Assembly (NCBI RefSeq): GCF_029633965.1
Contig: NZ_CP091277.1
Coordinates: 2,291,940 to 2,355,939 of the forward strand
DNA length: 64,000 bases
Source of the DNA: Methanogenium sp. S4BF
GTDB lineage: Archaea > Halobacteriota > Methanomicrobia > Methanomicrobiales > Methanomicrobiaceae
Direction of reading: 5' to 3'
Positions within the stretch are counted from its first letter, which is position 1; each line of letters opens with the position of its first letter. Below the pieces are notes generated by a model. The model saw only the letters and a list, made by a program, of their open reading frames with translations. It had not been told where the DNA came from and ran no database searches. The position numbers were made by a program, and so were the translations under genes. Of this stretch, positions 1 to 64,000 are shown one piece after another.

Positions 1-1
1 G

Positions 2-1438
2 CTCCTTGCAACGGATCTTGTCCTCCTCTTTTTTGCCGCCTCACTGGGGATCGCCTTTTTCCTCCGGATCCTCCTGTTAGGGGCGATTGTTGACCATCAT
101 CTCCGGCATATCCTGATGCCTGCCCTGACGCAGACGGGGTTGGCATCTCTCTTTGGCTGGCTGATTTATGGTGACGCATTTGCGTTGTTTGTCATCCCGC
201 TGCATCTCTTCTTTGGCCTTGCTGCCTGGGCGTTTATCTGGATTCTGGAACGGCCGATGAAACAGGCACTCGGTCTCTCGCCGCTCGGATTTGCGAATGC
301 GTTTATGGCCCATATGATCTATGGTTCAACGGCTCTCGAGGATTTCTTTCGCCAGATGGGAGATCCGGTAACGGCCATCTTCGGGACGCTTTTCTTCCGG
401 CGGGAAGGGAGGGATGCGATGACGGTCACCGCCCCCAATTTCCATCCGGGGCCGCTGGGAGAGATCGGCGGTTCGGCCCTGCCACGGCTCCTTACTGAGA
501 GTCTGGATGGCCGGGCACTGGTATTCCATGGGATGGCGACGCATGATTTTAATCCGGTCTCTGCATCTGAGGTGGAGACGATTGCAGCGTCCATCCGGGA
601 TGCACAGAAAAGAGGTTCTGACTGGCATGCGACTGCCACCCATGCACGACGGTATCAGGCAGGATCCGTCTCTGTCCTGGCGCAGGCATTTGGCGATACC
701 ATCTTCATAGCCGCAACGCGGTCCCCGGATATCACCGACGATGTGGAATACGCCGTCGGTCTTGCCATCATTGAAGAGGGAAAGCGCTGGTTCCGCCACG
801 TCGTCCTCGCAGATGCCCATAACAGTTTTATCGACCTGCCCCCGCCGGTCCTCCTCGGAAGCCGCATTGCAGAGGACTACCGGGAAGCAGCTGCCCTTGC
901 CTGTAAGTCGCTTGCAGGTGAGCCGCAGTATCCCTATTCCATTGGGTTTTCCCGGCTGGATGTGCCCTTTTCCCATGAAGAGGGGTTCGGGGATCTTGGT
1001 GTGATGGCGATGGTGACGGTGGTGGAAGAGAAAGAAACCATCTGGCTTGTCTTTGATGGCAACAACCTCCACGTAGGCATCCGTGAGGAACTCCGGGATC
1101 TCCTCCTGCTGGAGTGTGCGGAATGTGAAATAAGCACCAGTGACACCCATGTGGTCAATATGGCATCCGGCAAAAATCCAGTCGGGTGGAAGGTGCCTCT
1201 CCCCCTCTTTTTGCCTTTTGTCCGTGAAGCGGTGGACAGTGCACGTGAGGATGCCGCCCCCGCTGAAAGTGCAGGCGGGACCGCACACTGTGCAGATGTA
1301 GTGGTATTCGGGTCGCAGCGTATCACCCAGCTTGCGGGCATCGTCACCGGGAGTGTCGGGATTGTCTGGCCGGTGGCCCTGATTATCACCCTGTTTGCGT
1401 TCCTCTCAACCGGTGTGGTATTTTTTATACTGAGCTAA
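2..1438 (+). CDS. DUF2070 family membrane protein (5' truncated)
   Basis: The reading frame is open from the left edge, so the true start lies outside the window; an internal ATG at 116 sits within a hydrophobic stretch and is not the start. About 478 residues are visible: an N-terminal multi-helix membrane part, a soluble domain of roughly 300 residues rich in His and Asp (motifs APNFHPGP, GMATHDFNP, LADAHNS), and a C-terminal hydrophobic hairpin ending FFILS. This layout matches DUF2070, an archaeal membrane family of unknown function. The conserved His/Asp clusters suggest a metal site, which is inference. It faces the next gene convergently. Confidence 0.8.
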   Translation, partial: LLATDLVLLFFAASLGIAFFLRILLLGAIVDHHLRHILMPALTQTGLASLFGWLIYGDAFALFVIPLHLFFGLAAWAFIWILERPMKQALGLSPLGFANAFMAHMIYGSTALEDFFRQMGDPVTAIFGTLFFRREGRDAMTVTAPNFHPGPLGEIGGSALPRLLTESLDGRALVFHGMATHDFNPVSASEVETIAASIRDAQKRGSDWHATATHARRYQAGSVSVLAQAFGDTIFIAATRSPDITDDVEYAVGLAIIEEGKRWFRHVVLADAHNSFIDLPPPVLLGSRIAEDYREAAALACKSLAGEPQYPYSIGFSRLDVPFSHEEGFGDLGVMAMVTVVEEKETIWLVFDGNNLHVGIREELRDLLLLECAECEISTSDTHVVNMASGKNPVGWKVPLPLFLPFVREAVDSAREDAAPAESAGGTAHCADVVVFGSQRITQLAGIVTGSVGIVWPVALIITLFAFLSTGVVFFILS

Positions 1439-1657
1439 AAAGCACAGGTGATACGATGACAGATATCAGAAACAATCAGGAACACGTTTTTTTCATCTAT
1501 TCGGGGGGTGTGTATCGGCCTTTTGATTGCAGGAGTTCGCTCTCAGGCGTCATGCCTGTGGTAATTTCTGATGCGGGCTAATTTGTGGAAAGTGCCGGAA
1601 TTGGGAAATAAACCCTGAAAACGGAAGAAATAATATTCGAAAAATGTTTGATGAGAG

Positions 1658-2008
1658 TTACTCGTAACTGCGGTCATGGTCGCCATCAGGTTTCTCCGGC
1701 AGGGTGATGGAATCTGCCATATCAATCTCCACTCCGCCAAATATACCGGCAGCAAGGTTGTAGATGACTGCAATGATGGCGCCTGTGATAAACCCGATGA
1801 TGGCATAAACTACTGTCAGTATAAGGATTGCAACGATAGCCCACACAAGCGTCATTTCTCCGACCGGCAATGAATAGAACGGCGCTGCAGCGACTCCAAA
1901 GAGGGCGATCAACACTGCCAGTACGGCTGCGATAAACCCAATCACAAGGGATACTGCAGCAAAGATCTTTGCTAGAGAAAAAACCTGAATACTTCTGATT
2001 TCAGACAT
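1658..2008 (-). CDS. small hypothetical membrane protein
   Basis: This 116-residue protein has two to three predicted transmembrane stretches (about residues 12-45 and 52-90), with a glycine/alanine-rich second half and an acidic, charged tail. No catalytic motif is visible. It resembles the short archaeal membrane proteins of unknown role with an IIGFITGAI-type helix, but I do not recognise a named family. It is monocistronic, convergent with the DUF2070 gene and divergent from phosphoribulokinase. A stretch of T/A-rich sequence just upstream (2013-2055) could hold its promoter. Confidence 0.7.
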   Translation of the reverse strand: MSEIRSIQVFSLAKIFAAVSLVIGFIAAVLAVLIALFGVAAAPFYSLPVGEMTLVWAIVAILILTVVYAIIGFITGAIIAVIYNLAAGIFGGVEIDMADSITLPEKPDGDHDRSYE

Positions 2009-2306
2009 ATTTCACCTGATAATCTTTTTGCTCGTCTTTTATACGTAAATATATGCTGGTTTACAGGCTAACCGGCACGAAATGGCCCTGCGCCATGAGA
2101 TTCACCGATCCATCATTATGATAATGTGCCTCTTTCTTCACCGCTTCTTCTTGCCTTCCGGGATGCGATGCCGGGCATTCGGGGTGTTGGGTTAACACCG
2201 GATATATTCTGCGAACACCCGTCCGGGACGGTGTCTGCCTCATCTCTTCCGTAGCTTCATGTTTCGACCGGTGCCCTTTATACTGTCCGGCGAGGAGGTA
2301 CCATCA

Positions 2307-3290
2307 ATGGAAACCGGGAACTTCAGGGATACAATACGGGCGTCTGAATGCATCTATCTGATTGGTGTTGCAGGGGATTCGGGGTCGGGTAAGACCACCT
2401 TTACCCGGGCATTCCGTGAAATATTCGGACCGGATCTGGTCTGTTCGTTCTCGATGGATGATTATCATATCCTTGACAGGGATGCCCGTGCGAAACGGGG
2501 CATCACCCCCCTGCACCCGGATGCGAATAATATTTCGCTCTTTGAGGAGCATATCTCCCTTTTGAAACAGGGACGGACAGTATCCAAGCCCTCCTATAAC
2601 CATACGACCGGGACCTTTGATGCTCCGTCCCTCTTTTCCCCGAAAAAGATTGTGATCGTAGAAGGGCTGCACCCGTTTTCAACGGCAAAACTGCGCAGAC
2701 TGTTTGATTTCACCTGTTATGTTGATCCGGACGATGAGGTTAAGTTCGCATGGAAGATAGCCCGTGATGTTGGGGACCGTGGATATTCCCGCGATCAGGT
2801 GACCGCAGAGATTTGTACACGCAAACCGGATTATGAGGCATATGTGGCCCCCCAGAAGCAGTATGCCGATGCCATTCTCAAAATCACACCCTCGGTCTAT
2901 GATGCATCCCAGACGCGGGGCATGTATGCGGTCAGCCTGCTGCAGGAACGGTTCGAAAAGACCATAAAGAACATTGTCATCCCCTTGGATCTCTTTGCGA
3001 TGACCTCCCTTGCGGAACGGGATTTTCTCATCGGCTTCCGGTCTGAAGAGCAGTCCGGAAGAAAGATGGGCGCCATCCGGTTCGATGGTGATTTCCGGGT
3101 TGAGGTGATTCGTCGCCTTGAGGAGGCAGTAGAAGAGGAGACCGGAGTTGGCCCCGTCTCCCTCTTTGCGGGACGGGAGTACGTGACCGCTACTGAGGCA
3201 ATGGAGCTGATTTTAGCGTGGCGTATCATCAACCGGCGTATCTTTATGGAGTGCCGGATGCAGGCTGACGCATGTATGAAAGTGGTGTGA
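2307..3290 (+). CDS. prk: archaeal phosphoribulokinase / uridine kinase-like P-loop kinase
   Basis: The protein of about 327 residues has a P-loop at residues 20-30 (GVAGDSGSGKT), followed by the kinase signature SMDDYH and the loop IVEGLHPF typical of the phosphoribulokinase/uridine kinase superfamily. Length and motifs fit the archaeal PRK described in Methanospirillum hungatei, which makes ribulose-1,5-bisphosphate in the reductive hexulose-phosphate pathway. The ATG at 2307 is preferred over one at 2259 because GAGGAGGT lies 8 nt upstream. A TATA-like CTTTATAC at 2275-2282 lies close by. Its 3' end overlaps the end of the helicase gene on the other strand by 47 nt. Uridine kinase is the alternative. 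Confidence 0.8.
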   Translation: METGNFRDTIRASECIYLIGVAGDSGSGKTTFTRAFREIFGPDLVCSFSMDDYHILDRDARAKRGITPLHPDANNISLFEEHISLLKQGRTVSKPSYNHTTGTFDAPSLFSPKKIVIVEGLHPFSTAKLRRLFDFTCYVDPDDEVKFAWKIARDVGDRGYSRDQVTAEICTRKPDYEAYVAPQKQYADAILKITPSVYDASQTRGMYAVSLLQERFEKTIKNIVIPLDLFAMTSLAERDFLIGFRSEEQSGRKMGAIRFDGDFRVEVIRRLEEAVEEETGVGPVSLFAGREYVTATEAMELILAWRIINRRIFMECRMQADACMKVV

Positions 3291-5565
3291 TCTGTTCCGC
3301 AGCGTCATCGCCGGGAGATTTTGTGCCATCGGCGATGCACATCATCCCCAGGAGCATCGCCGCACCGGCCTTGTCAAGCGGCTGGTTCATGGATCCGCAT
3401 TTGGGTGAGAATATGCACGAGGGGCAGCCGCTCTCACAGGTGCATTCCGTGATCAAGTCGTGCGTCATCCGGATGATCTCTGCAAAATCGGAATATCCGG
3501 CAGCGGCGAGGCCTGCTCCGCCCTCATATCCATCGTAAACCATGATCGTGGGCATGCCGGTATCTGCTGCACAGAGGGTGGAAAATCCGCCCAGATCCTG
3601 CCGGTCACAGAGGACCGCCGCAGGCATCATGGCAATTAGTGCGTGTTCGATGGCATGCAGTGTGCCTGCAGGATCATAGCCCGCACCCTCAAGGGCTGCC
3701 ATCTCCTCCGGTGTGAAAGTGAACCAGAAGGCTTCGGTTGCAAAGGTGAGAGGAGGCAGAGAGAGCGGCTCTGTCATTACCGGTTTCCCATACCGGGTCA
3801 CCCGGTAGGCCGGATAGTGTTCACTGATTATGACATTTCCAAATGATAGGCGGCATCCCTGCGTATGGGTGGCTTTCTCTTCCCGTGCTGACTCCGGATG
3901 TCCTGATGAGAGGACACTGGTCCGGAAATCGACATTTGACCGGTCCGCCCGGATGATGCCTGTTTCCGGGTCAAATGAGGAGATGAGATAGGTATCTCCT
4001 GCATGCAGGAAGACGGCACCCGGATGTGCCTCACGAAATGCCTGTCCGGTCTCTATGGTCTCGATGATTTTTCCGTCGGATACAATTTTCAGTTGTTTTC
4101 CACCGGTTCCTGAGATCTGGACGATCTCTGCGGGTCGGGCTGATCCGCTGTAGACGGCACCACGGCCGGTCCGGGTAAGTGCCCCGCCCCGGACGAGCTC
4201 TTCTGTTATGCCGGATGCTGACGGACCGAACCAGAAGGTGCAGTCTTCATCTGTCAATGGAAATTCAGCTGCTGCACAGAGCAGGTGGCCTGCCAGAATA
4301 TAGGGATTCTCCGGGCTTATCGCGACATTTTCGGCAGGCCTGCCGAAGAATGCATCCGGGTGGTGTATATAATACTGATCCAGCGGGTTTTCTGATGCAA
4401 CAAGGACGGAGAGTGCATGGCGTGTCGTCCGCCCCGCCCTGCCGGAGCGCTGCCATGCTGCATTGCGGGTGGGGGGGAATCCCGCCATAATAACGGCATC
4501 GAGGCCTCCGATATCGATACCGACCTCCAGGGCATCTGTTGAGACAATCCCCCGGAAACTCCCGTTTTTGAGACCATTCTCCAGTTTCCGGCGGTCATCC
4601 GGGAGATATCCTGCACGATATGCAGGGATTTTTCCGGAATGATGCCGTTCTGCCATACTGGCAAGTGTCTCCGCTCCTTTCCGTGAATTGGTAAAAGCAA
4701 GCGTCTGCAGATCATGTGCCACACAGCATTTCATCAGTGAGGCGGCCGCCCGATAGGTGGTGTCTTTCTCATCCGGGGAGGTGTACGGGTTATAAAAGAG
4801 AAAACTCCGTGGCCCTGCCGGTGCTCCGGATGAAGATATCACGGAGACGTCCCTGCCCGTCAGCGTGCGGGCAAAGGGGGCCGGGTTTCCTATGGTGGCA
4901 CTGGCAAGGAGTATCCGCGGATGGCTGCCGTAGAGAGCAGCCACCCTGAGTGTCCGCCGGAAGAGAAGTGCCGCATGCGACCCTGCAACACCCCGGTACC
5001 GGTGTGCTTCGTCAATCACGAGGTACCTGATGTTTTTCCAGAACCGCTGCCAGAGCGAGTGCCAGGAGAGGATATGGTGCAGTTCGTGTGGATTTGAGAG
5101 AATCATCCGTGATGATGCACGGATCTCTTTTCTCCTGCTCTTCGGGGTGTCGCCGTCATACACTGCCGGCTTCGCGTCGGGAACAATGTCACTGCACAGT
5201 GATGTGGCGGTTGTTAACTGGTCACGTGTCAGTGCCTTTGTCGGAAAGAGCAGGAGTGCACAGGCGGCAGGGTCGGTGCTCAGCCCTTCCAGGACAGGGA
5301 TCATATAGGCGAGGGTTTTTCCGGATGCTGTCGGGGTGGCAAGCATCACATCCCGGCCTTCAGATACCGCGCTGCGTGCTGCGGCCTGATGCGTATAGAG
5401 GCGCAGGTTTTTCTCTCTGCAGTATTTCCTCACTCTGTCTTCCAGCGGTGGAACGGGCTCTGCATACTGTGCCGCTGCACCGGCCTCCTCCCCACGGTGA
5501 GTCACATGGCCGGCATATATCGGATCTGTGCAGATCCTGTCTGTCAGACCTGCGGGCACAGGCAC
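3244..5565 (-). CDS. mrfA: MrfA/Hrq1-type DEAD/DEAH helicase with C-terminal MZB zinc domain
   Basis: This 773-residue superfamily 2 helicase has Walker A (ATPTASGKT, about residues 77-85), DEAH (185-188), LASATIG, and motif VI QRSGRAGR. The C-terminal DUF1998/MZB region carries four clustered cysteines (CTCESGCPSC and SPKC, near 705-723). That architecture defines the MrfA (YprA)/Hrq1 helicases, 3'-5' translocases that act in repair of mitomycin-type DNA damage in Bacillus. The gene overlaps the end of the upstream nuclease gene by 22 nt, which implies translational coupling and a shared function. Lhr-type helicases lack this Cys pattern, so they are less likely. Confidence 0.88.
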   Translation of the reverse strand: MPVPAGLTDRICTDPIYAGHVTHRGEEAGAAAQYAEPVPPLEDRVRKYCREKNLRLYTHQAAARSAVSEGRDVMLATPTASGKTLAYMIPVLEGLSTDPAACALLLFPTKALTRDQLTTATSLCSDIVPDAKPAVYDGDTPKSRRKEIRASSRMILSNPHELHHILSWHSLWQRFWKNIRYLVIDEAHRYRGVAGSHAALLFRRTLRVAALYGSHPRILLASATIGNPAPFARTLTGRDVSVISSSGAPAGPRSFLFYNPYTSPDEKDTTYRAAASLMKCCVAHDLQTLAFTNSRKGAETLASMAERHHSGKIPAYRAGYLPDDRRKLENGLKNGSFRGIVSTDALEVGIDIGGLDAVIMAGFPPTRNAAWQRSGRAGRTTRHALSVLVASENPLDQYYIHHPDAFFGRPAENVAISPENPYILAGHLLCAAAEFPLTDEDCTFWFGPSASGITEELVRGGALTRTGRGAVYSGSARPAEIVQISGTGGKQLKIVSDGKIIETIETGQAFREAHPGAVFLHAGDTYLISSFDPETGIIRADRSNVDFRTSVLSSGHPESAREEKATHTQGCRLSFGNVIISEHYPAYRVTRYGKPVMTEPLSLPPLTFATEAFWFTFTPEEMAALEGAGYDPAGTLHAIEHALIAMMPAAVLCDRQDLGGFSTLCAADTGMPTIMVYDGYEGGAGLAAAGYSDFAEIIRMTHDLITECTCESGCPSCIFSPKCGSMNQPLDKAGAAMLLGMMCIADGTKSPGDDAAEQITPLSYMRQPASGTP

Positions 5566-6611
5566 CCCTCCAGAAGGCGTTCGTAGATGAGAGGAAGATT
5601 GGCAATATCAAGGCGGTTGTGCTCTGTAATCGGTACCAGAGGTCCGGGATTGCCTGACCGGCGGTATGTTTGGTAATACCATGGCACCAGGCTGCCGGGC
5701 AGATCCTCCTCCCGGTACCGACCGAGAATCTTTCCTTCGACGGTCCCCAGGCGGCAGTCGGGCATTTTCCCTCTCCACTGCCGGCGAACGTGATGGAGAA
5801 GATCGGTATGTGCAGGTGTGTCGGGAGTGGGAATGCCATAATAGCCTGCACGGTCCCTGATGAACGGATAATCAAATGCCCTGCCATTGTAGGTGACAAG
5901 GCGGGTGGTGCCGGTGATCTCTGCCATGACAGCCGAAAGAGCACCGGGCTCTTCTCTGATGTCACGCAGCAGGTACTGGGTGATTGTCATATATGTGCCC
6001 TGAATTCTGCCGGTGCCGAGGAGAATCGCAGGCCGGGAGAAGATGCCCAGTGTCTCGATATCAACAAAGAGGAGGTCTGAGGCAGGGGTTGTGAGGGAGA
6101 AGAGCAGTGAGAGATTGTCGGAGGGCGAGCGCCTCATACAGCAGTGTGCCTCCAGAAATGCCCAGTTTTGTGCATCTGCCGCATCCGCAATGACGCGTGC
6201 GTCCGCACCAAACCGGGAATGGGTCCTGAGATCCGAAATTCCCCGGATGCCCCTTCTGCGCATTTTTTCAGCAGTAACCTCTCCTATACCGGGGATCAGG
6301 CGAAGTTCATGCATGATGGCCTCAGAAAGGACGGTTATATCCGGGCGCCGGAATCGTATAGCTTCAGACGTTTCAACTGCATAACAGGTCCCCTGTGTGG
6401 TCTCAATCTCATGGCCGCCAAAGACTTCTTCCACTGTACAGCCCTCATACTCCACCATCAGGGCACGCTGCATACGGTGTGCACTCATCGGAGTGGTAAT
6501 TCCCGGAAACCATCCCGATGATTCCGGTATGCATGTATCCATAGTATATGCAGCAGCCGTTTCCCCTGCCCATCTCTCTGCAATTCCGGTGATCAGTCTC
6601 CCGTCATACAT
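5544..6611 (-). CDS. mrfB: MrfB/YprB-type RNase H-fold exonuclease with helix-hairpin-helix
   Basis: The protein has 355 residues. A helix-hairpin-helix (LIPGIGEVTAEKM, about 105-117) is followed by a DEDD-type RNase H-like fold: D184/E186 in VDIETLG, N242/D247 in YNGRAFDY, and H331/D335 in HNRLD. This is the catalytic set of YprB/MrfB-type 3'-5' exonucleases. It is the first gene of a two-gene operon with the MrfA-like helicase. Together they are the partner pair known from Bacillus subtilis mrfAB (mitomycin repair). The function in this archaeon is inferred from domain pairing and operon structure. Confidence 0.82.
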   Translation of the reverse strand: MYDGRLITGIAERWAGETAAAYTMDTCIPESSGWFPGITTPMSAHRMQRALMVEYEGCTVEEVFGGHEIETTQGTCYAVETSEAIRFRRPDITVLSEAIMHELRLIPGIGEVTAEKMRRRGIRGISDLRTHSRFGADARVIADAADAQNWAFLEAHCCMRRSPSDNLSLLFSLTTPASDLLFVDIETLGIFSRPAILLGTGRIQGTYMTITQYLLRDIREEPGALSAVMAEITGTTRLVTYNGRAFDYPFIRDRAGYYGIPTPDTPAHTDLLHHVRRQWRGKMPDCRLGTVEGKILGRYREEDLPGSLVPWYYQTYRRSGNPGPLVPITEHNRLDIANLPLIYERLLEGCLCPQV

Positions 6612-6751
6612 CTTCTGTACCGGTTCTCAGGCTGTGAGTAGTAAAGTGCATGCCGGGGAGGGTGAAAGTAAGCAAGGGCTTTACCTTTCCCTTTAACCTG
6701 AGATGGGCAGGAGGGTCAGTCTTTTCTGTTCATCTGACAGAATCGATACTG

Positions 6752-7882
6752 ATGAAACAGGTTCACCGGCAGTATCTGCTCATGATAGCTGTGCTTGTTG
6801 TCTCTGTTGCTGCATGCGGATGTACCTCCTCTCTCTTCAGTTCGGGTCCCACGGCGGACTATCCGGAGGTGGGTCCGTACGAAGAGGATGGCAGGCTTGT
6901 TACATCATCGCTGGTATTCCCCTTCCAGAAGAGCCATGTGCCGGTATCCGTGACTGTGCCGCAGGGTCTGTATGAGGTCGCATCCGGTGCTGACAAACGG
7001 GCCGTTCTTCTCGGTGATTGGGAGGAAGATGACGACTGGACCACCGGGTATTATCTCTCGTTTCTTACGGATCCGCAGATGGAGCTGGTGTATTCTGCCA
7101 CTGCTGACGCCCTGAAGACAGGCGCATCCGGAACATCATACAGCAGTGATGAATATCTTGAATATCTGACGGTCTATGTGCAGTCACTGGCATATGACAC
7201 CAGTCCCGACGAAGCAGGGCCAAAATTCCCGGTTGAGACCGTTGTTGAGACAGCGGGCGACTGCGATGACAAGAGCATTCTTCTTGCAGGCCTCCTCTCG
7301 CGGGAAGGGTATAATGTCTCACTCTTTTACTTTCCCGATGATTCGCATATGGCGGTGGGGGTTGCATCTGATGAATCCGGATTCCGTGGCAGCGGGTATC
7401 TCTTTATTGAAACAACCAATGTGAGCCTTGTCGGCATTCCCACGGAGAAGTTCGAGAATGGTGAAGCGCTCACATCAGACCTGTTTGTCATTCCTGTCGG
7501 GAACGGCACGAAGGAGTATGGAAAGGCGGATGAAACACGATGGATTGAACGGGCGGCAGCCGAGGCACGCCTGCGTGCGGAGACTGAGGGGGCCTCCCTT
7601 GCTGCGCAGGAAGATGAGCTGGATCAGATGAAGCGTGATCTGGATGAGGAAAATGCCGCCCTCTCACGCCTGAAGCGATCCGGTGACATTCGTGGGTATA
7701 ACGCCGCGGTTGACGCCTACAACCGGCGTGTGGCTGAATACAATCAGCTGCTTGAAGAATACCGCATCAGTTATGCTGTGTATCTCAAAGATGTAGAATT
7801 TGCCAATTTTGTAGCAACTCATCTCTATGATCGTCCCGGTCTCTCTGATGCGGTCACTGTCTGGGAACGCGGACTGGGATAA
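6752..7882 (+). CDS. transglutaminase-like lipoprotein with C-terminal coiled coil
   Basis: Starting at the ATG at 6752 gives 376 residues with a signal peptide and lipobox (VAAC, Cys22 or the nearby Cys24), so the protein is probably lipid-anchored outside the membrane. The middle contains the transglutaminase/cysteine-protease core: the Cys in AGDCDDKS and the His in DDSHMAVGV. After about residue 270 comes a charged heptad-like coiled coil (EDELDQMKRDLDEE region). Longer starts at 6650 would put 34 unlikely residues before the signal peptide. Substrate unknown. Divergent from mrfB; the shared 140-nt gap must carry both promoters. Confidence 0.8.
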   Translation: MKQVHRQYLLMIAVLVVSVAACGCTSSLFSSGPTADYPEVGPYEEDGRLVTSSLVFPFQKSHVPVSVTVPQGLYEVASGADKRAVLLGDWEEDDDWTTGYYLSFLTDPQMELVYSATADALKTGASGTSYSSDEYLEYLTVYVQSLAYDTSPDEAGPKFPVETVVETAGDCDDKSILLAGLLSREGYNVSLFYFPDDSHMAVGVASDESGFRGSGYLFIETTNVSLVGIPTEKFENGEALTSDLFVIPVGNGTKEYGKADETRWIERAAAEARLRAETEGASLAAQEDELDQMKRDLDEENAALSRLKRSGDIRGYNAAVDAYNRRVAEYNQLLEEYRISYAVYLKDVEFANFVATHLYDRPGLSDAVTVWERGLG

Positions 7883-8254
7883 ATCCACATTTTGTGCATT
7901 TTTCCCCGCGCCTCTTTCATGCAGAGATGATTGGGTAGATAGGCCGGGGGGTGCTCTCATAGGAATACTCTGTTCTTTTTTCACCCGTTGTCCTGCTGGA
8001 GAAGAATGCCTGCTTGGACATCTGGCTTCTCCGGATGATCTGCGGATGGTCTTTTGCCCGTGTTGCGATGAACTGAAATGTCTGTGACATACTCCAGACT
8101 CGGGACCGTGGATATAAGGTACTGATCTGTGTGGAGGGCGAAAGTGAATTCGGTATTTCCGGTTTGAAGGGTCAACCTTCTGCATCCAATCGTCCCGGAG
8201 CAAGGACGACATCGCTATATCACATCCGATCAGATATAGATCATAGTTGATGCT
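7883..8254. other. intergenic region upstream of sufC
   Basis: These 372 nt contain no convincing gene. Short open frames here lack family resemblance. Near the end, TCAGATATAGATCATAG (about 8230-8246) contains a TATA-like element 15-25 nt before the sufC ATG, and I see no strong Shine-Dalgarno, so a leaderless or short-leader sufC transcript is plausible. The half-palindromic GATCAGATATAGATC could also bind a regulator, which is speculative. Confidence 0.4.
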
Positions 8255-8986
8255 ATGCTGAATGTTGAAGATCTCCACGTTGAAGTGGGTGGAAAAGAGG
8301 TAATCCATGGGGTAAATCTCCGGATACCCGAGGGAGAAACCCATGTCCTGATGGGGCCGAACGGGTCCGGGAAGACAACCCTTCTCCGTTCAATTATGGG
8401 ATTCAGTAATTACACCGTGACTGAAGGGCGTATTATCTTCCGGGGACATGATGTCACCGAACTCCCAATGTATGAACGGGCACGCTATGGCATGGGTCTG
8501 ATGTTTCAGCGCCCACCGACCATTGCCGGCCTCAAACTTGGCAAACTGCTGGATGTAATGTCCGGTGGAACACCAGCAAAGGCGTATGAATATGCTGAAA
8601 AGATGAATATGAGTTCGTTTCTGGACCGGGATCTGAATGCGAATTTCTCCGGTGGCGAGATCAAACGCAGTGAAGTGCTCCAGCTGATGGTCCAGCAGCC
8701 TGATTTTGTCATGCTTGATGAACCGGAAAGCGGCGTGGATCTTGAAAATATAGCCCTTATCGGAAAAGCGATTGCACGGCTTGTCGATAAGGATCGGCAT
8801 ATTATAAACCGCCAGAAGTCCGGCCTCATCATTACCCACACTGGTTTTATCATGGATTATCTGGAGGCAGATGCCGGCCACATGCTCTGTAATGGTGAGA
8901 TACGGTGCCGCGGCAACCCGCGGGAAATACTGAAGGTGATTCAGGAACGCGGATATCAGGAGTGTATTGAATGCGCAAAGATATAG
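8255..8986 (+). CDS. sufC: Fe-S cluster assembly ATPase SufC
   Basis: The 243-residue ABC ATPase has Walker A (GPNGSGKTT, about 36-44), a signature loop (FSGGEIKRSE), Walker B (FVMLDEPESGVD) and a switch His (ITHTG). The SGGE(I/M)KR..E signature and the DEPESG(V/L)D Walker B are diagnostic for SufC. It energises the SufBC scaffold that builds Fe-S clusters in the cytosol. Its end overlaps sufB by 16 nt, so the two are one translational unit. The minimal SufBC pair without SufD or SufS is normal for methanogens. Confidence 0.94.
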   Translation: MLNVEDLHVEVGGKEVIHGVNLRIPEGETHVLMGPNGSGKTTLLRSIMGFSNYTVTEGRIIFRGHDVTELPMYERARYGMGLMFQRPPTIAGLKLGKLLDVMSGGTPAKAYEYAEKMNMSSFLDRDLNANFSGGEIKRSEVLQLMVQQPDFVMLDEPESGVDLENIALIGKAIARLVDKDRHIINRQKSGLIITHTGFIMDYLEADAGHMLCNGEIRCRGNPREILKVIQERGYQECIECAKI

Positions 8987-10080
8987 ACGGATTTGAGGGC
9001 CTCTCCCCTGAGGATGCGGAGCGTCTGGAACAGTCCGGGATGGTACTTTCCTCGGAGAACAGATGTGGAAGCTTCTTCCAGACGGATCAGGATATCAGGC
9101 ACACATCCTGCACATATGAAGGCATTGAGATGCTTCCGACAGCAGAGGCACTCAAAAAATATGACTGGCTCAGAGATTATTACTGGAATCTTGTCGATAA
9201 GGACAAGGACGAATATACCCGGTATGTAGCGGCTCAGGAGCCACGCGGATATACCATCATCGCAAAGAAGGGCAGCAAAAATATCTTCCCGCTCCAGACC
9301 TGCCTTTTTATGGCAACCGATGATATCCAGACCGTCCACAATATCATCATTGCCGAGGAAGGAGCTGAACTGCACCTGATTACCGGGTGTGTCTCCAGCC
9401 ACTCTGTCGGCCATGGTTCACATTATGGCATCACGGAATTTTATGTGGGGAAAGATGCCCTCATCAGTACGACAATGATCCACACCTGGGGTGAGGATGT
9501 AACCGTTGTCCCCCGAAGTGCAGCCCGACTGGAGGAGAACGGCACATTCCTTTCCAATTACATCAGCATGAAGCCGGTGAAGCGTGTTCAGATGTACCCG
9601 GAAGCCCGGTTGACCGGTGAAAATTCGGTGGCCCGGTTCAGTTCAGTCATCCTCGCGCCGGAGGGTTCTGAGCTTGATCTCGGCCAGCGTGCGATTCTGG
9701 AAGCAAAGGGCACCAGTGCTGAACTCCTGTCCCGCGTGATCACCCGTGGCGGTACGGTTATTGCAAGGTCCCACATCATCGGCGGCGCAGAGGAGACACG
9801 GGGCCATATCGAGTGCAAAGGTCTCATTCTTGAGGACGGTATAATCCACGCAATCCCGGAAATAGAGGGGCGCCTGACCAACACCTCACTGTCCCATGAG
9901 GCGGCGGTGGGAAAGATTGCCCGTGATGAGATTGAATACCTGATGGCGCGTGGTCTGGACGAAGAAGAGGCAACGGCAACCATCATCCGCGGATTTTTGG
10001 ACGTGAAGATACAGGGTCTCCCTGATTCGCTCCAGCGGCAGATTGATGCTGCGATTGACGCCGCTGAAGACGGGTTCTGA
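8971..10080 (+). CDS. sufB: Fe-S scaffold protein SufB
   Basis: This 369-residue SufB/SufD-family protein has the right-handed beta-helix core with the conserved segments SHSVGHGSHYG, THTWGEDV-like (IHTWGEDV), RGGTVIARSHIIGG and the C-terminal SHEAAVGKI followed by the YLMARGLDEEEA helix. These C-terminal motifs are the hallmark of SufB/D. With SufC it forms the Fe-S scaffold. The archaeal single copy is expected to act as homodimer SufB2C2. The start overlaps sufC by 16 nt; the next gene follows after 5 nt, suggesting a longer operon. Confidence 0.92.
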   Translation: MRKDIDGFEGLSPEDAERLEQSGMVLSSENRCGSFFQTDQDIRHTSCTYEGIEMLPTAEALKKYDWLRDYYWNLVDKDKDEYTRYVAAQEPRGYTIIAKKGSKNIFPLQTCLFMATDDIQTVHNIIIAEEGAELHLITGCVSSHSVGHGSHYGITEFYVGKDALISTTMIHTWGEDVTVVPRSAARLEENGTFLSNYISMKPVKRVQMYPEARLTGENSVARFSSVILAPEGSELDLGQRAILEAKGTSAELLSRVITRGGTVIARSHIIGGAEETRGHIECKGLILEDGIIHAIPEIEGRLTNTSLSHEAAVGKIARDEIEYLMARGLDEEEATATIIRGFLDVKIQGLPDSLQRQIDAAIDAAEDGF

Positions 10081-10085
10081 AGGGT

Positions 10086-10691
10086 ATGCCCTTTATTGAC
10101 CTCACCCGCTCTTTTCCTGAACCTGCCTGTACATATACAGGCGACTGTGTGCCGGAATGCCGCCGTTCTCAGAGGGATGGGTATCGGGTCTCAGTGCTGG
10201 TTGCAAGCAGCCACAGCGGGACTCACATTGACCCGCCTGCTCATTATATCGAAGACGGGCTGACCATAGACCGAATCCCGCCTGAGACCTTTATCGGCCC
10301 GGTGACCATCATTGATCTGGGGTGCAGGAGCTCTGTTATCCGCCCGGAGGATATCCGTCCCTGGATGGATGCAGAACGCCTCATCCTCAAAACCGGGTAT
10401 TCTGAAAAGACGTCCTTTGACCCGGAATATGCCTCTCTCAATGATGATGCAGCAGATCTTGTGGCCGCATCCGGTATCCGGGTCATTGGGATAGATACCC
10501 CCTCCATTGAGGCATATGGAGGGACGGGTGATGTGCACCGCAGGATTCTGGGGGCAGGCATTCCGGTTATTGAGTATCTTGACCTCAGTGCGGTCGATGC
10601 GGGAGACTATTATATGATTGCACTGCCACTGAAGATCACCGATGGTGACGGGGCGCCTGCCCGTGTCATCGTGCGAAAGGAGGAGATATGA
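10086..10691 (+). CDS. cyclase-family metal-dependent hydrolase (kynurenine formamidase-like)
   Basis: The 201-residue protein contains the family-defining metal motif HSGTHIDPPAH (about residues 42-52), plus GIDTPSIE and a final LPLKI strand. These mark the 'cyclase' family (PF04199), Zn- or Mn-dependent amidohydrolases that include kynurenine formamidase. The actual substrate cannot be told from sequence; tryptophan breakdown is not indicated by neighbours. It sits 5 nt after sufB and overlaps the next gene by 4 nt (ATGA), so it is probably co-transcribed with suf. Confidence 0.82.
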   Translation: MPFIDLTRSFPEPACTYTGDCVPECRRSQRDGYRVSVLVASSHSGTHIDPPAHYIEDGLTIDRIPPETFIGPVTIIDLGCRSSVIRPEDIRPWMDAERLILKTGYSEKTSFDPEYASLNDDAADLVAASGIRVIGIDTPSIEAYGGTGDVHRRILGAGIPVIEYLDLSAVDAGDYYMIALPLKITDGDGAPARVIVRKEEI

Positions 10692-11293
10692 GTAGTGTCA
10701 CCGATGCCGTAGAGCAGATGGAGAAGGTAACCCGGGGTACCGGGTGCCACGACTGTAATGTGAAGATCGAGCGCCAGCCGGATGCACCGGCGTGCCGGTA
10801 TGAGCGGGGTGTTAACCTGAAGGTCTCATTTGGCGGAGCGGCAGCAGATGTGGTCACGCAGTACCCGATAGAGACAGTCACCCGCATTCCTTTTATGTTC
10901 GGTTCGCCGCTTGAAACCCCGGAGAAGCGGACCGCTGCCTGTGGAATTATGGGTGTGGTGGCGCGTTTCCTCTGTCTCTGCCGGAGGGCACAGGCATGCG
11001 ACCCCACCGACCATGACCAGTGCTTCGAAAATTTTCGCTCGGTCTTTGAGGGTGAGAGAATTTATGTGAATGGGGATCTCCCCGACCTTGTCCGGCTCCT
11101 GGGGAAGAGCGTGGTGTCCTCCCCGGAAGAGGCGGATGTCATTGTCGTGGGAGGCGACGGCCTCTTCGCGGCTGACTCTCTTGCAGTAGCCGACCAGTAC
11201 AGGGGCAAAAAGAAGATGGTCTTTATCGGCCCTTCCACTGCAGGGGTTGCTACCTTCCTGGATGAAGAGCACTGGTGCCCCTTTGCCCGGTGA
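10688..11293 (+). CDS. conserved hypothetical Cys-rich protein
   Basis: I do not recognise this 201-residue protein with certainty. The N-terminal half is rich in cysteines (GCHDC, ACGIMG, FLCLCRRAQAC). The C-terminal half looks like a Rossmann-type alpha/beta unit (EEADVIVVGGDGLF; MVFIGPSTAGVA), reminiscent of the small methanogen DUF2124-like proteins, but the match is only by style. It begins in an ATGA overlap with the cyclase-family gene and ends 49 nt before glmM, bridging the suf and amino-sugar blocks. A metal- or Fe-S-binding role would fit its cysteines, as inference. Confidence 0.6.
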   Translation: MSSVTDAVEQMEKVTRGTGCHDCNVKIERQPDAPACRYERGVNLKVSFGGAAADVVTQYPIETVTRIPFMFGSPLETPEKRTAACGIMGVVARFLCLCRRAQACDPTDHDQCFENFRSVFEGERIYVNGDLPDLVRLLGKSVVSSPEEADVIVVGGDGLFAADSLAVADQYRGKKKMVFIGPSTAGVATFLDEEHWCPFAR

Positions 11294-11342
11294 CCGGCAG
11301 CAAACAGATAGATTGAATACTCCTCTTTTTCATGGTACCTGT

Positions 11343-12596
11343 ATGCTCTTTGGTTCTTCAGGAATACGCCGTCCGTTCGGCCCTGAACTGATAAAAACAG
11401 CGCTGGAAGTGGGTGGATGTGTCGGCGCCTCCTGTTCGTCCATCATTACCGCTCGTGACGCACGCACGACAGGTCCCCTGCTGGAAGCAGCGTTTACTGC
11501 CGGTGCCGCTGCAGCCGGATGCCGGGTGGTATCCGGTGGTGTGGCACCCACACCCACCGTGGCATATGCCGCACGGCATCATGATGCCGGCTGTATGGTA
11601 ACTGCGTCCCATAACCCGGAGGAATACAACGGCCTGAAACTGATGAATCCTGACGGGTCTGCCTTCTCTCTGGCACGCCAGCAGGAGATCGAAGATACCT
11701 ATATTCTGCCGCATACTACCGGCTGGAACCAGCAGGGTGAGACAGATCACGCAGATATCATCGGTCCGTACCTGGATGCGATACTGGACGCCGTTTCTCT
11801 CCCGGAGGGACTTCATGTCGTGCTTGACTGCGGCAACGGGGCGGCATCACGGGTAACTCCTGTTCTTCTTCGTCGCGGGGGAATACGGTACACCGGCATT
11901 AACTGTACGGTGCAGGGCTTCTTCGCACGCCCGTCTGAACCCCTCAGGGAAAATCTTCCTTATATTCCTGCCATGGTGAAGCAGGCAGGTGCCGCGGGGG
12001 CGCTGATTCATGACGGCGATGCGGACCGGTTCATGGCATTTGACAATAAAGGGAACTACATCAGCGGGGATCATCTCCTTATGCTCTTCGCAGAATGGAC
12101 CGGTGCCACGACTGTGGTCACAACCGTGGATGCATCAATGGGTATTGAAGAGGTGGCGACAGTCAGGAGGACACCGGTGGGTGATTCATTTGTATCTGAA
12201 GCTCTGGTATCCGGCGGGGACTTCGGCGGTGAACCCTCCGGAAGCTGGATCTTCCCTGCGCATTCCCTCTGCCCGGACGGCCCCTACGCAGCAGCCCTCT
12301 TCTGTGCGATGGCGGCAGAATGGGATGTCGCAGAGAAGGTGGCTTCATACCCCCATTATCCCATCATCCGCCGTTCTTTCCGCCGCGAAGACGGGCGTGG
12401 CCTTCTTCTGGCGCTGGGTGCAGAGAATCCGACAGACGGCATCCGCATCGAAGAGGAGGATGGCTGGTGCCTTATTCGGGCAAGCGGCACGGAACCAAAG
12501 GTCCGTATCACTGCAGAAGGGCGTGACGCAGAGACCGCAGAAAAAATGGCACAGAAAGGGGAAGATCTCCTTCGTTCAGGGGAACCTATACATTAA
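11343..12596 (+). CDS. glmM: phosphoglucosamine mutase / phosphomannomutase family (GlmM-like)
   Basis: From the ATG at 11343 the 417-residue product begins MLFGSSGIRRPFG, the normal N-terminus of alpha-D-phosphohexomutases; the earlier frame start at 11247 overlaps the previous gene and is rejected. The phosphoserine loop TASHNPEEYNG (Ser89), metal loop DGDADR, sugar loop GGEPSG and phosphate loop RASGTEPKVRI are all present. Placement immediately before two GlmU-like enzymes and GlmS argues for glucosamine-6-P to glucosamine-1-P conversion in UDP-GlcNAc synthesis rather than mannose metabolism. Confidence 0.88.
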   Translation: MLFGSSGIRRPFGPELIKTALEVGGCVGASCSSIITARDARTTGPLLEAAFTAGAAAAGCRVVSGGVAPTPTVAYAARHHDAGCMVTASHNPEEYNGLKLMNPDGSAFSLARQQEIEDTYILPHTTGWNQQGETDHADIIGPYLDAILDAVSLPEGLHVVLDCGNGAASRVTPVLLRRGGIRYTGINCTVQGFFARPSEPLRENLPYIPAMVKQAGAAGALIHDGDADRFMAFDNKGNYISGDHLLMLFAEWTGATTVVTTVDASMGIEEVATVRRTPVGDSFVSEALVSGGDFGGEPSGSWIFPAHSLCPDGPYAAALFCAMAAEWDVAEKVASYPHYPIIRRSFRREDGRGLLLALGAENPTDGIRIEEEDGWCLIRASGTEPKVRITAEGRDAETAEKMAQKGEDLLRSGEPIH

Positions 12597-12623
12597 TACA
12601 GGGCAAATATCATCTGATTGACT

Positions 12624-13829
12624 ATGCTCTGTGTCCTGCTTGCAGCGGGTGAGGGGAAACGGATGGCCCCTCTCACCGCAACCCGCCCGAAAGTAATGCT
12701 TCCTGTCGCAAATCGTCCGATGATAGAACACCTGATCTGTGCGGTGCGTGATGCAGGAATAGATTCATTTATTCTCGTAGTCGGATACCGCGAGAAAGAA
12801 ATCCGGGACTATTTCGGGAATGGTGAGAAGTGGGGCGTCTCGATACGCTATACTGTCCAGAGATCCCAGACCGGCACCGGTGATGCGCTCCGTGCGGCAA
12901 AGGGGCTGGTGAAGGGACGGTTCCTGCTCATGAACGGAGACATGATCGTAACGACCGGTGATATCCGTCGCATATGCGCCTCTCCTGCACCGGCAGTCGG
13001 TGTGGTTGAGAGTGGGAATCCGGAACAGTACGGTGTGATCACAGAGACCGGGGGGATTGTCACCGGTATTTATGAAAAATCCACAAATCCGCCCGGAAAT
13101 CTGATAAATGCGGGAATGTACCTCTTTGATGATGATATCTTTAATGAGACAGATCGTCTCGTTCCTTCTCCCCGCGGAGAATATGAACTGACCGATGCAC
13201 TCATACCTGCCATATCCCGCAGTGAACTCCATGCGGTACCGCTGGAATCCTGGTGTGATATCGGCGCCCCGTGGAATCTTCTGGAAGCGAATGAGGATGC
13301 ACTTTCTGGTATCGCCACTGATATTCGGGGGGATGTGGAGGATGGCGTGACCCTGAAAGGCGCTGTGGTGCTTGCAGAGGGGAGTGTGATCCGGTCCGGG
13401 ACCTATATCGAAGGGCCCTGTATGATCGGGAGTGGGTGCACCATTGGCCCGCATGTCTACATCAGGGGTCATACGGTTATCGGAGACGACTGCCATATCG
13501 GGCATGCCAGTGAACTGAAGAACTCGGTAATCTTTCCACGGACAAAGATTCCGCACTTCACCTATATCGGTGACAGCGTCGTCGGTTCAGGCTGCAATTT
13601 CGGCGCCGGGACAAAGGTGGCAAACCTCCGCCATGACAAGGAGCCGGTGAAAATCGGAGGGGTTTCCACCGGCCGGAAGAAGTTCGGGGCAGTTATTGGC
13701 GACAATGTCCTCTTTGGGATCAACTGTTCGATTAATGTGGGCGCTTCTGTCGGAAGGGATGTCCGGGTTGGCCCGCACACCGTGGTGAGCGGCACAATTG
13801 CAGATGAATCTGTTCTCGGGAGGAACTGA
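12624..13829 (+). CDS. glmU: bifunctional sugar-1-phosphate nucleotidyltransferase/acetyltransferase (GlmU-like)
   Basis: This 401-residue protein has an N-terminal nucleotidyltransferase (LLAAGEGKRMAPLT, RPKVMLP, then MNGDMI and the product-binding aspartate segment WCDIGAPW) and a C-terminal left-handed beta-helix of hexapeptide repeats ending GAVIGDNVLFGINCSINVGA. The layout matches archaeal bifunctional glucosamine-1-P acetyltransferase/UTP uridylyltransferases. The ATG at 12624 (MLCVLLAAG) is preferred over a TTG two codons earlier. It overlaps nothing and is followed 4 nt later by a paralogue. Confidence 0.88.
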   Translation: MLCVLLAAGEGKRMAPLTATRPKVMLPVANRPMIEHLICAVRDAGIDSFILVVGYREKEIRDYFGNGEKWGVSIRYTVQRSQTGTGDALRAAKGLVKGRFLLMNGDMIVTTGDIRRICASPAPAVGVVESGNPEQYGVITETGGIVTGIYEKSTNPPGNLINAGMYLFDDDIFNETDRLVPSPRGEYELTDALIPAISRSELHAVPLESWCDIGAPWNLLEANEDALSGIATDIRGDVEDGVTLKGAVVLAEGSVIRSGTYIEGPCMIGSGCTIGPHVYIRGHTVIGDDCHIGHASELKNSVIFPRTKIPHFTYIGDSVVGSGCNFGAGTKVANLRHDKEPVKIGGVSTGRKKFGAVIGDNVLFGINCSINVGASVGRDVRVGPHTVVSGTIADESVLGRN

Positions 13830-13833
13830 TACC

Positions 13834-14994
13834 ATGCAGGCAGTTGTTCTGGCAGGTGGGGAAGGGTCCAGGCTGCGCCCGCTGACCCGCAACCGCCCGA
13901 AGGCACTGATTCCGGTGGCAAACCGGCCCATCATCGAGTACGTGATTGAAGCACTGACAGAGGCAGGGGTGCGAGACATTACCGTTGTCGTTGGATACCG
14001 CAAAGAGCAGGTCATTCACCGCCTCGCCGATCTTCCGGTTTCGGTCAATGTGGCTGTTCAGGAGAAGCAGCTGGGTGTCGCAGACGCCCTCCGGGCGGCA
14101 GAAGAGCATGTCTCCGGCAGGTTCCTGCTTCTTCCCGGTGACAATGTGATCACCGCAGCAGCACTCCGTCCCCTGTGTGACGGCGGGTCAGCGCTTCTCA
14201 CTACTCCTCATTCCCGGCCAACGGATTTCGGGGTGGTGCAGACTCATGAGGGTTTTGTACGGGAAATCACGGAGAAACCGGAAGTGGCTGAATCATTTAC
14301 GGTTTCAACCGGTGTCTTCTCACTGGATCCTTCGGTATTCAGGTATTACGAATCCGGGCTGGAGTTTCCGAATATCATTAACCGGATGATCGCTGATGGG
14401 ACGAAGGTGCGTGCACACCGGATTGCCGGAGGGTGGTCTGATGCGGTCTTTGCATGGGAGCTCCTCGCCCTGAACCGGTCATTACTGAAGAAGACGGCGC
14501 CTCTCTGTGCAGGGACACTCTCGCGGAGCGCGACAGTCAGCGGCCGTGTGTCTGTTGGCCGCGGAACCGAAATTCTTCCGGGGACGGTCATCACCGGCCC
14601 GGCAATCATCGGCGCAAACTGCACCATTGGCCCGAATGCCTGTATCTCTCCAGGGACGGCAATCGGGTCCGGTGTTACCATAGGCCCCTTCTCGCATGTA
14701 TCCCGGAGTATCGTGATGGATGATGTGACCGTCGGGTCGCACTCCAGTGTCCGGGAAAGTGTGATTGGAGAGGGATGCAGACTTGCAGACCATACTGCGG
14801 CCGTATGCGGAGAGTATGCAACACATATCCGGGGGCGGCATGTGTCCGGACTGTTTGGCACGATTATGGGTGACAGGGTTGACACGGCACCCTTTACGGT
14901 TCTGAAGGGTGCTGTCGTCGGCAATAATGTGGCTGTTGAGACGGGTGGCCGGACGATTACCGGAGCCGTTCCGGATCAGACGGTGGTGATGTAG
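13834..14994 (+). CDS. second GlmU-like nucleotidyltransferase
   Basis: The 386-residue paralogue starts MQAVVLAGGEGSRLRPLT, with RPKALIPVANRP and a C-terminal hexapeptide-repeat beta-helix (VGRGTEILPGTVI and following). A strong GGGAGG at 13818-13823 sets the ATG at 13834. Two adjacent such enzymes may divide the labour: one acetylating and uridylylating glucosamine-1-P, the other activating glucose-1-P or another hexose-1-P for the glycosylation genes downstream. Which does which cannot be decided here. Its TAG abuts the GTG start of glmS directly. Confidence 0.85.
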   Translation: MQAVVLAGGEGSRLRPLTRNRPKALIPVANRPIIEYVIEALTEAGVRDITVVVGYRKEQVIHRLADLPVSVNVAVQEKQLGVADALRAAEEHVSGRFLLLPGDNVITAAALRPLCDGGSALLTTPHSRPTDFGVVQTHEGFVREITEKPEVAESFTVSTGVFSLDPSVFRYYESGLEFPNIINRMIADGTKVRAHRIAGGWSDAVFAWELLALNRSLLKKTAPLCAGTLSRSATVSGRVSVGRGTEILPGTVITGPAIIGANCTIGPNACISPGTAIGSGVTIGPFSHVSRSIVMDDVTVGSHSSVRESVIGEGCRLADHTAAVCGEYATHIRGRHVSGLFGTIMGDRVDTAPFTVLKGAVVGNNVAVETGGRTITGAVPDQTVVM

Positions 14995-16737
14995 GTGTGC
15001 GGTATTGTCGGGTATATCGGCTGGCGTGATGCTGCACCGGTGATTGTCGGGGGACTCAAAAACCTTGAATATCGGGGGTATGACTCATTCGGGGTCGCCA
15101 CCGGCACGGACCGCATCATGGTGGCCAAACGGAAGGGGCGCATCTCGGAGCAGACGGAATGCGTGGCAGCCTGCCAAGGCACCCGTGGGATTGGGCACAC
15201 CCGGTGGGCGACGCACGGCCTGCCCGATGACCGCAACGCGCACCCTCACTGTGACTGTACCGGGCAGTTTGCCATCGTCCATAACGGGATTATTGAAAAC
15301 TATGCTGAACTCAGGCGGGGGCTGGAGAGCCGGGGTCATCTGTTTGCCTCTGATACGGACAGTGAAGTGATTGTACATCTCATCGAGGAGGCATGGAAAG
15401 GCGATTTTCCCGCATCAGTCCGGGCAGTCCTCCCGCTTCTGCAAGGGTCATATGCGATTCTTGCACTGTGTGCGGGTTCTGATGAGGTTGTTGCAGCACG
15501 GGAGCGAAGCCCGCTAGTCATCGGCATTGGCGATGACGAATTTTTTGCCTCCTCTGATGCAACACCGATTGTTGCGTATACGAGGGATATTCTGGTCCTT
15601 GAAGACGGGGATATGGCAGTAATGCGACGGGGATCCATTGCGATGGAGAACGGGGGCGAGGCCATCACCCGAAATACGACGTATATTGACTATGATATTG
15701 AAGCGGCCCGCAAAGGTGGCTTTGCGCACTTCATGCTCAAGGAGATCTTCGAGCAGCCGGATGTCTTCCAGCAGTCATTCCGGTTGGCACAAAAACACCC
15801 GGGGATCAGTTCTCTTCTCAGTCATGCCCGTGGTGTGTCGGTGATCGCCTGCGGCACTTCTTATAATGCTGCCCTCCTGTTCCGGTATTTTGCCGAGAAG
15901 GAATGCGGTGTGCCCGTACGTGTGGACCTGGCTTCCGAGTACCGGTATCTCTCCACTCCGGATGATGAAGTTGTGATTGCAGTGTCGCAGTCAGGAGAGA
16001 CTGCAGATACACTCTCTGCCCTGAAAAAAGCGTCTTCCTGCAACTGCCCGACCATTGCAATTACCAATGTGCAGGGGAGCTCCATTACCCGGGCGGCAGA
16101 ACAGACAATTTATACCGGAGCCGGGCCGGAGATGAGCGTGGCTGCCACGAAATCGTACATGGCACAGTTCGCAGCCTTTGCCGGCCTGCTTTCAGAGATG
16201 AACTGCTGTGAGACATCTTCTGTGGAACGTTCCGTTCGGCAGGCCATTGAGGAGTCCCTTCTGACAGATGTAAGTGAGGCAGTCGCCCTCTGTGTCAAAG
16301 CATCCACCCTCTTCTATGTCGGCAGGGGGATCTTTTATCCGGTCGCTCTGGAAGGGGCGCTCAAGATGAAGGAGATCTCCTATATTCATGCTGAGGGGTA
16401 TGCAGCGGGTGAGATAAAGCACGGTCCTTTTGCTCTTCTTTCAGAAGAGACGCCTGCTGTTGCCGTATGCCTGCCGGGAGACGGGTACCAGTCGATGCTG
16501 GGCAACCTCCGGGAGATGAAGGCACGGGGCACTCCGCTCATTGGCATCGGTTACGGGGATGATATTGACCTGCAGGATGTAACCGATGTCTGCATTCCGG
16601 TTCCCAAAGGGGATGCATATGCACAGGTGGCTGCGGTAACCGTCATACTGCAGCGGATTGCGTATTATACGGCGCTCACCCTTGGGCGGGATATTGACAA
16701 ACCCCGAAATCTTGCGAAGAGTGTGACGGTTGAATGA
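14995..16737 (+). CDS. glmS: glutamine--fructose-6-phosphate aminotransferase (isomerizing)
   Basis: The 580-residue enzyme begins with GTG and CGIVGYIG, so the N-terminal Cys nucleophile of the glutaminase domain is exposed after Met removal. HTRWATHG and the NGIIENY segment complete that domain. Two SIS domains follow (CGTSYNA; SQSGETADT; the isomerase loop near EGYAAGEIKHGPFAL) and the canonical C-terminal DKPRNLAKSVTVE. It makes glucosamine-6-P from fructose-6-P and glutamine, the first step of the pathway whose next steps are encoded just upstream. The start abuts the preceding stop. Confidence 0.96.
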   Translation: MCGIVGYIGWRDAAPVIVGGLKNLEYRGYDSFGVATGTDRIMVAKRKGRISEQTECVAACQGTRGIGHTRWATHGLPDDRNAHPHCDCTGQFAIVHNGIIENYAELRRGLESRGHLFASDTDSEVIVHLIEEAWKGDFPASVRAVLPLLQGSYAILALCAGSDEVVAARERSPLVIGIGDDEFFASSDATPIVAYTRDILVLEDGDMAVMRRGSIAMENGGEAITRNTTYIDYDIEAARKGGFAHFMLKEIFEQPDVFQQSFRLAQKHPGISSLLSHARGVSVIACGTSYNAALLFRYFAEKECGVPVRVDLASEYRYLSTPDDEVVIAVSQSGETADTLSALKKASSCNCPTIAITNVQGSSITRAAEQTIYTGAGPEMSVAATKSYMAQFAAFAGLLSEMNCCETSSVERSVRQAIEESLLTDVSEAVALCVKASTLFYVGRGIFYPVALEGALKMKEISYIHAEGYAAGEIKHGPFALLSEETPAVAVCLPGDGYQSMLGNLREMKARGTPLIGIGYGDDIDLQDVTDVCIPVPKGDAYAQVAAVTVILQRIAYYTALTLGRDIDKPRNLAKSVTVE

Positions 16738-16767
16738 ATGGAAAAATATTTTTTAATATTGTGCTTT

Positions 16768-18114
16768 TTATCTAGGACTGTGAGGTTTACCGATTCCCAG
16801 ATACACTTTGCCAATTGGTGTTTGGGGAAATATGTTTCGACAGTCTATAATTACCTGAACTGATGAGGATTCTATCTCTTTGAAGATCTCAGGTGTTTTG
16901 AACTGGTCATGATCCGTTAGAAAAACGACACATTCTGAGCTGTTAAACGTAGTGGTGATATCTGTCTCAGAATTGATTTTTTTTCCATCAACAGAGATTG
17001 TCGGTACATATGGATCATAGATTTTTAGTGTAGTTCCTCTACGAAGGAGCTCTTCAATTATTGGAATTGCAGGAGATTCGCGTGTATCATCAATGTTTTT
17101 TTTGTATGCAAGGCCAAATACACAAATACGGGCATCACTCATTGTAATTCCTGCGCTTTTCAGTCCTTCATCAATGAGGTTAACAACATGCATCTGCATG
17201 AATGTGTTAATTTCTCCTGATGTTTCGATGAAACGTGGAATAAATCCATGTCTCTTTGCCTGGTATGACATATAATATGGGTCAAGAGGTATGCAATGCC
17301 CTCCAATTCCCGGTCCGGGGTAAAATGGCATGAATCCATAAGGTTTGGTCGCTGCAGCATCGATTGCCTGCCATGCATCAACTCCCATACGTTCAAATAT
17401 CAGGGCAAGTTCATTTGCAAGAGCAATATTAACATTCCTGAAGATATTTTCGATCATTTTTACTGCCTCAGCGGTACGCGTATCAGTAACCGAAATTATA
17501 TCTTCGATAATCGTATTGTACAACGAAATTGCAACCTCCGTACATTCTGGTGTAATACCTCCAATAACTTTTGGAATTTCTGAAACTCTGTATAGTTTAT
17601 TTCCGGGGTCTATTCGTTCCGGTGAATAGGCGACCCCAAAATCAACACCTGCAATTAACCCGGATTTTTCAAGAATCGGGACGACAATTTCTTCGGTTGT
17701 ACCTGGATATGTAGTACTTTCAAGTATTACCAATTGACCCTTTTTTAGGTTTGAACAGACATTCATGCAGGAATCCTTTACATATGAAAGGTCTGGTATT
17801 TTATTTGCTGTAAGGGGGGTGGGAACACAGATGATAATTACGTCACAGCTTCCTAGATTTTGTGATTCACTGGTAACTGAGAGCATTTCTGTTGAGATTC
17901 GTGCCTGAATCTCTACGTCAGGGACATCAAGGATATGTGAATGGCCTGAGTTCAGAGTAAGAATGGTGTCATCATTTGTGTCAAAACCAATTACTTTCAG
18001 TTTGCTGGCAAAGGCAACTGCAAGAGGGAGACCCACATACCCCAGCCCGATAATTCCGATCATTGCATTTCCTGAGCGGATCTTTTGGAGAAGTTCTGTT
18101 GTTTTTTCTTTCAT
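16768..18114 (-). CDS. wecC: UDP-N-acetyl-D-mannosamine / nucleotide-sugar dehydrogenase
   Basis: The 448-residue protein shows an N-terminal Rossmann motif (GIIGLGYVGLPLA), the central STTYPGTTEEIV segment, the catalytic-Cys region GIGGHCIPLDPYY, and a C-terminal UDP-binding domain (FGLAYKKNIDDTRESPA). This is the UDP-glucose/GDP-mannose dehydrogenase family, WecC/UDP-ManNAc type, giving a uronic acid for surface glycans. It is on the opposite strand to its neighbours, and its codon use is visibly more AT-rich than glmS or aglB, suggesting acquisition with the divergent glycosyltransferase. Confidence 0.88.
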   Translation of the reverse strand: MKEKTTELLQKIRSGNAMIGIIGLGYVGLPLAVAFASKLKVIGFDTNDDTILTLNSGHSHILDVPDVEIQARISTEMLSVTSESQNLGSCDVIIICVPTPLTANKIPDLSYVKDSCMNVCSNLKKGQLVILESTTYPGTTEEIVVPILEKSGLIAGVDFGVAYSPERIDPGNKLYRVSEIPKVIGGITPECTEVAISLYNTIIEDIISVTDTRTAEAVKMIENIFRNVNIALANELALIFERMGVDAWQAIDAAATKPYGFMPFYPGPGIGGHCIPLDPYYMSYQAKRHGFIPRFIETSGEINTFMQMHVVNLIDEGLKSAGITMSDARICVFGLAYKKNIDDTRESPAIPIIEELLRRGTTLKIYDPYVPTISVDGKKINSETDITTTFNSSECVVFLTDHDQFKTPEIFKEIESSSVQVIIDCRNIFPQTPIGKVYLGIGKPHSPR

Positions 18115-18179
18115 GTCTGTTTAGAGGTATTATTTCAGGAAAGTCCAAATTCTTTTCTAATGTGATTCATTGATTCTTC

Positions 18180-19352
18180 ATGTTCAAGAGAAGGATATAT
18201 TATTACATTTCCACCAATATTTGGGTAATGTTAATAATTTTGGGGTGTATTTTCCTTGCCGTTTCAGCATTTCCATATATTATATATGGATTTGGCATTA
18301 TGTTTGGTAAAAAAGGAGTATTGCCGCCAAAATTGAGTAAACTCCCTCATATTTCGATTATCATCTCTGCCTACAATGAATCAAACGTCATTCAACGGCG
18401 GGTGGATAATATTGCCTCTTCGTCATATCCAAAAGAAAGATATGAGGTGATTTTCATTGATGACTGTTCTGATGATAATACCTTCTTAATAACAGAAACG
18501 GCTCTTGCTGATGCTAATATGTCCTTTAAAATATTACGAAATGAAGATCGGCGCGGCACAAATCGTTCATATAATCGTGGAATGAAGATTGCCTCTCATG
18601 ATATCATTGTCACGACTGATGCTGATGTATTCTTTGAAAAGAATGCCCTGAAGAACCTTGTTTCCCGTCTGGTTTCCGATGATGCCATTGCTGCCGTCTG
18701 TTCTGACATGTTTCCACTCCTGTCTTCTGAGATTCGCCGCACCGGGAAGTATGAGCAGAATTATCGTTCAGTATATGGGAGGATGTGTGGATGGGAAAGC
18801 GCGCATGATTCTACGTATAATTTCAACGGTGGTCTTGTTGCGTTTAAGAGAGAAATCTTTTCTGAGATCCGTGAAGGGAAAGGTGCTGATGATGCAAACA
18901 CTGCTTTTGAGGCTATTAGGAGGGGTTTTAGGGCTTATTATGAAACTTCTGCAATTGTCTTCGAAGAGATTCCTGAAAATCTTAAAGACCAGTCCCGACA
19001 AAAAATACGGCGTGCAACACGTTTGATTGAAGCAACACTGGGAAATCTTGATGTTCTTAAGATTTCTCGCCCATTTTCCCGGATTTTTTTTCCGTTGCGA
19101 ATAATGATGGTCACCATCTCGCCTTTTCTTTTCTTCTTGGGGATAGGTATAATGATTGTTGGATTTCTCCTATCTTCGTTTCCGATTATTTGTTTCGGAA
19201 TAGGTGCCTTTGTTATTCTTGTTGTTCTGGGTTTTAGCAGGTTTGCTCAGAGTTTTGTTGTAAATCAATATTATCTGCTTCGAGGACTGCTGCGCCTTGG
19301 CTCTGATGTGAGTGTATGGGAGAGTACATCAAAAAAAGGAGATAACATCTGA
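18180..19352 (+). CDS. membrane glycosyltransferase family 2
   Basis: The 390-residue protein has an N-terminal membrane helix, a GT-A catalytic domain (IIISAYNESNVIQRRV, FIDDCSDDNT, VTTDADVFFEKN with the DxD motif, then a QxxRW-like QSRQKIRRATR) and two or three C-terminal helices. It resembles processive or polyprenol-linked GT2 enzymes. The substrate is unknown, but its position between a UDP-sugar dehydrogenase and AglB points to N-glycan assembly. The 65-nt divergent gap to the dehydrogenase likely holds both promoters. Its A+T content is raised, as in that neighbour. Confidence 0.85.
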   Translation: MFKRRIYYYISTNIWVMLIILGCIFLAVSAFPYIIYGFGIMFGKKGVLPPKLSKLPHISIIISAYNESNVIQRRVDNIASSSYPKERYEVIFIDDCSDDNTFLITETALADANMSFKILRNEDRRGTNRSYNRGMKIASHDIIVTTDADVFFEKNALKNLVSRLVSDDAIAAVCSDMFPLLSSEIRRTGKYEQNYRSVYGRMCGWESAHDSTYNFNGGLVAFKREIFSEIREGKGADDANTAFEAIRRGFRAYYETSAIVFEEIPENLKDQSRQKIRRATRLIEATLGNLDVLKISRPFSRIFFPLRIMMVTISPFLFFLGIGIMIVGFLLSSFPIICFGIGAFVILVVLGFSRFAQSFVVNQYYLLRGLLRLGSDVSVWESTSKKGDNI

Positions 19353-19455
19353 ATCATCGTCATGGGTATGACACGATCTCTATAGATATGGGTATTGAAG
19401 AATTTTCTTTAACGCATATAGATTTGAATACGTTGGATCAGTAGGACTTTTCTGA

Positions 19456-19470
19456 AAGGTATTTAATGGC
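19456..19470 (+). promoter_or_regulatory. predicted TATA element for aglB
   Basis: AAGGTATTTAATGG, about 30-40 nt before the aglB ATG, reads as an archaeal BRE/TATA element. A Shine-Dalgarno-like GAGGT lies 4 nt before the ATG, leaving a leader of only about 10-15 nt. Confidence 0.4.
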
Positions 19471-19498
19471 GAGTGTAACATTGTTTTATTGAGGTACT

Positions 19499-21955
19499 AT
19501 GAATACTGTGACTATTTCAAAATATAAACCATATATTATAATTGGCATTCTTGTTCTCCTCGCAATTCTTGCGCTCTGGCTCCGTCTGCTGCCGGCAGCA
19601 GGGCTGGTGACTGATGAGGGAACGAATCTTCTGGGAAATGATCCCTGGTACAATCTCCGTCAGGTAGAGTCAATGGTGGAAAATTTCCCGTCATACCTCT
19701 GGTTTGACGCGATGACGGAATATCCGTCCGGAAATGTTATTCACTGGGGGCCGCTTTTCATCCAGATCATTGCCGGACTGAGCATTCTTCTGGGCGCAGC
19801 GACACGGCCGGAGATCATGTATGTTGCCTCCTGGGTGCCCCCCCTGATGGGGATGCTGGTGGTTCCGGTTCTCTATCTTGCAGGTGAGAGGATTGGGGAT
19901 TGGAAATGCGGTCTTTTTGCCGCTTTGTTTGGTGCGGTTGTGTCAGGACAGTTTTTTTACCGGTCGCTCTTTGGGTTTGTGGACCACCACATTGCAGAGA
20001 GCCTTTTTGGGCTGCTCTTCTGTCTCTGCTATATCATCACATTAATGGAAATCAGAAAGAATCCTGTTCATTTTTCTGATATTGAATCCGTGAAACGACC
20101 GGCACTATTTGCCCTGGGAACAGGGATTGCATACATTTTAGGGCTTGGCGTGATGCCGACAATGATCCTTTTTGCCATGGTTGTTGCCGTATACACCCTT
20201 TTTCAGTATCTCTATGACTTCTGGAGGCAGCAGTATGATGACGGCCTTCTGCTGGTAAACAGCATTGTCTTCCTCTCTGCGGTGATCGGGATATTCATCA
20301 TCGGGTTCAATACAATGATCCTCTCTATGAACCGGTATTCTCCGGCTCAGGTTGTCGCATATTTCGTCCTTATCATTGCAACAGCTGCCCTCTGGTATCT
20401 TTCCCGCGCTCTGCGGGGTAAGCCATGGTACTATTATCCGGGCGTCCTTGCCGGAGCAGGTGTAATGGTCTCTGTTCTCCTGTATGTCATTGCACCGCCA
20501 TTCTATGAGATGCTGATTGGCAACTTCTTTGCCTTCTTCGGGCAGTCAGCAACGGTAATGACCATCCAGGAAGCCCGTCCGTGGGAAGCGGCAAATGCCT
20601 GGAATGCGTTCGGGTTTGGCCTCCTTCTGATGTTCGGTGGGTTTGCAGCGCTTATCTGGGACTTTATCCGGAAAGGGCGTGCAGAGCATCTCTTTGTGGT
20701 AGTCTGGTCGGCTGTAATTCTTTTATCGACCATCCAGCATGTCCGGTATGAATACTATATTGCGGTAAATATCGCACTCCTCTCCGCCTATTTTATGTAC
20801 CTGGGTCTTGGGGCAGCGGAAGGCCGCCTTCTGCAGATGGCAGGTATCTGCAGGGACGGAACGACAGAAGATACCCCGTCACCAGCTGAGAAGGGAAAGA
20901 AAGAGAAACGGCATGATGCAAAGAAAGAACCTAAAACGGCGGGCCGGGATGTTTCGTCCTCGGTTGTTCTCATTCCGCTAGCCATCGGCGTACTCTTCTC
21001 CCTGCTCTTTATCTCATCCTCGGTTGCAACGGATCTTGAAATCGGCAACGGCATGGCATACGGCGGCATGCAGCAGGACTGGTATTCATCCCTTGAATGG
21101 TTCGGGGACAATTCCCCTGACCCGGGAGTTGACTACTATGCGATATATGATGAAGAGACCTTCACGTATCCGCCCGAATCCTATGGTGTGATGTCGTGGT
21201 GGGATTACGGGCATTACATCACCTTTGTTTCAAAACGGATTCCCAATGCTAATCCGTTCCAGCACGGGGTTTCGGGGCCGAATGGTGCTGCTGCGTTCTT
21301 CCTGCAGGACAATGAGGCAGGTGCAGACACCATACTTGACAATGTCGGCACAAAGTACATCATCACTGACATTGAGATGGACACCGGCAAATTCTGGGCT
21401 ATGGCCACCTGGTATGATGCTGATGTGGGGGGTGCTCCCTATATGACCGCATACAACGACCAGAGTGGAAACCAGGGATATGTATACACAGATGATTACT
21501 TCCGGACCATGGTCTCCCGTCTGCATAATTTTGACGGGTCAATGGCAGTTCCGGACAAAGATTATCTCGTCACGAATAACGGAAAGATTTACAGTTATCT
21601 TGTCCTCTCTCCGGTGAAACCGGTGGAAGCTCTGCAGCATTACCGGCTGGTTCATGAGTCCGATACCAATGTCTTCAGAAACACGGCAACCGGCGACCTG
21701 AAGTACGTCAAGATCTTTGAGTACGTGCCCGGTGCAGTGATCAAAGGAGATGGCATCATTGAGATACCACTGAAGACCAATACGGGTCGTACGTTTACAT
21801 ACCGGCAGGAGAGCAGAAACGGGTTGTTTGTGGTGCCCTATCCGACAGACGGCTCTGTCCCCGGCATCACAACACTCGGGCCCTATACGATCACTGGAAC
21901 CGGGCAGACATTCACGGTCACAGAATCTGACATTCAGTCAGGAAAACAGCTATAG
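19499..21955 (+). CDS. aglB: dolichyl-phosphooligosaccharide--protein glycosyltransferase AglB (STT3)
   Basis: The 818-residue protein has a hydrophobic N-terminal half of about 12-13 helices with the loop motif NDPWYNLRQVESM (donor/metal-site Asp), and a soluble C-terminal half beginning near residue 520. That half holds the signature WWDYG (about residue 567) that binds the acceptor Ser/Thr. This is the archaeal oligosaccharyltransferase catalytic subunit, which moves a lipid-linked glycan to Asn on exported proteins. A charged Lys/Glu linker (PSPAEKGKKEKRH) separates the halves. Likely targets in the window are its many exported proteins. Confidence 0.95.
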   Translation: MNTVTISKYKPYIIIGILVLLAILALWLRLLPAAGLVTDEGTNLLGNDPWYNLRQVESMVENFPSYLWFDAMTEYPSGNVIHWGPLFIQIIAGLSILLGAATRPEIMYVASWVPPLMGMLVVPVLYLAGERIGDWKCGLFAALFGAVVSGQFFYRSLFGFVDHHIAESLFGLLFCLCYIITLMEIRKNPVHFSDIESVKRPALFALGTGIAYILGLGVMPTMILFAMVVAVYTLFQYLYDFWRQQYDDGLLLVNSIVFLSAVIGIFIIGFNTMILSMNRYSPAQVVAYFVLIIATAALWYLSRALRGKPWYYYPGVLAGAGVMVSVLLYVIAPPFYEMLIGNFFAFFGQSATVMTIQEARPWEAANAWNAFGFGLLLMFGGFAALIWDFIRKGRAEHLFVVVWSAVILLSTIQHVRYEYYIAVNIALLSAYFMYLGLGAAEGRLLQMAGICRDGTTEDTPSPAEKGKKEKRHDAKKEPKTAGRDVSSSVVLIPLAIGVLFSLLFISSSVATDLEIGNGMAYGGMQQDWYSSLEWFGDNSPDPGVDYYAIYDEETFTYPPESYGVMSWWDYGHYITFVSKRIPNANPFQHGVSGPNGAAAFFLQDNEAGADTILDNVGTKYIITDIEMDTGKFWAMATWYDADVGGAPYMTAYNDQSGNQGYVYTDDYFRTMVSRLHNFDGSMAVPDKDYLVTNNGKIYSYLVLSPVKPVEALQHYRLVHESDTNVFRNTATGDLKYVKIFEYVPGAVIKGDGIIEIPLKTNTGRTFTYRQESRNGLFVVPYPTDGSVPGITTLGPYTITGTGQTFTVTESDIQSGKQL

Positions 21956-22001
21956 ATACCAGATACGAAAATGATGGTGTTCTGTCCTTTCAGGACAGTC
22001 A

Positions 22002-23171
22002 TCACTTCTTTTTCCGTGAGGGGTCGATATATGATACCTCAAAGCCCGGGATGACCACACGCCAGACCGGCAGGACGGTTCGGGTAAGATCAGCAATACA
22101 GATGCGGTCTGTATGAGGGGCAACAGCCGCAATTGCTGCGTTTAATTCTTCATCCGTTGCGGTATAGTGCGTTGCCGGAATCTCTTCTGAGGATAGTGCC
22201 GGGGCATCTGCAAACCAGATGCGGTTAATTCGTTTGTAGCGTTCATATCCCGCCTTTTCCACCATCGATGAGCGGCCGGACTGGATGCCTATTTCATCTG
22301 TGAAGATCTGGGACGCACGGTTTCGTGCCAGTTTCAACAGGGTGCATACGGCTGCCACACCGGGGTCCGGGTGTGTGAATGCCGCCATCGTGATCATGAA
22401 TGGATCACGGGTTGCCGTGTCATCAGCAACAGCTGCAACAGTCGGGATGCCATAGGAATCATCCAGAAACCACATGGTTACTTCAATGTCTTCTGCAGCA
22501 AACGTCTCCATGAGTGTTTCTGCCGGCGTTCCTTCTTCAGGTACGAGGCGTTTGCCCAGGGAGTGATTTTTCTCTGCACGGCTCAGTGCATCCCGTTCAA
22601 TGACTTCGTAGATGCCATGGATGATTGCCTCCTCCGGGACATTCCCTGCTCCCAGGCCATTTGGATCACTGCGGAAGAGCTGGTTGGCCATCCCAATCGG
22701 GTCGTAGGGATGATATACGGCATTTGCCGGAATATAAACCCGTTCATCGTGCAGAATGTCCTGCCCGGCTACCCAGTGAAGTTTCTCTCCGAACTCAGGT
22801 TTCCGGGGAAGAATTAGTTCTTCCGGGTCAACAGCACGTGTCAGTCCCACTTCTTCATATGATGCAATATCCATGAGTCCCGCGGAATACGATGAACAAT
22901 AGCGTTCCACCGTTCCCATCATGGCAGCGCATCTGGCATCTGTCTCTGTCATGCCCGCACCGGCAGTCACTTTCCCCAGACGCTCCCTTGGGCGGATGGT
23001 GCACCAGACCGGTATCCCGAGGCGGTCTTTACGGGTAATATCCAGGAGTTCTGCAATTCCCATCTCTTCTCTGAGCGAAACTGCAGTCTCGTACGTCTCT
23101 TCGGCTGCACGGGTGCGCGGGACACCGGATGTGGTGACGTATTCATGGCGGCTGACTTCAAACCGGTTCAT
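22002..23171 (-). CDS. ycaO: YcaO-family protein (candidate McrA-glycine thioamidation enzyme)
   Basis: From the ATG at 23171 (preceded by GGTAGGT) the protein has 389 residues. YcaO ATP-binding features are visible: RCAAMMGTVERYCSSY, EVIERDAL and the C-terminal LTRTVLPVWRVVIPGFEV. In methanogens YcaO with TfuA thioamidates a glycine of methyl-coenzyme M reductase subunit McrA. A TfuA gene is not visible in this window, so that role is by family. It is divergent from a DUF2098 gene, sharing a 58-nt promoter gap. A longer upstream frame would read through that promoter and is rejected. Confidence 0.88.
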   Translation of the reverse strand: MNRFEVSRHEYVTTSGVPRTRAAEETYETAVSLREEMGIAELLDITRKDRLGIPVWCTIRPRERLGKVTAGAGMTETDARCAAMMGTVERYCSSYSAGLMDIASYEEVGLTRAVDPEELILPRKPEFGEKLHWVAGQDILHDERVYIPANAVYHPYDPIGMANQLFRSDPNGLGAGNVPEEAIIHGIYEVIERDALSRAEKNHSLGKRLVPEEGTPAETLMETFAAEDIEVTMWFLDDSYGIPTVAAVADDTATRDPFMITMAAFTHPDPGVAAVCTLLKLARNRASQIFTDEIGIQSGRSSMVEKAGYERYKRINRIWFADAPALSSEEIPATHYTATDEELNAAIAAVAPHTDRICIADLTRTVLPVWRVVIPGFEVSYIDPSRKKK

Positions 23172-23229
23172 TATACCTACCATTTGCGATCCAGTTTTTT
23201 TATATCTTGGCTCATCCTTTCTTTTGTGT

Positions 23230-23520
23230 ATGGAAAGGGTGACCATTCGTCCTGGGATGCGGGTACGGTACCCACGCACCGGTACAGCAGGTACTGTTGT
23301 ACGGATCGAGGATATCGATGGCAATGAGTTTGCTGAGATTGATGCGACAGGGCTTTTGTACAGGACTGACCAGCTGGTCTGCATTGAAGGGGAATCGGAA
23401 GGTCCGAAAAAAGAACACAGAACATCCGGTATTACGGATTATGAACATCTGAAGGAGATTGAATCCTCAGAAGATATGCAGGATAAATATGATCAGGTTA
23501 CCGGCGTTGGTGCCGGATAA
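23230..23520 (+). CDS. DUF2098 family protein
   Basis: The 96-residue protein begins MERVTIRPGMRVRYPRTGT and continues with a small SH3-like beta-barrel (GTVVRIEDIDGNEFAEID, then LLYRTDQL) and an acidic tail. This matches DUF2098, a short protein almost confined to methanogens. The ATG at 23230 is chosen because the family starts at this point. It is divergent from ycaO with 58 nt between them. Co-location with ycaO suggests a role linked to McrA modification, which is inference. Confidence 0.75.
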   Translation: MERVTIRPGMRVRYPRTGTAGTVVRIEDIDGNEFAEIDATGLLYRTDQLVCIEGESEGPKKEHRTSGITDYEHLKEIESSEDMQDKYDQVTGVGAG

Positions 23521-23538
23521 CTCTGGTACGGTGTACTA

Positions 23539-23961
23539 TCACTCTTCGATTGGGATGGTAGTAAGTTTCACGGATTCGACCCCTTTCTGCGACATCAGAC
23601 GTTCAGCAATGTCCTTGATTTTTTTCCCGTCCCCGCGGAGGAGAATAATTTCTACGCATTTGTCATGGCTGACATGGGAATGGAGTGATGACTGGATTAC
23701 ATCAAGATAGTCATGCTGGATCTCGGTGAGGACCTGCAGCAGACCACGGTGTTCATGATCATACACCATGGTTATTACTCCCTGCCGTTCACCTGTTACA
23801 TCGGACATCCACTTATAATATGTTATATAATTCCTGATCGCATCACGTATGCCCTCTGAACGTGATGAATAACCTCGATATTCAAGTATTTCATCAAATT
23901 TGTCAAGAAGATTCTTAGGAAGGGAAATTCCGATTCGTGAAAGGTCTGATTCGTGTGACAT
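23539..23961 (-). CDS. nikR: nickel-responsive regulator NikR
   Basis: The 140-residue protein has an N-terminal ribbon-helix-helix (RIGISLPKNLLDKFDEI; SSRSEGIRDAIRNY) and a C-terminal ACT-like domain. The high-affinity nickel ligands H83, H94, H96 and C102 have exactly the 11-2-6 spacing of E. coli NikR (H76, H87, H89, C95). It is expected to repress nickel uptake; nickel is central to methanogens because of coenzyme F430 and hydrogenases. No nickel transporter lies in the window. Its end faces the DUF2098 gene convergently. Confidence 0.94.
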   Translation of the reverse strand: MSHESDLSRIGISLPKNLLDKFDEILEYRGYSSRSEGIRDAIRNYITYYKWMSDVTGERQGVITMVYDHEHRGLLQVLTEIQHDYLDVIQSSLHSHVSHDKCVEIILLRGDGKKIKDIAERLMSQKGVESVKLTTIPIEE

Positions 23962-24180
23962 GTTTGTTCCTCAAAAAATAGTCCGTTCTCTTCTGTTGTA
24001 CTTATTAACTACAAAGTTTAATATTTTTCTTACTCTGTGCTATTAATGACTGGTGGTATCAGGGGGTGCAGTGATATGGCCGGTATCCGGTTCTGGTTCA
24101 GTGTCCGGATGCTATAGAATTTGCTCACCGAGTAGGTATAAGTAGGGCGGTTGTATATTAATAAGGAGGTTTGAAGTTCA

Positions 24181-25410
24181 TTGAGTGATCCATTGATTCC
24201 CAGTGTCAACATCGGTGTAGTCGGGCATGTTGACCATGGCAAGACTACCCTCGTGTCTGCGCTTACCGGCTTATGGACGGACCGGCACAGTGAGGAGATA
24301 AAACGAGGAATCTCCATCAGGCTTGGATATGCGGATGCCACTTTTTATCAGTGTCCATCGTGTGAAGGTCCGGAGGCATATTCCACGTCAAAGAATTGTG
24401 AATGTGGTGCAAAGGGAGAACCTGTTCGTACCATCTCATTTGTGGATGCACCAGGCCACGAGACACTGATGGCAACCATGCTTTCAGGGTCTGCCCTGAT
24501 GGACGGTGCAATGCTTGTTATTGCAGCAAATGAGCGTTGTCCACAACCACAGACAAAAGAGCACCTGATGGCACTGGAGCTTGTGGGTATTAAAAACATC
24601 GTGATTGTCCAGAACAAGATCGATGTCGTCTCCCAGGCTGACGCAATGGAGAATTACCGGCAAATTCGCGCGTTTGTGAAGGGGACAATCGCAGAAAACG
24701 CACCGGTGATTCCGGTTTCTGCACAGAAAAAGATTAATTTCGGGGCACTTGTCCGGGCGCTCAATGAGTATATACCGAAACCGGACCGTGATCCTGATGA
24801 AGAGCCGCTTCTTCTGATTGCCCGTTCCTTTGATATCAATAAACCAGGGTGCAGCTGGCGTGATGTAAAGGGGGGTGTGATTGGAGGCTCACTGACGCAG
24901 GGACTTCTTCACGAGGGTGATGATATTGAGATTCGTCCCGGGCTGAAGCTGCAGGTGGAGAATCAGACGGTATGGGAACCCATCCAGACCAAAGTGACTA
25001 CCATCAATGCCGGTTCCAGACGGATACAGGAAGCTACCCCTGGTGGCCTCTTAGGGGTGGGCACGAAACTCGATCCGGCGCTAACGAAGAGTGATGCGCT
25101 CTCCGGACAGGTGGCGGGCCATATCGGCCATCTTCCTCCGGTGTGGGACAAACTTGCATTCACTGTACGGCTCATGGAGCGGGTTGTTGGTTCGGATGAT
25201 GAGTTCACTATTGAACCACTCCGCCATAAAGAGCCCCTGATGCTCTCCGTCGGGACTGCAGTTACGGTCGGTGTAGTGGTGAATACGAAGAAAGACGTCG
25301 TTGAAGTCGTCCTGAAACGTCCGGTATGTGCAGCTGTGGGGTCACAGATTGCAATATCCCGGCAGGTCGGCGGTCGCTGGCGGCTTATTGGAATGGGGAC
25401 ACTGGTTTAG
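24181..25410 (+). CDS. eif2g: translation initiation factor aIF2 subunit gamma
   Basis: The 409-residue GTPase begins with TTG at 24181 (AGGAGGT about 10 nt upstream) and shows G1 [10 protein letters not shown]3 DAPGHE, G4 NKID and a zinc knuckle (CPSC..CECG). Domains II and III follow. It carries initiator Met-tRNA to the ribosome with the alpha and beta subunits. It opens the conserved archaeal order aIF2-gamma, PIN protein, Rpo7, Spt4, DUF359, S24e, S27ae, Kae1, which supports every call in the block. Confidence 0.96.
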
Positions 25411-25790
25411 TGCTTGTCCTCTTCGATGCAAATGCACTGATGATTCCGGTTCAGTTCGGTGTGGATGTCTTCGCCGGGGTGGAGGAACTCATTGGTGCAT
25501 TTGAAGCTGTGACGCTGGAGGATGTGAAAGATGAGCTTAACGGGCTTGCCCGTGGCCGGGGCCGTAATGCGGCTGCGGCCCGTGTGGGTGTCACGCTCGC
25601 TGCACGTTGCCGTGTGGTGAGAAGCCCTCATCAGGATGTTGCGGTTGATAATCGGATTATTCGATATGCTGAAGAGCACCATTGTGTTGTGGTGACCAAT
25701 GACAGGCGTCTCAGGGAAGAACTGCTCAGCCGGCATATTGATGTGATATATCTGCGTGAGAAAAAGAGGCTCGATATTATTCGGGGATAG
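25410..25790 (+). CDS. PIN-domain protein (Fcf1-like, probable rRNA-processing nuclease)
   Basis: A GTG at 25410 shares one base with the aIF2-gamma stop (TAGTG), giving 126 residues starting [16 protein letters not shown]. The PIN-domain acidic residues are seen in FDANAL, in the LEDVKDEL helix, in VAVDNRII and in VVTNDRRLRE. Archaeal homologues at this place in the order resemble eukaryotic Fcf1/Utp24, which cleaves pre-rRNA. The earlier frame start at 25326 would overlap aIF2-gamma by 85 nt and is rejected. Confidence 0.85.
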   Translation: MLVLFDANALMIPVQFGVDVFAGVEELIGAFEAVTLEDVKDELNGLARGRGRNAAAARVGVTLAARCRVVRSPHQDVAVDNRIIRYAEEHHCVVVTNDRRLREELLSRHIDVIYLREKKRLDIIRG

Positions 25791-25802
25791 ACGGGTGATG
25801 AC

Positions 25803-26414
25803 ATGTATTATAAGATGACGCTTGAAGACAAGGTGCGGGTCCCTCCCAGCCGTCTTTGGGATAAGGAGATAACAAATGAACAGGATAATGTGGATTATCT
25901 TGATCATATCAAGGTCGTTGTTCTGGATGTATTGCAGGAACAGCTTGAGGGGAGCATCGACAAGGCGATTGGTATCTTTATCGCCGTGACAAAGATCTGT
26001 GACATTGGTGAAGGGGACATCATCCCTGGTGACGGCGGAGTGTATTATTCTGTTACATTCGAGGCGATTGTCCTGCGTGTGGCCCATCAGGAGGTCATTG
26101 AGGGTGTTGTAGTGGAGACCACCAGTTTCGGCGCGTTTGTCTCTCTCGGTCCTATTGATGCGATGCTCCATGTGAGCCAGATCTCTGATGATTACATCAA
26201 TTATGATGAGAAGAATGGTATGCTTATCTGCCAGGATACAAAGCGCCAGATTAAAGCCGGTGACGGATTGCGGGGGCGGGTTGTTGCACTGTCTCTCTCT
26301 GAGCGTGAACCCCGTGAGTCAAAGATAGGTCTTACCATGCGTCAGTCGGGTCTTGGAACAACAACCTGGCTCGATGAAGAATTTGAAGCGGAGAAGGCCG
26401 GAAATGGCGCCTAA
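25803..26414 (+). CDS. rpo7: DNA-directed RNA polymerase subunit Rpo7 (E')
   Basis: The 203-residue protein starts MYYKMTLEDKVRVPP and has the RNP-like tip domain (GDGGVYYSVTFEAIV) followed by an S1 domain (GVVVETTSFGAFVSLGPIDAMLH). These are the two halves of archaeal Rpo7/RpoE'. It forms the RNA polymerase stalk with Rpo4 and binds emerging RNA. It overlaps the Spt4 gene by 11 nt. Confidence 0.95.
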   Translation: MYYKMTLEDKVRVPPSRLWDKEITNEQDNVDYLDHIKVVVLDVLQEQLEGSIDKAIGIFIAVTKICDIGEGDIIPGDGGVYYSVTFEAIVLRVAHQEVIEGVVVETTSFGAFVSLGPIDAMLHVSQISDDYINYDEKNGMLICQDTKRQIKAGDGLRGRVVALSLSEREPRESKIGLTMRQSGLGTTTWLDEEFEAEKAGNGA

Positions 26415-26601
26415 AAAACAACCGAATGTCTGCCGCGGCTGTCACCGGGTGGTTGATGGTGAGTCGTGTGTGATGTGCGGTTCCTCCAATCTCACGCAGG
26501 ACTGGGCAGGGTATCTGGTCATTATTGATCCAAAACATTCAGATATTGCAAAAAAGATGAATGTGGATACTCCCGGACGAGTGGCACTGAAGGTCCGGTG
26601 A
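26404..26601 (+). CDS. spt4: transcription elongation factor Spt4 (RpoE'')
   Basis: The 65-residue protein starts at the ATG at 26404, inside the end of rpo7, and has the zinc ribbon CRGC..CVMC typical of archaeal Spt4, then DWAGYLVIIDP and RVALKVR. It pairs with Spt5 as a processivity factor. The 26353 start seen in the frame would overlap rpo7 further and add non-family residues. Its stop overlaps the next ATG (TGATG). Confidence 0.95.
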   Translation: MAPKKQPNVCRGCHRVVDGESCVMCGSSNLTQDWAGYLVIIDPKHSDIAKKMNVDTPGRVALKVR

Positions 26602-27089
26602 TGGATTATATTCTCCCGGATGGGTGCCGGAAATATTTCCGGGATCCATTTGGTCCTCTTTTTCCTGATATTGCGACAGCAGAGAGCGTATTTGCCGGAT
26701 GCGTGATTATTGCAGTTGGCGATGTCGTCACACAGAATCTGGTGGATGCAGGTATCATTCCGGATCTTGCGGTGATTGACGGGAGTACCATGCGCGAGCC
26801 CTGTGATCGGGTACTGGATCTTCCGGTGCCGGAGGTTGTGGTGGTAAATCCTGCCGGGATGGTGACAGGTGTTCTCATCCGGGCGATTGAGGATGCAATG
26901 CATGCGGGGCCAAGTCTCATCCGTGTGGATGGCGAAGAAGATCTCGCAGTCATTCCGGCTGTACGGGCCGCACCGGACGGCGCCTGTGTGCTTTACGGGC
27001 AACCCGGGGAAGGGGTTGTCGTAATAAAAGTGGATGAACATTCCCGTGATCGGGCAGAAGTGCTCTTTCGCCTCTTTGTGGCGGAGTGA
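26601..27089 (+). CDS. GTP-dependent dephospho-CoA kinase (DUF359)
   Basis: The 162-residue protein has the DUF359 motifs: IIAVGDVVTQNLVDAGIIPDLAVIDG, VNPAGMVT, and RVDGEEDLAVIPAV near the C-terminus. This archaeal family was shown in Thermococcus to phosphorylate dephospho-CoA with GTP, the last step of CoA synthesis. It starts at an ATG that shares its A with the Spt4 stop codon, so the two are coupled. Confidence 0.92.
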   Translation: MDYILPDGCRKYFRDPFGPLFPDIATAESVFAGCVIIAVGDVVTQNLVDAGIIPDLAVIDGSTMREPCDRVLDLPVPEVVVVNPAGMVTGVLIRAIEDAMHAGPSLIRVDGEEDLAVIPAVRAAPDGACVLYGQPGEGVVVIKVDEHSRDRAEVLFRLFVAE

Positions 27090-27113
27090 ATGAGTGCAGG
27101 ATTTTTGATCACG

Positions 27114-27126
27114 ACTTTTAAGTAAA
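27114..27126 (+). promoter_or_regulatory. predicted TATA element for rps24e
   Basis: ACTTTTAAGTAAA lies about 30-38 nt before the rps24e ATG in an AT-rich island of the 64-nt gap after the DUF359 gene. It fits an archaeal TATA box and would give the ribosomal genes their own promoter inside the block. Confidence 0.4.
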
Positions 27127-27153
27127 TCAATTAACAATATTGTAGGGATATCG

Positions 27154-27459
27154 ATGGATTTTGAATTTGCACGTGATGAATACAACGGGCTGTTAAAGAG
27201 GAGAGAACTTGAATTCCTCCTCACATTTGAGGGGGCAACTCCCTCACGCCGTCAGATTCTCGGAAAACTCTGCGCTCTGCAGAACGTTCCTGAGGACCGT
27301 GTGGTGCTTGACTCACTCAAAACAAGCTTTGGAAAGCAGGATCTGAACGGATACGCACGCATTTATGAAGATGCAAAGACTCTGAAGGAGACCGAACCGG
27401 ATTACCTTATTGAGCGCAGCCGTGCTCCAGAGAGCGAAGAAGGCGCTGAGGAGGCATAG
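27154..27459 (+). CDS. rps24e: 30S ribosomal protein S24e
   Basis: The 101-residue protein starts [21 protein letters not shown] and has the S24e core ([21 protein letters not shown]) with a short acidic tail. Its length is normal for archaea. It is followed 2 nt later by S27ae, as in most archaeal genomes. Confidence 0.95.
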
Positions 27460-27461
27460 GA

Positions 27462-27617
27462 ATGGCCGTAAAACGCTGTGAATATTATTCCATTGAGGGA
27501 AACACTGCAGTTCCCCAGCGCAAGTCATGTCCGCGCTGTGGTCCGGGTGTCTTTATGGCAGAGCACAAGGACCGTGTTTCATGCGGCAAGTGCGGATATA
27601 CAGAATTTAAGCAATAG
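27462..27617 (+). CDS. rps27ae: 30S ribosomal protein S27ae
   Basis: This short 51-residue gene encodes a four-Cys zinc ribbon (CPRC..CGKC) between MAVKRCEYY and the end YTEFKQ. It begins 2 nt after the S24e stop and ends 3 nt before kae1. Sequence and position leave little doubt. Confidence 0.95.
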
Positions 27618-27620
27618 ACG

Positions 27621-29201
27621 ATGCCTGAAACTGGGCGGATTCTTGGGATTGAGGGGACTGCATGGAACCTCAGTGCCGCTGTTTTTGGCGATGAACGCAT
27701 CATCGCACTTCATTCATCTCCGTACAGCCCACCTTCGGGCGGGATTCACCCGCGCGAGGCGGCGCAGCATCATGCGGGTGAGATGAAGGCTGTCATTTCC
27801 GAGGTGCTCACCGACCCGTCGGAGATAACGGCCGTTGCATTCTCACAGGGTCCGGGTCTTGGCCCCTGCCTTCGGACGGTGGCTACCGCCGCGCGTGCGA
27901 TTGCAGTTGCCCTGGGGGTGCCCCTGATTGGTGTGAATCACTGTGTGGCGCATGTGGAGATCGGCCGCTGGGCCTGTGGATGTGATGATCCGATAGTCCT
28001 GTATGCAAGCGGTGCCAATACGCAGGTGCTTGGCTATCTGGGCAGCCGGTACCGAATATTTGGTGAAACACTGGATATCGGTCTGGGCAATGGCCTGGAC
28101 AAGTTTGCGCGTGCGAAGGGAATGACGCATCCCGGCGGCCCGCAGATAGAGGCACTTGCCCGTGAGGGGGTGCCCATCTCACTGCCCTATACGGTCAAAG
28201 GGATGGATCTTGCCTTCTCAGGCCTTGTGAGTGCCGCTCAGGAGGCACAGGCACCCCTTGAGGATGTCTGTTCCGGCCTGCAGGAGACGGCCTTTTCCAT
28301 GTGTGTAGAGGTGACTGAGCGGGCTCTGGCGCACTCGGGCAAGGACGAGGTGCTTCTTGTTGGCGGTGTCGGTGCAAACGGCCGCCTGCAGGAGATGCTC
28401 AGAACGATGTGTGATGAGCGTGGTGCAGCCTTTTATGTGCCTGAGAGGCGGTTTATCGGTGATAATGGCGCAATGATTGCCTACACCGGTGCGCTGATGC
28501 TTGCAGCCGGCCAGACACTCCCGCTCGAAGAATCCGGGGTCAATCCCGGATACCGGTCTGACGAAGTTGAGGTGGGCTGGCGCGATGCCGGTGCTGATGC
28601 CGCGTATGCCATGGCTGATGTGATGGGTGGCGGTGGTGCACGCGGTGCTGAGGCTGCTGTCACGGCGGTGGGTGATGATGTGCTGAAGCGGCGGCTCCCG
28701 AAAGGATACCGGACCCCTACGTTGGATCACCGGCTGATATCCGAACGGACACGCGCTGAGGCACGGATGATCTCCGCTGCCCGTGCGGCCGGGGTGCGGA
28801 CGCCGGTTATTCGGGATGTGACTGCTGATACTATCCGGATGGAGTGCATCGAAGGCACACTCCTGAAGCATGTGCTCACACCGGAGCATATCCGTGACGC
28901 AGGTGTCTGTGTCGGCCGCCTGCACGGGGCCGGAATCATTCACGGGGACCTTACCACCAGTAATATCATCATATCGGACGGTGTGCCGGTCTTCATCGAC
29001 TTTGGTCTTTCCTACCGGTCAGATGAGACAGAATCACAGGGCGTGGATATCCATGTCCTCTTCCAGACGCTTGAGAGCACGTCATGCAATGCAGAATGCC
29101 TGAAAGAGGAGTTTGTTCGCGGGTATGGTGCGGCCTTCCCCGGGGCTGCAGATGTAATCGAACGGGTGGATGAAATCCGTCAGCGCGGGAGGTATTTATG
29201 A
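27621..29201 (+). CDS. kae1-bud32: Kae1-Bud32 fusion: tRNA threonylcarbamoyladenosine synthase/protein kinase
   Basis: The 526-residue fusion has Kae1 in residues 1 to about 325 (LGIEGTAWN, SQGPGLGPCLR, the metal motif HCVAHVEIG, VGGVGANGRL) and Bud32 from about 345 to the end (HGDLTTSNII catalytic loop, then IDFGLSY with the metal Asp). The fused enzyme is the core of the archaeal KEOPS complex, which makes t6A37 in ANN-decoding tRNAs. Bud32 acts as an ATPase that stimulates Kae1. The fusion is common in methanogens. The end overlaps the next gene by 4 nt (ATGA). Confidence 0.96.
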   Translation: MPETGRILGIEGTAWNLSAAVFGDERIIALHSSPYSPPSGGIHPREAAQHHAGEMKAVISEVLTDPSEITAVAFSQGPGLGPCLRTVATAARAIAVALGVPLIGVNHCVAHVEIGRWACGCDDPIVLYASGANTQVLGYLGSRYRIFGETLDIGLGNGLDKFARAKGMTHPGGPQIEALAREGVPISLPYTVKGMDLAFSGLVSAAQEAQAPLEDVCSGLQETAFSMCVEVTERALAHSGKDEVLLVGGVGANGRLQEMLRTMCDERGAAFYVPERRFIGDNGAMIAYTGALMLAAGQTLPLEESGVNPGYRSDEVEVGWRDAGADAAYAMADVMGGGGARGAEAAVTAVGDDVLKRRLPKGYRTPTLDHRLISERTRAEARMISAARAAGVRTPVIRDVTADTIRMECIEGTLLKHVLTPEHIRDAGVCVGRLHGAGIIHGDLTTSNIIISDGVPVFIDFGLSYRSDETESQGVDIHVLFQTLESTSCNAECLKEEFVRGYGAAFPGAADVIERVDEIRQRGRYL

Positions 29202-29773
29202 CATTCACCGTTGTTACCAGCAATGAAAACAAGGCACGGGAGGTGGCGGCCTTCTTTGCAGGGGTGGCTGAGGTACGACATACCTTTCTCGAGATTCCTG
29301 AGTTCCGGGATAATGATGTGGGTGTTATTGCAGAGGAGAAGGCACGGTATGCGTGGAATGTCCTGCGCTGCCCGCTTATTGTCGATGACACCGGATTCTT
29401 TGTGGCCGCATTGAACGGGTTTCCGGGCCCCTATGCTGCATATGTGCTGGATACCATCGGCATGGAAGGTATTCTCCGCCTCCTTGAGGGGGCAGAAGAT
29501 CGATCTGCATACTTTGAAACGGCGATTGCCTTTGCAGATGGCGAGGGCACTATCCGTGTGTTCCGGGGCGTGGTCGAGGGCACTGTCGTCGCCCCCCGCG
29601 GAGCAGAAGGGTTTGGCTATGATCCCATATTCTCGGTGGATGGGCGGACGTTTGCGGAACGGACGCTTGCAGAGAAGGCAACGATGTCACACCGGGGGCG
29701 TGCCCTTGTGGCGCTGCGCCGGTTTCTGGTGTCGGGTGAGTCTTCTGAAGGGCCGTCAGAACCAAAATCTTAA
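29198..29773 (+). CDS. rdgB: XTP/dITP diphosphatase (Ham1/RdgB family)
   Basis: The 191-residue protein carries the family motifs [10 protein letters not shown] at the N-terminus, [28 protein letters not shown] and SHRGRAL. It hydrolyses non-canonical purine nucleoside triphosphates to keep them out of nucleic acids. It is translationally coupled to kae1-bud32 through an ATGA overlap. Confidence 0.94.
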
Positions 29774-29826
29774 TACTTCTCACTGCGACGTATAAAGAAC
29801 TGAATAGTACGAGGGTTAGAGCAATT

Positions 29827-29973
29827 ATGGCACGTTTTCCAGAAGCAGAGGCACGCCTCCTTGATAAAAAAATTTGCATGCGTTGCAATGCACGCAATGC
29901 ACCGCGGGCAACGATGTGCCGCAAGTGTGGATATCAGAATCTCCGTCCGAAAAACAAGGAACGTAAAGGATAA
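29827..29973 (+). CDS. rpl40e: 50S ribosomal protein L40e
   Basis: This 48-residue zinc-ribbon protein reads [20 protein letters not shown] and then [18 protein letters not shown]. The CxRC..CRKC pattern and basic tail identify L40e. A TATA-like TATAAAG at 29800-29806 lies 21-27 nt upstream, so it can have its own promoter. Confidence 0.95.
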
Positions 29974-29980
29974 TATTTTT

Positions 29981-30006
29981 CGGGGAATTTTGCCTGCAAA
30001 ACCCCG
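29981..30006. terminator. hairpin between convergent L40e and DUF1917 genes
   Basis: CGGGG (29981-29985) pairs with CCCCG (30002-30006), and TTTTGC (29988-29993) pairs with GCAAAA (29996-30001). T-rich sequence flanks the stem on the left. It sits between two gene ends and could stop transcription from both sides. Confidence 0.5.
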
Positions 30007-30018
30007 TTTAAGGTCTGG

Positions 30019-30666
30019 TCACGCCGTATAGTATGTGACCTTTTTTCCTTTTTCGCTGTATTCTCCCTGAAATGTTTCGATGTTACGTTTGTAGCCGATT
30101 CTGTCAGTGACGCCGAGATTCCTGAGTACCTCGCGGATACGCATGACGTCCTCTTCATCTTCCCAGTCTCCGGTATAGACGTAGGTGACCATCCGCTCGT
30201 CCCATGACTCCGGGTTCTGTTTTGCTGTTGATACCTTGGCTGATATGCCAAGTTCTCCTGCTGCGGTTGCATCCCGAATTTTCCTCCAGAGTTCATCTGT
30301 CTGGTCGGGATCCAGAAATATCAGCCATTTGCCTGCTTTTTCGGTATCCGCACATCCGGGGTCGTACCCGGGTGCATCAATAAGAATCCAGAAGATCTTT
30401 GTGGTCTTAGTAGGGATAACGCCCTCTCCTTCAATGAAGAGCCGATAGATGGCATCGGGCGACCCGTATTCATCGGTCAGTGCATCGGCAAGGAATGGAT
30501 AGTCAGCGGAAAATGATGCAAAAATATCGGTGAGTTCCGGTGAGAAGTCAGTGTTGGTTTCAACCAGTTCAAACAGGGATTTTCCCTGTTTGCGAAGCTC
30601 TTTGTTCAGGAAAACCTCAAAGAGCCCGTAGGCAACGTCTGCGAGTGCCTCCCCGTCGGTGTCCAT
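30019..30666 (-). CDS. DUF1917 / Bles03-like protein
   Basis: The ATG at 30666 gives 215 residues with IFWILIDAPGYDP, KWLIFLDPDQTDELWRKI and the C-terminal GYKRNIETFQGEY. This resembles the DUF1917 (Bles03) family, sometimes annotated as putative phosphothreonine-lyase-like because of its fold. No function is established. The frame is open further upstream, but that part lies opposite or within thi4 and reads as nonsense, so the short start is used. It lies 61 nt downstream of thi4 on the same strand and may be co-transcribed. Confidence 0.7.
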   Translation of the reverse strand: MDTDGEALADVAYGLFEVFLNKELRKQGKSLFELVETNTDFSPELTDIFASFSADYPFLADALTDEYGSPDAIYRLFIEGEGVIPTKTTKIFWILIDAPGYDPGCADTEKAGKWLIFLDPDQTDELWRKIRDATAAGELGISAKVSTAKQNPESWDERMVTYVYTGDWEDEEDVMRIREVLRNLGVTDRIGYKRNIETFQGEYSEKGKKVTYYTA

Positions 30667-30727
30667 GGTATTCGATTTTAACGCGGTATCATTTATACCA
30701 CTCGATTTAATTATGCGGAAAAAAAAG

Positions 30728-31498
30728 TCAGGGGAGGTTTTCAATGACAAGCTCTGCAGCACGTCTTCCGGAAAGGAGCATCCCGCCGAAGATGGGCCCC
30801 ATGCGGGTCTCTCCTGCAACAGCATTTGCCGCCATGCCGGCGACGATGAGGCCGGGGAATACTTCTTTGGTGTGTTCGAGAATATTTGTCTCGGCTCGGT
30901 CTGCCCACATGAATCCTTCTCCTGCAATGGGCAGATCTCCTCCCTTGTTCCGTACCTGGTGGGCGACCGTTGCATCGTGGCCGGTGGCATCGATGGTATA
31001 TTTTGCCCGGAGGGTAAGGGGATCGATATGGAGGTGTGCCATCTCGACTGCGGTCCAGTTGATGACAAGGCCCGAGACGCGTCCGTCCCCTTTGACAACG
31101 ACATCTTCAACCATGGTGACATTGAAGAATTCGGCACCGGCGTCACAGGCTGCAGCGGTTAAGTGGGAAACCGCCTCGACCGACGATGCGACATAGTAGT
31201 TCTCCTGATATTCTTTGTAGGTAATGCCGAATTTATCGAGAATAGGGCGGGCCTCTTCCTGAACTACAATTCGGGGGAACATCATGCCGCCACCCCACAT
31301 GCCGCCGCCGACAGAGAGCTTCTTTTCGATGACTCCGGTCTTTATTCCCGCCTCAGCAAGGTATGCTGCAGCAGTTAGTCCTGACGGCCCGGCACCGACT
31401 ACTGCGCATTCAAGGTCGAGGTAATTCATCATGACAGAATGCTGTTCTTCGAGAATCGCCCGGCTGATTGTTACTTCATCGAGTTCTTTTCGTCCCAT
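30728..31498 (-). CDS. thi4: sulfide-dependent ADP-thiazole synthase Thi4
   Basis: The 256-residue protein has an FAD/NAD-binding VVGAGPSGLTAA (33-44), GGGMWGGGMMFP and the C-terminal GPIFGGMLLSG. At the position of the suicide Cys of yeast Thi4 (CCMDP) this protein has His157 (LHIDP). Archaeal Thi4 proteins with that His use free sulfide catalytically rather than their own Cys. The product is the thiazole precursor of thiamine. Older annotation of this family as ribulose-1,5-bisphosphate synthetase is a mistake. Confidence 0.92.
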   Translation of the reverse strand: MGRKELDEVTISRAILEEQHSVMMNYLDLECAVVGAGPSGLTAAAYLAEAGIKTGVIEKKLSVGGGMWGGGMMFPRIVVQEEARPILDKFGITYKEYQENYYVASSVEAVSHLTAAACDAGAEFFNVTMVEDVVVKGDGRVSGLVINWTAVEMAHLHIDPLTLRAKYTIDATGHDATVAHQVRNKGGDLPIAGEGFMWADRAETNILEHTKEVFPGLIVAGMAANAVAGETRMGPIFGGMLLSGRRAAELVIENLP

Positions 31499-31609
31499 GT
31501 GTGTTTATTATTCGATGTACGGCTATATGAATCGGGTGACACGATGGGGGTGAATGGTGATTGTCACACTGAATAGCTATATCCGATCGGCGATGAAACA
31601 ATAAAGGTT

Positions 31610-32494
31610 ATGAAATGGAAGAGAGACTGGGGGCTGACCCGCCGTGTCTTTATGACCTGGGCATTGCTCCTGTTAGTGTACCTGTTCTTCCTCGGGTTCC
31701 TCAACTGGGTTCTTCCGAATTCATTCGGGATGCTGCTTGGATTCGTTGTTGTATTTGGATTAATACAGTACTTCTTCTCCGCAAAGCTTGTCCTGATGAG
31801 CACCCACGCACGGGTGGTGGGGGAGGACGAATATCCTGAACTTCATCAGATGATAGGCAAACTCTGTCAGGAGGCAGACCTTCCGATGCCAAAGATTGCA
31901 GTGATGCCGTCGCCGGTGCCGAATGCCTTTGCAACCGGACGAAACCCCAAGAATGCAGTAGTGGCAGTCACAGACTCCATCATGCGGACGCTGAACCGGG
32001 AAGAGCTTGAGGCGGTGCTTGCCCATGAACTCTCACACGTGAAGAACCGTGACATTCTCACGATGACGGTGGCATCTTTCATTGCGATGCTTGCGTCTTT
32101 GATCATGCAGAATGCATTGTTCTACTCGATATTTGACAACCGGAACAGCAATGGCGCATGGATTATTGCATGGATTGTCTCCATTGCGGTCTGGCTGATT
32201 GCAACGATTCTCATGATGAGCCTCTCGCGCTATCGTGAATATGCAGCAGATCGTGGCAGCGCCTATATCACCGGAAACCCGGCGGCACTCCGGTCTGCGC
32301 TCACAAAGATCAGCGGCAGAATGGATCAGGTGCCTGCAAAGAAGAAAGAGGAGATCTCCGGTGCAAATATGTTCTATATTCTTCCGGCTCTCTCCGGAAA
32401 GAGTTTCATGGAGCTCTTTGCTACCCATCCGCCGTTTGAAAAACGCCTCGCGGCACTCGAGAAGATCGAGCAGGAGATGAAGGGTTTCTCCTGA
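31610..32494 (+). CDS. htpX: HtpX-type membrane zinc metalloprotease
   Basis: The 294-residue protein has two N-terminal helices, the zinc motif HELSH (in LAHELSHVKNRD) preceded by GRNPKNAVVAVT, two more helices, and the downstream glutamate helix SRYREYAADRGS. This is the M48B HtpX family, which degrades damaged membrane proteins. AAAGGT lies just before the ATG. It is divergent from thi4 and precedes tRNA-Gly. Confidence 0.95.
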   Translation: MKWKRDWGLTRRVFMTWALLLLVYLFFLGFLNWVLPNSFGMLLGFVVVFGLIQYFFSAKLVLMSTHARVVGEDEYPELHQMIGKLCQEADLPMPKIAVMPSPVPNAFATGRNPKNAVVAVTDSIMRTLNREELEAVLAHELSHVKNRDILTMTVASFIAMLASLIMQNALFYSIFDNRNSNGAWIIAWIVSIAVWLIATILMMSLSRYREYAADRGSAYITGNPAALRSALTKISGRMDQVPAKKKEEISGANMFYILPALSGKSFMELFATHPPFEKRLAALEKIEQEMKGFS

Positions 32495-32568
32495 CCTTCG
32501 TCTTTTCAGATAATATATCTTTAATACGAATCAGAGACAACGTTATCGGGCACAAGGGTTGCCTGTGC

Positions 32569-32639
32569 GCACCGATGGTCTAGTGGCATGACTTTGGCCT
32601 TCCAAGCCAATAGCCCGGGTTCAATTCCCGGTCGGTGCA
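32569..32639 (+). tRNA. tRNA-Gly (TCC)
   Basis: Folding by eye gives acceptor GCACCGA/TCGGTGC, a D-arm GTC..GAC, anticodon stem TTGGC/GCCAA with loop CTTCCAA (anticodon TCC), and T-arm CCGGG-TTCAATT-CCCGG. There is discriminator A and no encoded CCA. It has 71 nt and no intron. It decodes GGA (and possibly GGG). Confidence 0.96.
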
Positions 32640-32759
32640 TCATTTTCCCGGTTCTAATTCTTTGATAATTCTAAGTATCTCATTGCATTCCTCTGTTTTC
32701 AATATTAATGTACAGTGATTTCGGTGTCTTTTTCTGTATAGAGATGAAATCCAGATTCC

Positions 32760-33722
32760 ATGCAGAAGCAGGTGTGTATGGGTATTGTCTGCCTGTGTGT
32801 GCTCGGTGCGATCGCGTGTGCCGGATGCACGTCACAGCAGGAGACAAAGGTATATGATCAATCGTCGATGGCGGACCTTGCCGCGTATGTGCAGGATGCA
32901 GCGGGCTACGTCCAGACAGCAGGAAAAGAAATCGCTCTCACGGCGTTTGACGCACCTGACGGTTCGTTCATCCTTGGTGACTGGTATATCTACGCCTATG
33001 ATTATGACGGAATCCTGCAGGCCCACCCCTATGAACAGGATGCTGTCGGGACATACCGCGGTAACTGGACGGATGTTCGCGGCCTGCCGGTGATTGAAAT
33101 TGCACAGGAGACGGCCGCAAACGGCGGCGGATATATTGCGTACCTCTATCCTGCCCCGGAGGGCGGCGTCATCAATGAGTCGGCCACAGAGACGTATGAG
33201 CCAAAGATTGGCTACGCCTACCCTGCAGGTGACGACCTATGGCTGGGGTCAGGGATGTACTTCGGTGACACAGCAGCAGGTGAAGACCGGTATCCGGCTG
33301 CCATCACCGGGATGATCGCCCTTGTCGAGGATGGTGCACTCTATGCAGAGACTGAGGGGTCAGATGAGGCACTCGCCGCGATCGGCAACGTCTCCGGGCC
33401 GTTTGTGGATGCAGAGGGACATTACCTGTACGCCTATGACTACAACAGCACCCTTGTTGCCCATCCGTACCTCGGTGAACGCGTGGGAGATAATCTGATG
33501 GAGAAGGAAGGGCCCTTCGGGATGAAGATGATCCGTGCCCTCTCGGAGACTGCAGCAGAAGGTGGCGGTTTTGTCGTCTTTGTCTGGCCCAACCCCGACA
33601 ACGGCAATCTCGAGGAGCTCAAGATTGGGTATGTGCTGCCGGTGAATGATGAATGGTGGGTAGGCTCGGGCACCTATCTGAGCGAGATCACGGGTGTTGA
33701 TTCTGCCCTCGTTGTCCGGTGA
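32760..33722 (+). CDS. lipoprotein with two Cache-like sensor domains
   Basis: The 320-residue protein has a signal peptide ending in a lipobox (ACAGC, Cys23). Two similar halves follow: one with WYIYAYDYDGILQAHPY and IGYAYPAGDDLWLGSGMY, the other with YLYAYDYNSTLVAHPYLG and IGYVLPVNDEWWVGSGTY. The YAYDYxGxxxAHP and WxGSG motifs mark single-Cache (sCache_2) ligand-binding domains. With no signalling domain attached, it may act as a substrate-binding or sensory lipoprotein on the cell surface. The ligand is unknown. Confidence 0.82.
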   Translation: MQKQVCMGIVCLCVLGAIACAGCTSQQETKVYDQSSMADLAAYVQDAAGYVQTAGKEIALTAFDAPDGSFILGDWYIYAYDYDGILQAHPYEQDAVGTYRGNWTDVRGLPVIEIAQETAANGGGYIAYLYPAPEGGVINESATETYEPKIGYAYPAGDDLWLGSGMYFGDTAAGEDRYPAAITGMIALVEDGALYAETEGSDEALAAIGNVSGPFVDAEGHYLYAYDYNSTLVAHPYLGERVGDNLMEKEGPFGMKMIRALSETAAEGGGFVVFVWPNPDNGNLEELKIGYVLPVNDEWWVGSGTYLSEITGVDSALVVR

Positions 33723-33835
33723 TGTAACGGGTACACATATCTTTTTTCTGACCCGGTGTGCTTCACCGGTAATCGGAATTATTCCATTGTTTCAAAACCC
33801 TTATCCATCTGAACGAACAAACTATAGAGGCTGGA

Positions 33836-33909
33836 GGGCTCGTGGTCTAGCTGGTTATGACGTCGCCTTCACACGGCGGAGGTCCTGAGTTCGAATCTCA
33901 GCGGGCCCA
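33836..33909 (+). tRNA. tRNA-Val (CAC)
   Basis: Acceptor GGGCTCG/CGGGCCC, D-arm GTC..GAC, anticodon stem TCGCC/GGCGG with loop TTCACAC (anticodon CAC), and T-arm CTGAG-TTCGAAT-CTCAG fold well. Discriminator A, no CCA, 74 nt, no intron. Confidence 0.96.
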
Positions 33910-34192
33910 TTTCCGTTTTTGTTTGACTTTTCGCTGAAAGATGTGGATATAATTATTCACCCTTTATTTCAGATCAGTTCATACTCACTCAGACTGCACC
34001 ACGCGAGGGGTTATTCTCTGGAAAACAATGACGCCTGATGTTTGATTTTCATTTGCATCCCGAATGGGACGCATGTCAATGATTTGCACAGACTCTTCCC
34101 GCCGGTGAGCACCGTAACGTATAACTGGCAGATCATCTTATGGTGACTGATTCCCCGGAAGCGGAATATCGTGATGAAAGGAGTCGATGAGG

Positions 34193-34854
34193 ATGCACGA
34201 GTGTTTTACCCGACAACATCGCCTGCTCGGCACTGCCGCAGCCTGGGTCGTATTCTTCCTCATGATCGCATACGCTGTTACGCTGGTCCTTGGTATGCTC
34301 TCTCTCTCGGTTCGCCGGATGATCCGATCGGTGATCCTTATTTCTCTCTGTTGGAAATTTTCATCATTTTGATGGCACCGGCGATGGTCGTTGTCATGGT
34401 CGCGGTCCACGCCTACGCCACTTCCAATGCAAAGGCATATAGTTGTACAGCGCTTGCATGCATGATTGTGGTAGCGACGATAACCTCCAGCCTCCACTTC
34501 GTTATTCTTACGGTAAGCCGCGACATCGAGGCTGCCGGGTTCCCGTATGCTTCACTTCTCTTCTCCTTCGAATGGCCGTCTGTTGTATATGCATTGGATA
34601 TACTTGCATGGGACGTTTTCTTTGCCCTCTCAATGCTCTTTGCTGCATCCGTATTCAGGAGAGATCGACTGGAAACAGTGGTCCGAACCCTTATGATCGC
34701 CAGCGGAGTACTGAGCCTCGCAGGGCTCATCGGTGTACCGCTTGCAGACATGAGTATCCGGAATATTGGCATTCTGGGCTACGTTGGAGTTAGTCTGGTG
34801 GTGTTTCCCCTGCTGGGTATCATCTTCTGGCGAACCCGTGAGGAACCGGAATGA
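34193..34854 (+). pseudogene. membrane protein gene disrupted by a CT-repeat frameshift
   Basis: Two frames together make one protein. From ATG 34193 (AAAGGAG 9 nt upstream) the first reads MHECFTRQHRLLGTAAAW and a membrane helix to VLGMLSLS. From about 34309 the neighbouring frame continues GSPDDPIGDPYFSLLEIF and five more helices to 34854. The switch falls in (CT)5C at 34298-34308. With one CT unit fewer the gene is a continuous protein of about 220 residues with six to seven helices. It may be a real pseudogene, a phase-variable gene or a sequencing error. The family appears conserved but has no known role. Confidence 0.65.
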
Positions 34855-35022
34855 GATGAGAGTAGGTAAGTCCTGCCCACAGTTGACATCTGCGGCTACA
34901 GATGTGATGGCTCCGGCTCTATGTGATTCCGGGAGTGGCTCGTAAAATTTCATACGTTCTTACTTCACCATTTCCCGCGAAACGGGATAAAAACCCTGGA
35001 TTATGGTCGCTGCGTCTGCAGC

Positions 35023-35472
35023 TCACCCGTCCGGAAAGATATTCTTCCCTTTCTCCGTGTATTCGAGAACACCGATGGTTTTCAGGAAATTGACTTCGCT
35101 GTCGACCTCCCATCCCTCGACGAGTTGTCCGTTTGCGATGCGCCAGATGAAGATCATCATCATCGTCACCGTCTTCCCGGTGGGTGGGAGCGATACGCCA
35201 TAGAGATTCCATTCACCGGTATGGGTCCCCGTGGCCTTCACGCATACCCACACCTTATCTCCTTCGGCAATCATGTCCACAATATCTTCATGCCAGTCGG
35301 GGAACCCATTGAATGCGATTTTAAAGAGCGTTTTGAAGGATTCACGCCCTTCCTGCTGATGGGTGTGGTCAATATAGTCGGGTGCCACCAGTTCGTCGAA
35401 GAGCTCCATGTTTCGCGCATTGTAGGCATCAATAAACCGACGGACAAGCAATTTGTTATCTTCCCGTGACAT
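35023..35472 (-). CDS. SnoaL-like / ester cyclase family protein
   Basis: The 149-residue NTF2-fold protein has NKLLVRRFIDAYNARNMELF, VAPDYIDHTH, FPDWHEDIVDMIAEGDKV and FIWRIANGQLVEGWEV, all typical of the SnoaL-like polyketide cyclase/ester cyclase family. Members are often uncharacterised single-domain proteins, so no substrate is suggested. It stands alone, convergent with the frameshifted membrane protein gene. Confidence 0.85.
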   Translation of the reverse strand: MSREDNKLLVRRFIDAYNARNMELFDELVAPDYIDHTHQQEGRESFKTLFKIAFNGFPDWHEDIVDMIAEGDKVWVCVKATGTHTGEWNLYGVSLPPTGKTVTMMMIFIWRIANGQLVEGWEVDSEVNFLKTIGVLEYTEKGKNIFPDG

Positions 35473-35587
35473 TGGGCATCACCCTTCGATGCATCATTGT
35501 ACTATTTAGGCGTTATTGGCGCTGGTATGGAAGGTATTCCGGATCGCAGTACAGACATGATTCCTGTGATATGCATCAGGCGGGCAT

Positions 35588-35812
35588 TCAGATACACTGT
35601 ATTCTATTCTCCCGCCTCTTTGTGAGTGCGGTCTCGATCACCGCATAGAGCTGTTTGTGGGTGAACGGCGTTGTGAGAAAACCTTCATAGAGCGTGCCGA
35701 ATTCTGCCACAATGTCTGCCGTTTCCTGATGTGCGGAGTACATAATCACCGGAATATCCATCGCCCCGGGGTTTGCCTTAATCCGTTCAAGGGTGTCCCG
35801 GCCGTCATCGCA
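35588..35812 (-). pseudogene. C-terminal remnant of a response-regulator receiver domain
   Basis: Read on the minus strand, an open frame with no usable start codes for CDDGRDTLERIKANPGAMD, IPVIMYSAHQETADI, then LYEGFLTTPFTHKQL and a final helix before TGA at 35590-35588. This is the second half of a CheY-like receiver: alpha-3, the beta-4 Ser (MYSAH), and the beta-5 region. The phospho-acceptor Asp and the normal Lys of beta-5 (here LTTPF) are missing. The truncation lies at the 3' boundary of the adjacent IPT gene unit, right beside its terminator. Confidence 0.65.
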
Positions 35813-35813
35813 G

Positions 35814-35842
35814 AAAAAAAGGGTGATAACGTTTCCATCACC
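35814..35842 (-). terminator. terminator of IPT gene copy A
   Basis: On the minus strand GGTGAT (35842-35837) pairs with ATCACC (35827-35822), followed by C and seven T. It lies about 20 nt past the stop of the upstream IPT-domain gene. Confidence 0.6.
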
Positions 35843-35862
35843 TCCCTGCCCCTTTCAGGTAC

Positions 35863-37506
35863 TCACAGGGCTTCAATGTCGGTAAACATCCACCACGGCC
35901 CGTCTTCATTCTCATCGGCATACCATGCCGTCAGGTCAAACCCGTAGAAGAGGTAGAATACACCGTCTAAGACCGCTCCGTTGGGCTGCCAGTAGAACCG
36001 GTAAGTCCCCTGGGCGGCCCCGAGATCCGGTAACGTGTACGGCTGGTACGGAGCGCCCCACACGCCTGTCGTCTTGTCCAGTTTCATGATCATCGGGACA
36101 TACGTATCAGGGTTGTACGCCACTCCCGGATCGTGGTCCTCCGCATACACCAGCGCGATGGTGCCATCGCCCAGGTCCGTCAGGAACGGCCGCCCGAGGT
36201 AACTTACATCACCGGTTTCCATGACTTTCGAATTGTACACGACCCCTGCAGAAACATTACATACCCGAATCTTTTGCGATTCGTCCTTTACCGCCACGAG
36301 TGCACGGACATCGCTACCATCCGGGGCGTAGTACACGGCGCCGGGGGGTGCCTTCACATTCGGTGAACCGAAGACCGGTCCTGCATCGTACCAGGTGTCT
36401 CCGAAATCATCGCTGAATGCCCAATAGAGCGGCTTATCGTAATCCTTTGCATAGTAGATATATAGCCGGTGGTTGAGCGGGTTGTATACCGGCGCGACCT
36501 CCCAGCCATTTTCTTTCGTGGAAAGGTAGTTGCCTGTGTAGTCGTCCTGGATCTTCAGCCAGTCAGCATCCTCCCAGACATTGCCGTTCAATCTCGTGAA
36601 GTAGAGATTTCCGTTGCGTCCTGTAACAAACACAAACAACTTCTCCGGGCCATTCGGGTATTGAACTACCAGCGGTGCAGGTTCGGCATAGGATGTGCCA
36701 TCCCACAGCTGCGAGGCGCCGGAGAGATAGCCGTCCCTGAATGTCCGAACCTGGATGCGATAGAAGTCATCAGAGAATATCTTGGTACTCGAGTACCAGA
36801 TGGAGAAGACGTATAACCGATCGTTGTAATAGATTCCCCTCGCGTTATCTGAGGATTCGAACTGTCCCCACCCGTCGGGCCATTCCATGCCCGGCAGCGG
36901 CGGACTGCCGCCCAGGTCGAAGAGGGCATAATCCGATCCGATAACGTTATCGACTTTCAGAATGAATCGTCCGGTCAGACCTTCAGGCACCCTGAAGCTG
37001 GTGGAGTTCATGCTCCAGTCCACGATCTTTCCCTTCTCGATTTCTATTTCCATCTCTTCTTCGACATCAACATACGCGAGGCGGATTACTCCCTGCTTAT
37101 CGCCGAAGAAGTTTCCTGCAATCGTGACAATATCACCGTCCAGCGTCAATCCCTCTTCTTCTAAGATCTCCGGCTTTTGGATGGTGAAGGGGGCATAGGT
37201 CATCGGGTCGGCGGCCTTTTTATCCCCCTGCATCAGGACCGTGATGGTGTAGTCCCCGGCGGGATGAACTTTGAACACCTTACAGATGATCTCTGTGTCG
37301 CTCCAGTCCACCACCTGGAGTTTATCGTCACCCAGCAGGACCTCTCCTCTCTTATCGCCGAAGCCTGAGCCGGTGATTGTCAGCTTGGTTCCCACGGTGC
37401 CCTCTGAGGGACTCACGTCGGATATCCCGGCTGCAGCCACTCCCGCGACACCCGTCAGGGTGATCAGGATAACGGCAAGAGCCAGAATCATAAATTTCTT
37501 TGTCAT
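35863..37506 (-). CDS. exported IPT/TIG-domain protein with propeller-like C-terminus, copy A
   Basis: From the ATG at 37506 the protein has 547 residues: a signal peptide (MTKKFMILALAVILIT..GVAAAG), an IPT/TIG Ig-like domain (ISDVSPSEGTVGTKLTITGSGFGDKRGEVLLG), a second Ig-like unit (KPEILEEEGLTLDGDIVTIAGNFFGDKQG), and about 330 residues of repeated Trp/Tyr-rich strands (VFSIWYSSTKIFSDD, LFVFVTGRNGNLYF, LYIYYAKDYDKPLYW), which look like a sialidase-type beta-propeller. No anchor is visible. It is a near copy of the next gene, from tandem duplication. Likely a secreted or surface-bound binding protein; the ligand is unknown. Confidence 0.8.
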   Translation of the reverse strand: MTKKFMILALAVILITLTGVAGVAAAGISDVSPSEGTVGTKLTITGSGFGDKRGEVLLGDDKLQVVDWSDTEIICKVFKVHPAGDYTITVLMQGDKKAADPMTYAPFTIQKPEILEEEGLTLDGDIVTIAGNFFGDKQGVIRLAYVDVEEEMEIEIEKGKIVDWSMNSTSFRVPEGLTGRFILKVDNVIGSDYALFDLGGSPPLPGMEWPDGWGQFESSDNARGIYYNDRLYVFSIWYSSTKIFSDDFYRIQVRTFRDGYLSGASQLWDGTSYAEPAPLVVQYPNGPEKLFVFVTGRNGNLYFTRLNGNVWEDADWLKIQDDYTGNYLSTKENGWEVAPVYNPLNHRLYIYYAKDYDKPLYWAFSDDFGDTWYDAGPVFGSPNVKAPPGAVYYAPDGSDVRALVAVKDESQKIRVCNVSAGVVYNSKVMETGDVSYLGRPFLTDLGDGTIALVYAEDHDPGVAYNPDTYVPMIMKLDKTTGVWGAPYQPYTLPDLGAAQGTYRFYWQPNGAVLDGVFYLFYGFDLTAWYADENEDGPWWMFTDIEAL

Positions 37507-37722
37507 TGCTTCATCTCCCTGGCCGCGTTTTCCCTCGTTGAGCCGGGTCGGCGGCCACGTCATCGCCCGGACCAAGGCTTGTGGCAGAGCGAGATCGCTT
37601 CTGCTCAGCTCACACCCCCCCGGTTCTGCGGTAGAAAAGCACCTCTGGTGTTGAACATGGGCATCGTGCCGCAGACAGAGGTAGTCACTGATAGCCATTG
37701 TTGGTGATAAACATTTCTCGTG
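37507..37722 (-). promoter_or_regulatory. conserved leader and promoter of IPT gene copy A
   Basis: About 215 nt before the start codon are almost identical to the same region of copy B. On the minus strand a TATA-like AAATGTTTATC (around 37710) is followed by ACAATGGCTATCAGTGA and a GC-rich leader to GGGAGATG before the ATG. One-base indels between the copies break any shared reading frame, so the conservation is not coding. A long structured 5' leader is the simplest reading. Confidence 0.5.
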
Positions 37723-38110
37723 TTTTAGGGTATCGTAGGTCGTTTGGGCGATATTTCTGAAATTTACCTGATATTTGCCGCGTATTTAGTTTAACAACAT
37801 GTGCACCGTGAAGGTAAAATCAATCCGGAAAACAGGATGATATCGGCTCAACCCGATCGGTAGTGACAGAGATGTGTATCCCGAGTACTGTAGAGTACCA
37901 AACAAGGATTCATTCTTCCATCACCGGCAGTCCTCACAAGAACAGGCTTCGGTTTTGCATCCCCACATCATCATGAAGAGTCCGAGGATCAGATGTTGAT
38001 ACCGCCGGGAATTACTGATGACCTTCGACGCTGGCGCGGCGGGACGGATGTCAGTTAGCCGTGGCAGATCTGACCCTCAGTATCGGGCATCAACCAATAA
38101 AAAGAACATG
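37723..38110. other. intergenic spacer between the duplicated IPT genes
   Basis: These nearly 390 nt hold no supported gene. The short frames on both strands have no family resemblance. Its left end is AT-rich promoter sequence for copy A. Confidence 0.4.
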
Positions 38111-38135
38111 CGGGATGGGGGTCTGCCCTATCCCG
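38111..38135 (-). terminator. strong second hairpin after IPT gene copy B
   Basis: A ten-pair stem forms between CGGGATGGGG (38111-38120) and CCCTATCCCG (38126-38135) with a five-base loop. Read on the minus strand it is followed by ATGTTCTTTTTATT, so it looks like a backup terminator for copy B. Confidence 0.55.
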
Positions 38136-38149
38136 CCAGTCATCGCAGG

Positions 38150-38168
38150 AAAAAAAGGGAGATCCCTT
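38150..38168 (-). terminator. first terminator of IPT gene copy B
   Basis: On the minus strand AAGGG-ATCT-CCCTT is followed by a T tract about 25 nt after the stop codon of copy B. It occupies the same relative place as the terminator of copy A. Confidence 0.5.
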
Positions 38169-38192
38169 TTATCCGTCACCTCCCTGTCCCTC

Positions 38193-39842
38193 TCAGGGAC
38201 CAAGGTCGGCCACTTTAAACTTCCACCAGGGACCGTCATTCGTATCATCACTATACCAGGCAGTCAGTTCGAACCCGTAGAAGAGGTAGAAGTTATCGTT
38301 ATACATTGCACCATTGGGCTGCCATTGGAATGTATATGTCCCCTGAGCGGTTCCGAGATCAGGTAAGGCATAGAGCTGGTACCCGTCGCTCCAAACGCCT
38401 GTCGTTTTATTGAACTTCTTGATGTATGGAAGGTACCAATCGCCGTTTATAGCAGCATTCGGTGAGTGGTTCTCTCCGTACACCAGCGCGATGGTGCCAT
38501 CGCCAATGTCCGTCAGGAACGGCCGGCCCATATCTTCCACATTCCCGGTATCCAGGATTTCCGAATTGACCACTGAACCCATCGCAATGTGACAGAGACG
38601 TATCTGCTGGGATGTGTCCTGTACCGCCAGGAGTACATCTGTTGACGGGATATCAGGGGGAACATAGAAGACAGCACCGGGCGACGACGTCACTACAGGA
38701 GAATCGTACACTTTTCCGCCATAATGCCAGTCGTATCCAAAATTATCACTGTAAACAAAGTAGAGGTAATCTTTGTAATCCTTGGCGTAGTAGACATATA
38801 TCCGGTTGGTTATCGGGTTGAATACCGGAGCAACCTCCCAACCATCTGCTTTTGTTGTTGGAGTTACGCCTGTGAAAGTGTCCTGAATCTTCAGCCAGTC
38901 GCCGTCCTCCCAGACATTACCATTCAATCTCGTGAAGTAGAGATTTCCATTGCGTCCTGTAACAAACACAAACAACTTCTCCGGGCCATTCGGGTATTGA
39001 ACTACCAGCGGTGCGGGTTCGGCATAGGATGTGCCATCCCACAACTGTGAGGCACCGGAGAGCACGCCGTCCTTGAACGTCCGGACCTCGATGCGATAGA
39101 AATTATCTGAGAATATCTGAGTACTCGAGTACCAGAGGGAGAATATGTAGAGTTGGTCGTTGTAATAGACCCCTCTGGCGTTATCGGTGGATTCGTATTG
39201 TCCCCACCCGTCCGGCCAGACCATACCCACCAGCGGCGGACCGCCTTCCAGATCCAGGAGGGCGTAATCCGTTCCAATAACGTTATCGACTTCCAGAATG
39301 AATCGTCCTGTCAGACCTTCAGGCACCCTGAAGCTGGTGGAGTTCATGCTCCAGTCCACGATCTTTCCCTTCTCTATTTCTATCTCCATCTCTTCTTTGA
39401 CATCAGCATACGCGAGGCGGATTACTCCCTGCTTATCGCCGAAGAACTTTCCTTCAATCGTGACAATATCACCGTCCAGCGTCAATCCCTCTTCTTCTAA
39501 GATCTCCGGCTTTTGGATGGTGAAGGGGGCATAGGTCATCGGATCGGCAACCTTTTTATCCCCCTGCATCAGGACCGTGATGGTGTAGTCCCCGGCGGGA
39601 TGAACTTTGAACACCTTACAGATGATCTCTGTGTCGCTCCAGTCCACCACCTGGAGTTTATCGTCACCCAGCAGGACCTCTCCTCTCTTATCGCCGAAGC
39701 CGGAGCCGGTGATTGTCAGCTCGGTTCCCACGGTGCCCTCTGAGGGACTCACGTCGGATATCCCGGCCGCAGCCACTCCCGCGACACCCGTCAGGGTGAT
39801 CAGGATAACGGCAAGAGCCAGAATCATAAATTTCTTTGTCAT
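38193..39842 (-). CDS. exported IPT/TIG-domain protein with propeller-like C-terminus, copy B
   Basis: This 549-residue paralogue of the neighbouring gene has the same order: signal peptide (MTKKFMILALAVILIT), IPT/TIG domain (ISDVSPSEGTVGTELTITG), second Ig-like unit, and the Trp/Tyr-rich repeat region (YIFSLWYSSTQIFSDN, IYVYYAKDYKDYLYF, FYLFYGFELTAWYSDD). The first 230 residues are almost unchanged between copies, while the C-terminal third has diverged much more, so binding specificity may differ. The longer frame start at 39911 lies in the conserved noncoding leader and is rejected. Confidence 0.8.
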   Translation of the reverse strand: MTKKFMILALAVILITLTGVAGVAAAGISDVSPSEGTVGTELTITGSGFGDKRGEVLLGDDKLQVVDWSDTEIICKVFKVHPAGDYTITVLMQGDKKVADPMTYAPFTIQKPEILEEEGLTLDGDIVTIEGKFFGDKQGVIRLAYADVKEEMEIEIEKGKIVDWSMNSTSFRVPEGLTGRFILEVDNVIGTDYALLDLEGGPPLVGMVWPDGWGQYESTDNARGVYYNDQLYIFSLWYSSTQIFSDNFYRIEVRTFKDGVLSGASQLWDGTSYAEPAPLVVQYPNGPEKLFVFVTGRNGNLYFTRLNGNVWEDGDWLKIQDTFTGVTPTTKADGWEVAPVFNPITNRIYVYYAKDYKDYLYFVYSDNFGYDWHYGGKVYDSPVVTSSPGAVFYVPPDIPSTDVLLAVQDTSQQIRLCHIAMGSVVNSEILDTGNVEDMGRPFLTDIGDGTIALVYGENHSPNAAINGDWYLPYIKKFNKTTGVWSDGYQLYALPDLGTAQGTYTFQWQPNGAMYNDNFYLFYGFELTAWYSDDTNDGPWWKFKVADLGP

Positions 39843-40050
39843 TGATCCATCTCCCTGGCCGCGTTTTCCCTCGTTGAGCCGGGTCGGCGGCCACGTCATC
39901 GCCCGGACCAAGGCTGTGGCAGAGCGAGATCGCTCCTGCTCAGCTCATCCCCCGGTTCTGCGGTAGAAAAGCACCTCTGGCATTGAACGAGGGCATCGGG
40001 CCGCAGACAGAGGTAATCACTGATAGCCATTGTTGGTGATAAATATATCT
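39843..40050 (-). promoter_or_regulatory. conserved leader and promoter of IPT gene copy B
   Basis: This is the counterpart of the copy A leader. A TATA-like AGATATATTTATC lies around 40036-40050 on the minus strand, followed by the shared ACAATGGCTATCAGTGA segment and the same GC-rich leader to the ATG at 39842. The transcript leader would be about 170-190 nt. Confidence 0.5.
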
Positions 40051-40359
40051 CTCAATCTGGTCTGAAAAAACGAATATTTGTCACTTTTTGCGTAATTAAC
40101 TCTATATAGTCGCTTTTTTTAGTTTGTAATCAAATGAGCTCGCAAAAGTACATATTGTCTATTAAACATGAATATTTTCGGATCACTGTGAGATCTGTAG
40201 TTTCAATTTTATTTACGCCGGGCAAGAGCAGTGCCACGTCGCCATAGGCGCCCATGCCCGGGTCATACATGAAATCAGATCCATCGTCGCTACGAATCCG
40301 CATAAAAAAACAGAGGTGTTCCTTGGAACATCATAAATCCGGCATTTGCCGCCTCATTC
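40051..40359. other. AT-rich intergenic region with a weak small frame
   Basis: The region is AT-rich up to about 40200. On the minus strand an open frame from ATG 40303 to the stop at 40130 would encode 57 residues with RSDDGSDFMYDPGMGAYGD, which could be a fragment of an exported protein. I see no ribosome site and no family match, so no gene is called. Confidence 0.35.
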
Positions 40360-42426
40360 CTACACCCGAAATACCAGCAGGTTCCAGTAATTCACCCACC
40401 ACATCATCAGGAAGAGCCCGATGACAACGAGGGTATAATGCAGCCGGTGCCGGAGCGTCCACCATGACCGCCTCCAGACCGGCAGAAGGAATATGGTGCT
40501 TGCCACCGACAGCAGGGCTGCGATGACCGGGACTGAAAGGGCCATCGCAAGGGCAGGAGGTGTAGTCCGGTCGAACATGTACGACTGGATCAACGCTGCA
40601 TCTGCCGTGACCGCCGGAAGAAGAATGAGGACGAAGAGGAGAACGAGAAGGGCTGCTGTCCCCGTAACCATCCGTGCACAGAACGGCAGCTGCGAAGATG
40701 GTGCTGTTCTTTTGTCCGTTTTCGTTGGTTCATCCGCGTTCATCTCTCCATTATCCGGACTGTAAGCCCGTCGGCAAATCGCCATCAGGGGCCAGAGGAG
40801 GGCCGTCAGCAGAATGATGGTGGCCGCATTCTTCACCGCATCCACGAATCCATCCGTCCCATACCATGGCACCCGTTCGAAGGCCATGATCGGGACGTTT
40901 TCGAGGCAAAGGAGCGTCACATCGCCGTCTGCATTCTCCCGAAAGACCACATCCCCCGCATAGGTATTCGCCCCGTTTGTCTGAGCAAAGACACCCGGTT
41001 CGATCTCGGTATAGGGGGTGGGTGTTTTCCCGCTTCGCATAAGGAGAATCGTCCCCCCCTCGCCTGCCGCGGCCTGTATCTGCTGGGGCGGCGAGAGATA
41101 ATACTCGAACGTCCGGTAGTTGTGGCGTGTCGACTGGTAGGTGCCTGCAAACGCTTGAACGGATGGTGCAGGAGCCGTTCCGTCATAGGCTTCCTCCAGT
41201 CCGGCCGGTTCACCCCCGGTCGCTGTCTCGTCATCGTCCGGGAAGAAATGGTCGACGAACGCCATCAGGAGATCATTTCTCGCTGAGTTCCCCCCGGGGC
41301 TGTTGTAGGAGACGAAATATCCTGTCTTTCTCTCCGGGATAATGACCAGCAGGGAATGGAAGGTGTCGGTATCGCCTCCGTGGGTTATGATCCGCTCGCC
41401 CTCAATGTGGTTTTCATAAAACCCGAGGCACATGCTGCTGACACGTGGGTCGTTTGCGAATGCCGGGGCGTGCATAAGGGAGGCGGTATCTGAAGAGAGA
41501 ATCTCCACACCGTTCCATGTGCCGTTTTCCATGTGAACCGCGGCGAATTTCGCCATGTCGGCCGCCGTGGAGCTGATCGTCCCCGCCGGACCGATGACAA
41601 AGACGGTGTCCGGAACGGCCACATTCGCCTCTCCGGTATAGTGATACCCTGAGGCAGTTGCCGCGTCAGCCTCTGGTGTGAGTGGATAGGAGACAATGGT
41701 GTCCGTCATACCAAGCGGGGTGAGGATGTTCTCCTGTACATACTGCCCATAGGGGATCCCGGTGATATCCTCAATAATGACTGCAGCAAGTGTTGTGCCA
41801 TAATTCGAGTAGGCGGTGACTGTCCCCGGCGGATAGACGATGGCGGGGATGTTATCCCTGCAGTAGATCCTGAATGAGTAGAGATCCGCTGCATCGGCCA
41901 CAGCGAAATGCACCTCCTGCTCCTCGAATCCTGCCGAATGGGTCATCAGGTGCCGCATGGTCACCGGCTGTCCGGGGTAGGTGTCCGGGAGAGAGAAACC
42001 GGTCAGATACGTATTGACATCCGTATCGAGATCAATTCTTCCTTCCTCCACCAGCTGCATAACACAGGTCCAAGTGAAGAGCTTGGTTATTGATCCGATA
42101 TGAAAGTGTGTCGCTTCCGGGTCGACTGTATTTTTACTATCAATGTCAGAATACCCGTATCCTTTTGCAAAGATCAGCTCTCCGTCCTGCACGACAGAGA
42201 CCACGGCACCTGGTATGTTGTACTCCGCCAGTCCTGCAGGAACCGCTGTGTTAAAAAATGCTTCAACATCAGAGGGATTTATGAGCTCTTGATCGGTAGA
42301 TGGCCCGGTGCCATCTGCATGTACCGGTGGACATGCAAGAAGGAATAACGCCATAAGAACGATAATGCTCATACGAATCATCCCGGAAATCCCGGTTTTC
42401 TGAGGATTACAGCATGCAGAATTCAT
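40360..42426 (-). CDS. serine hydrolase of the beta-lactamase/penicillin-binding fold with C-terminal membrane helices
   Basis: The exported protein of about 688 residues has a signal sequence (MSIIVLMALFLLACPP), then a class C beta-lactamase-like domain with SITK (Ser nucleophile and Lys), YSNYG (the Tyr-x-Asn motif) and HGGDT in place of the KTG motif. A beta-rich linker domain and four C-terminal helices follow. Such proteins are peptidases or esterases; methanogens lack murein, so a classical penicillin target is unlikely. The start is uncertain: ATG 42474, 42453, 42426 and 42381 are all in frame. 42426 has a weak GAGG upstream; 42381 gives the most compact signal peptide. Confidence 0.8.
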   Translation of the reverse strand: MNSACCNPQKTGISGMIRMSIIVLMALFLLACPPVHADGTGPSTDQELINPSDVEAFFNTAVPAGLAEYNIPGAVVSVVQDGELIFAKGYGYSDIDSKNTVDPEATHFHIGSITKLFTWTCVMQLVEEGRIDLDTDVNTYLTGFSLPDTYPGQPVTMRHLMTHSAGFEEQEVHFAVADAADLYSFRIYCRDNIPAIVYPPGTVTAYSNYGTTLAAVIIEDITGIPYGQYVQENILTPLGMTDTIVSYPLTPEADAATASGYHYTGEANVAVPDTVFVIGPAGTISSTAADMAKFAAVHMENGTWNGVEILSSDTASLMHAPAFANDPRVSSMCLGFYENHIEGERIITHGGDTDTFHSLLVIIPERKTGYFVSYNSPGGNSARNDLLMAFVDHFFPDDDETATGGEPAGLEEAYDGTAPAPSVQAFAGTYQSTRHNYRTFEYYLSPPQQIQAAAGEGGTILLMRSGKTPTPYTEIEPGVFAQTNGANTYAGDVVFRENADGDVTLLCLENVPIMAFERVPWYGTDGFVDAVKNAATIILLTALLWPLMAICRRAYSPDNGEMNADEPTKTDKRTAPSSQLPFCARMVTGTAALLVLLFVLILLPAVTADAALIQSYMFDRTTPPALAMALSVPVIAALLSVASTIFLLPVWRRSWWTLRHRLHYTLVVIGLFLMMWWVNYWNLLVFRV

Positions 42427-42573
42427 CTGTAATTGAATCCTCGTTCTATTCATTATTAAAATGAATTGGGGCATTTGAAATCAGAATTAATGTCCTTTGC
42501 CTATTCTGCCCGGATGCGTGCCGATCACATCACCATTATAATGTAATATCCCTTTATCCGGGTCTGATCAGGG

Positions 42574-43677
42574 ATGTACCAGCCAAAATATATCACCGGT
42601 CTCGCAAAGGTGCCGGGCCTTTCAGCAGCTGAAAAACAGGCCCTTGCCAAGGTTCAAGATAAATTTGCCTTTCGTTCAAACGAATATTATCTTTCTCTTA
42701 TTGATTGGAGCGACCCTCATGATCCGATACGAAGAATCGTCATTCCTGATCCGGCAGAGCTTGAGGAGTGGGGAACACTTGACGCCTCGGAGGAGTCCCA
42801 GTATATCGTTGCGCCCGGAATGGAGCACAAATATGAACAGACGGCACTTGTTCTGGTAAGTGATATGTGTGCGGGATTCTGTCGGTACTGTTTTAGAAAG
42901 AGGCTGTTTATGGATACAAACAGAGAGGTTGTACGGGATATTTCCAAAGATTTGTCCTACATCGCATCCCACCCGGAGATAACAAATGTCCTCCTCAGCG
43001 GGGGGGATACTCTGTTTCTTTCAACAAAACAGCTTGAAAACATCATCCGGCAGTTCAGGGAAATAGACCACGTCCGCATAATCCGGATCGGGACCAAAGT
43101 TCCGGCATACAACCCCTACCGGATACTCAATGACCCTCAGCTTCCTGATGTGATCAGGAAATATGGAACGGACGAAAAAAAGATCTATATCATCACGCAG
43201 TTCAATCATCCACGGGAACTGACAAAACCGGCGATCCGGGGGATTAATATCCTGCAGGATGCAGGTGCGGTATTCGCCAACCAAACGCCGATTCTTCGGG
43301 GAATAAACGATGATCCTGATGTCGTGGCTGAGCTGCACCGGAATCTTTCCTTTGTCGGCATTGCCCCATACTATGTGTTTCAGTGCCGTCCTACCCTCGG
43401 GAACCGGCATTTCGTTGTACCGGTTGAGGAGGCATATTTCATCCTTGAAAAAGCAAAAATGAACTGTTCGGGGCTTGCAAAGCGGTTCACCTTTGCGATG
43501 TCCCATGTCTGCGGAAAGATCGCCGTGGTGGGTGTGGACGATGAGAGAACATACATGAAATACCACCAGGCAGCAAGTTGGGATGATATTGGGAAGTGTA
43601 TGAGCTTTAACAGAACTCCCGGGGCATTGTGGTTTGATGATTATGGATGTCCTGTCTCTGAAAAAAGGGTTGAATGA
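42574..43677 (+). CDS. KamA-family radical SAM protein (lysine 2,3-aminomutase-like)
   Basis: The 367-residue protein has the radical SAM cluster motif C99-x3-C103-x2-C106 (CAGFCRYC), LLSGGDTLFLS, RIGTKVPAYNPYRI and a possible PLP lysine in HVCGKIAVVG. These fit the lysine 2,3-aminomutase/EpmB family. It is shorter than canonical AblA enzymes, which in methanogens start N-epsilon-acetyl-beta-lysine synthesis, and the usual AblB acetyltransferase is not adjacent. It may therefore act on another amino acid or on a protein-bound lysine. The gene is monocistronic. Confidence 0.8.
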   Translation: MYQPKYITGLAKVPGLSAAEKQALAKVQDKFAFRSNEYYLSLIDWSDPHDPIRRIVIPDPAELEEWGTLDASEESQYIVAPGMEHKYEQTALVLVSDMCAGFCRYCFRKRLFMDTNREVVRDISKDLSYIASHPEITNVLLSGGDTLFLSTKQLENIIRQFREIDHVRIIRIGTKVPAYNPYRILNDPQLPDVIRKYGTDEKKIYIITQFNHPRELTKPAIRGINILQDAGAVFANQTPILRGINDDPDVVAELHRNLSFVGIAPYYVFQCRPTLGNRHFVVPVEEAYFILEKAKMNCSGLAKRFTFAMSHVCGKIAVVGVDDERTYMKYHQAASWDDIGKCMSFNRTPGALWFDDYGCPVSEKRVE

Positions 43678-43767
43678 ACATTCGGGCCAATAAATCCCGT
43701 TTATTTCTTTTCCGGAAGAATTTCCCCTGATCGGCGTACATTTAATCCCTGCGGTGTATTTAGAAAT

Positions 43768-45318
43768 ATGGGCACCCCAAGATCCGTAATTCCGCTGACC
43801 TTTGCTGTTTTCATTCTCATCTGCATTGCCGGATGTACCGGCATATCCGGAGATCCTGCGGAAGGTTCTTCTCCGAAAGCTGCATCATCTGCAGATGATC
43901 TGTATTCACAAGCACAGGCTGCAATGAAGGACGAACAGTACAGGACTGCCGGGATGCTCTTTGAAGAGGCATATTCACGTTATTCAGACTCAGGTGACGC
44001 TGAAAAAGCCCTTGCTGGCAGGAATGAAATGTTTCGTGCGAACAGGACAATATTGGAGTATCCGTTCAACAAAACGGGCGCAGAGGCAGATCTGATGATG
44101 AAAGTTTCCGGGATCACAGACGCTGAAATAGATAACTGGCTGTCCTGTCATGCCCAGAAGATCCGTTCAGATGGGGAGACTCTCTATTATGAAGGAATAT
44201 CGGCTGATTACCTCTATGCAAATTATAACCTTTTACGGGGAACCGCAGACAAAAGCATCGATTTTGGGTGTCTGGCGCGTTATGCGATTCAAAATGGATC
44301 TCCTTCCTCACTGTCCGGGGGAAGTCTGCCGTATGGAAACCCGGTGTATTACACGGGAACTGAAAAGCTGCAAATACCGGCTGAGATGCTTCCTGAAATC
44401 GGTATGCTGAAGATCTGGTATCCACTCCCGCTGGAGACGGAATCGCAAAGAAATATTTCGGTAGTAAATCTGTCAGATGAAGAGTATATCGTAAACGGAC
44501 CGGTAACGACAGGAGGGATAGGATATGTCTCCTATGAGATTCCGGCTGAAAATATTGACGGGGACCTTATACTCACAGCGGATATCGGATACACCTCATA
44601 TGAACAGATATTTGAGGTAGATCCGGATACTGTCGAGGCGTATGATACAGATGACCCGGAATATCTGCTGTATACAAAATCTGCACGGAATATTGAAATC
44701 ACGGATGAAATACAGGAAAGGGCAGCAGAAATTGTCGGCAGTGAAACCAATCCGTATCTCCGGGCACAAATGATCTACCGGTATATCATTGACACATACC
44801 CATACAGCCACACCCCGCATTTGTCTCTTGATACCATTGAACCGAAAACGGCAGAATCGACATATCTGTTCACTACCGGACACGGTGACTGCGGGACACA
44901 GAGCATGTTCTTCTCAGCACTGTGCCGTTCCCTTGGCATACCTGCCCGGACAACCGGCGGATACCAGATGCTGTTGTCAGACACTCCCGGCGCTCATTTC
45001 TGGGCTGAATACTACATCGAAGGGTATGGATGGATTCCCTGTGATCCAACGGTTGCAGAGATAGCCGACTGGCTCGACACATCAGATGAGAACCGGGAAC
45101 TGTTTAAGGAATCGCTCTCCTCCAACCTTGATCCGGCAAGATTTGTCATCCAGAAAGATGTCGATGCAGAAATGGTGCCCTCTTTTCCGGACGGTGCAGT
45201 CGTATTCAGACTGGTTCTGCAGAAGCCTGCAATCATCTCCGAAGCGGGAGAGTATGATCTGGATCTATTGTCCGGAGATTATTTTTCCATAAGGTTGGAG
45301 GCCGGGACTGAAATCTAA
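43768..45318 (+). CDS. transglutaminase-domain lipoprotein
   Basis: The 516-residue protein has a lipobox (CIAGC, Cys23) and an alpha-helical, TPR-like segment (SADDLYSQAQAAMKDEQY) that suggests protein contacts. A beta-rich domain precedes the transglutaminase core at about 330-430: Cys in HGDCGTQSMFF, His in GAHFWAEYY, Asp in IPCDPTVAE, so the catalytic triad is complete. It may be a surface protease or protein crosslinker. Its domain order differs from the transglutaminase lipoprotein at 6.7-7.9 kb. Confidence 0.85.
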   Translation: MGTPRSVIPLTFAVFILICIAGCTGISGDPAEGSSPKAASSADDLYSQAQAAMKDEQYRTAGMLFEEAYSRYSDSGDAEKALAGRNEMFRANRTILEYPFNKTGAEADLMMKVSGITDAEIDNWLSCHAQKIRSDGETLYYEGISADYLYANYNLLRGTADKSIDFGCLARYAIQNGSPSSLSGGSLPYGNPVYYTGTEKLQIPAEMLPEIGMLKIWYPLPLETESQRNISVVNLSDEEYIVNGPVTTGGIGYVSYEIPAENIDGDLILTADIGYTSYEQIFEVDPDTVEAYDTDDPEYLLYTKSARNIEITDEIQERAAEIVGSETNPYLRAQMIYRYIIDTYPYSHTPHLSLDTIEPKTAESTYLFTTGHGDCGTQSMFFSALCRSLGIPARTTGGYQMLLSDTPGAHFWAEYYIEGYGWIPCDPTVAEIADWLDTSDENRELFKESLSSNLDPARFVIQKDVDAEMVPSFPDGAVVFRLVLQKPAIISEAGEYDLDLLSGDYFSIRLEAGTEI

Positions 45319-45577
45319 TGTATTGCATTTTTTGAATTCTATTCGTGATACGGACTCCAGAGGGGGGGAGACCACATTATGAGCCGGCGAGGATGAACAC
45401 GGGGTATGATGGGAGCAGGAATAAATTACGGCTATGGGGGGAAACGGGATTGTGGTGATGGGATGAGGGACCCTGTTGTCGGGATGCACCCATCGAGCCG
45501 CAACAGAGAATGGGTGTCGGTGAAGAGCCGGAAGAGAACCGAAATCCCCCGAAGGATGCCGGGAATGGGGTGTCCGG

Positions 45578-46222
45578 CTAATCTGAGGAAGGATCCCTTT
45601 CGACCACGGGCTCCCGGATCATCCCGGTGTGCATGATCCCGGAGTCCGGCAGGGTGACCTGCTCAGCCACCCGGAACCCGAAGTGTTCGTAGAGCCCGAT
45701 GTTCCCCTCGTTCTGGGTGTTCAGGTAGCAGGCCATCTGTTTTTCGTCCAGCCATTCGAGCATCGGGTGGATCAGCCTCCCTCCAAATCCCTTTCCCTGG
45801 TAGCGGGGGTCAACCCCGATGAAGAAGAGGTAGCAGTGGGGGCCGGGAAGGTGCTTTTTGTGGTAAAGATCGACCTGATCAGAGAATGCGAGGAGCCGGT
45901 CCATCCCGTCCTTCCCGAGCCCTCTCTGCAGCGCCATCCCCCCGGACCAGATGGCCCGCCAGAACGTGATCTCCGATCGCTCCGAGGGAAGCCAGACGGC
46001 AACTCCTTCGAGGTTTGGGGAGGTGGCCATGACCCGGCCGTACCTTAGTCCATAGCGGAGTTCGAATGCGAAGAGGTGCCTCCCCTTCTCTTTCCGGGAA
46101 TCTTCGTCCGGGAGAATGTGCGTCAGCTTCGAATCATTGAAAAATGATCTGACGAGCATCTCGCTGGCCGGGCCTATCTGATCTTTTGACAGACGGATGA
46201 GGTTCCAGTCATTGCTACCCAT
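45578..46222 (-). CDS. GNAT-family N-acetyltransferase
   Basis: The 214-residue protein has an acetyl-CoA-binding segment of GNAT type (FIGVDPRYQGKGFGGRLIHPML), the following CYLNTQNEGNIGLYEHFGF and the final EQVTLPDSG strand. Its N-terminal half resembles acetyltransferases with the WLPSE loop. The acceptor is unknown. The gene stands alone between two intergenic regions, and its high G+C third positions differ from the AT-rich region to its right. Confidence 0.85.
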   Translation of the reverse strand: MGSNDWNLIRLSKDQIGPASEMLVRSFFNDSKLTHILPDEDSRKEKGRHLFAFELRYGLRYGRVMATSPNLEGVAVWLPSERSEITFWRAIWSGGMALQRGLGKDGMDRLLAFSDQVDLYHKKHLPGPHCYLFFIGVDPRYQGKGFGGRLIHPMLEWLDEKQMACYLNTQNEGNIGLYEHFGFRVAEQVTLPDSGIMHTGMIREPVVERDPSSD

Positions 46223-46860
46223 GTCTCTTCACAGGAGGATAATACCGGGCTGTGGTATATGGTTCTTTCGTCACTGAATGAATAGCGAAGACCATGAGAT
46301 CCACGAGAGGCGCGGATCAACGTGCCGGGGATTTGTATACATGCGGGGCGCGGAGAATGAATAAGAGGGTAAGGAGCAAAAGAGGGGTTCTTGTAGAGAT
46401 TCTTCAATTGGTAGGAAGGCTTCACGATTACCACAATGACGGTGTCCTGATGAGGTGGGAGATCTGATGGATGGGTGGTCTTATCTGTTGTTCGAAACCG
46501 GTTCAGGCTCCGTCCATCCCTTCACGAAAGAATAGCCCTGTAACAGAGGTATGATGACGGCATAACACGGATGAGGCCGTTCATGGTGTGCGGTATCGTG
46601 GGTGGGCGCATCCTGTGCGGCGTTCCGGGCGAGTGGTAACGGCCCGTCATTCTATTTTTGATCATTTTCCTTGAATTAAATCAAGGATTTTTGTAAACAT
46701 TTTTTGGAATAATTACAGGAATTTTAGACAGGAATGGCTTAAGGAACCCTGTGTGTCCATGTTTAAATGAAATTTCATTAACTTTACGTATTTGGTAATC
46801 TATTTATTCATCTGGCCACGAGACTATTGCACCTGATAAAAATGGTATACTTCAGGAGTA
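46223..46860. promoter_or_regulatory. long control region upstream of the giant surface protein
   Basis: I see no supported gene in these 638 nt. The right half is AT-rich and holds two inverted repeats: CCTTGA-ATTAAA-TCAAGG at 46669-46686 and the perfect 14-bp palindrome AATGAAATTTCATT at 46766-46779. CAGGAG (46852-46857) precedes two possible ATG starts at 46861 and 46870. The repeats could be operator sites for the large gene downstream. Confidence 0.45.
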
Positions 46861-49800
46861 ATGATATATATGGGTATAGTTGACTTGGTTAACAAAAGGG
46901 GTCTGCCCCTCTTTTTTGCTATCCTTCTGATGTTAGTTGTATGTGCTGTCCCGGTATGTGCTGCTTCCTCAACCGAAGTGACAGTACAAAAGATTGCGGC
47001 AGACGGCACGACAGTCCTCAATGAGGTGACAGTCAGTGCTGCATGGATGGAAGTAAATCTTCCCGTGATGGGAGACGGAACAACGCACTACTATGCACAG
47101 GGTCCATCCTTCAATGAATCAAATCTCTGGGATCCATCGGAGACGATAAACTGGGAAGAGAAGGACATGGGTGCAGTCAGAGGTACTGACATTAAAGACC
47201 TCTGTAATCAGGTGGGCGGTGCGGAAAGCGGAGATCTGATTGTCCTCCGTGCTGCAGACGGATATTACAAGACATTCCCATATGAAAATGTCTATACTCC
47301 CGCGTCCCGGCAGGGTCAGATTGTGCTTGCCTGGGAGAAAAACGGCAAATCTGTGAGTGACGGTTCCTACGCAGATGGTATGCGCAATGTCTTCTTTGCA
47401 GATAACTCCACGAATCCGGAAGGAGCCCATGTCTATGGCAACTGGGATATGCATGAGACGATGCCGCAGATATACTGGCATTATTTCTCTGGAATCTATC
47501 CTGCAACAACAGGTCTGTCGGTGCAGACAATCAGCCAGATTAAGATTCTCACAGATGAACCGGCACCCGCGGCACCGGTGACCATTTTTGACGGTCCGGT
47601 GAATCTTGCTGACAGCACGTTCTCGTGGACCGATTCGAATGGTGCCTCCTATGACATCCGCTGGCAGACCCCGCACGGTGCGCTTCAGGCCGCTGCCTCA
47701 GATGGCGGTTTTACCTATGTGGGCGCCTGGAAAGACAGCAAAAACACGGCTCTTCTGAATGATATCTTCGCAGTTGATAGCTGGTACAACTACAGCAAGG
47801 ATGACGGCCTTGGCTGGAACTACCAGGTGAACGGTGCCTATGTCAACTATTACTCTGATGTGACCGGGATCTCGAATTATGCCGATCTCGCAGACGGCGA
47901 TGTGATCACCTACTACTATGGTCCGAAGGATGACATCACGACCGACAACGCAACTGCTCTCATCACGATTGATGTGAACTTTGGCGGTGCCGGCCCAACA
48001 GAGATCTACGATGGTACAGTGAATCTTGCTGACGAGACCTTCTCATGGACTGATTCGAATGGTGCCTCCTATGACATCCGCTGGCAGACCCCGCACGGTG
48101 CGCTTCAGGCCGCTGCCTCAGATGGCGGTTTTACCTATGTGGGCGCCTGGAAAGACAGCAAAAACACGGCTCTTCTGAATGATATCTTCGCAGTTGATAG
48201 CTGGTACAACTACAGCAAGGATGACGGCCTTGGCTGGAACTACCAGGTGAACGGTGCCTATGTCAACTATTACTCTGATGTGACCGGGATCTCGAATTAT
48301 GCCGATCTCGCAGACGGCGATGTGATCACCTACTACTATGGTCCGAAGGATGACATCACGATCGACAATGCAACTGCTCTCATCACGATTGATGTGAACT
48401 TTGGCGGTGCCGGCCCAACAGAGATCTACGATGGCACAGTGAATCTTGCTGACAGCACGTTCTCGTGGACCGATTCGAATGGTGCCTCCTATGACATCCG
48501 CTGGCAGACCCCGCACGGTGCGCTTCAGGCCGCTTCAGCAGATGGCGGTTTTACCTATGTGGGCGCCTGGAAAGACAGCAAAAACACGGCTCTTCTGAAT
48601 GATATCTTCGCAGTTGATAGCTGGTACAACTACAGCAAGGATGACGGCCTTGGCTGGAACTACCAGGTGAACGGTGCCTATGTCAACTATTACTCTGATG
48701 TGACCGGCATCTCGAATTATGCCGATCTCGCAGACGGCGATGTGATCACCTACTACTATGGTCCGAAGGATGACATCACGACCGACAATGCAACTGCTCT
48801 CATCACGATTGATGTGAACTTTGGCGGTGCCGGCCCAACAGAGATCTACGATGGTACAGTGAATCTTGCTGACGAGACCTTCTCATGGACTGATTCGAAT
48901 GGTGCCTCCTATGACATCCGCTGGCAGACCCCGCACGGTGCGCTTCAGGCCGCTTCAGCAGATGGCGGTTTTACCTATGTGGGCGCCTGGAAAGACAGCA
49001 AAAACACGGCTCTTCTGAATGATATCTTCGCAGTTGATAGCTGGTACAACTACAGCAAGGATGACGGCCTTGGCTGGAACTACCAGGTGAACGGTGCCTA
49101 TGTCAACTATTACTCTGATGTGACCGGCATCTCGAATTATGCCGATCTCGCAGACGGCGATGTGATCACCTACTACTATGGTCCGAAGGATGACATCACG
49201 ACCGACAACGCAACTGCTCTCATCACGATTGATGTGAACTTTGGCAGCGGCCCGACACCTGGTGAGGACTGGAGCATTGTGGTAAAGAACGGTGCCCGTG
49301 AATTTACCGTCGACAAGGCATACTTTGAAGCAGGCGTTGGCTGTGGTCATGCAGCATCCTATACTGATGTGGACGGCACATGGGCCGGCATGCCGCTCTA
49401 CTTCCTTGCAGGGCTTGTCGATGACGACAATTCACATGGTGCTGATGCCTTCAACCGTGACCTTGCAGCGCAGGGATACTCCGTTGAAGTAACCTCCGGA
49501 GACGGCTATTCAATCAACTTCGAATCCGCAGATATCGCAGATAATGCAAATATCTTTGCGGCAAATACCCTCAACGGCGCTGAACTCCCGGCAGTCATTG
49601 GCGATAAGGATAAGCCCTGCTGGCCACTCCGGATGTCCGGGTCAGAGGTCTCTGCCGGGAAACTTGTTGGCAATATTGTCACCATCGAACTCATTGGTGT
49701 CCCCGAACCGTCCGAAGGATGGGAACTGGCGGTAAACGGTCTCATCTCTGATGTGGTAACCGAAGCTGAATTCAATGATTTCTGCATGCACGCCGCCACC

Positions 49801-52800
49801 TGGACCGACGGCAACGGCGATGTCTGGGAAGGCGTCCCGCTCTGGGTTATTGCGGCTGTCTCTGACAACTATGAATCAACCACCCACTGGACCTTTGATG
49901 ATACCACAGCAGCCAATGGATACACCGTCCGCATCACCGCAGGCGACGGATTCTCCCGTGACTTTGCCAGTGCGGATATGGCACGCTCGGATGACTACAT
50001 CCTTGCAGGCATCTGCAACGGTGAACCGCTTTCAGATGAAGGCGATCCGGCAATGTACCCCCTGCGGCTTGTGGGACCGGCGGTCTGGAATGAGGCTGAA
50101 GGGAAATTCACCGGCTCAGCAATTTCAAACATCACCACCATTGATCTGGTAGAACTGATTCCGCCTGAACCTGCAGAAGGGTCATACAACCTTCTGACGA
50201 AGGGAATCATCACCAGTGTTATCACTGAGCAATTCTTTGAACAGGCGCTTGTCTGCCATCACACACAGACCTGGGTCAACGAAGCAACCGGTGAACAGTG
50301 GAGTGGTATTCCGCTCTGGATCCTTGCAGGATGGGTGGACGACCGCACACCACACGGCTCTGACGGCTTCAACGATGCTGTCGCCCTTGCCGGCTATACG
50401 GTGATTGTGACCGCAGACGATGGATATTCCAAGAGCCTTTCGAGTGCTCTTGTTGCCCGCAACAATGGCCTCATTGTCGCAAACACCCTGAATGGTTCAC
50501 CCCTTGAGGACAGTTTCCCCCTGCGTCTGGTCGGCCCTGCCCTGCCGGAAGCAAGCTATGGCGTCGGCAACCTCGCAAAGATTGAGCTGACTGACTTCTG
50601 TGAACCGGAAGGCTCCCTCCCGCTGACCATCGTGAAGTATGCCGATGATGGTGTCACCGAGCTTTCCAATGTAACGGTTAGCTGGGAATGGATGGCAGAC
50701 AACCTGCCGGTCTATGGTGACGGTGTCACGGAATACCAGTTTGAAGGCCTCTGCTGGCCGCCGAACGATCCGTGGGATATGGCAGAAACCTATCCGGGCG
50801 GCTTCAAGGTCTCAGAACAGATGAAGGGCACGTCCATCCGCGAGCTCTGTGACCTCGCAGGCGGTATGGATCCCGGCACTGAGATTAAGTTCGTTGCAAC
50901 AGACGGATGGACAAGCAAACTCTCGTATAATGTCATCTACGAACCGGCAGACTGTGTCGGAGAACCCGTCCTGGCGTGGTACAGCGCAGACTGGGGCGGC
51001 CCGATGCCGGATTACGAAGATGGTTTCCGCTTATTCTTTGCAACCGATGACCACATCTTCGGTCAGAAGGATATGTATGAAGGCATTCCGTTCGAATACT
51101 GGCACTATAACTCAGGTCTCCCGTCCTGTGCAGGCCTTTCTGCAAGGATGGTTACCCGGATTGAACTAACCACCTACGCAGATCCGACATGGACGCTGAC
51201 CGCACTCGGTGCCATTCCCTCTGAACTCACGAAAGGATTCTTCGAGGGTGCGATGGGATGTACCATGTCCGGCAATCACAAGGCAGTCTATGCAGATGGT
51301 TCCGGCAATACCTGGGAAGGTATGCCGCTCTGGCTGATCTGCGGATATGTCGACGATGCAAATTCACACGTTGGCAAATCGTACAATAAGACGCTTGCTG
51401 AAATCGGCTATGACATTCATATTATCGCTGAAGATGGCTATGAGACCGTCATTGACAGCCGTGACACTATTGAAAACAACAACTATGTCATTGCAAACAC
51501 CCTCAACGGTCAGCTGATGCGGCCGGATGACGGAAACGGCTGGCCTCTGCGCCTTGTCGGTCCGAATGTCACCGCTCGTTATGATGGCGTAAAGAGTGTG
51601 AAGAACATCGTGAAGATCATCCTTGACCTCCCGTATGCACCGGATGAGTACTCCGGCATAGTTGCGGCTGAGTGGGGAGACATCCCTGCAGGCGCTCCCA
51701 TACAGGCTTTTGTCGGCAGCATAGCTGCAGGAGAGGGTCTGATGGCTGATACCAATGTGTATGCCACTGCCGATGCACGCTTTGCGGTCACTGGCACCCA
51801 GTATATCATTGGCGAACCAATCACCTTCATCGTGGACGGGGTTGAGGCACTTGAGCACCCCGTATTCATGGGTGCACAGACTGTCGTGCTTAACCTGACC
51901 TTCCCCATCGGCAGCCTGCCGGTTGGTGTTGAGGACTGTGACGGTGTTCCGCCCGGTGTTGTGGCCGCCGGTGGAAATGTCACCGTTGACCTGACCGGTG
52001 GCAATGTAGATGTGGACGGCTCCAATATCACCATCTTCCCGGCCGGCAATGGCTGGGAGAGCATGCTCATCAAGACGGCTGGTTTAGCAGAGAATGCGAC
52101 CGCTGCAACCGGCAGCGTTACCGGTGTCCTTGCAACAGGTATTCCTGTATCTGGCACGGTGCCCGCAGTCGGAAATGTCACTGCAGGATTTATGGTGAAT
52201 CTGACCGGCATGCCGGGAAATAATGCAGGCATTAAATCGATGATTGCAAAGGAACCGTCCTCTGAGATGCTTTCCTACTTCCAGCTTGCTGCGGCAGCAG
52301 AAGGCGTCGGCATTCAGGATGTGGCATACACCCTTAATATCCAGAAATCCGGCATCGCCAACGGTGATGACATCAGCAGTGCTGTCATCAGAATGGCAGT
52401 CGCGCCTGAGTGGGTTACCGCTCATGGCGGTGTCGGTGCAATTCAGATCATCCGCCATGGCGAGGAAGGAATCACCGAAGTCCTTGAAACTGCCTTTGCC
52501 GGCTATGATGCAGCGGGTCTGATGATCTTTGAGGCAGAATCACCAAACGGACTCTCTCTGTTTGGCATGGCAGCCGTGTCAACACCATACTATGGTGACA
52601 GTGACGACTCCGGATGGACACCGGCACCTACTCCGACACCCGTTATTTCCACACCTGAGGCTGGTGCTGAGTATGCCATTATTTCCTCAGCAGTGACCTT
52701 CAGCACAGCTGATGACACAAAATCAGTCTCTATTGACCGTCGTGTTGCAGAGGCAAATGATGCTGCAGTCGTCGTAACCGGCACTGAGGTGCAGGTCCGT

Positions 52801-53469
52801 ATGGCTGGTGGAACGCTTTATGTGGAGATGACTGGTGTCAATGAGGATGGAAATGTGATCTCTGGTGACGTCACCCACGTCTTCTACAAGGCAGCACCGG
52901 TGACGGCTGCACTTGGCGGCATCGGTAATGTCGCGGGCAGCATCACGATTGACTTCCTGGCAGTGCCCGCTTCAGACGCTGCGTTTGCTGTTTTCCTTAC
53001 AGGAAAAGTGCCTGCACAGATCGAAAACGGGTTGAAACAGGCCGCACTCTCTGCCGGAAAGACCTCTGGCGATGTGGCCTTTATCATGCCGCTCTCCGCT
53101 TCCGGATTCTCCGTCGGCAGCACAACTGTGGCCCTTACTGCACCTGCACTCTGGATAGAGAGCAGCGGTGGTGCCGGCAATGTCGCGATTGTCGGGTATG
53201 GGTCTGACGGCAGGGCCGCCCTGCTGCCGACTACCCTGACTGATGACGGTGCATTCACCGCAGAATCCCCTGTTCTCTATGATGGCTATGCTCTCGTTGC
53301 TCTCAGCGCAGCAGAGGCCGGTGCAGAAATGACACCTGCACCCACAGCCACCCCGGGAGGCAGTGCACCTGCAGAAGAGACTCCCGCATCAGGCAGTATC
53401 TTCACCACCCTTGCACTCATTTGTGTAGTCTTCGGTGTTGCCGGATATGCGGCAATGAAAAAGAGATAA
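46861..53469 (+). CDS. giant multidomain surface protein with DUF4430 repeats and sulfite-oxidase-like domains
   Basis: This 2202-residue exported protein has a signal peptide (FFAILLMLVVCAVPVCAA). Domains, by my reading, are: a molybdopterin-binding-like domain (about 40-235); four near-identical 140-residue DUF4430/transcobalamin-C-like repeats (241-797; GLGWNYQVNG is the core motif); three sulfite-oxidase-like domains (about 802-950, 953-1100, 1107-1245); a further domain like the N-terminal one (1252-1437); and a fourth sulfite-oxidase-like domain (1441-1590). Beta domains, Pro/Thr linkers (PAPTPTPV, TPAPTATP) and a C-terminal helix anchor ending AAMKKR complete it. Each sulfite-oxidase-like domain keeps a Cys followed by W.G.PL. 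Ligands are unknown. Confidence 0.85.
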   Translation: MIYMGIVDLVNKRGLPLFFAILLMLVVCAVPVCAASSTEVTVQKIAADGTTVLNEVTVSAAWMEVNLPVMGDGTTHYYAQGPSFNESNLWDPSETINWEEKDMGAVRGTDIKDLCNQVGGAESGDLIVLRAADGYYKTFPYENVYTPASRQGQIVLAWEKNGKSVSDGSYADGMRNVFFADNSTNPEGAHVYGNWDMHETMPQIYWHYFSGIYPATTGLSVQTISQIKILTDEPAPAAPVTIFDGPVNLADSTFSWTDSNGASYDIRWQTPHGALQAAASDGGFTYVGAWKDSKNTALLNDIFAVDSWYNYSKDDGLGWNYQVNGAYVNYYSDVTGISNYADLADGDVITYYYGPKDDITTDNATALITIDVNFGGAGPTEIYDGTVNLADETFSWTDSNGASYDIRWQTPHGALQAAASDGGFTYVGAWKDSKNTALLNDIFAVDSWYNYSKDDGLGWNYQVNGAYVNYYSDVTGISNYADLADGDVITYYYGPKDDITIDNATALITIDVNFGGAGPTEIYDGTVNLADSTFSWTDSNGASYDIRWQTPHGALQAASADGGFTYVGAWKDSKNTALLNDIFAVDSWYNYSKDDGLGWNYQVNGAYVNYYSDVTGISNYADLADGDVITYYYGPKDDITTDNATALITIDVNFGGAGPTEIYDGTVNLADETFSWTDSNGASYDIRWQTPHGALQAASADGGFTYVGAWKDSKNTALLNDIFAVDSWYNYSKDDGLGWNYQVNGAYVNYYSDVTGISNYADLADGDVITYYYGPKDDITTDNATALITIDVNFGSGPTPGEDWSIVVKNGAREFTVDKAYFEAGVGCGHAASYTDVDGTWAGMPLYFLAGLVDDDNSHGADAFNRDLAAQGYSVEVTSGDGYSINFESADIADNANIFAANTLNGAELPAVIGDKDKPCWPLRMSGSEVSAGKLVGNIVTIELIGVPEPSEGWELAVNGLISDVVTEAEFNDFCMHAATWTDGNGDVWEGVPLWVIAAVSDNYESTTHWTFDDTTAANGYTVRITAGDGFSRDFASADMARSDDYILAGICNGEPLSDEGDPAMYPLRLVGPAVWNEAEGKFTGSAISNITTIDLVELIPPEPAEGSYNLLTKGIITSVITEQFFEQALVCHHTQTWVNEATGEQWSGIPLWILAGWVDDRTPHGSDGFNDAVALAGYTVIVTADDGYSKSLSSALVARNNGLIVANTLNGSPLEDSFPLRLVGPALPEASYGVGNLAKIELTDFCEPEGSLPLTIVKYADDGVTELSNVTVSWEWMADNLPVYGDGVTEYQFEGLCWPPNDPWDMAETYPGGFKVSEQMKGTSIRELCDLAGGMDPGTEIKFVATDGWTSKLSYNVIYEPADCVGEPVLAWYSADWGGPMPDYEDGFRLFFATDDHIFGQKDMYEGIPFEYWHYNSGLPSCAGLSARMVTRIELTTYADPTWTLTALGAIPSELTKGFFEGAMGCTMSGNHKAVYADGSGNTWEGMPLWLICGYVDDANSHVGKSYNKTLAEIGYDIHIIAEDGYETVIDSRDTIENNNYVIANTLNGQLMRPDDGNGWPLRLVGPNVTARYDGVKSVKNIVKIILDLPYAPDEYSGIVAAEWGDIPAGAPIQAFVGSIAAGEGLMADTNVYATADARFAVTGTQYIIGEPITFIVDGVEALEHPVFMGAQTVVLNLTFPIGSLPVGVEDCDGVPPGVVAAGGNVTVDLTGGNVDVDGSNITIFPAGNGWESMLIKTAGLAENATAATGSVTGVLATGIPVSGTVPAVGNVTAGFMVNLTGMPGNNAGIKSMIAKEPSSEMLSYFQLAAAAEGVGIQDVAYTLNIQKSGIANGDDISSAVIRMAVAPEWVTAHGGVGAIQIIRHGEEGITEVLETAFAGYDAAGLMIFEAESPNGLSLFGMAAVSTPYYGDSDDSGWTPAPTPTPVISTPEAGAEYAIISSAVTFSTADDTKSVSIDRRVAEANDAAVVVTGTEVQVRMAGGTLYVEMTGVNEDGNVISGDVTHVFYKAAPVTAALGGIGNVAGSITIDFLAVPASDAAFAVFLTGKVPAQIENGLKQAALSAGKTSGDVAFIMPLSASGFSVGSTTVALTAPALWIESSGGAGNVAIVGYGSDGRAALLPTTLTDDGAFTAESPVLYDGYALVALSAAEAGAEMTPAPTATPGGSAPAEETPASGSIFTTLALICVVFGVAGYAAMKKR
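47581..49245 (+). repeat. four tandem 420-bp repeats (DUF4430 units)
   Basis: Units start at about 47581, 48001, 48421 and 48841, exactly 420 nt apart, in frame. They differ at only a handful of bases. Units 1 and 3 share GACAGCACGTTCTCG, units 2 and 4 share GACGAGACCTTCTCA. Units 1 and 2 share GCTGCCTCA and GGGATC; units 3 and 4 share GCTTCAGCA and GGCATC. Such near-identity at silent sites shows recent duplication or ongoing conversion. Confidence 0.95.
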
Positions 53470-53490
53470 TCCCATTTTTTATTTTTCTAA
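53470..53490 (+). terminator. T-rich terminator after the giant gene
   Basis: The stop codon is followed by TCCCATTTTTTATTTTTC, two T runs with no marked hairpin, the usual form of an archaeal transcription stop. Confidence 0.5.
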
Positions 53491-53715
53491 AATCCGGATG
53501 TGGAAATAATCTCCTGAAAGATTACTTTCGTCCTTCTTTTTCCGGAGTGCAGCGGGCTGACGTCTGAGCTGTTCGTTCATTGTCTGAATGGGTCCCGGTC
53601 AGCAATGACTTATGATTCCATTGCAGTGTTTTAGGCCAAAAATACGGGGAGATGTCCTGTCCGTATCCTCTGCATCCAGCACTCGTGGTGCCAGGCATGA
53701 CATCATGGGATCTGC

Positions 53716-53973
53716 CTATTTCCCCGGTCCCTCTGGTTTGGTTCCGGCACCAGTCTTCGGGCCGGATGTAAGATAGAGATGGACCAATACCGCGACCGCA
53801 AAAGGACCCCACAAAACGGTATGAAGTCTGAATGACAGGGATTTACCGAGTACCCCAAGAGTGAACGGTTCAACGATTCCCGGATAGGTAATCCCAAATC
53901 CGGTAACCAGAATACAAATGGTAAGCAGCAGCAAAATCCTGTTTGTCCATGTACGATATACTCTCATTTTCAT
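53716..53973 (-). CDS. two-helix membrane protein with His-X13-His (DUF4405-like)
   Basis: The 85-residue protein starts at ATG 53973 (CCCGGAGAG 7-8 nt upstream). It has two transmembrane helices: RILLLLTICILVTGFGI and, after a short loop, a second holding RLHTVLWGPFAVAVLVHLYL. The two histidines in helix 2 are 14 positions apart, the spacing that binds two b hemes in cytochrome b helices, and the layout fits DUF4405-type cytochrome b561-like proteins. It begins 23 nt after a sulfite-oxidase-like gene, an order like MsrP-MsrQ, so it may pass electrons across the membrane. Heme binding is inference. Confidence 0.65.
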   Translation of the reverse strand: MKMRVYRTWTNRILLLLTICILVTGFGITYPGIVEPFTLGVLGKSLSFRLHTVLWGPFAVAVLVHLYLTSGPKTGAGTKPEGPGK

Positions 53974-53996
53974 CCGTATCTCTCCGGGAATATCTG

Positions 53997-54683
53997 TCAG
54001 CCAAAGAAACTCCTGTCCAGATCACCTATGTTGGAATACCCTCTCCTCTCCCAGTATCCCCGGTAGGTTTCATCGTCTGAAAGCTCAATTGTAGTAATCC
54101 ATTTGATCCACTTGTATCCCCACTTGTCCTCCGCAACAAGCATGAAGGGAAAGCCCCTTTCTGCGGGAAGGGTTACGTTGTTCATGGAATGAGCCATGAT
54201 GATGTTGTTGTCAATGATATAGGTGAGAGGAAATGATGTGGAATATCCGTCATATGCAGTGAATATTACCGTATTTGCGGAAGGCAGAATACCGGATTGG
54301 TCTGTTATATCATTTACCCGTACTCCCTCCCAGAGAATGGTAACGTCCCACCCTTCGACACAGTTGAGGGTTACAACCTTTTTGTAGTTCTTAAATTCCG
54401 ACAGAATCTCATCGTATGAATAGGTTTTTTCATTGGTTACCAGCCCGGAGACGGTAAGCCGGTAATCCTCCTCTGAGATACGCTGTGGACCTTTTATCGA
54501 GTTTTCCCGGAATGCTGATATTTTGGAGAGGTCTTCCCCATCGTAATTCCTGATTTCAACTCCTTCGAAATCCCCTGACTGCGCAAAATCCTGGTTGATT
54601 ACGCCTGAGAGATCAAATAGATAGAGGATAATTACCGCGGCTATTGCGCAGAGTATAATTATCCGCAGGAAGTTTATCTGAAT
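53997..54683 (-). CDS. membrane-anchored sulfite-oxidase-like (molybdopterin) protein with no canonical start
   Basis: The continuous frame has no ATG, GTG or TTG before 54197, yet the coding sequence clearly reaches back to about 54683. It encodes an N-terminal anchor helix (INFLRIIILCAIAAVIILYL), LTVSGLVTNEKTYSYDEI, the Mo-ligand type segment VTLNCVEGWDVTILWEGV, FTAYDGYSTSFPL, ERGFPFMLV and GYKWIKWITTIEL. These are sulfite-oxidase/YedY-family motifs. GGGAGG lies 7 nt before an ATT at 54683, so either ATT is the start or a frameshift separates the ATG at 54690 from the frame. It pairs with the two-helix protein downstream. Confidence 0.7.
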   Translation of the reverse strand: MQINFLRIIILCAIAAVIILYLFDLSGVINQDFAQSGDFEGVEIRNYDGEDLSKISAFRENSIKGPQRISEEDYRLTVSGLVTNEKTYSYDEILSEFKNYKKVVTLNCVEGWDVTILWEGVRVNDITDQSGILPSANTVIFTAYDGYSTSFPLTYIIDNNIIMAHSMNNVTLPAERGFPFMLVAEDKWGYKWIKWITTIELSDDETYRGYWERRGYSNIGDLDRSFFG

Positions 54684-54835
54684 GATGCATCCTCCCGGAA
54701 TCCGTTCGGTGTCTAATACTGAAGCCCTCGATATAAATAGGTGATGTCAGGAGATATCCTGATGCCCCATGATTCTGAAGAAGATGTGGGGGCCACATTT
54801 TCTTTCAGACTGAGACGTTCATATAAATGAATATA

Positions 54836-55540
54836 TTATTTCTGCTGTCTTCGTTTCCACCACGGCAGACTGAGGTATGCAAGGTCTTCTCTGACATGCA
54901 CAAGTTCCTGCCTGACATATTCAGTCCAGGTGTGTGTCTCTTCTGCCAGCTCCGCCGTTCGTGAAGCTCCTGTATCAAGTCTGTTGTCGCTGTAATGTAT
55001 CCACGAGTCCACTGCCTCCATCTGTTCCTGGAGTGCAGCAACCTGACGTTCGAGCAGTTCAATTCGTTCCCGGGATGCTTCCCGGTCAGCATGAGCGGCG
55101 TTCTCCAGCGCAGTGAGTCTCTCAGCAAACCGTGAGAACTGCTGGCCCTGCATTGCAACGGTATTGATGAGCTGCGTCGGCACCCGGCCTGCGGGAGCAG
55201 TTTCACCGGCTGTGGCCTTCGCGGTCTTTTTTTCCTCGTCGCGTGATTTTGTGATGCTTGAGAGGCGGGACGGTGTACTGGTTTTTGCCTTCTTTTTAAC
55301 TGCCGGTCCGGAGATGTCCTCAGTATTCAGGGATAGAGCTGTCTTCTCTCCCCTGTCTTCCTGTGCAATTGCAGAAAAAATCGCGGCTGCCTTTTCGTCA
55401 TATACCTGAATTCTCCCCATCTTTCGTGAAGGAATCCGGTTGCCGTGCCTTTGTGCAATATCACGGATGTCTTCTTCCGGGAGCCCTGTTAGCTCTGCAA
55501 TATCTGCTGTCTTCAGTATTTTTCCGCCTGGTGGTTTCAT
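54836..55540 (-). CDS. MerR-like DNA-binding domain protein with coiled coil
   Basis: From ATG 55540 (CAGAGGA about 10 nt upstream) the 234-residue protein has an N-terminal winged-helix/MerR-like segment (ILKTADIAELTGLPEEDIRDIA; RKMGRIQVYDEKAAAIF), a basic Lys/Ser/Thr linker, and a long coiled coil (FSRFAERLTALENAAHADRE onwards to about residue 185). It ends in the basic WWKRRQQK. A chromatin- or segregation-type DNA-binding role is possible. The function is unknown. Confidence 0.7.
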   Translation of the reverse strand: MKPPGGKILKTADIAELTGLPEEDIRDIAQRHGNRIPSRKMGRIQVYDEKAAAIFSAIAQEDRGEKTALSLNTEDISGPAVKKKAKTSTPSRLSSITKSRDEEKKTAKATAGETAPAGRVPTQLINTVAMQGQQFSRFAERLTALENAAHADREASRERIELLERQVAALQEQMEAVDSWIHYSDNRLDTGASRTAELAEETHTWTEYVRQELVHVREDLAYLSLPWWKRRQQK

Positions 55541-55643
55541 TGTATATTTCCTCTGGTGCACGGTGCCTGGAAAATAGCACGGTATTTCCTTTGAGTACTT
55601 CTTTACCGGTATACATTAATGCTCTCGTCCCGTATTCTGAGGT

Positions 55644-56126
55644 ATGGGGTTCTTTCACCAGGTGCTTCCCGGCATCGGGACGAAATATGAACTGGAGACC
55701 GAGAGCGGGGATCTCATCTCTGTTATCTTCATGCCAAACGGCAGGGTGCAGCTGTATACCCAGCCGGCACAGTGTCCGGACTGTTATGCAGCAGATCTGA
55801 ATCCGATGGAGACACGCCGGTTGGGCAATGTGCTTACCGGCGCCATTATGGAGGCAGAAGAGGAAGGGGTGGAGATTGCATTCTCTGCTCTTGCTGATCT
55901 CAGGATTGTGGTGCATACGTATATTATCGGTGCACAGCTTTCCGGAAAGACAATAGCTGATCTTGATATCCGCTCCCGTACGGGAGTAACGATTCTCGCG
56001 GTTTCACGAGAGGGGAAAAATACCATTAATCCACGTCCTGATTTCCGGTTTATGAGAGGTGATGCTGTTGTTGTCATCGGTGAATCGGATCAGATCCGGA
56101 CATTTGAGCAGGAGTTCATGGAGTAG
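55644..56126 (+). CDS. khtT: KhtT-like regulatory subunit with RCK_C (TrkA-C) domain
   Basis: The 160-residue protein has a short N-terminal domain (GIGTKYELETESGD) and a TrkA-C domain (VVHTYIIGAQLSGKTIADLDIRSRTGVTILAV; FRFMRGDAVVVIGESDQI). This is the order of KhtT, the soluble nucleotide-binding regulator of the KhtU K+/H+ antiporter. It lies 5 nt before the antiporter gene, in the same operon. Confidence 0.88.
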   Translation: MGFFHQVLPGIGTKYELETESGDLISVIFMPNGRVQLYTQPAQCPDCYAADLNPMETRRLGNVLTGAIMEAEEEGVEIAFSALADLRIVVHTYIIGAQLSGKTIADLDIRSRTGVTILAVSREGKNTINPRPDFRFMRGDAVVVIGESDQIRTFEQEFME

Positions 56127-56131
56127 ACGGA

Positions 56132-57244
56132 ATGGAAGGAATTGCCATTGCACTTGCAGCATGCGTAGGAGTGGCACTCATCTGCCGGCGGTATGCTATT
56201 CCCCCCATTCCGTTCTATATCATCACCGGCCTTGCATTAGGGACTGCGGGCTTTGGTATTGTACAGACGTCTGAGGTTTCAGAATGGATTGCTCATATGG
56301 GGCTTTTGTTTCTCCTCTTTACGATGGGTCTCCATCTCCATCCGGGTGAAGTCGCAAAGCGGCGCGGCTCATTTCTCATTGCCGGAATGATTGATCTCTG
56401 TGTCAACTTCGCTGCCGGGTTAGCGGTGGCGTTCCTTATTGGTCTGCCGCTCTTTGATGCATTGGTGCTCGCCGGAGCATTTTATATTTCAAGTTCAGCT
56501 ATTGCGCTTTCATCACTGATTGACAACCGAAAACTTGGGTTTCGGGAATCTGATACCGTGATCTGGCTGATGGTCTTTGAGGACATTATGCTTGTAGCAC
56601 TGCTGATCCTGTTTACGGCACAGGATGTTTCCCCGCTCCGCACGATAGGTATCATCGTTTGCGTTGCGGCCGCCGCCTTTGTCTGTGTGGGGAAGTTCCG
56701 GGCACCTCTCCGGGAGTTCTTTGCACGGGAGGACGAACTTCCGATACTTGCGGTATTTCTGGCAGTGGTGCTGGCAGTTGCGGTATCAGACGTAACCGGT
56801 GTCCCTGACAGTCTGTTTGTCATCATTCTTGGTTCGGCCATCTCCCTTGCAGCAGCTGACCGTGCCGAAGTAGTTGCCCGTCCGTTCAGGGAGGTATTCC
56901 TTGTCGTATTCTTCGTATTTTTTGGGATATCAGTCAGCTTTACCGGCATGCCCCCTCTCGTCATCCTGGCGTCTGTGATAGTCCTCGCACTTATCACCAA
57001 ACTCATCTCCGGGCTTATGATTGGGAAGGCCATTCATGGAAGGGTTCTCTCCGGAATTGACATATGGGCAGATACCACGTCACGGGGGGAATTCTCGATC
57101 CTTCTGGCACTGTTATACGGATCTTCCGCTGTAGTCCCTGTTGTTGCTGCAATGGTGGTTATAACGTCATGCATTGGCTCATTTACCGGTAAATACAGCG
57201 TTCGTATGCGGCGGTGGTGTGGGTGCATCACTACAGGGAAATAA
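56132..57244 (+). CDS. khtU: KhtU-like cation:proton antiporter (CPA2)
   Basis: The 370-residue membrane protein has about 12 helices, starts ALAACVGVALICRRYAIPPI and contains YIITGLALG, LFTMGLHLHPGE, SSAIALSSLID and DTTSRGEFSILLAL. These are motifs of the CPA2/KefB-type antiporters. With KhtT it forms a K+/H+ exchanger that removes K+ at high pH or osmotic change. Its end is close to the recombinase-like gene, with a gap of 76 nt. Confidence 0.9.
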   Translation: MEGIAIALAACVGVALICRRYAIPPIPFYIITGLALGTAGFGIVQTSEVSEWIAHMGLLFLLFTMGLHLHPGEVAKRRGSFLIAGMIDLCVNFAAGLAVAFLIGLPLFDALVLAGAFYISSSAIALSSLIDNRKLGFRESDTVIWLMVFEDIMLVALLILFTAQDVSPLRTIGIIVCVAAAAFVCVGKFRAPLREFFAREDELPILAVFLAVVLAVAVSDVTGVPDSLFVIILGSAISLAAADRAEVVARPFREVFLVVFFVFFGISVSFTGMPPLVILASVIVLALITKLISGLMIGKAIHGRVLSGIDIWADTTSRGEFSILLALLYGSSAVVPVVAAMVVITSCIGSFTGKYSVRMRRWCGCITTGK

Positions 57245-57320
57245 TGTCAATTTAATCCAACCAAATTTATTTATATGGTTATCGAAGAATATATCGTATC
57301 CAGCCCTTGAATGTGATGCT

Positions 57321-57959
57321 ATGAAACAACAGTCAGTGGTATATCTTAACAGCCGCAAATCCGCTGATTTTGAGAAACAAAAGATAGATATTGAAAATTT
57401 CTGTAAATATCGGTTTGATATAGACCGTGTTTTTCATGATAATCAGTCTCCTGCTGTTCCCGCCTCGAATCGTCCGGAATTCATCGAAATGCTGAACTAT
57501 TGTGAAAAAAATGGCATTTCCAATATTATTTTCCATGATCTGGATGTCACACTGAAAAATTCAGATGTGTTTACGAGCGATCTCTCTCTGGTCCTGAAAA
57601 GCGGGTCTATCCCTTACTGGGCTCAGGGGGATTTCATCTCCGGGGGGTATGATTCTGAGGAACGAAGGGAGGCTGTCAGTGCCTTTTCCCGCTATCTGGA
57701 CCAGTTTTCATCCCAGCGGTTACGGGGAAAACGGGGGAGAAAAACCGCCGCTGCTCCCAGCCGCCGTCCGGGCCGCCCTCAGGCTCTGGATGAGAAGGGG
57801 ATGTCCGATCTCCTTGCGGCACGGCGTTCTGGAAAGACAATTGGTGAGGTGTGCCGTATCTTCAATGTTTCACGAAGCACGGTAAGTAAGATTCTTCGTG
57901 ATTATCCTGAGTTGAAAGGTGAATGGAAGGGGCCCGTTTTACCGAAAAAACGAACATGA
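57321..57959 (+). CDS. serine-recombinase-like protein with degenerate active site and HTH
   Basis: The 212-residue protein (ATG 57321) keeps the resolvase layout: N-terminal VVYLNSRKSADFEKQK, the RPEFIEMLNYCEKNG helix, IIFHDLDVTLKN, and a C-terminal Hin-like helix-turn-helix (KTIGEVCRIFNVSRSTVSKIL, about 171-191). But the catalytic set is lost: the YxRxS motif reads YLNSR, and the DRxxR motif reads DVTLK. It should not cut DNA. A DNA-binding regulator derived from a resolvase is the likeliest role. The earlier frame start at 57174 overlaps khtU and is rejected. Confidence 0.75.
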   Translation: MKQQSVVYLNSRKSADFEKQKIDIENFCKYRFDIDRVFHDNQSPAVPASNRPEFIEMLNYCEKNGISNIIFHDLDVTLKNSDVFTSDLSLVLKSGSIPYWAQGDFISGGYDSEERREAVSAFSRYLDQFSSQRLRGKRGRKTAAAPSRRPGRPQALDEKGMSDLLAARRSGKTIGEVCRIFNVSRSTVSKILRDYPELKGEWKGPVLPKKRT

Positions 57960-57995
57960 ATATTATCAGAACCGAATGTATCAGGACTGAATAAT

Positions 57996-58502
57996 TCAGA
58001 ACAGGCGATAGATACAATAGTCCTGATGCCGGTGTTCACGCTGGTCAAAATCTGCAAGAATGTTTGGACGGTTTCCCAGTTCAAGCATACGCGAAGCGAG
58101 GGTATCCATTCCACATGTCCGATGAATAATTGCACGGAGTTCATCGTTGACATGAAACAACGGCTCTTTCCCGATAGTTTCTATGGCGTCTGAGGGATAT
58201 GCATCAATACCAAAATATTCAAAGATGGATTCCAGCGCGATGACCCATACCCGCTCTGATATTGCTTTTCGTGCTGCCTGTTCAGCTTCATCCTCGCTAA
58301 GCACCAGATATGCCTGTTCCCCGTCACAGTAATATGCAGGATACCCATAGAGTCTGCCGGATGACCGGGTGATGCGGTCAGCTGATACGCCGAGAAAATC
58401 TGCTAGTGTCTCTCTTTGCAAATCTGTTTCTGTGGTGCTCAGTGCATCATCACCTGGTGGTTGGTTTGAGTGTGGACCTTCTGAAAAGAGGTCTTCTATC
58501 AT
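57996..58502 (-). CDS. hypothetical protein downstream of the RPA operon
   Basis: I do not recognise this 168-residue soluble protein. It contains TLADFLGVSADRITRSSGRL, YLVLSEDEAEQAARKAI, ALESIFEYFGI and HRTCGMDTLASRMLELG, mostly helical. It ends HRHQDYCIYRLF. The LSEDEAEQAA helix suggests a small regulatory or binding domain. It begins 28 nt after the RPA-associated gene on the same strand, so it is probably in the same operon. Confidence 0.65.
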   Translation of the reverse strand: MIEDLFSEGPHSNQPPGDDALSTTETDLQRETLADFLGVSADRITRSSGRLYGYPAYYCDGEQAYLVLSEDEAEQAARKAISERVWVIALESIFEYFGIDAYPSDAIETIGKEPLFHVNDELRAIIHRTCGMDTLASRMLELGNRPNILADFDQREHRHQDYCIYRLF

Positions 58503-58530
58503 TCAATATGATGCACAGGAAAAAAAGGTT

Positions 58531-59109
58531 TTAGAAAGTTATCCGCTGGAGTGCATGCAGTGCCATCTGGCGGTAGGTTTCCGGGCTGTTTGCATAAAAT
58601 TCCTGAGCCTTTCTGCTGTCGTCCGTCTGGCCGAAGGCATCAGCACGGTCAAGCGTCTGAGCGGCTGTTTCATCTACCCATTTCCGGTAGGTATCCTCAT
58701 CGATCTCCGCAACAGCTTCTGCCCGGATTGAGACAAAGGTTGCACCATCGGGTGTGTCACGTGCCTGAGCTTTTCCAACGACAGCTACCCATGCACTCTC
58801 ATCAATGCGAGATATCTGCTGCTTTGCCTCAGGCTGATAAATACCGGCACTGACAAAGAATATCCCCGTCGGGTCCTGTACGCGCACAGAGTAAAAGGTA
58901 TTCTCCTCTCCTTTCAGCTCTTTTCGTGTCACCTGGCCACAGAAGAAGAGGCGGTTGCAGCGTACTCCGCTGGGAAGCATGACATAGACCGGGCTCTTTT
59001 CGTTCTCCCCGTCTTTAAACGTTAGGCGGACTTCCCGTACTTCTGCTGCGAACGCTCTCCGGGCAGGTTCACGCATGTAGCGGCGCTGGGTATCTGCTGG
59101 CGTGCTCAT
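58531..59109 (-). CDS. RPA-associated protein (OB-fold, COG3390-like)
   Basis: The 192-residue protein has one OB-fold region (EVREVRLTFKDGENEKSP; LFFCGQVTRKEL; YSVRVQDPTGIFFVSAGIY; VAVVGKAQ) and a helical C-terminus. It begins in an ATGA overlap with the RPA gene. This matches the RPA-associated proteins encoded next to RPA in euryarchaea, which form a complex with it on single-stranded DNA. Confidence 0.85.
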   Translation of the reverse strand: MSTPADTQRRYMREPARRAFAAEVREVRLTFKDGENEKSPVYVMLPSGVRCNRLFFCGQVTRKELKGEENTFYSVRVQDPTGIFFVSAGIYQPEAKQQISRIDESAWVAVVGKAQARDTPDGATFVSIRAEAVAEIDEDTYRKWVDETAAQTLDRADAFGQTDDSRKAQEFYANSPETYRQMALHALQRITF

Positions 59110-61070
59110 GAGAGATCACCTCCGTTTTGGCCTCCGGCCCGGTTTAGCAGCATCGCATGTTCTCCCTGGTCATACGTTACAAGGGTAACCGATTCGGCAT
59201 CACGGATAATGATGGTGCCGTCAATGTCCGGACCACTGCAGGTGACATATCTCCCCATCAGACGCTCCTGGAACTGCATAAAGACATCATCCGGTCCAAG
59301 TGGTGAGTTCTCTGCAATTTCAATTGCTTTTTCAAGGGTAAGGCCGGTAACTTTCTCAACCGCGTCCCGCTGCATGATGACATTTTTTGCGGTGATGCCG
59401 TCATCGATGACGCCGGTTATCCTGAGGTCATAGCGGAATTCCTGCTGCATTTCATGAACCGGGCAGAAATTCTGCCGTGAGAGTGCACGGTTGCACCCTT
59501 CAACCCTGCAGCGTTTTATCAGGCCGGACCCTGCGCTCATGTGCACGACTGCACCGGTAAAAATTTCATTGCGTCCGTCACTTCCAATCTCAATGTCTGC
59601 CCCTTCCTCCTCAAGGACGGTTGCCCCGGAGAGATTGAGGGAATATCGTTCATTGTATTCATCAACACCTGCATAATAGATGGTATAGACCTTATCCTCT
59701 TCAAGTATGGTCTCATCTGCCATTCCGTCCCGGTTTTTCCAGATCACAAATTTCATCCGGCCGGTTTCATCCCCGACAAGTCCCGTCTGGAGCATCCGAT
59801 CTGTGCGCACCTCCCAGTTGGTGAGCATCTTCACCCGCACGCAGGCTACACCGGGGGTGAGGTTTGCAAGGGGTGTGATAACCGGATTTAAGAAGCGGTC
59901 TTCTGCAATGGGTGTGATTGTCGAGCCGGAATGAATCTTCATGCTGGGTGCATTGCGGTATTCATCAATGGTTGCCTTCTCAATCCTGTACCAGCGGTGC
60001 TCCTCAAGTGGCTCTGCCCCGGCTTTTTCCCATACAACAAACTCCATTGCACCGCTTGCGTCTGCAATGATGCCCTTCTGTGCAATTGCTGAGCTGGGGG
60101 ATGGCTGAAGGGCGACAATCTTCCCTTCGACAGTCACCCAGTCGTTTGGCTTTGCGGAAGCAATATCCCTGACTTCATCGGTATTGTCTGATCCGGTTTT
60201 CAGTGTCACCGCCATCTCATCTGCTGCTGTGGTCACCGGAGTTCCGGTATCTGAAATCGGGATGATTTTTGTGCCTGAATGAAGCTTCAGGCTCATTTTG
60301 TCATTATAACTGTCTGCAACGGCGGATTCAATCCTGTACCAGTTGCCCTCTTCCAGGGGTGGAAGCTCTGCTTTACTCCAGATGACAAATTCTATGGCAT
60401 CTGTTGCATCCGCAATAATTCCCCGCTGTGATATTTTTGGATTTCCTCCCTCTGATGTTTTTACCACTTTTCCTTCAATGGTAGCCCATTCTTCGGGATT
60501 GAGTGATCCAATGGTTTTCACCTCTGCCGAATCTCCGGATTTTCCTGCCATTTTTTCTGCCATCTGGTGCCATTCCTGGCTGACAATCCGGCTCATTCCC
60601 GGCACCGGGACCACCTTTGTGCCGGAGTGCAGTTTGATATTGAGCTTCTCCCTGAATTCGTCTGCGACACAGGATTCAATCCTGTACCAGGCATTTTCCT
60701 CAAGGAGCTGCAACTGTGCCTTTTCCCAGATGACAAACTCGACAGCACCACTCTCATCCGCAATAATTCCCCGCTGTGCAATCGCAGGATTTCCTCCGGC
60801 AGCAAGCATGACTACCTTTCCTTCAATGGTGGCCCAGTCATTTGGCTGAAGTTCAGCGATCTGTTTTTTATCTTCTGCTTCACGCTGGACGGTGATCTGC
60901 TGTTCGCGCATGATCTCATTTGTCACTTGGCGTTCGGCATCTTCTGCCGGGATAAGAAACTCGTTGATAAGCAGGCGGAGTTTGGCCTGGATCTTTTCTG
61001 TATCCGGCTTTCCCCCCCGTTCTTCAATTGTTCTGGAGATTCTTTCTGCTGTTTGGGTAATCTGATCCAT
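59106..61070 (-). CDS. rpa: replication protein A, single-stranded DNA-binding
   Basis: The 654-residue protein has an N-terminal helical region and four tandem OB folds. Three are close copies (DWATIEGKVVML, EWATIEGKVVKT, DWVTVEGKIVAL, each ending in a KxHSG(T/S) segment). The fourth is divergent (VACVRVKML). A C-terminal zinc-finger OB follows (CRVEGCNRAL..CPVH, about 530-548). It binds single-stranded DNA during replication and repair. The three similar folds point to internal duplication. It is the first gene of an operon with its partner. Confidence 0.92.
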   Translation of the reverse strand: MDQITQTAERISRTIEERGGKPDTEKIQAKLRLLINEFLIPAEDAERQVTNEIMREQQITVQREAEDKKQIAELQPNDWATIEGKVVMLAAGGNPAIAQRGIIADESGAVEFVIWEKAQLQLLEENAWYRIESCVADEFREKLNIKLHSGTKVVPVPGMSRIVSQEWHQMAEKMAGKSGDSAEVKTIGSLNPEEWATIEGKVVKTSEGGNPKISQRGIIADATDAIEFVIWSKAELPPLEEGNWYRIESAVADSYNDKMSLKLHSGTKIIPISDTGTPVTTAADEMAVTLKTGSDNTDEVRDIASAKPNDWVTVEGKIVALQPSPSSAIAQKGIIADASGAMEFVVWEKAGAEPLEEHRWYRIEKATIDEYRNAPSMKIHSGSTITPIAEDRFLNPVITPLANLTPGVACVRVKMLTNWEVRTDRMLQTGLVGDETGRMKFVIWKNRDGMADETILEEDKVYTIYYAGVDEYNERYSLNLSGATVLEEEGADIEIGSDGRNEIFTGAVVHMSAGSGLIKRCRVEGCNRALSRQNFCPVHEMQQEFRYDLRITGVIDDGITAKNVIMQRDAVEKVTGLTLEKAIEIAENSPLGPDDVFMQFQERLMGRYVTCSGPDIDGTIIIRDAESVTLVTYDQGEHAMLLNRAGGQNGGDLS

Positions 61071-61235
61071 AATACATCTCCGTGGTTTTTTTTCTGATTA
61101 TGTAGTGTTCATCATGCGATACATATACCTGATTGGTTTGATACCCGATATCTGAAACAGGGGGTTAATACCTGTCCGTGCGGGGTGAAAGTGATCCGGC
61201 TGTCAGGGATATAGATATATAAATAAATACTTCGG

Positions 61236-61445
61236 ATGCCAAACAGAAATGCCATGACTGTTACCGCAGACAGTACTATAGCAGACGTATTAAAAGAGAA
61301 GCCGGAAGCAGCAGACATCCTTTTCAGATTTGGAATGGGGTGCATCGGCTGTGCTCTGGCAAACGGAGAGACTCTGAGACAGGCAGCAATTGGTCATGGA
61401 ATTCCCTTAGATGAGCTTCTTGAAGCTCTGGGAATGGAAGAATAA
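61236..61445 (+). CDS. DUF1858 redox-disulfide domain protein
   Basis: The 69-residue protein contains DSTIADVLKEKPEAADILFR, then GMGCIGCALANGETL with a CxxC pair and a C-terminal helix. This is DUF1858, the small domain often found with hybrid-cluster proteins. The first ATG (61236) and a second at 61254 are both possible; family members usually begin near the second. It is convergent with the CbiZ gene. Confidence 0.85.
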   Translation: MPNRNAMTVTADSTIADVLKEKPEAADILFRFGMGCIGCALANGETLRQAAIGHGIPLDELLEALGMEE

Positions 61446-61451
61446 GAAATA

Positions 61452-62357
61452 TTATTCGCTATTCTTTCCTTTTTTTCGTATCTGTTTAAGCTCTTCGAGG
61501 GATGCCTCGGGGTGCGTTTTAAGGTAGTCTGCAACAGCTGGTGCATGGACGAGTGTGCATCCTTCACACGACCAGATTCTCCCGTGATTTTCCCGTTCCA
61601 GCCATTTACCCTGTGATTCATCACCACACGGATATAGGGGGCAGTAGCAGAAGTCGCACCGCTGGTCATGACATGACGGGTGGCAGGGGTAATAGGGGCA
61701 TCCTTCAGGATCCCATCGTGACCAGCGATCCCCGCCGATGGAACTATGAATATAGAATGCCGGTGTTCTTGGGAATTGTGTTCCGCTGACCGTCCATGTT
61801 TCGGGAATGCCATAGGTAATTGTCTCAGATACGAGCGTCTGCGCCCGTGCCAGACGTTCATGAACATTGGGTGATTCTTCCCTCTCCTCGCAGCAGATGA
61901 GAACCGTATGTCTTCCGGATTGGGCTTCAGAATACCCTGCTGAGGTGAATACGTTGTGCATTGCCTCTTCAGCGGTCAACTGAAGTGTTCTGAGTCCTGC
62001 TTCCGGGAGCGGTTCACGGGAACAGACAATGATGGTAACCGGTCCGGGTGGTTCTTTCGCCGCACCTGGGCATGCGAGAATAAAAACCATGATCCCGTCA
62101 TATGCAAAGATGCAGAGCCGGTCAATGGGAACCGTGACCGACAGACTGAGTGCGTCGGTATCATATCCGTTTTTTCTGAGGAGTGTCTCTAAAATGAAGT
62201 CTGTGTCCTCTTTTGTATTGGTTTGGGGCAGATGGGCGGCGATGATTGTTGATATATGGGTGATTGTGCCATCTTCGGCCTTGTCATGCATGCATGGCAT
62301 GAGCATCGTAAATGCACCGCGGATAAAGAGTGCCCCGTCCCTGAGAAAATACCGCAT
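61452..62357 (-). CDS. cbiZ: CbiZ-family adenosylcobinamide amidohydrolase with Cys-rich tail
   Basis: The 301-residue protein starts MRYFLRDGALFIRGAFTML, the N-terminal pattern of archaeal CbiZ, and continues VTVPIDRLCIFAYDG and VTIIVCSREPLPEAGL. From about residue 215 a Cys-rich domain follows (CPYYPCHPSC, then CDFCYCPLYPC and SCEGCTLVH), with at least ten cysteines, probably a metal site. CbiZ opens salvaged pseudo-corrinoids for remodelling, important because methanogenesis needs a corrinoid methyltransferase. Some CbiZ active-site residues look changed. Confidence 0.72.
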   Translation of the reverse strand: MRYFLRDGALFIRGAFTMLMPCMHDKAEDGTITHISTIIAAHLPQTNTKEDTDFILETLLRKNGYDTDALSLSVTVPIDRLCIFAYDGIMVFILACPGAAKEPPGPVTIIVCSREPLPEAGLRTLQLTAEEAMHNVFTSAGYSEAQSGRHTVLICCEEREESPNVHERLARAQTLVSETITYGIPETWTVSGTQFPRTPAFYIHSSIGGDRWSRWDPEGCPYYPCHPSCHDQRCDFCYCPLYPCGDESQGKWLERENHGRIWSCEGCTLVHAPAVADYLKTHPEASLEELKQIRKKGKNSE

Positions 62358-62427
62358 GTATGAGTATATGTTTTATCTGAGTTGAAAAACGCTGTGAATT
62401 GAGACTTAAAAAAATAGTGTGGGTGTT

Positions 62428-62790
62428 TTATGCAACGGTATAGCGTGACCGGTCTTTGAGTTCCTGCTGTTTGCCCTGGTTCCATCCGGCCACATCCGCC
62501 AGGTATCCTGTCACACGGGAGACCTGGGAGACGTCATGGCTGCCGCAATCCGGACATACCGGCTGGCCGCAGAGGGGGCAGTATTCGATGGTCTCTGTGA
62601 TACTGTGAGTGCAGTGGCAGTGGTCGAGCGGGCACATGATCACAAGCTGCGTTTCACCGCAGCAGGGGCAGGGTTTTTCATCGACAACGTGGTGACAGGT
62701 GTGGCACTTGTACCTGCGCTCTTCAACCGGGATATCTTCAAGAGTATGGTATTTTTCTTTGAGGCTGAGTTGTTCCGGCGTCCAGTTCAT
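62428..62790 (-). CDS. stand-alone NrdD-type C-terminal zinc/glycyl-radical domain protein
   Basis: The 120-residue protein has two zinc-ribbon pairs (CHTCHH..CPCC and CPLC..CPDCGS) and ends VSRVTGYLADVAGWNQGKQQ then ELKDRSRYTV. That tail matches the C-terminus of anaerobic ribonucleotide reductase NrdD, where the Gly in RVTGYL (Gly95 here) carries the radical. The catalytic barrel is absent on both sides of the gene. It may be a split subunit of NrdD or a spare domain comparable to YfiD/GrcA. Confidence 0.75.
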   Translation of the reverse strand: MNWTPEQLSLKEKYHTLEDIPVEERRYKCHTCHHVVDEKPCPCCGETQLVIMCPLDHCHCTHSITETIEYCPLCGQPVCPDCGSHDVSQVSRVTGYLADVAGWNQGKQQELKDRSRYTVA

Positions 62791-63014
62791 GGAGATATTC
62801 TCAGCAACCGAAAAGATATAATTATTGGTGTCAACATCCGGAAAATCTCTGATTTACGTGTCAATGTGTCGATGGGCGTATTTTTCCGGCATTTGCGTGA
62901 ATTATTTTTCCCTTCGGTACAGCGATGTGAAGTGAAGAGAGATTTGTCTTACCGAAAGCCTCAGATATCAATGGCAGCAGGCGGAAACAACCTGCATCAA
63001 AATAGGGTTTGCCT

Positions 63015-63041
63015 CAGGTGACTCATAGGGTTCATCACCTG
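63015..63041 (-). terminator. possible terminator after pyrF
   Basis: CAGGTGA (63015-63021) and TCACCTG (63035-63041) form a 7-bp stem with a 13-nt loop, about 40 nt beyond the pyrF stop codon. A further GGCC/GGCC pairing lies between it and the gene. No long T run follows, so confidence is low. Confidence 0.35.
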
Positions 63042-63077
63042 CGGGCCGTTGTGGCCTGCATCAGAATCGGTCACTCA

Positions 63078-63713
63078 TCATCGGCGGTATGCTGCATAGG
63101 CACGTGCGGCTTCAGCCGGATCCTCTGCGGTGTAGATGGATCTCCCCACGATCATGCCGTCAATCAGTGGGGCAATTACTGCCGGGTCGCCGCCCTGTGC
63201 ACCGACACCGGGCGAGAGAATCTTTCTCTCTCCAATGATGGTGCGCAGAGCCGCCACGCGTTCTGGGCGGGTGGCAGGTGCGATAATGCCGTGGGCGCCG
63301 CATTCAACGGCCATCCTGGCCATGCGTTCTGCATTTCTCCCGCTTAAGAATTCAAGGGCGCCGGGATGGCTCATCTCGGTGACGACATAGCATTCTCCAC
63401 CGGCGTCATCAGCTGCCTCCACACAGGCAGCAACAGAGTCACTGCCGCAGAATCCCTGACAGATGATGGCAGAGAATCCGGCAGCAAAGACCTGCTCTGC
63501 GATCAGCCGGTTGGTATTGGGAATGTCAGCCACCTTGAAGTCGGCGATGAGAGGGAGGCCGAATTCGCTCAGGGGGGCTGCAATATCAAGTCCTGCAGCA
63601 AGCACCAGTGGATAGCCTATCTTAATCGCATCCAGGTGAGGGGCCGCCGCCTCTGCCACGCTGAGCGCCTCCTCACTGCTGAGAACATCCAGGGCAAGAA
63701 TCAGGTCAGGCAT
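63078..63713 (-). CDS. pyrF: orotidine-5'-phosphate decarboxylase
   Basis: From ATG 63713 ([10 protein letters not shown]) the 211-residue protein has the family motifs [21 protein letters not shown], the catalytic [11 protein letters not shown] (D-K-x-x-D pattern), TEMSHPGA, and [18 protein letters not shown] near the end. It decarboxylates OMP to UMP. The start overlaps the upstream deoxyhypusine synthase gene by 8 nt, so the two form an operon. Confidence 0.95.
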
Positions 63714-64000
63714 GCTCAATCCTCTCCCGCACCGCGGCAATGATCAGGGGCAGTGTGATGGTCGCATCGCCATACACCGTCTGGGCCCGTGCACCGCCGG
63801 TCACCTTGCCCCACGATTTCGCCTCATCCAGGGTCGCCCCGGAGAGTCCGCCGAGGTCCGGGCGATCGCCGGTGAGCTGCACGGCATACTCAAATCCGTT
63901 TGGTGTCATGAGCATACTCTGAAAGATATAGTTCTTCGGCACACCGCCGCCGATCAGAAATGCACCTGCCCGTTTTGCGGTGAAACAGGTGTCCATCAGC
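63706..64000 (-). CDS. dys: deoxyhypusine synthase (C-terminal part, cut by the window edge)
   Basis: Only the last 97 or so residues are in the window. They include the active-site segment [12 protein letters not shown] (catalytic Lys) and the substrate-binding [19 protein letters not shown] typical of deoxyhypusine synthase. The enzyme modifies a lysine of translation factor aIF5A with spermidine. Its start lies beyond position 64000. Confidence 0.92.

Follow-up and report, generated by a model that had tools for sequence, protein, structure and literature searches.

The window analyzed here is a 64,000-nt stretch of the complete 2.51-Mb genome of Methanogenium sp. S4BF, whose closest relative among the genomes compared is Methanogenium marinum. 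One uninterrupted open reading frame on its plus strand (positions 46,861–53,469) encodes a giant surface protein of 2202 amino acids, whose sequence ends with a T/P/A-rich linker followed by a C-terminal membrane anchor (53,392–53,460, plus strand). Two small genes on the minus strand, separated by 23 nt, are convergent with it. The first (53,997–54,683) encodes a 228-aa protein of the sulfite oxidase (SUOX) fold (Oxidored_molyb, PF00174; E = 4.6e-32), with an N-terminal membrane anchor and a domain predicted to lie outside the cell. The second (53,716–53,973) encodes an 85-aa membrane protein with two helices that resembles DUF4405 and half of cytochrome b561 and carries an invariant H51-x13-H65 motif. 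An earlier note on this DNA had described the anchored giant and both convergent genes, and all three are present as it claimed. The note had further suggested that the three genes form one module that could bind corrinoid or a different cofactor and link it to membrane electron flow. Our results support neither the joint module nor corrinoid binding, nor do they support molybdopterin-type catalysis by the giant.

The giant protein is composed of two types of SUOX-like domains and one type of repeat, all encoded on the plus strand. Its N-terminal domain N (residues ~36–240; positions 46,966–47,580) is followed by four repeats of about 140 aa (47,599–49,245), which repeat detection resolved into 420-bp units present in 3.9 copies with a 97% match; relatives of the giant contain one to five copies. 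Next come the domains S1 (residues ~804–950; 49,270–49,710), S2 (954–1104; 49,720–50,172) and S3 (1108–1246; 50,182–50,598), then N2, a copy of N (1251–1440; 50,611–51,180), and finally S4 (1441–1595; 51,181–51,645). S1 was defined from Pfam and a structure model, S2 from Pfam together with alignment and profile comparison, S3 and N2 from alignment and profile comparison, and S4 from an AlphaFold model and a fold search. The SUOX-like domains match PF00174 with 60.4 bits (cut-off 24). The N type, whose copies are 41–56% identical across Methanomicrobiales, is distantly related to the SUOX fold, as indicated by the profile of the N2 family (92% probability to the small SUOX protein). N, S1–S3, N2 and S4 are thus all SUOX-like, to different degrees. 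When compared with PDB sequences, the profiles of the giant's domains yielded chance-like matches only. The AlphaFold models of the fourth repeat with S1 (pLDDT 88) and of N2 with S4 (pLDDT 84) matched YedY, sulfite oxidase and PruR, and Foldseek assigned the S domains to the SUOX fold (probability 1.00; TM(target) ~0.6).

The note had also counted at least four Cys-containing SUOX-like domains in the giant. Each of S1–S4 does have such a Cys, which is conserved together with a His (47 of 49 sequences) and forms a C-x-H motif in S1. However, its place is directly behind the first helix, and the position of the molybdenum ligand is occupied by a residue other than Cys. We therefore rejected the giant as a molybdenum cofactor enzyme. 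The best PDB fold match of the N2–S4 model is PruR, which binds a pterin, has the SUOX fold and no longer carries the molybdenum Cys (PMC13259868); its pterin site comprises Tyr104 and Trp160. S4 presents a PruR/YedY-like fold. The four repeats announced by the note are present and near-identical, but their assignment to DUF4430 (PF14478) falls below the Pfam cut-off of 23.8 bits, both in this genome (E = 0.24; 12.3 bits) and in an orthologue (E = 0.016; 16.0 bits). A DUF4430 search of the host genome did not report the giant's repeats, and the fold search of the model containing the fourth repeat was dominated by the SUOX domain. The corrinoid or transcobalamin reading of the repeats was rejected on the Pfam scores, and nothing else at the locus points to corrinoid.

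We surveyed the host genome and 60 related genomes (61 in total) for the co-occurrence of these genes. Orthologues of the giant are found in many Methanomicrobiales irrespective of the two small genes, and carriers lacking these genes occur in the same genus and the same order. The giant and the SUOX gene are found together in 7 of the 61 genomes, relative to 7.4 expected (P = 1; Fisher test). A functional module of all three genes, with extracellular binding of a corrinoid or some other cofactor, appears very improbable in light of these numbers. It would be consistent with the convergent adjacency of the genes, which we observed in no genome other than this one and M. marinum, and with a 546-aa protein of another genome (G009) that combines domains of the giant's S and N2–S4 types and is encoded about 2.4 kb from the small genes. 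However, in four genomes of the same genus the giant is present but the small genes are missing, the DUF4430 match lies below its cut-off and the genes are convergent, hence not a single transcript. We rejected the module on the absence of co-occurrence beyond chance; of the gene linkage that the earlier note had set as its test, only the link between the two small genes was recovered. The giant most plausibly stands apart from the redox pair as a surface protein of its own, in which PruR-like SUOX-fold domains without molybdenum are arranged in tandem, with DUF4430-like segments as spacers. It is possibly a binder of ligands, pterins perhaps, although this is speculation.

In contrast to the three-gene set, the two small genes are clearly associated. 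The small SUOX gene was found in 18 of the 61 close genomes and an intact two-helix gene in 12, where it invariably adjoins the SUOX gene (12/12, the host genome included; P = 1e-8). Within a sample of 197 genomes of the phylum, 37 contain the SUOX gene and seven the intact two-helix gene, which is adjacent in all seven (P = 5e-6); both P-values treat related genomes as independent and are thus inflated by kinship. One genome without the SUOX gene (G007) presents a decayed two-helix ORF, the remnant of which is missing helix 1. We further compiled 80 named SUOX loci from archaea, Chloroflexota, Aerophobetes and others. The same two-helix gene lies directly downstream of the SUOX gene at 30 of these loci, a second DUF4405 two-helix gene lies nearby at 11 (mostly convergent) and other HX13H membrane proteins at three; about half of the SUOX genes present no HX13H neighbor. 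In f8, a large family within the phylum, the SUOX gene likewise lacks a neighbor of this type. The adjacency of the pair extends to metagenome-assembled genomes of Dehalococcoidia, Aerophobetes, Thermoplasmata, Woesearchaeota and Micrarchaeota, some of these bins being possibly misassigned. Antisense ORFs that clustered with the SUOX gene mirror its coding strand, and we disregarded them. These results support a conserved operon of the two genes, coding for an exported protein of the SUOX fold together with a membrane protein.

For the SUOX gene, none of the codons ATG, GTG and TTG provides a suitable start in frame. Its probable start is an ATT at position 54,683, behind a GGGAGG sequence (54,696–54,691), and both are kept in two relatives (M. 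marinum and G023). Its relatives among PDB sequences are SorA, SoxC, sulfite oxidase and YedY. Cys108 (54,360–54,362, minus strand), in the motif C-V-E-G-W, shows no variation among the relatives (80/80) from many phyla, and the V-E-G-W that follows it is essentially invariant, as is one Lys. Profile alignment places this Cys at position 104 of SorA, the molybdenum ligand of that enzyme, and Cys108 is predicted to have the same role. A hydrophobic N-terminal helix was found in 79 of the 80 relatives, with a lipobox in 24, and the net charge is on average positive before this helix and negative after it. Together, these features suggest that the SUOX domain faces the outside of the cell.

A twin-arginine-like (RR-type) signal was found in only one of the 80 SUOX relatives. 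Exported enzymes of the SUOX fold normally receive their molybdenum cofactor in the cytoplasm before Tat carries them across the membrane. The scarcity of Tat signals is therefore odd for a protein of this kind, yet it is no proof against molybdenum. MoaA is encoded in the host genome. The SUOX protein could alternatively be a molybdenum-free pterin sensor similar to PruR, with the small membrane protein relaying its signal. The lack of a Tat signal leaves no obvious route for a loaded cofactor, and SUOX-fold pterin sensors do exist (PMC13259868). However, the molybdenum Cys that was lost in PruR is invariant here, the two-helix protein lacks any signaling domain and neither a c-di-GMP nor a kinase partner is present, which makes a sensor quite improbable.

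Six residues of the two-helix protein (G25, G27, I28, G40, H51 and H65) are invariant across 42 of 42 archaeal and bacterial sequences, a conservation beyond chance, as is that of Cys108 in the SUOX protein. Based on the positive-inside rule, both termini are predicted to be inside, which would place His51 (53,821–53,823, minus strand) near the outer face of the membrane and His65 (53,779–53,781, minus strand) near the inner face, each as a predicted heme ligand. The protein scores below the Pfam cut-offs for DUF4405 (PF14358; 12.7 bits, cut-off 26.7) and PF01292 (16.9 bits, cut-off 30.1), and these weak matches are consistent across the family (12/12 members for PF01292 and 11/12 for PF14358). 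The matched parts are the two final helices of cytochrome b561, as well as DUF4405. The second two-helix type (L151) exceeds the curated Pfam cut-off with 39.9 bits. Comparison of the two-helix profile with PDB sequences yielded chance-like matches only. A His-x13-His spacing across a membrane is the classic arrangement for two hemes. According to Makarova and colleagues, DUF4405/arCOG04002 corresponds to one half of a cytochrome b561 and has two heme-binding His (PMC5898192), and a 2024 study found heme b bound by purified DUF4405 and FezC, the latter being modeled as a homodimer that completes its sites (PMC11334425). These observations support the view that the two-helix protein carries the heme-ligand signature of half-cytochrome b561/DUF4405, and heme b binding is predicted.

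The supply of heme is less straightforward. In the host genome, AhbC and AhbD orthologues are absent, with generic and partial radical SAM matches only (best E-values of 3e-22 and 2e-27), and ferrochelatase was not found. AhbD matches occur in all 60 relatives but mostly represent generic radical SAM proteins, and we therefore counted only the strong ones. A strong AhbC/D-like pair was found in three operon-bearing relatives (G016, G028 and G036); in G036, this pair adjoins a protein that scores 163.8 bits for AhbB, above the cut-off of 125. Heme synthesis is thus a mixed trait among bearers of the operon. For Methanogenium, the absence of heme-synthesis orthologues means that heme would have to be imported, or that the two-helix site holds something else. 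Under the latter interpretation, the pair would be functional but the His-x13-His motif would bind a non-heme ligand, such as a metal ion or another tetrapyrrole, or serve as a structural anchor. In addition to the situation in the host genome, an AhbD-like radical SAM match was found in just three of the 12 genomes with the two-helix gene, and many bearers belong to lineages such as DPANN and Dehalococcoidia, in which heme synthesis is expected to be absent. We nevertheless consider a non-heme site unlikely given the classic two-heme spacing and the heme b bound by the related DUF4405 and FezC proteins. Moreover, a survey that found AhbABCD in 0 of 32 Methanomicrobiales also noted heme auxotrophy in methanogens, which possess heme proteins nonetheless (PMC8351635).

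The neighborhood of the SUOX gene in distant lineages offers an indication of its role. MsrA or MsrB genes were detected near the SUOX gene at seven of the loci, none of them in the window. Their order varies: MsrB-MsrA-SUOX (L107), SUOX-MsrB-MsrA (L112), SOD-SUOX-two-helix-MsrB-MsrA (L153) and SUOX-MsrB (L126), while MsrB is convergent with SUOX at L118 and upstream at L175, and MsrA/MsrB lie about 2 kb away at L140. The MsrA, MsrB and SOD calls were checked by Pfam for representatives. This variation in gene order suggests that the association arose repeatedly. SOD genes recur near the SUOX gene as well, and peroxiredoxin and double-rubredoxin genes are recurrent neighbors in Methanoregula-type genomes, those loci being related to each other. 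The host genome already encodes two MsrA genes, and the archaeal methionine sulfoxide reductases that have been described are mostly cytosolic (PMC6211008).

Based on these gene neighborhoods and conserved residues, the two small genes very likely code for a small-scale electron-transfer pair in the membrane, similar to, yet distinct from, MsrPQ, the bacterial repair system for oxidized proteins outside the cell. The "mini MsrPQ-like" description of the earlier note gains support from the nearby MsrA, MsrB and SOD genes of distant lineages, but the pair falls outside MsrPQ itself: there is no MsrQ and no Tat signal, and the SUOX protein is not a member of the MsrP equivalog (NF003767; 60.2 bits, cut-off 207). 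The best overall explanation, which we favor tentatively and hold to be about as probable as not, if slightly less, is a minimal pair for delivering electrons across the membrane and reducing oxides outside the cell, with the giant being separate. Two copies of the two-helix protein would assemble into a four-helix bundle with two b-type hemes, one per face of the membrane, as in the FezC model. A cytoplasmic donor would reduce these hemes—rubredoxin or ferredoxin being guesses—and electrons would then travel from the hemes to the molybdenum cofactor held by the external SUOX domain. The oxidative-repair genes nearby suggest that this domain would most likely reduce methionine sulfoxide, or a related S- or N-oxide, on surface proteins. 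The pair may thus function in the manner of MsrPQ among those strict anaerobes that have no MsrQ. Weighing against this explanation are the missing heme-synthesis orthologues in the host and in surveyed Methanomicrobiales, the scarcity of Tat signals, the small number of loci with MsrA or MsrB genes, the many SUOX genes without an HX13H neighbor and the two MsrA genes that the host already has.

Electrons could also flow in the opposite direction, with the SUOX protein acting as an external dehydrogenase of sulfite or another sulfur compound and the two-helix cytochrome conducting electrons inward. The closest solved relatives by sequence are SorA, SoxC and sulfite oxidases, and the positions matching R55 and Y236 of SorA are occupied by Arg in 70 of the 80 relatives and by Tyr in 71, which keeps this alternative alive. 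However, these positions are not strictly kept (His in seven relatives for the former; Phe or Trp in nine for the latter), and the protein is not a member of the SorA or SoxC equivalogs, scoring far below their cut-offs (respectively, 55.9 and 51.8 bits; cut-offs 600 and 420). It also lacks a dimerization domain and a cytochrome c subunit. Since the neighboring genes are related to the repair of oxidative damage rather than to sulfur oxidation, and the hosts are mostly strict anaerobes, we consider this direction unlikely.

The preferred reading of a reductive pair can be extended to a broader proposal. The pair might represent a widespread, anaerobe-specific system of surface repair, in which a molybdenum SUOX enzyme exported by Sec rather than Tat receives its electrons from a half-cytochrome b, a two-helix protein that carries two hemes as a homodimer. 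Such a cytochrome would be the natural equivalent of the designed His-x13-His four-helix maquettes. Methanomicrobiales are usually described as cytochrome-free, and methanogens of this class would then scavenge heme. We regard this extended version as rather doubtful. An exported and conserved molybdoenzyme paired with a two-helix partner of the heme type would offer strict anaerobes a means of driving electrons through the membrane toward proteins at their surface. The pair raises two questions: the source of its heme and the entry of the molybdenum cofactor into a protein exported without Tat. Our literature search found no paper mentioning sulfite oxidase and DUF4405 together.

Several known systems share part of these properties. 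Similarly to MsrP-MsrQ (YedY-YedZ), an exported SUOX-fold protein with the molybdenum-ligand Cys is encoded with a membrane protein of the b-heme type, and some lineages of the pair present a repair-gene context. However, the partner is a two-helix, DUF4405-like protein and not the six-helix, ferric-reductase-like MsrQ, and the SUOX protein has no Tat signal and scores far below the MsrP equivalog. Judged from its gene content, the operon resembles MsrPQ in its logic, but its partner of predicted cytochrome type is another, smaller protein. This partner shares with arCOG04002/DUF4405 and FezC the two helices, the two conserved His and the predicted need of a homodimer to form the heme sites. 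Those proteins are found in flavinylation (ApbE), ferrosome and AOR clusters, whereas SUOX is the constant neighbor here, and our two-helix sequence lies below the DUF4405 cut-off. SorA, SoxC and sulfite oxidase have the SUOX domain, the Cys and most active-site positions in common with the small SUOX protein, which differs from them by its membrane anchor and by the lack of a C-terminal dimer domain and of a heme c or b5 partner. With regard to the giant, its repeats match DUF4430 in length and in the TPxGAL and WxxxVNG/DGD pattern but fall below the Pfam cut-off, and a cobalamin function is putative. Finally, its S domains resemble PruR in possessing a SUOX fold without the molybdenum Cys; PruR is a single small periplasmic protein, whereas the giant displays tandem domains at the cell surface, where its binding of pterin is putative.

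The SUOX gene, a minus-strand gene of the sulfite-oxidase fold (window 54683..53997), apparently starts, as read from the sequence, with an ATT at window 54683 preceded by GGGAGG, and this ATT is conserved in two relatives, M. marinum and genome G023. Start codons other than ATG, GTG and TTG are rare in archaea, and the ATT of the SUOX gene would be such a case.

The two-helix gene (His-x13-His) lies directly downstream. In a related genome without the SUOX gene (G007), we observed a decayed two-helix ORF that has lost helix 1 (L158:2217-2399), a sign that the two genes were lost jointly. A second two-helix family (DUF4405), also presenting His-x13-His, adjoins the SUOX gene at several loci, mostly in convergent orientation (L120, at 8 nt, L081, L083, L077, L088, L093, L144 and others); its member in L151 matches PF14358 (6e-10). 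At the seven Methanoregula-type loci (L106, L108, L117, L132, L133, L139 and L152), the SUOX gene adjoins a divergent double-rubredoxin gene. An MtrH-like gene lies upstream at a distance of ~2-3 kb, and six of these loci also have a phenylacetate-CoA-ligase-like gene downstream. These neighbors possibly hint at the electron donor, or merely reflect conserved synteny.

The gene of the giant, the convergent 2202-aa surface protein (window 46861..53469, plus strand), contains a 420-bp tandem array (window 47599-49245; 97% match). Its orthologues differ in repeat number, from 1 to 5, which suggests that copy number changed recently. In G009, a 546-aa anchored protein (L156:10167-11807) combines domains of types S, N2 and S4 known from the giant, lacks DUF4430-like repeats, and lies ~2.4 kb from the SUOX operon.

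Elsewhere, the window encodes a membrane-anchored serine beta-lactamase-like protein with C-terminal helices (40360-42474, minus strand; PF00144, 1.6e-63) and a small resolvase-like protein (57174-57959, plus strand) that has an HTH_7 domain and whose N-terminal domain is divergent (PF00239 below cut-off).

Strong radical SAM matches to the heme-synthesis protein AhbD were found in 23 of the 61 genomes. In G036, a genome from the same taxonomic order as that of the window, AhbB is accompanied by a pair of radical SAM genes resembling AhbC/AhbD (NirJ1/NirJ2) (L205; G036:C1:1995500-2001000), whereas a published survey reported AhbABCD in 0/32 Methanomicrobiales (PMC8351635).
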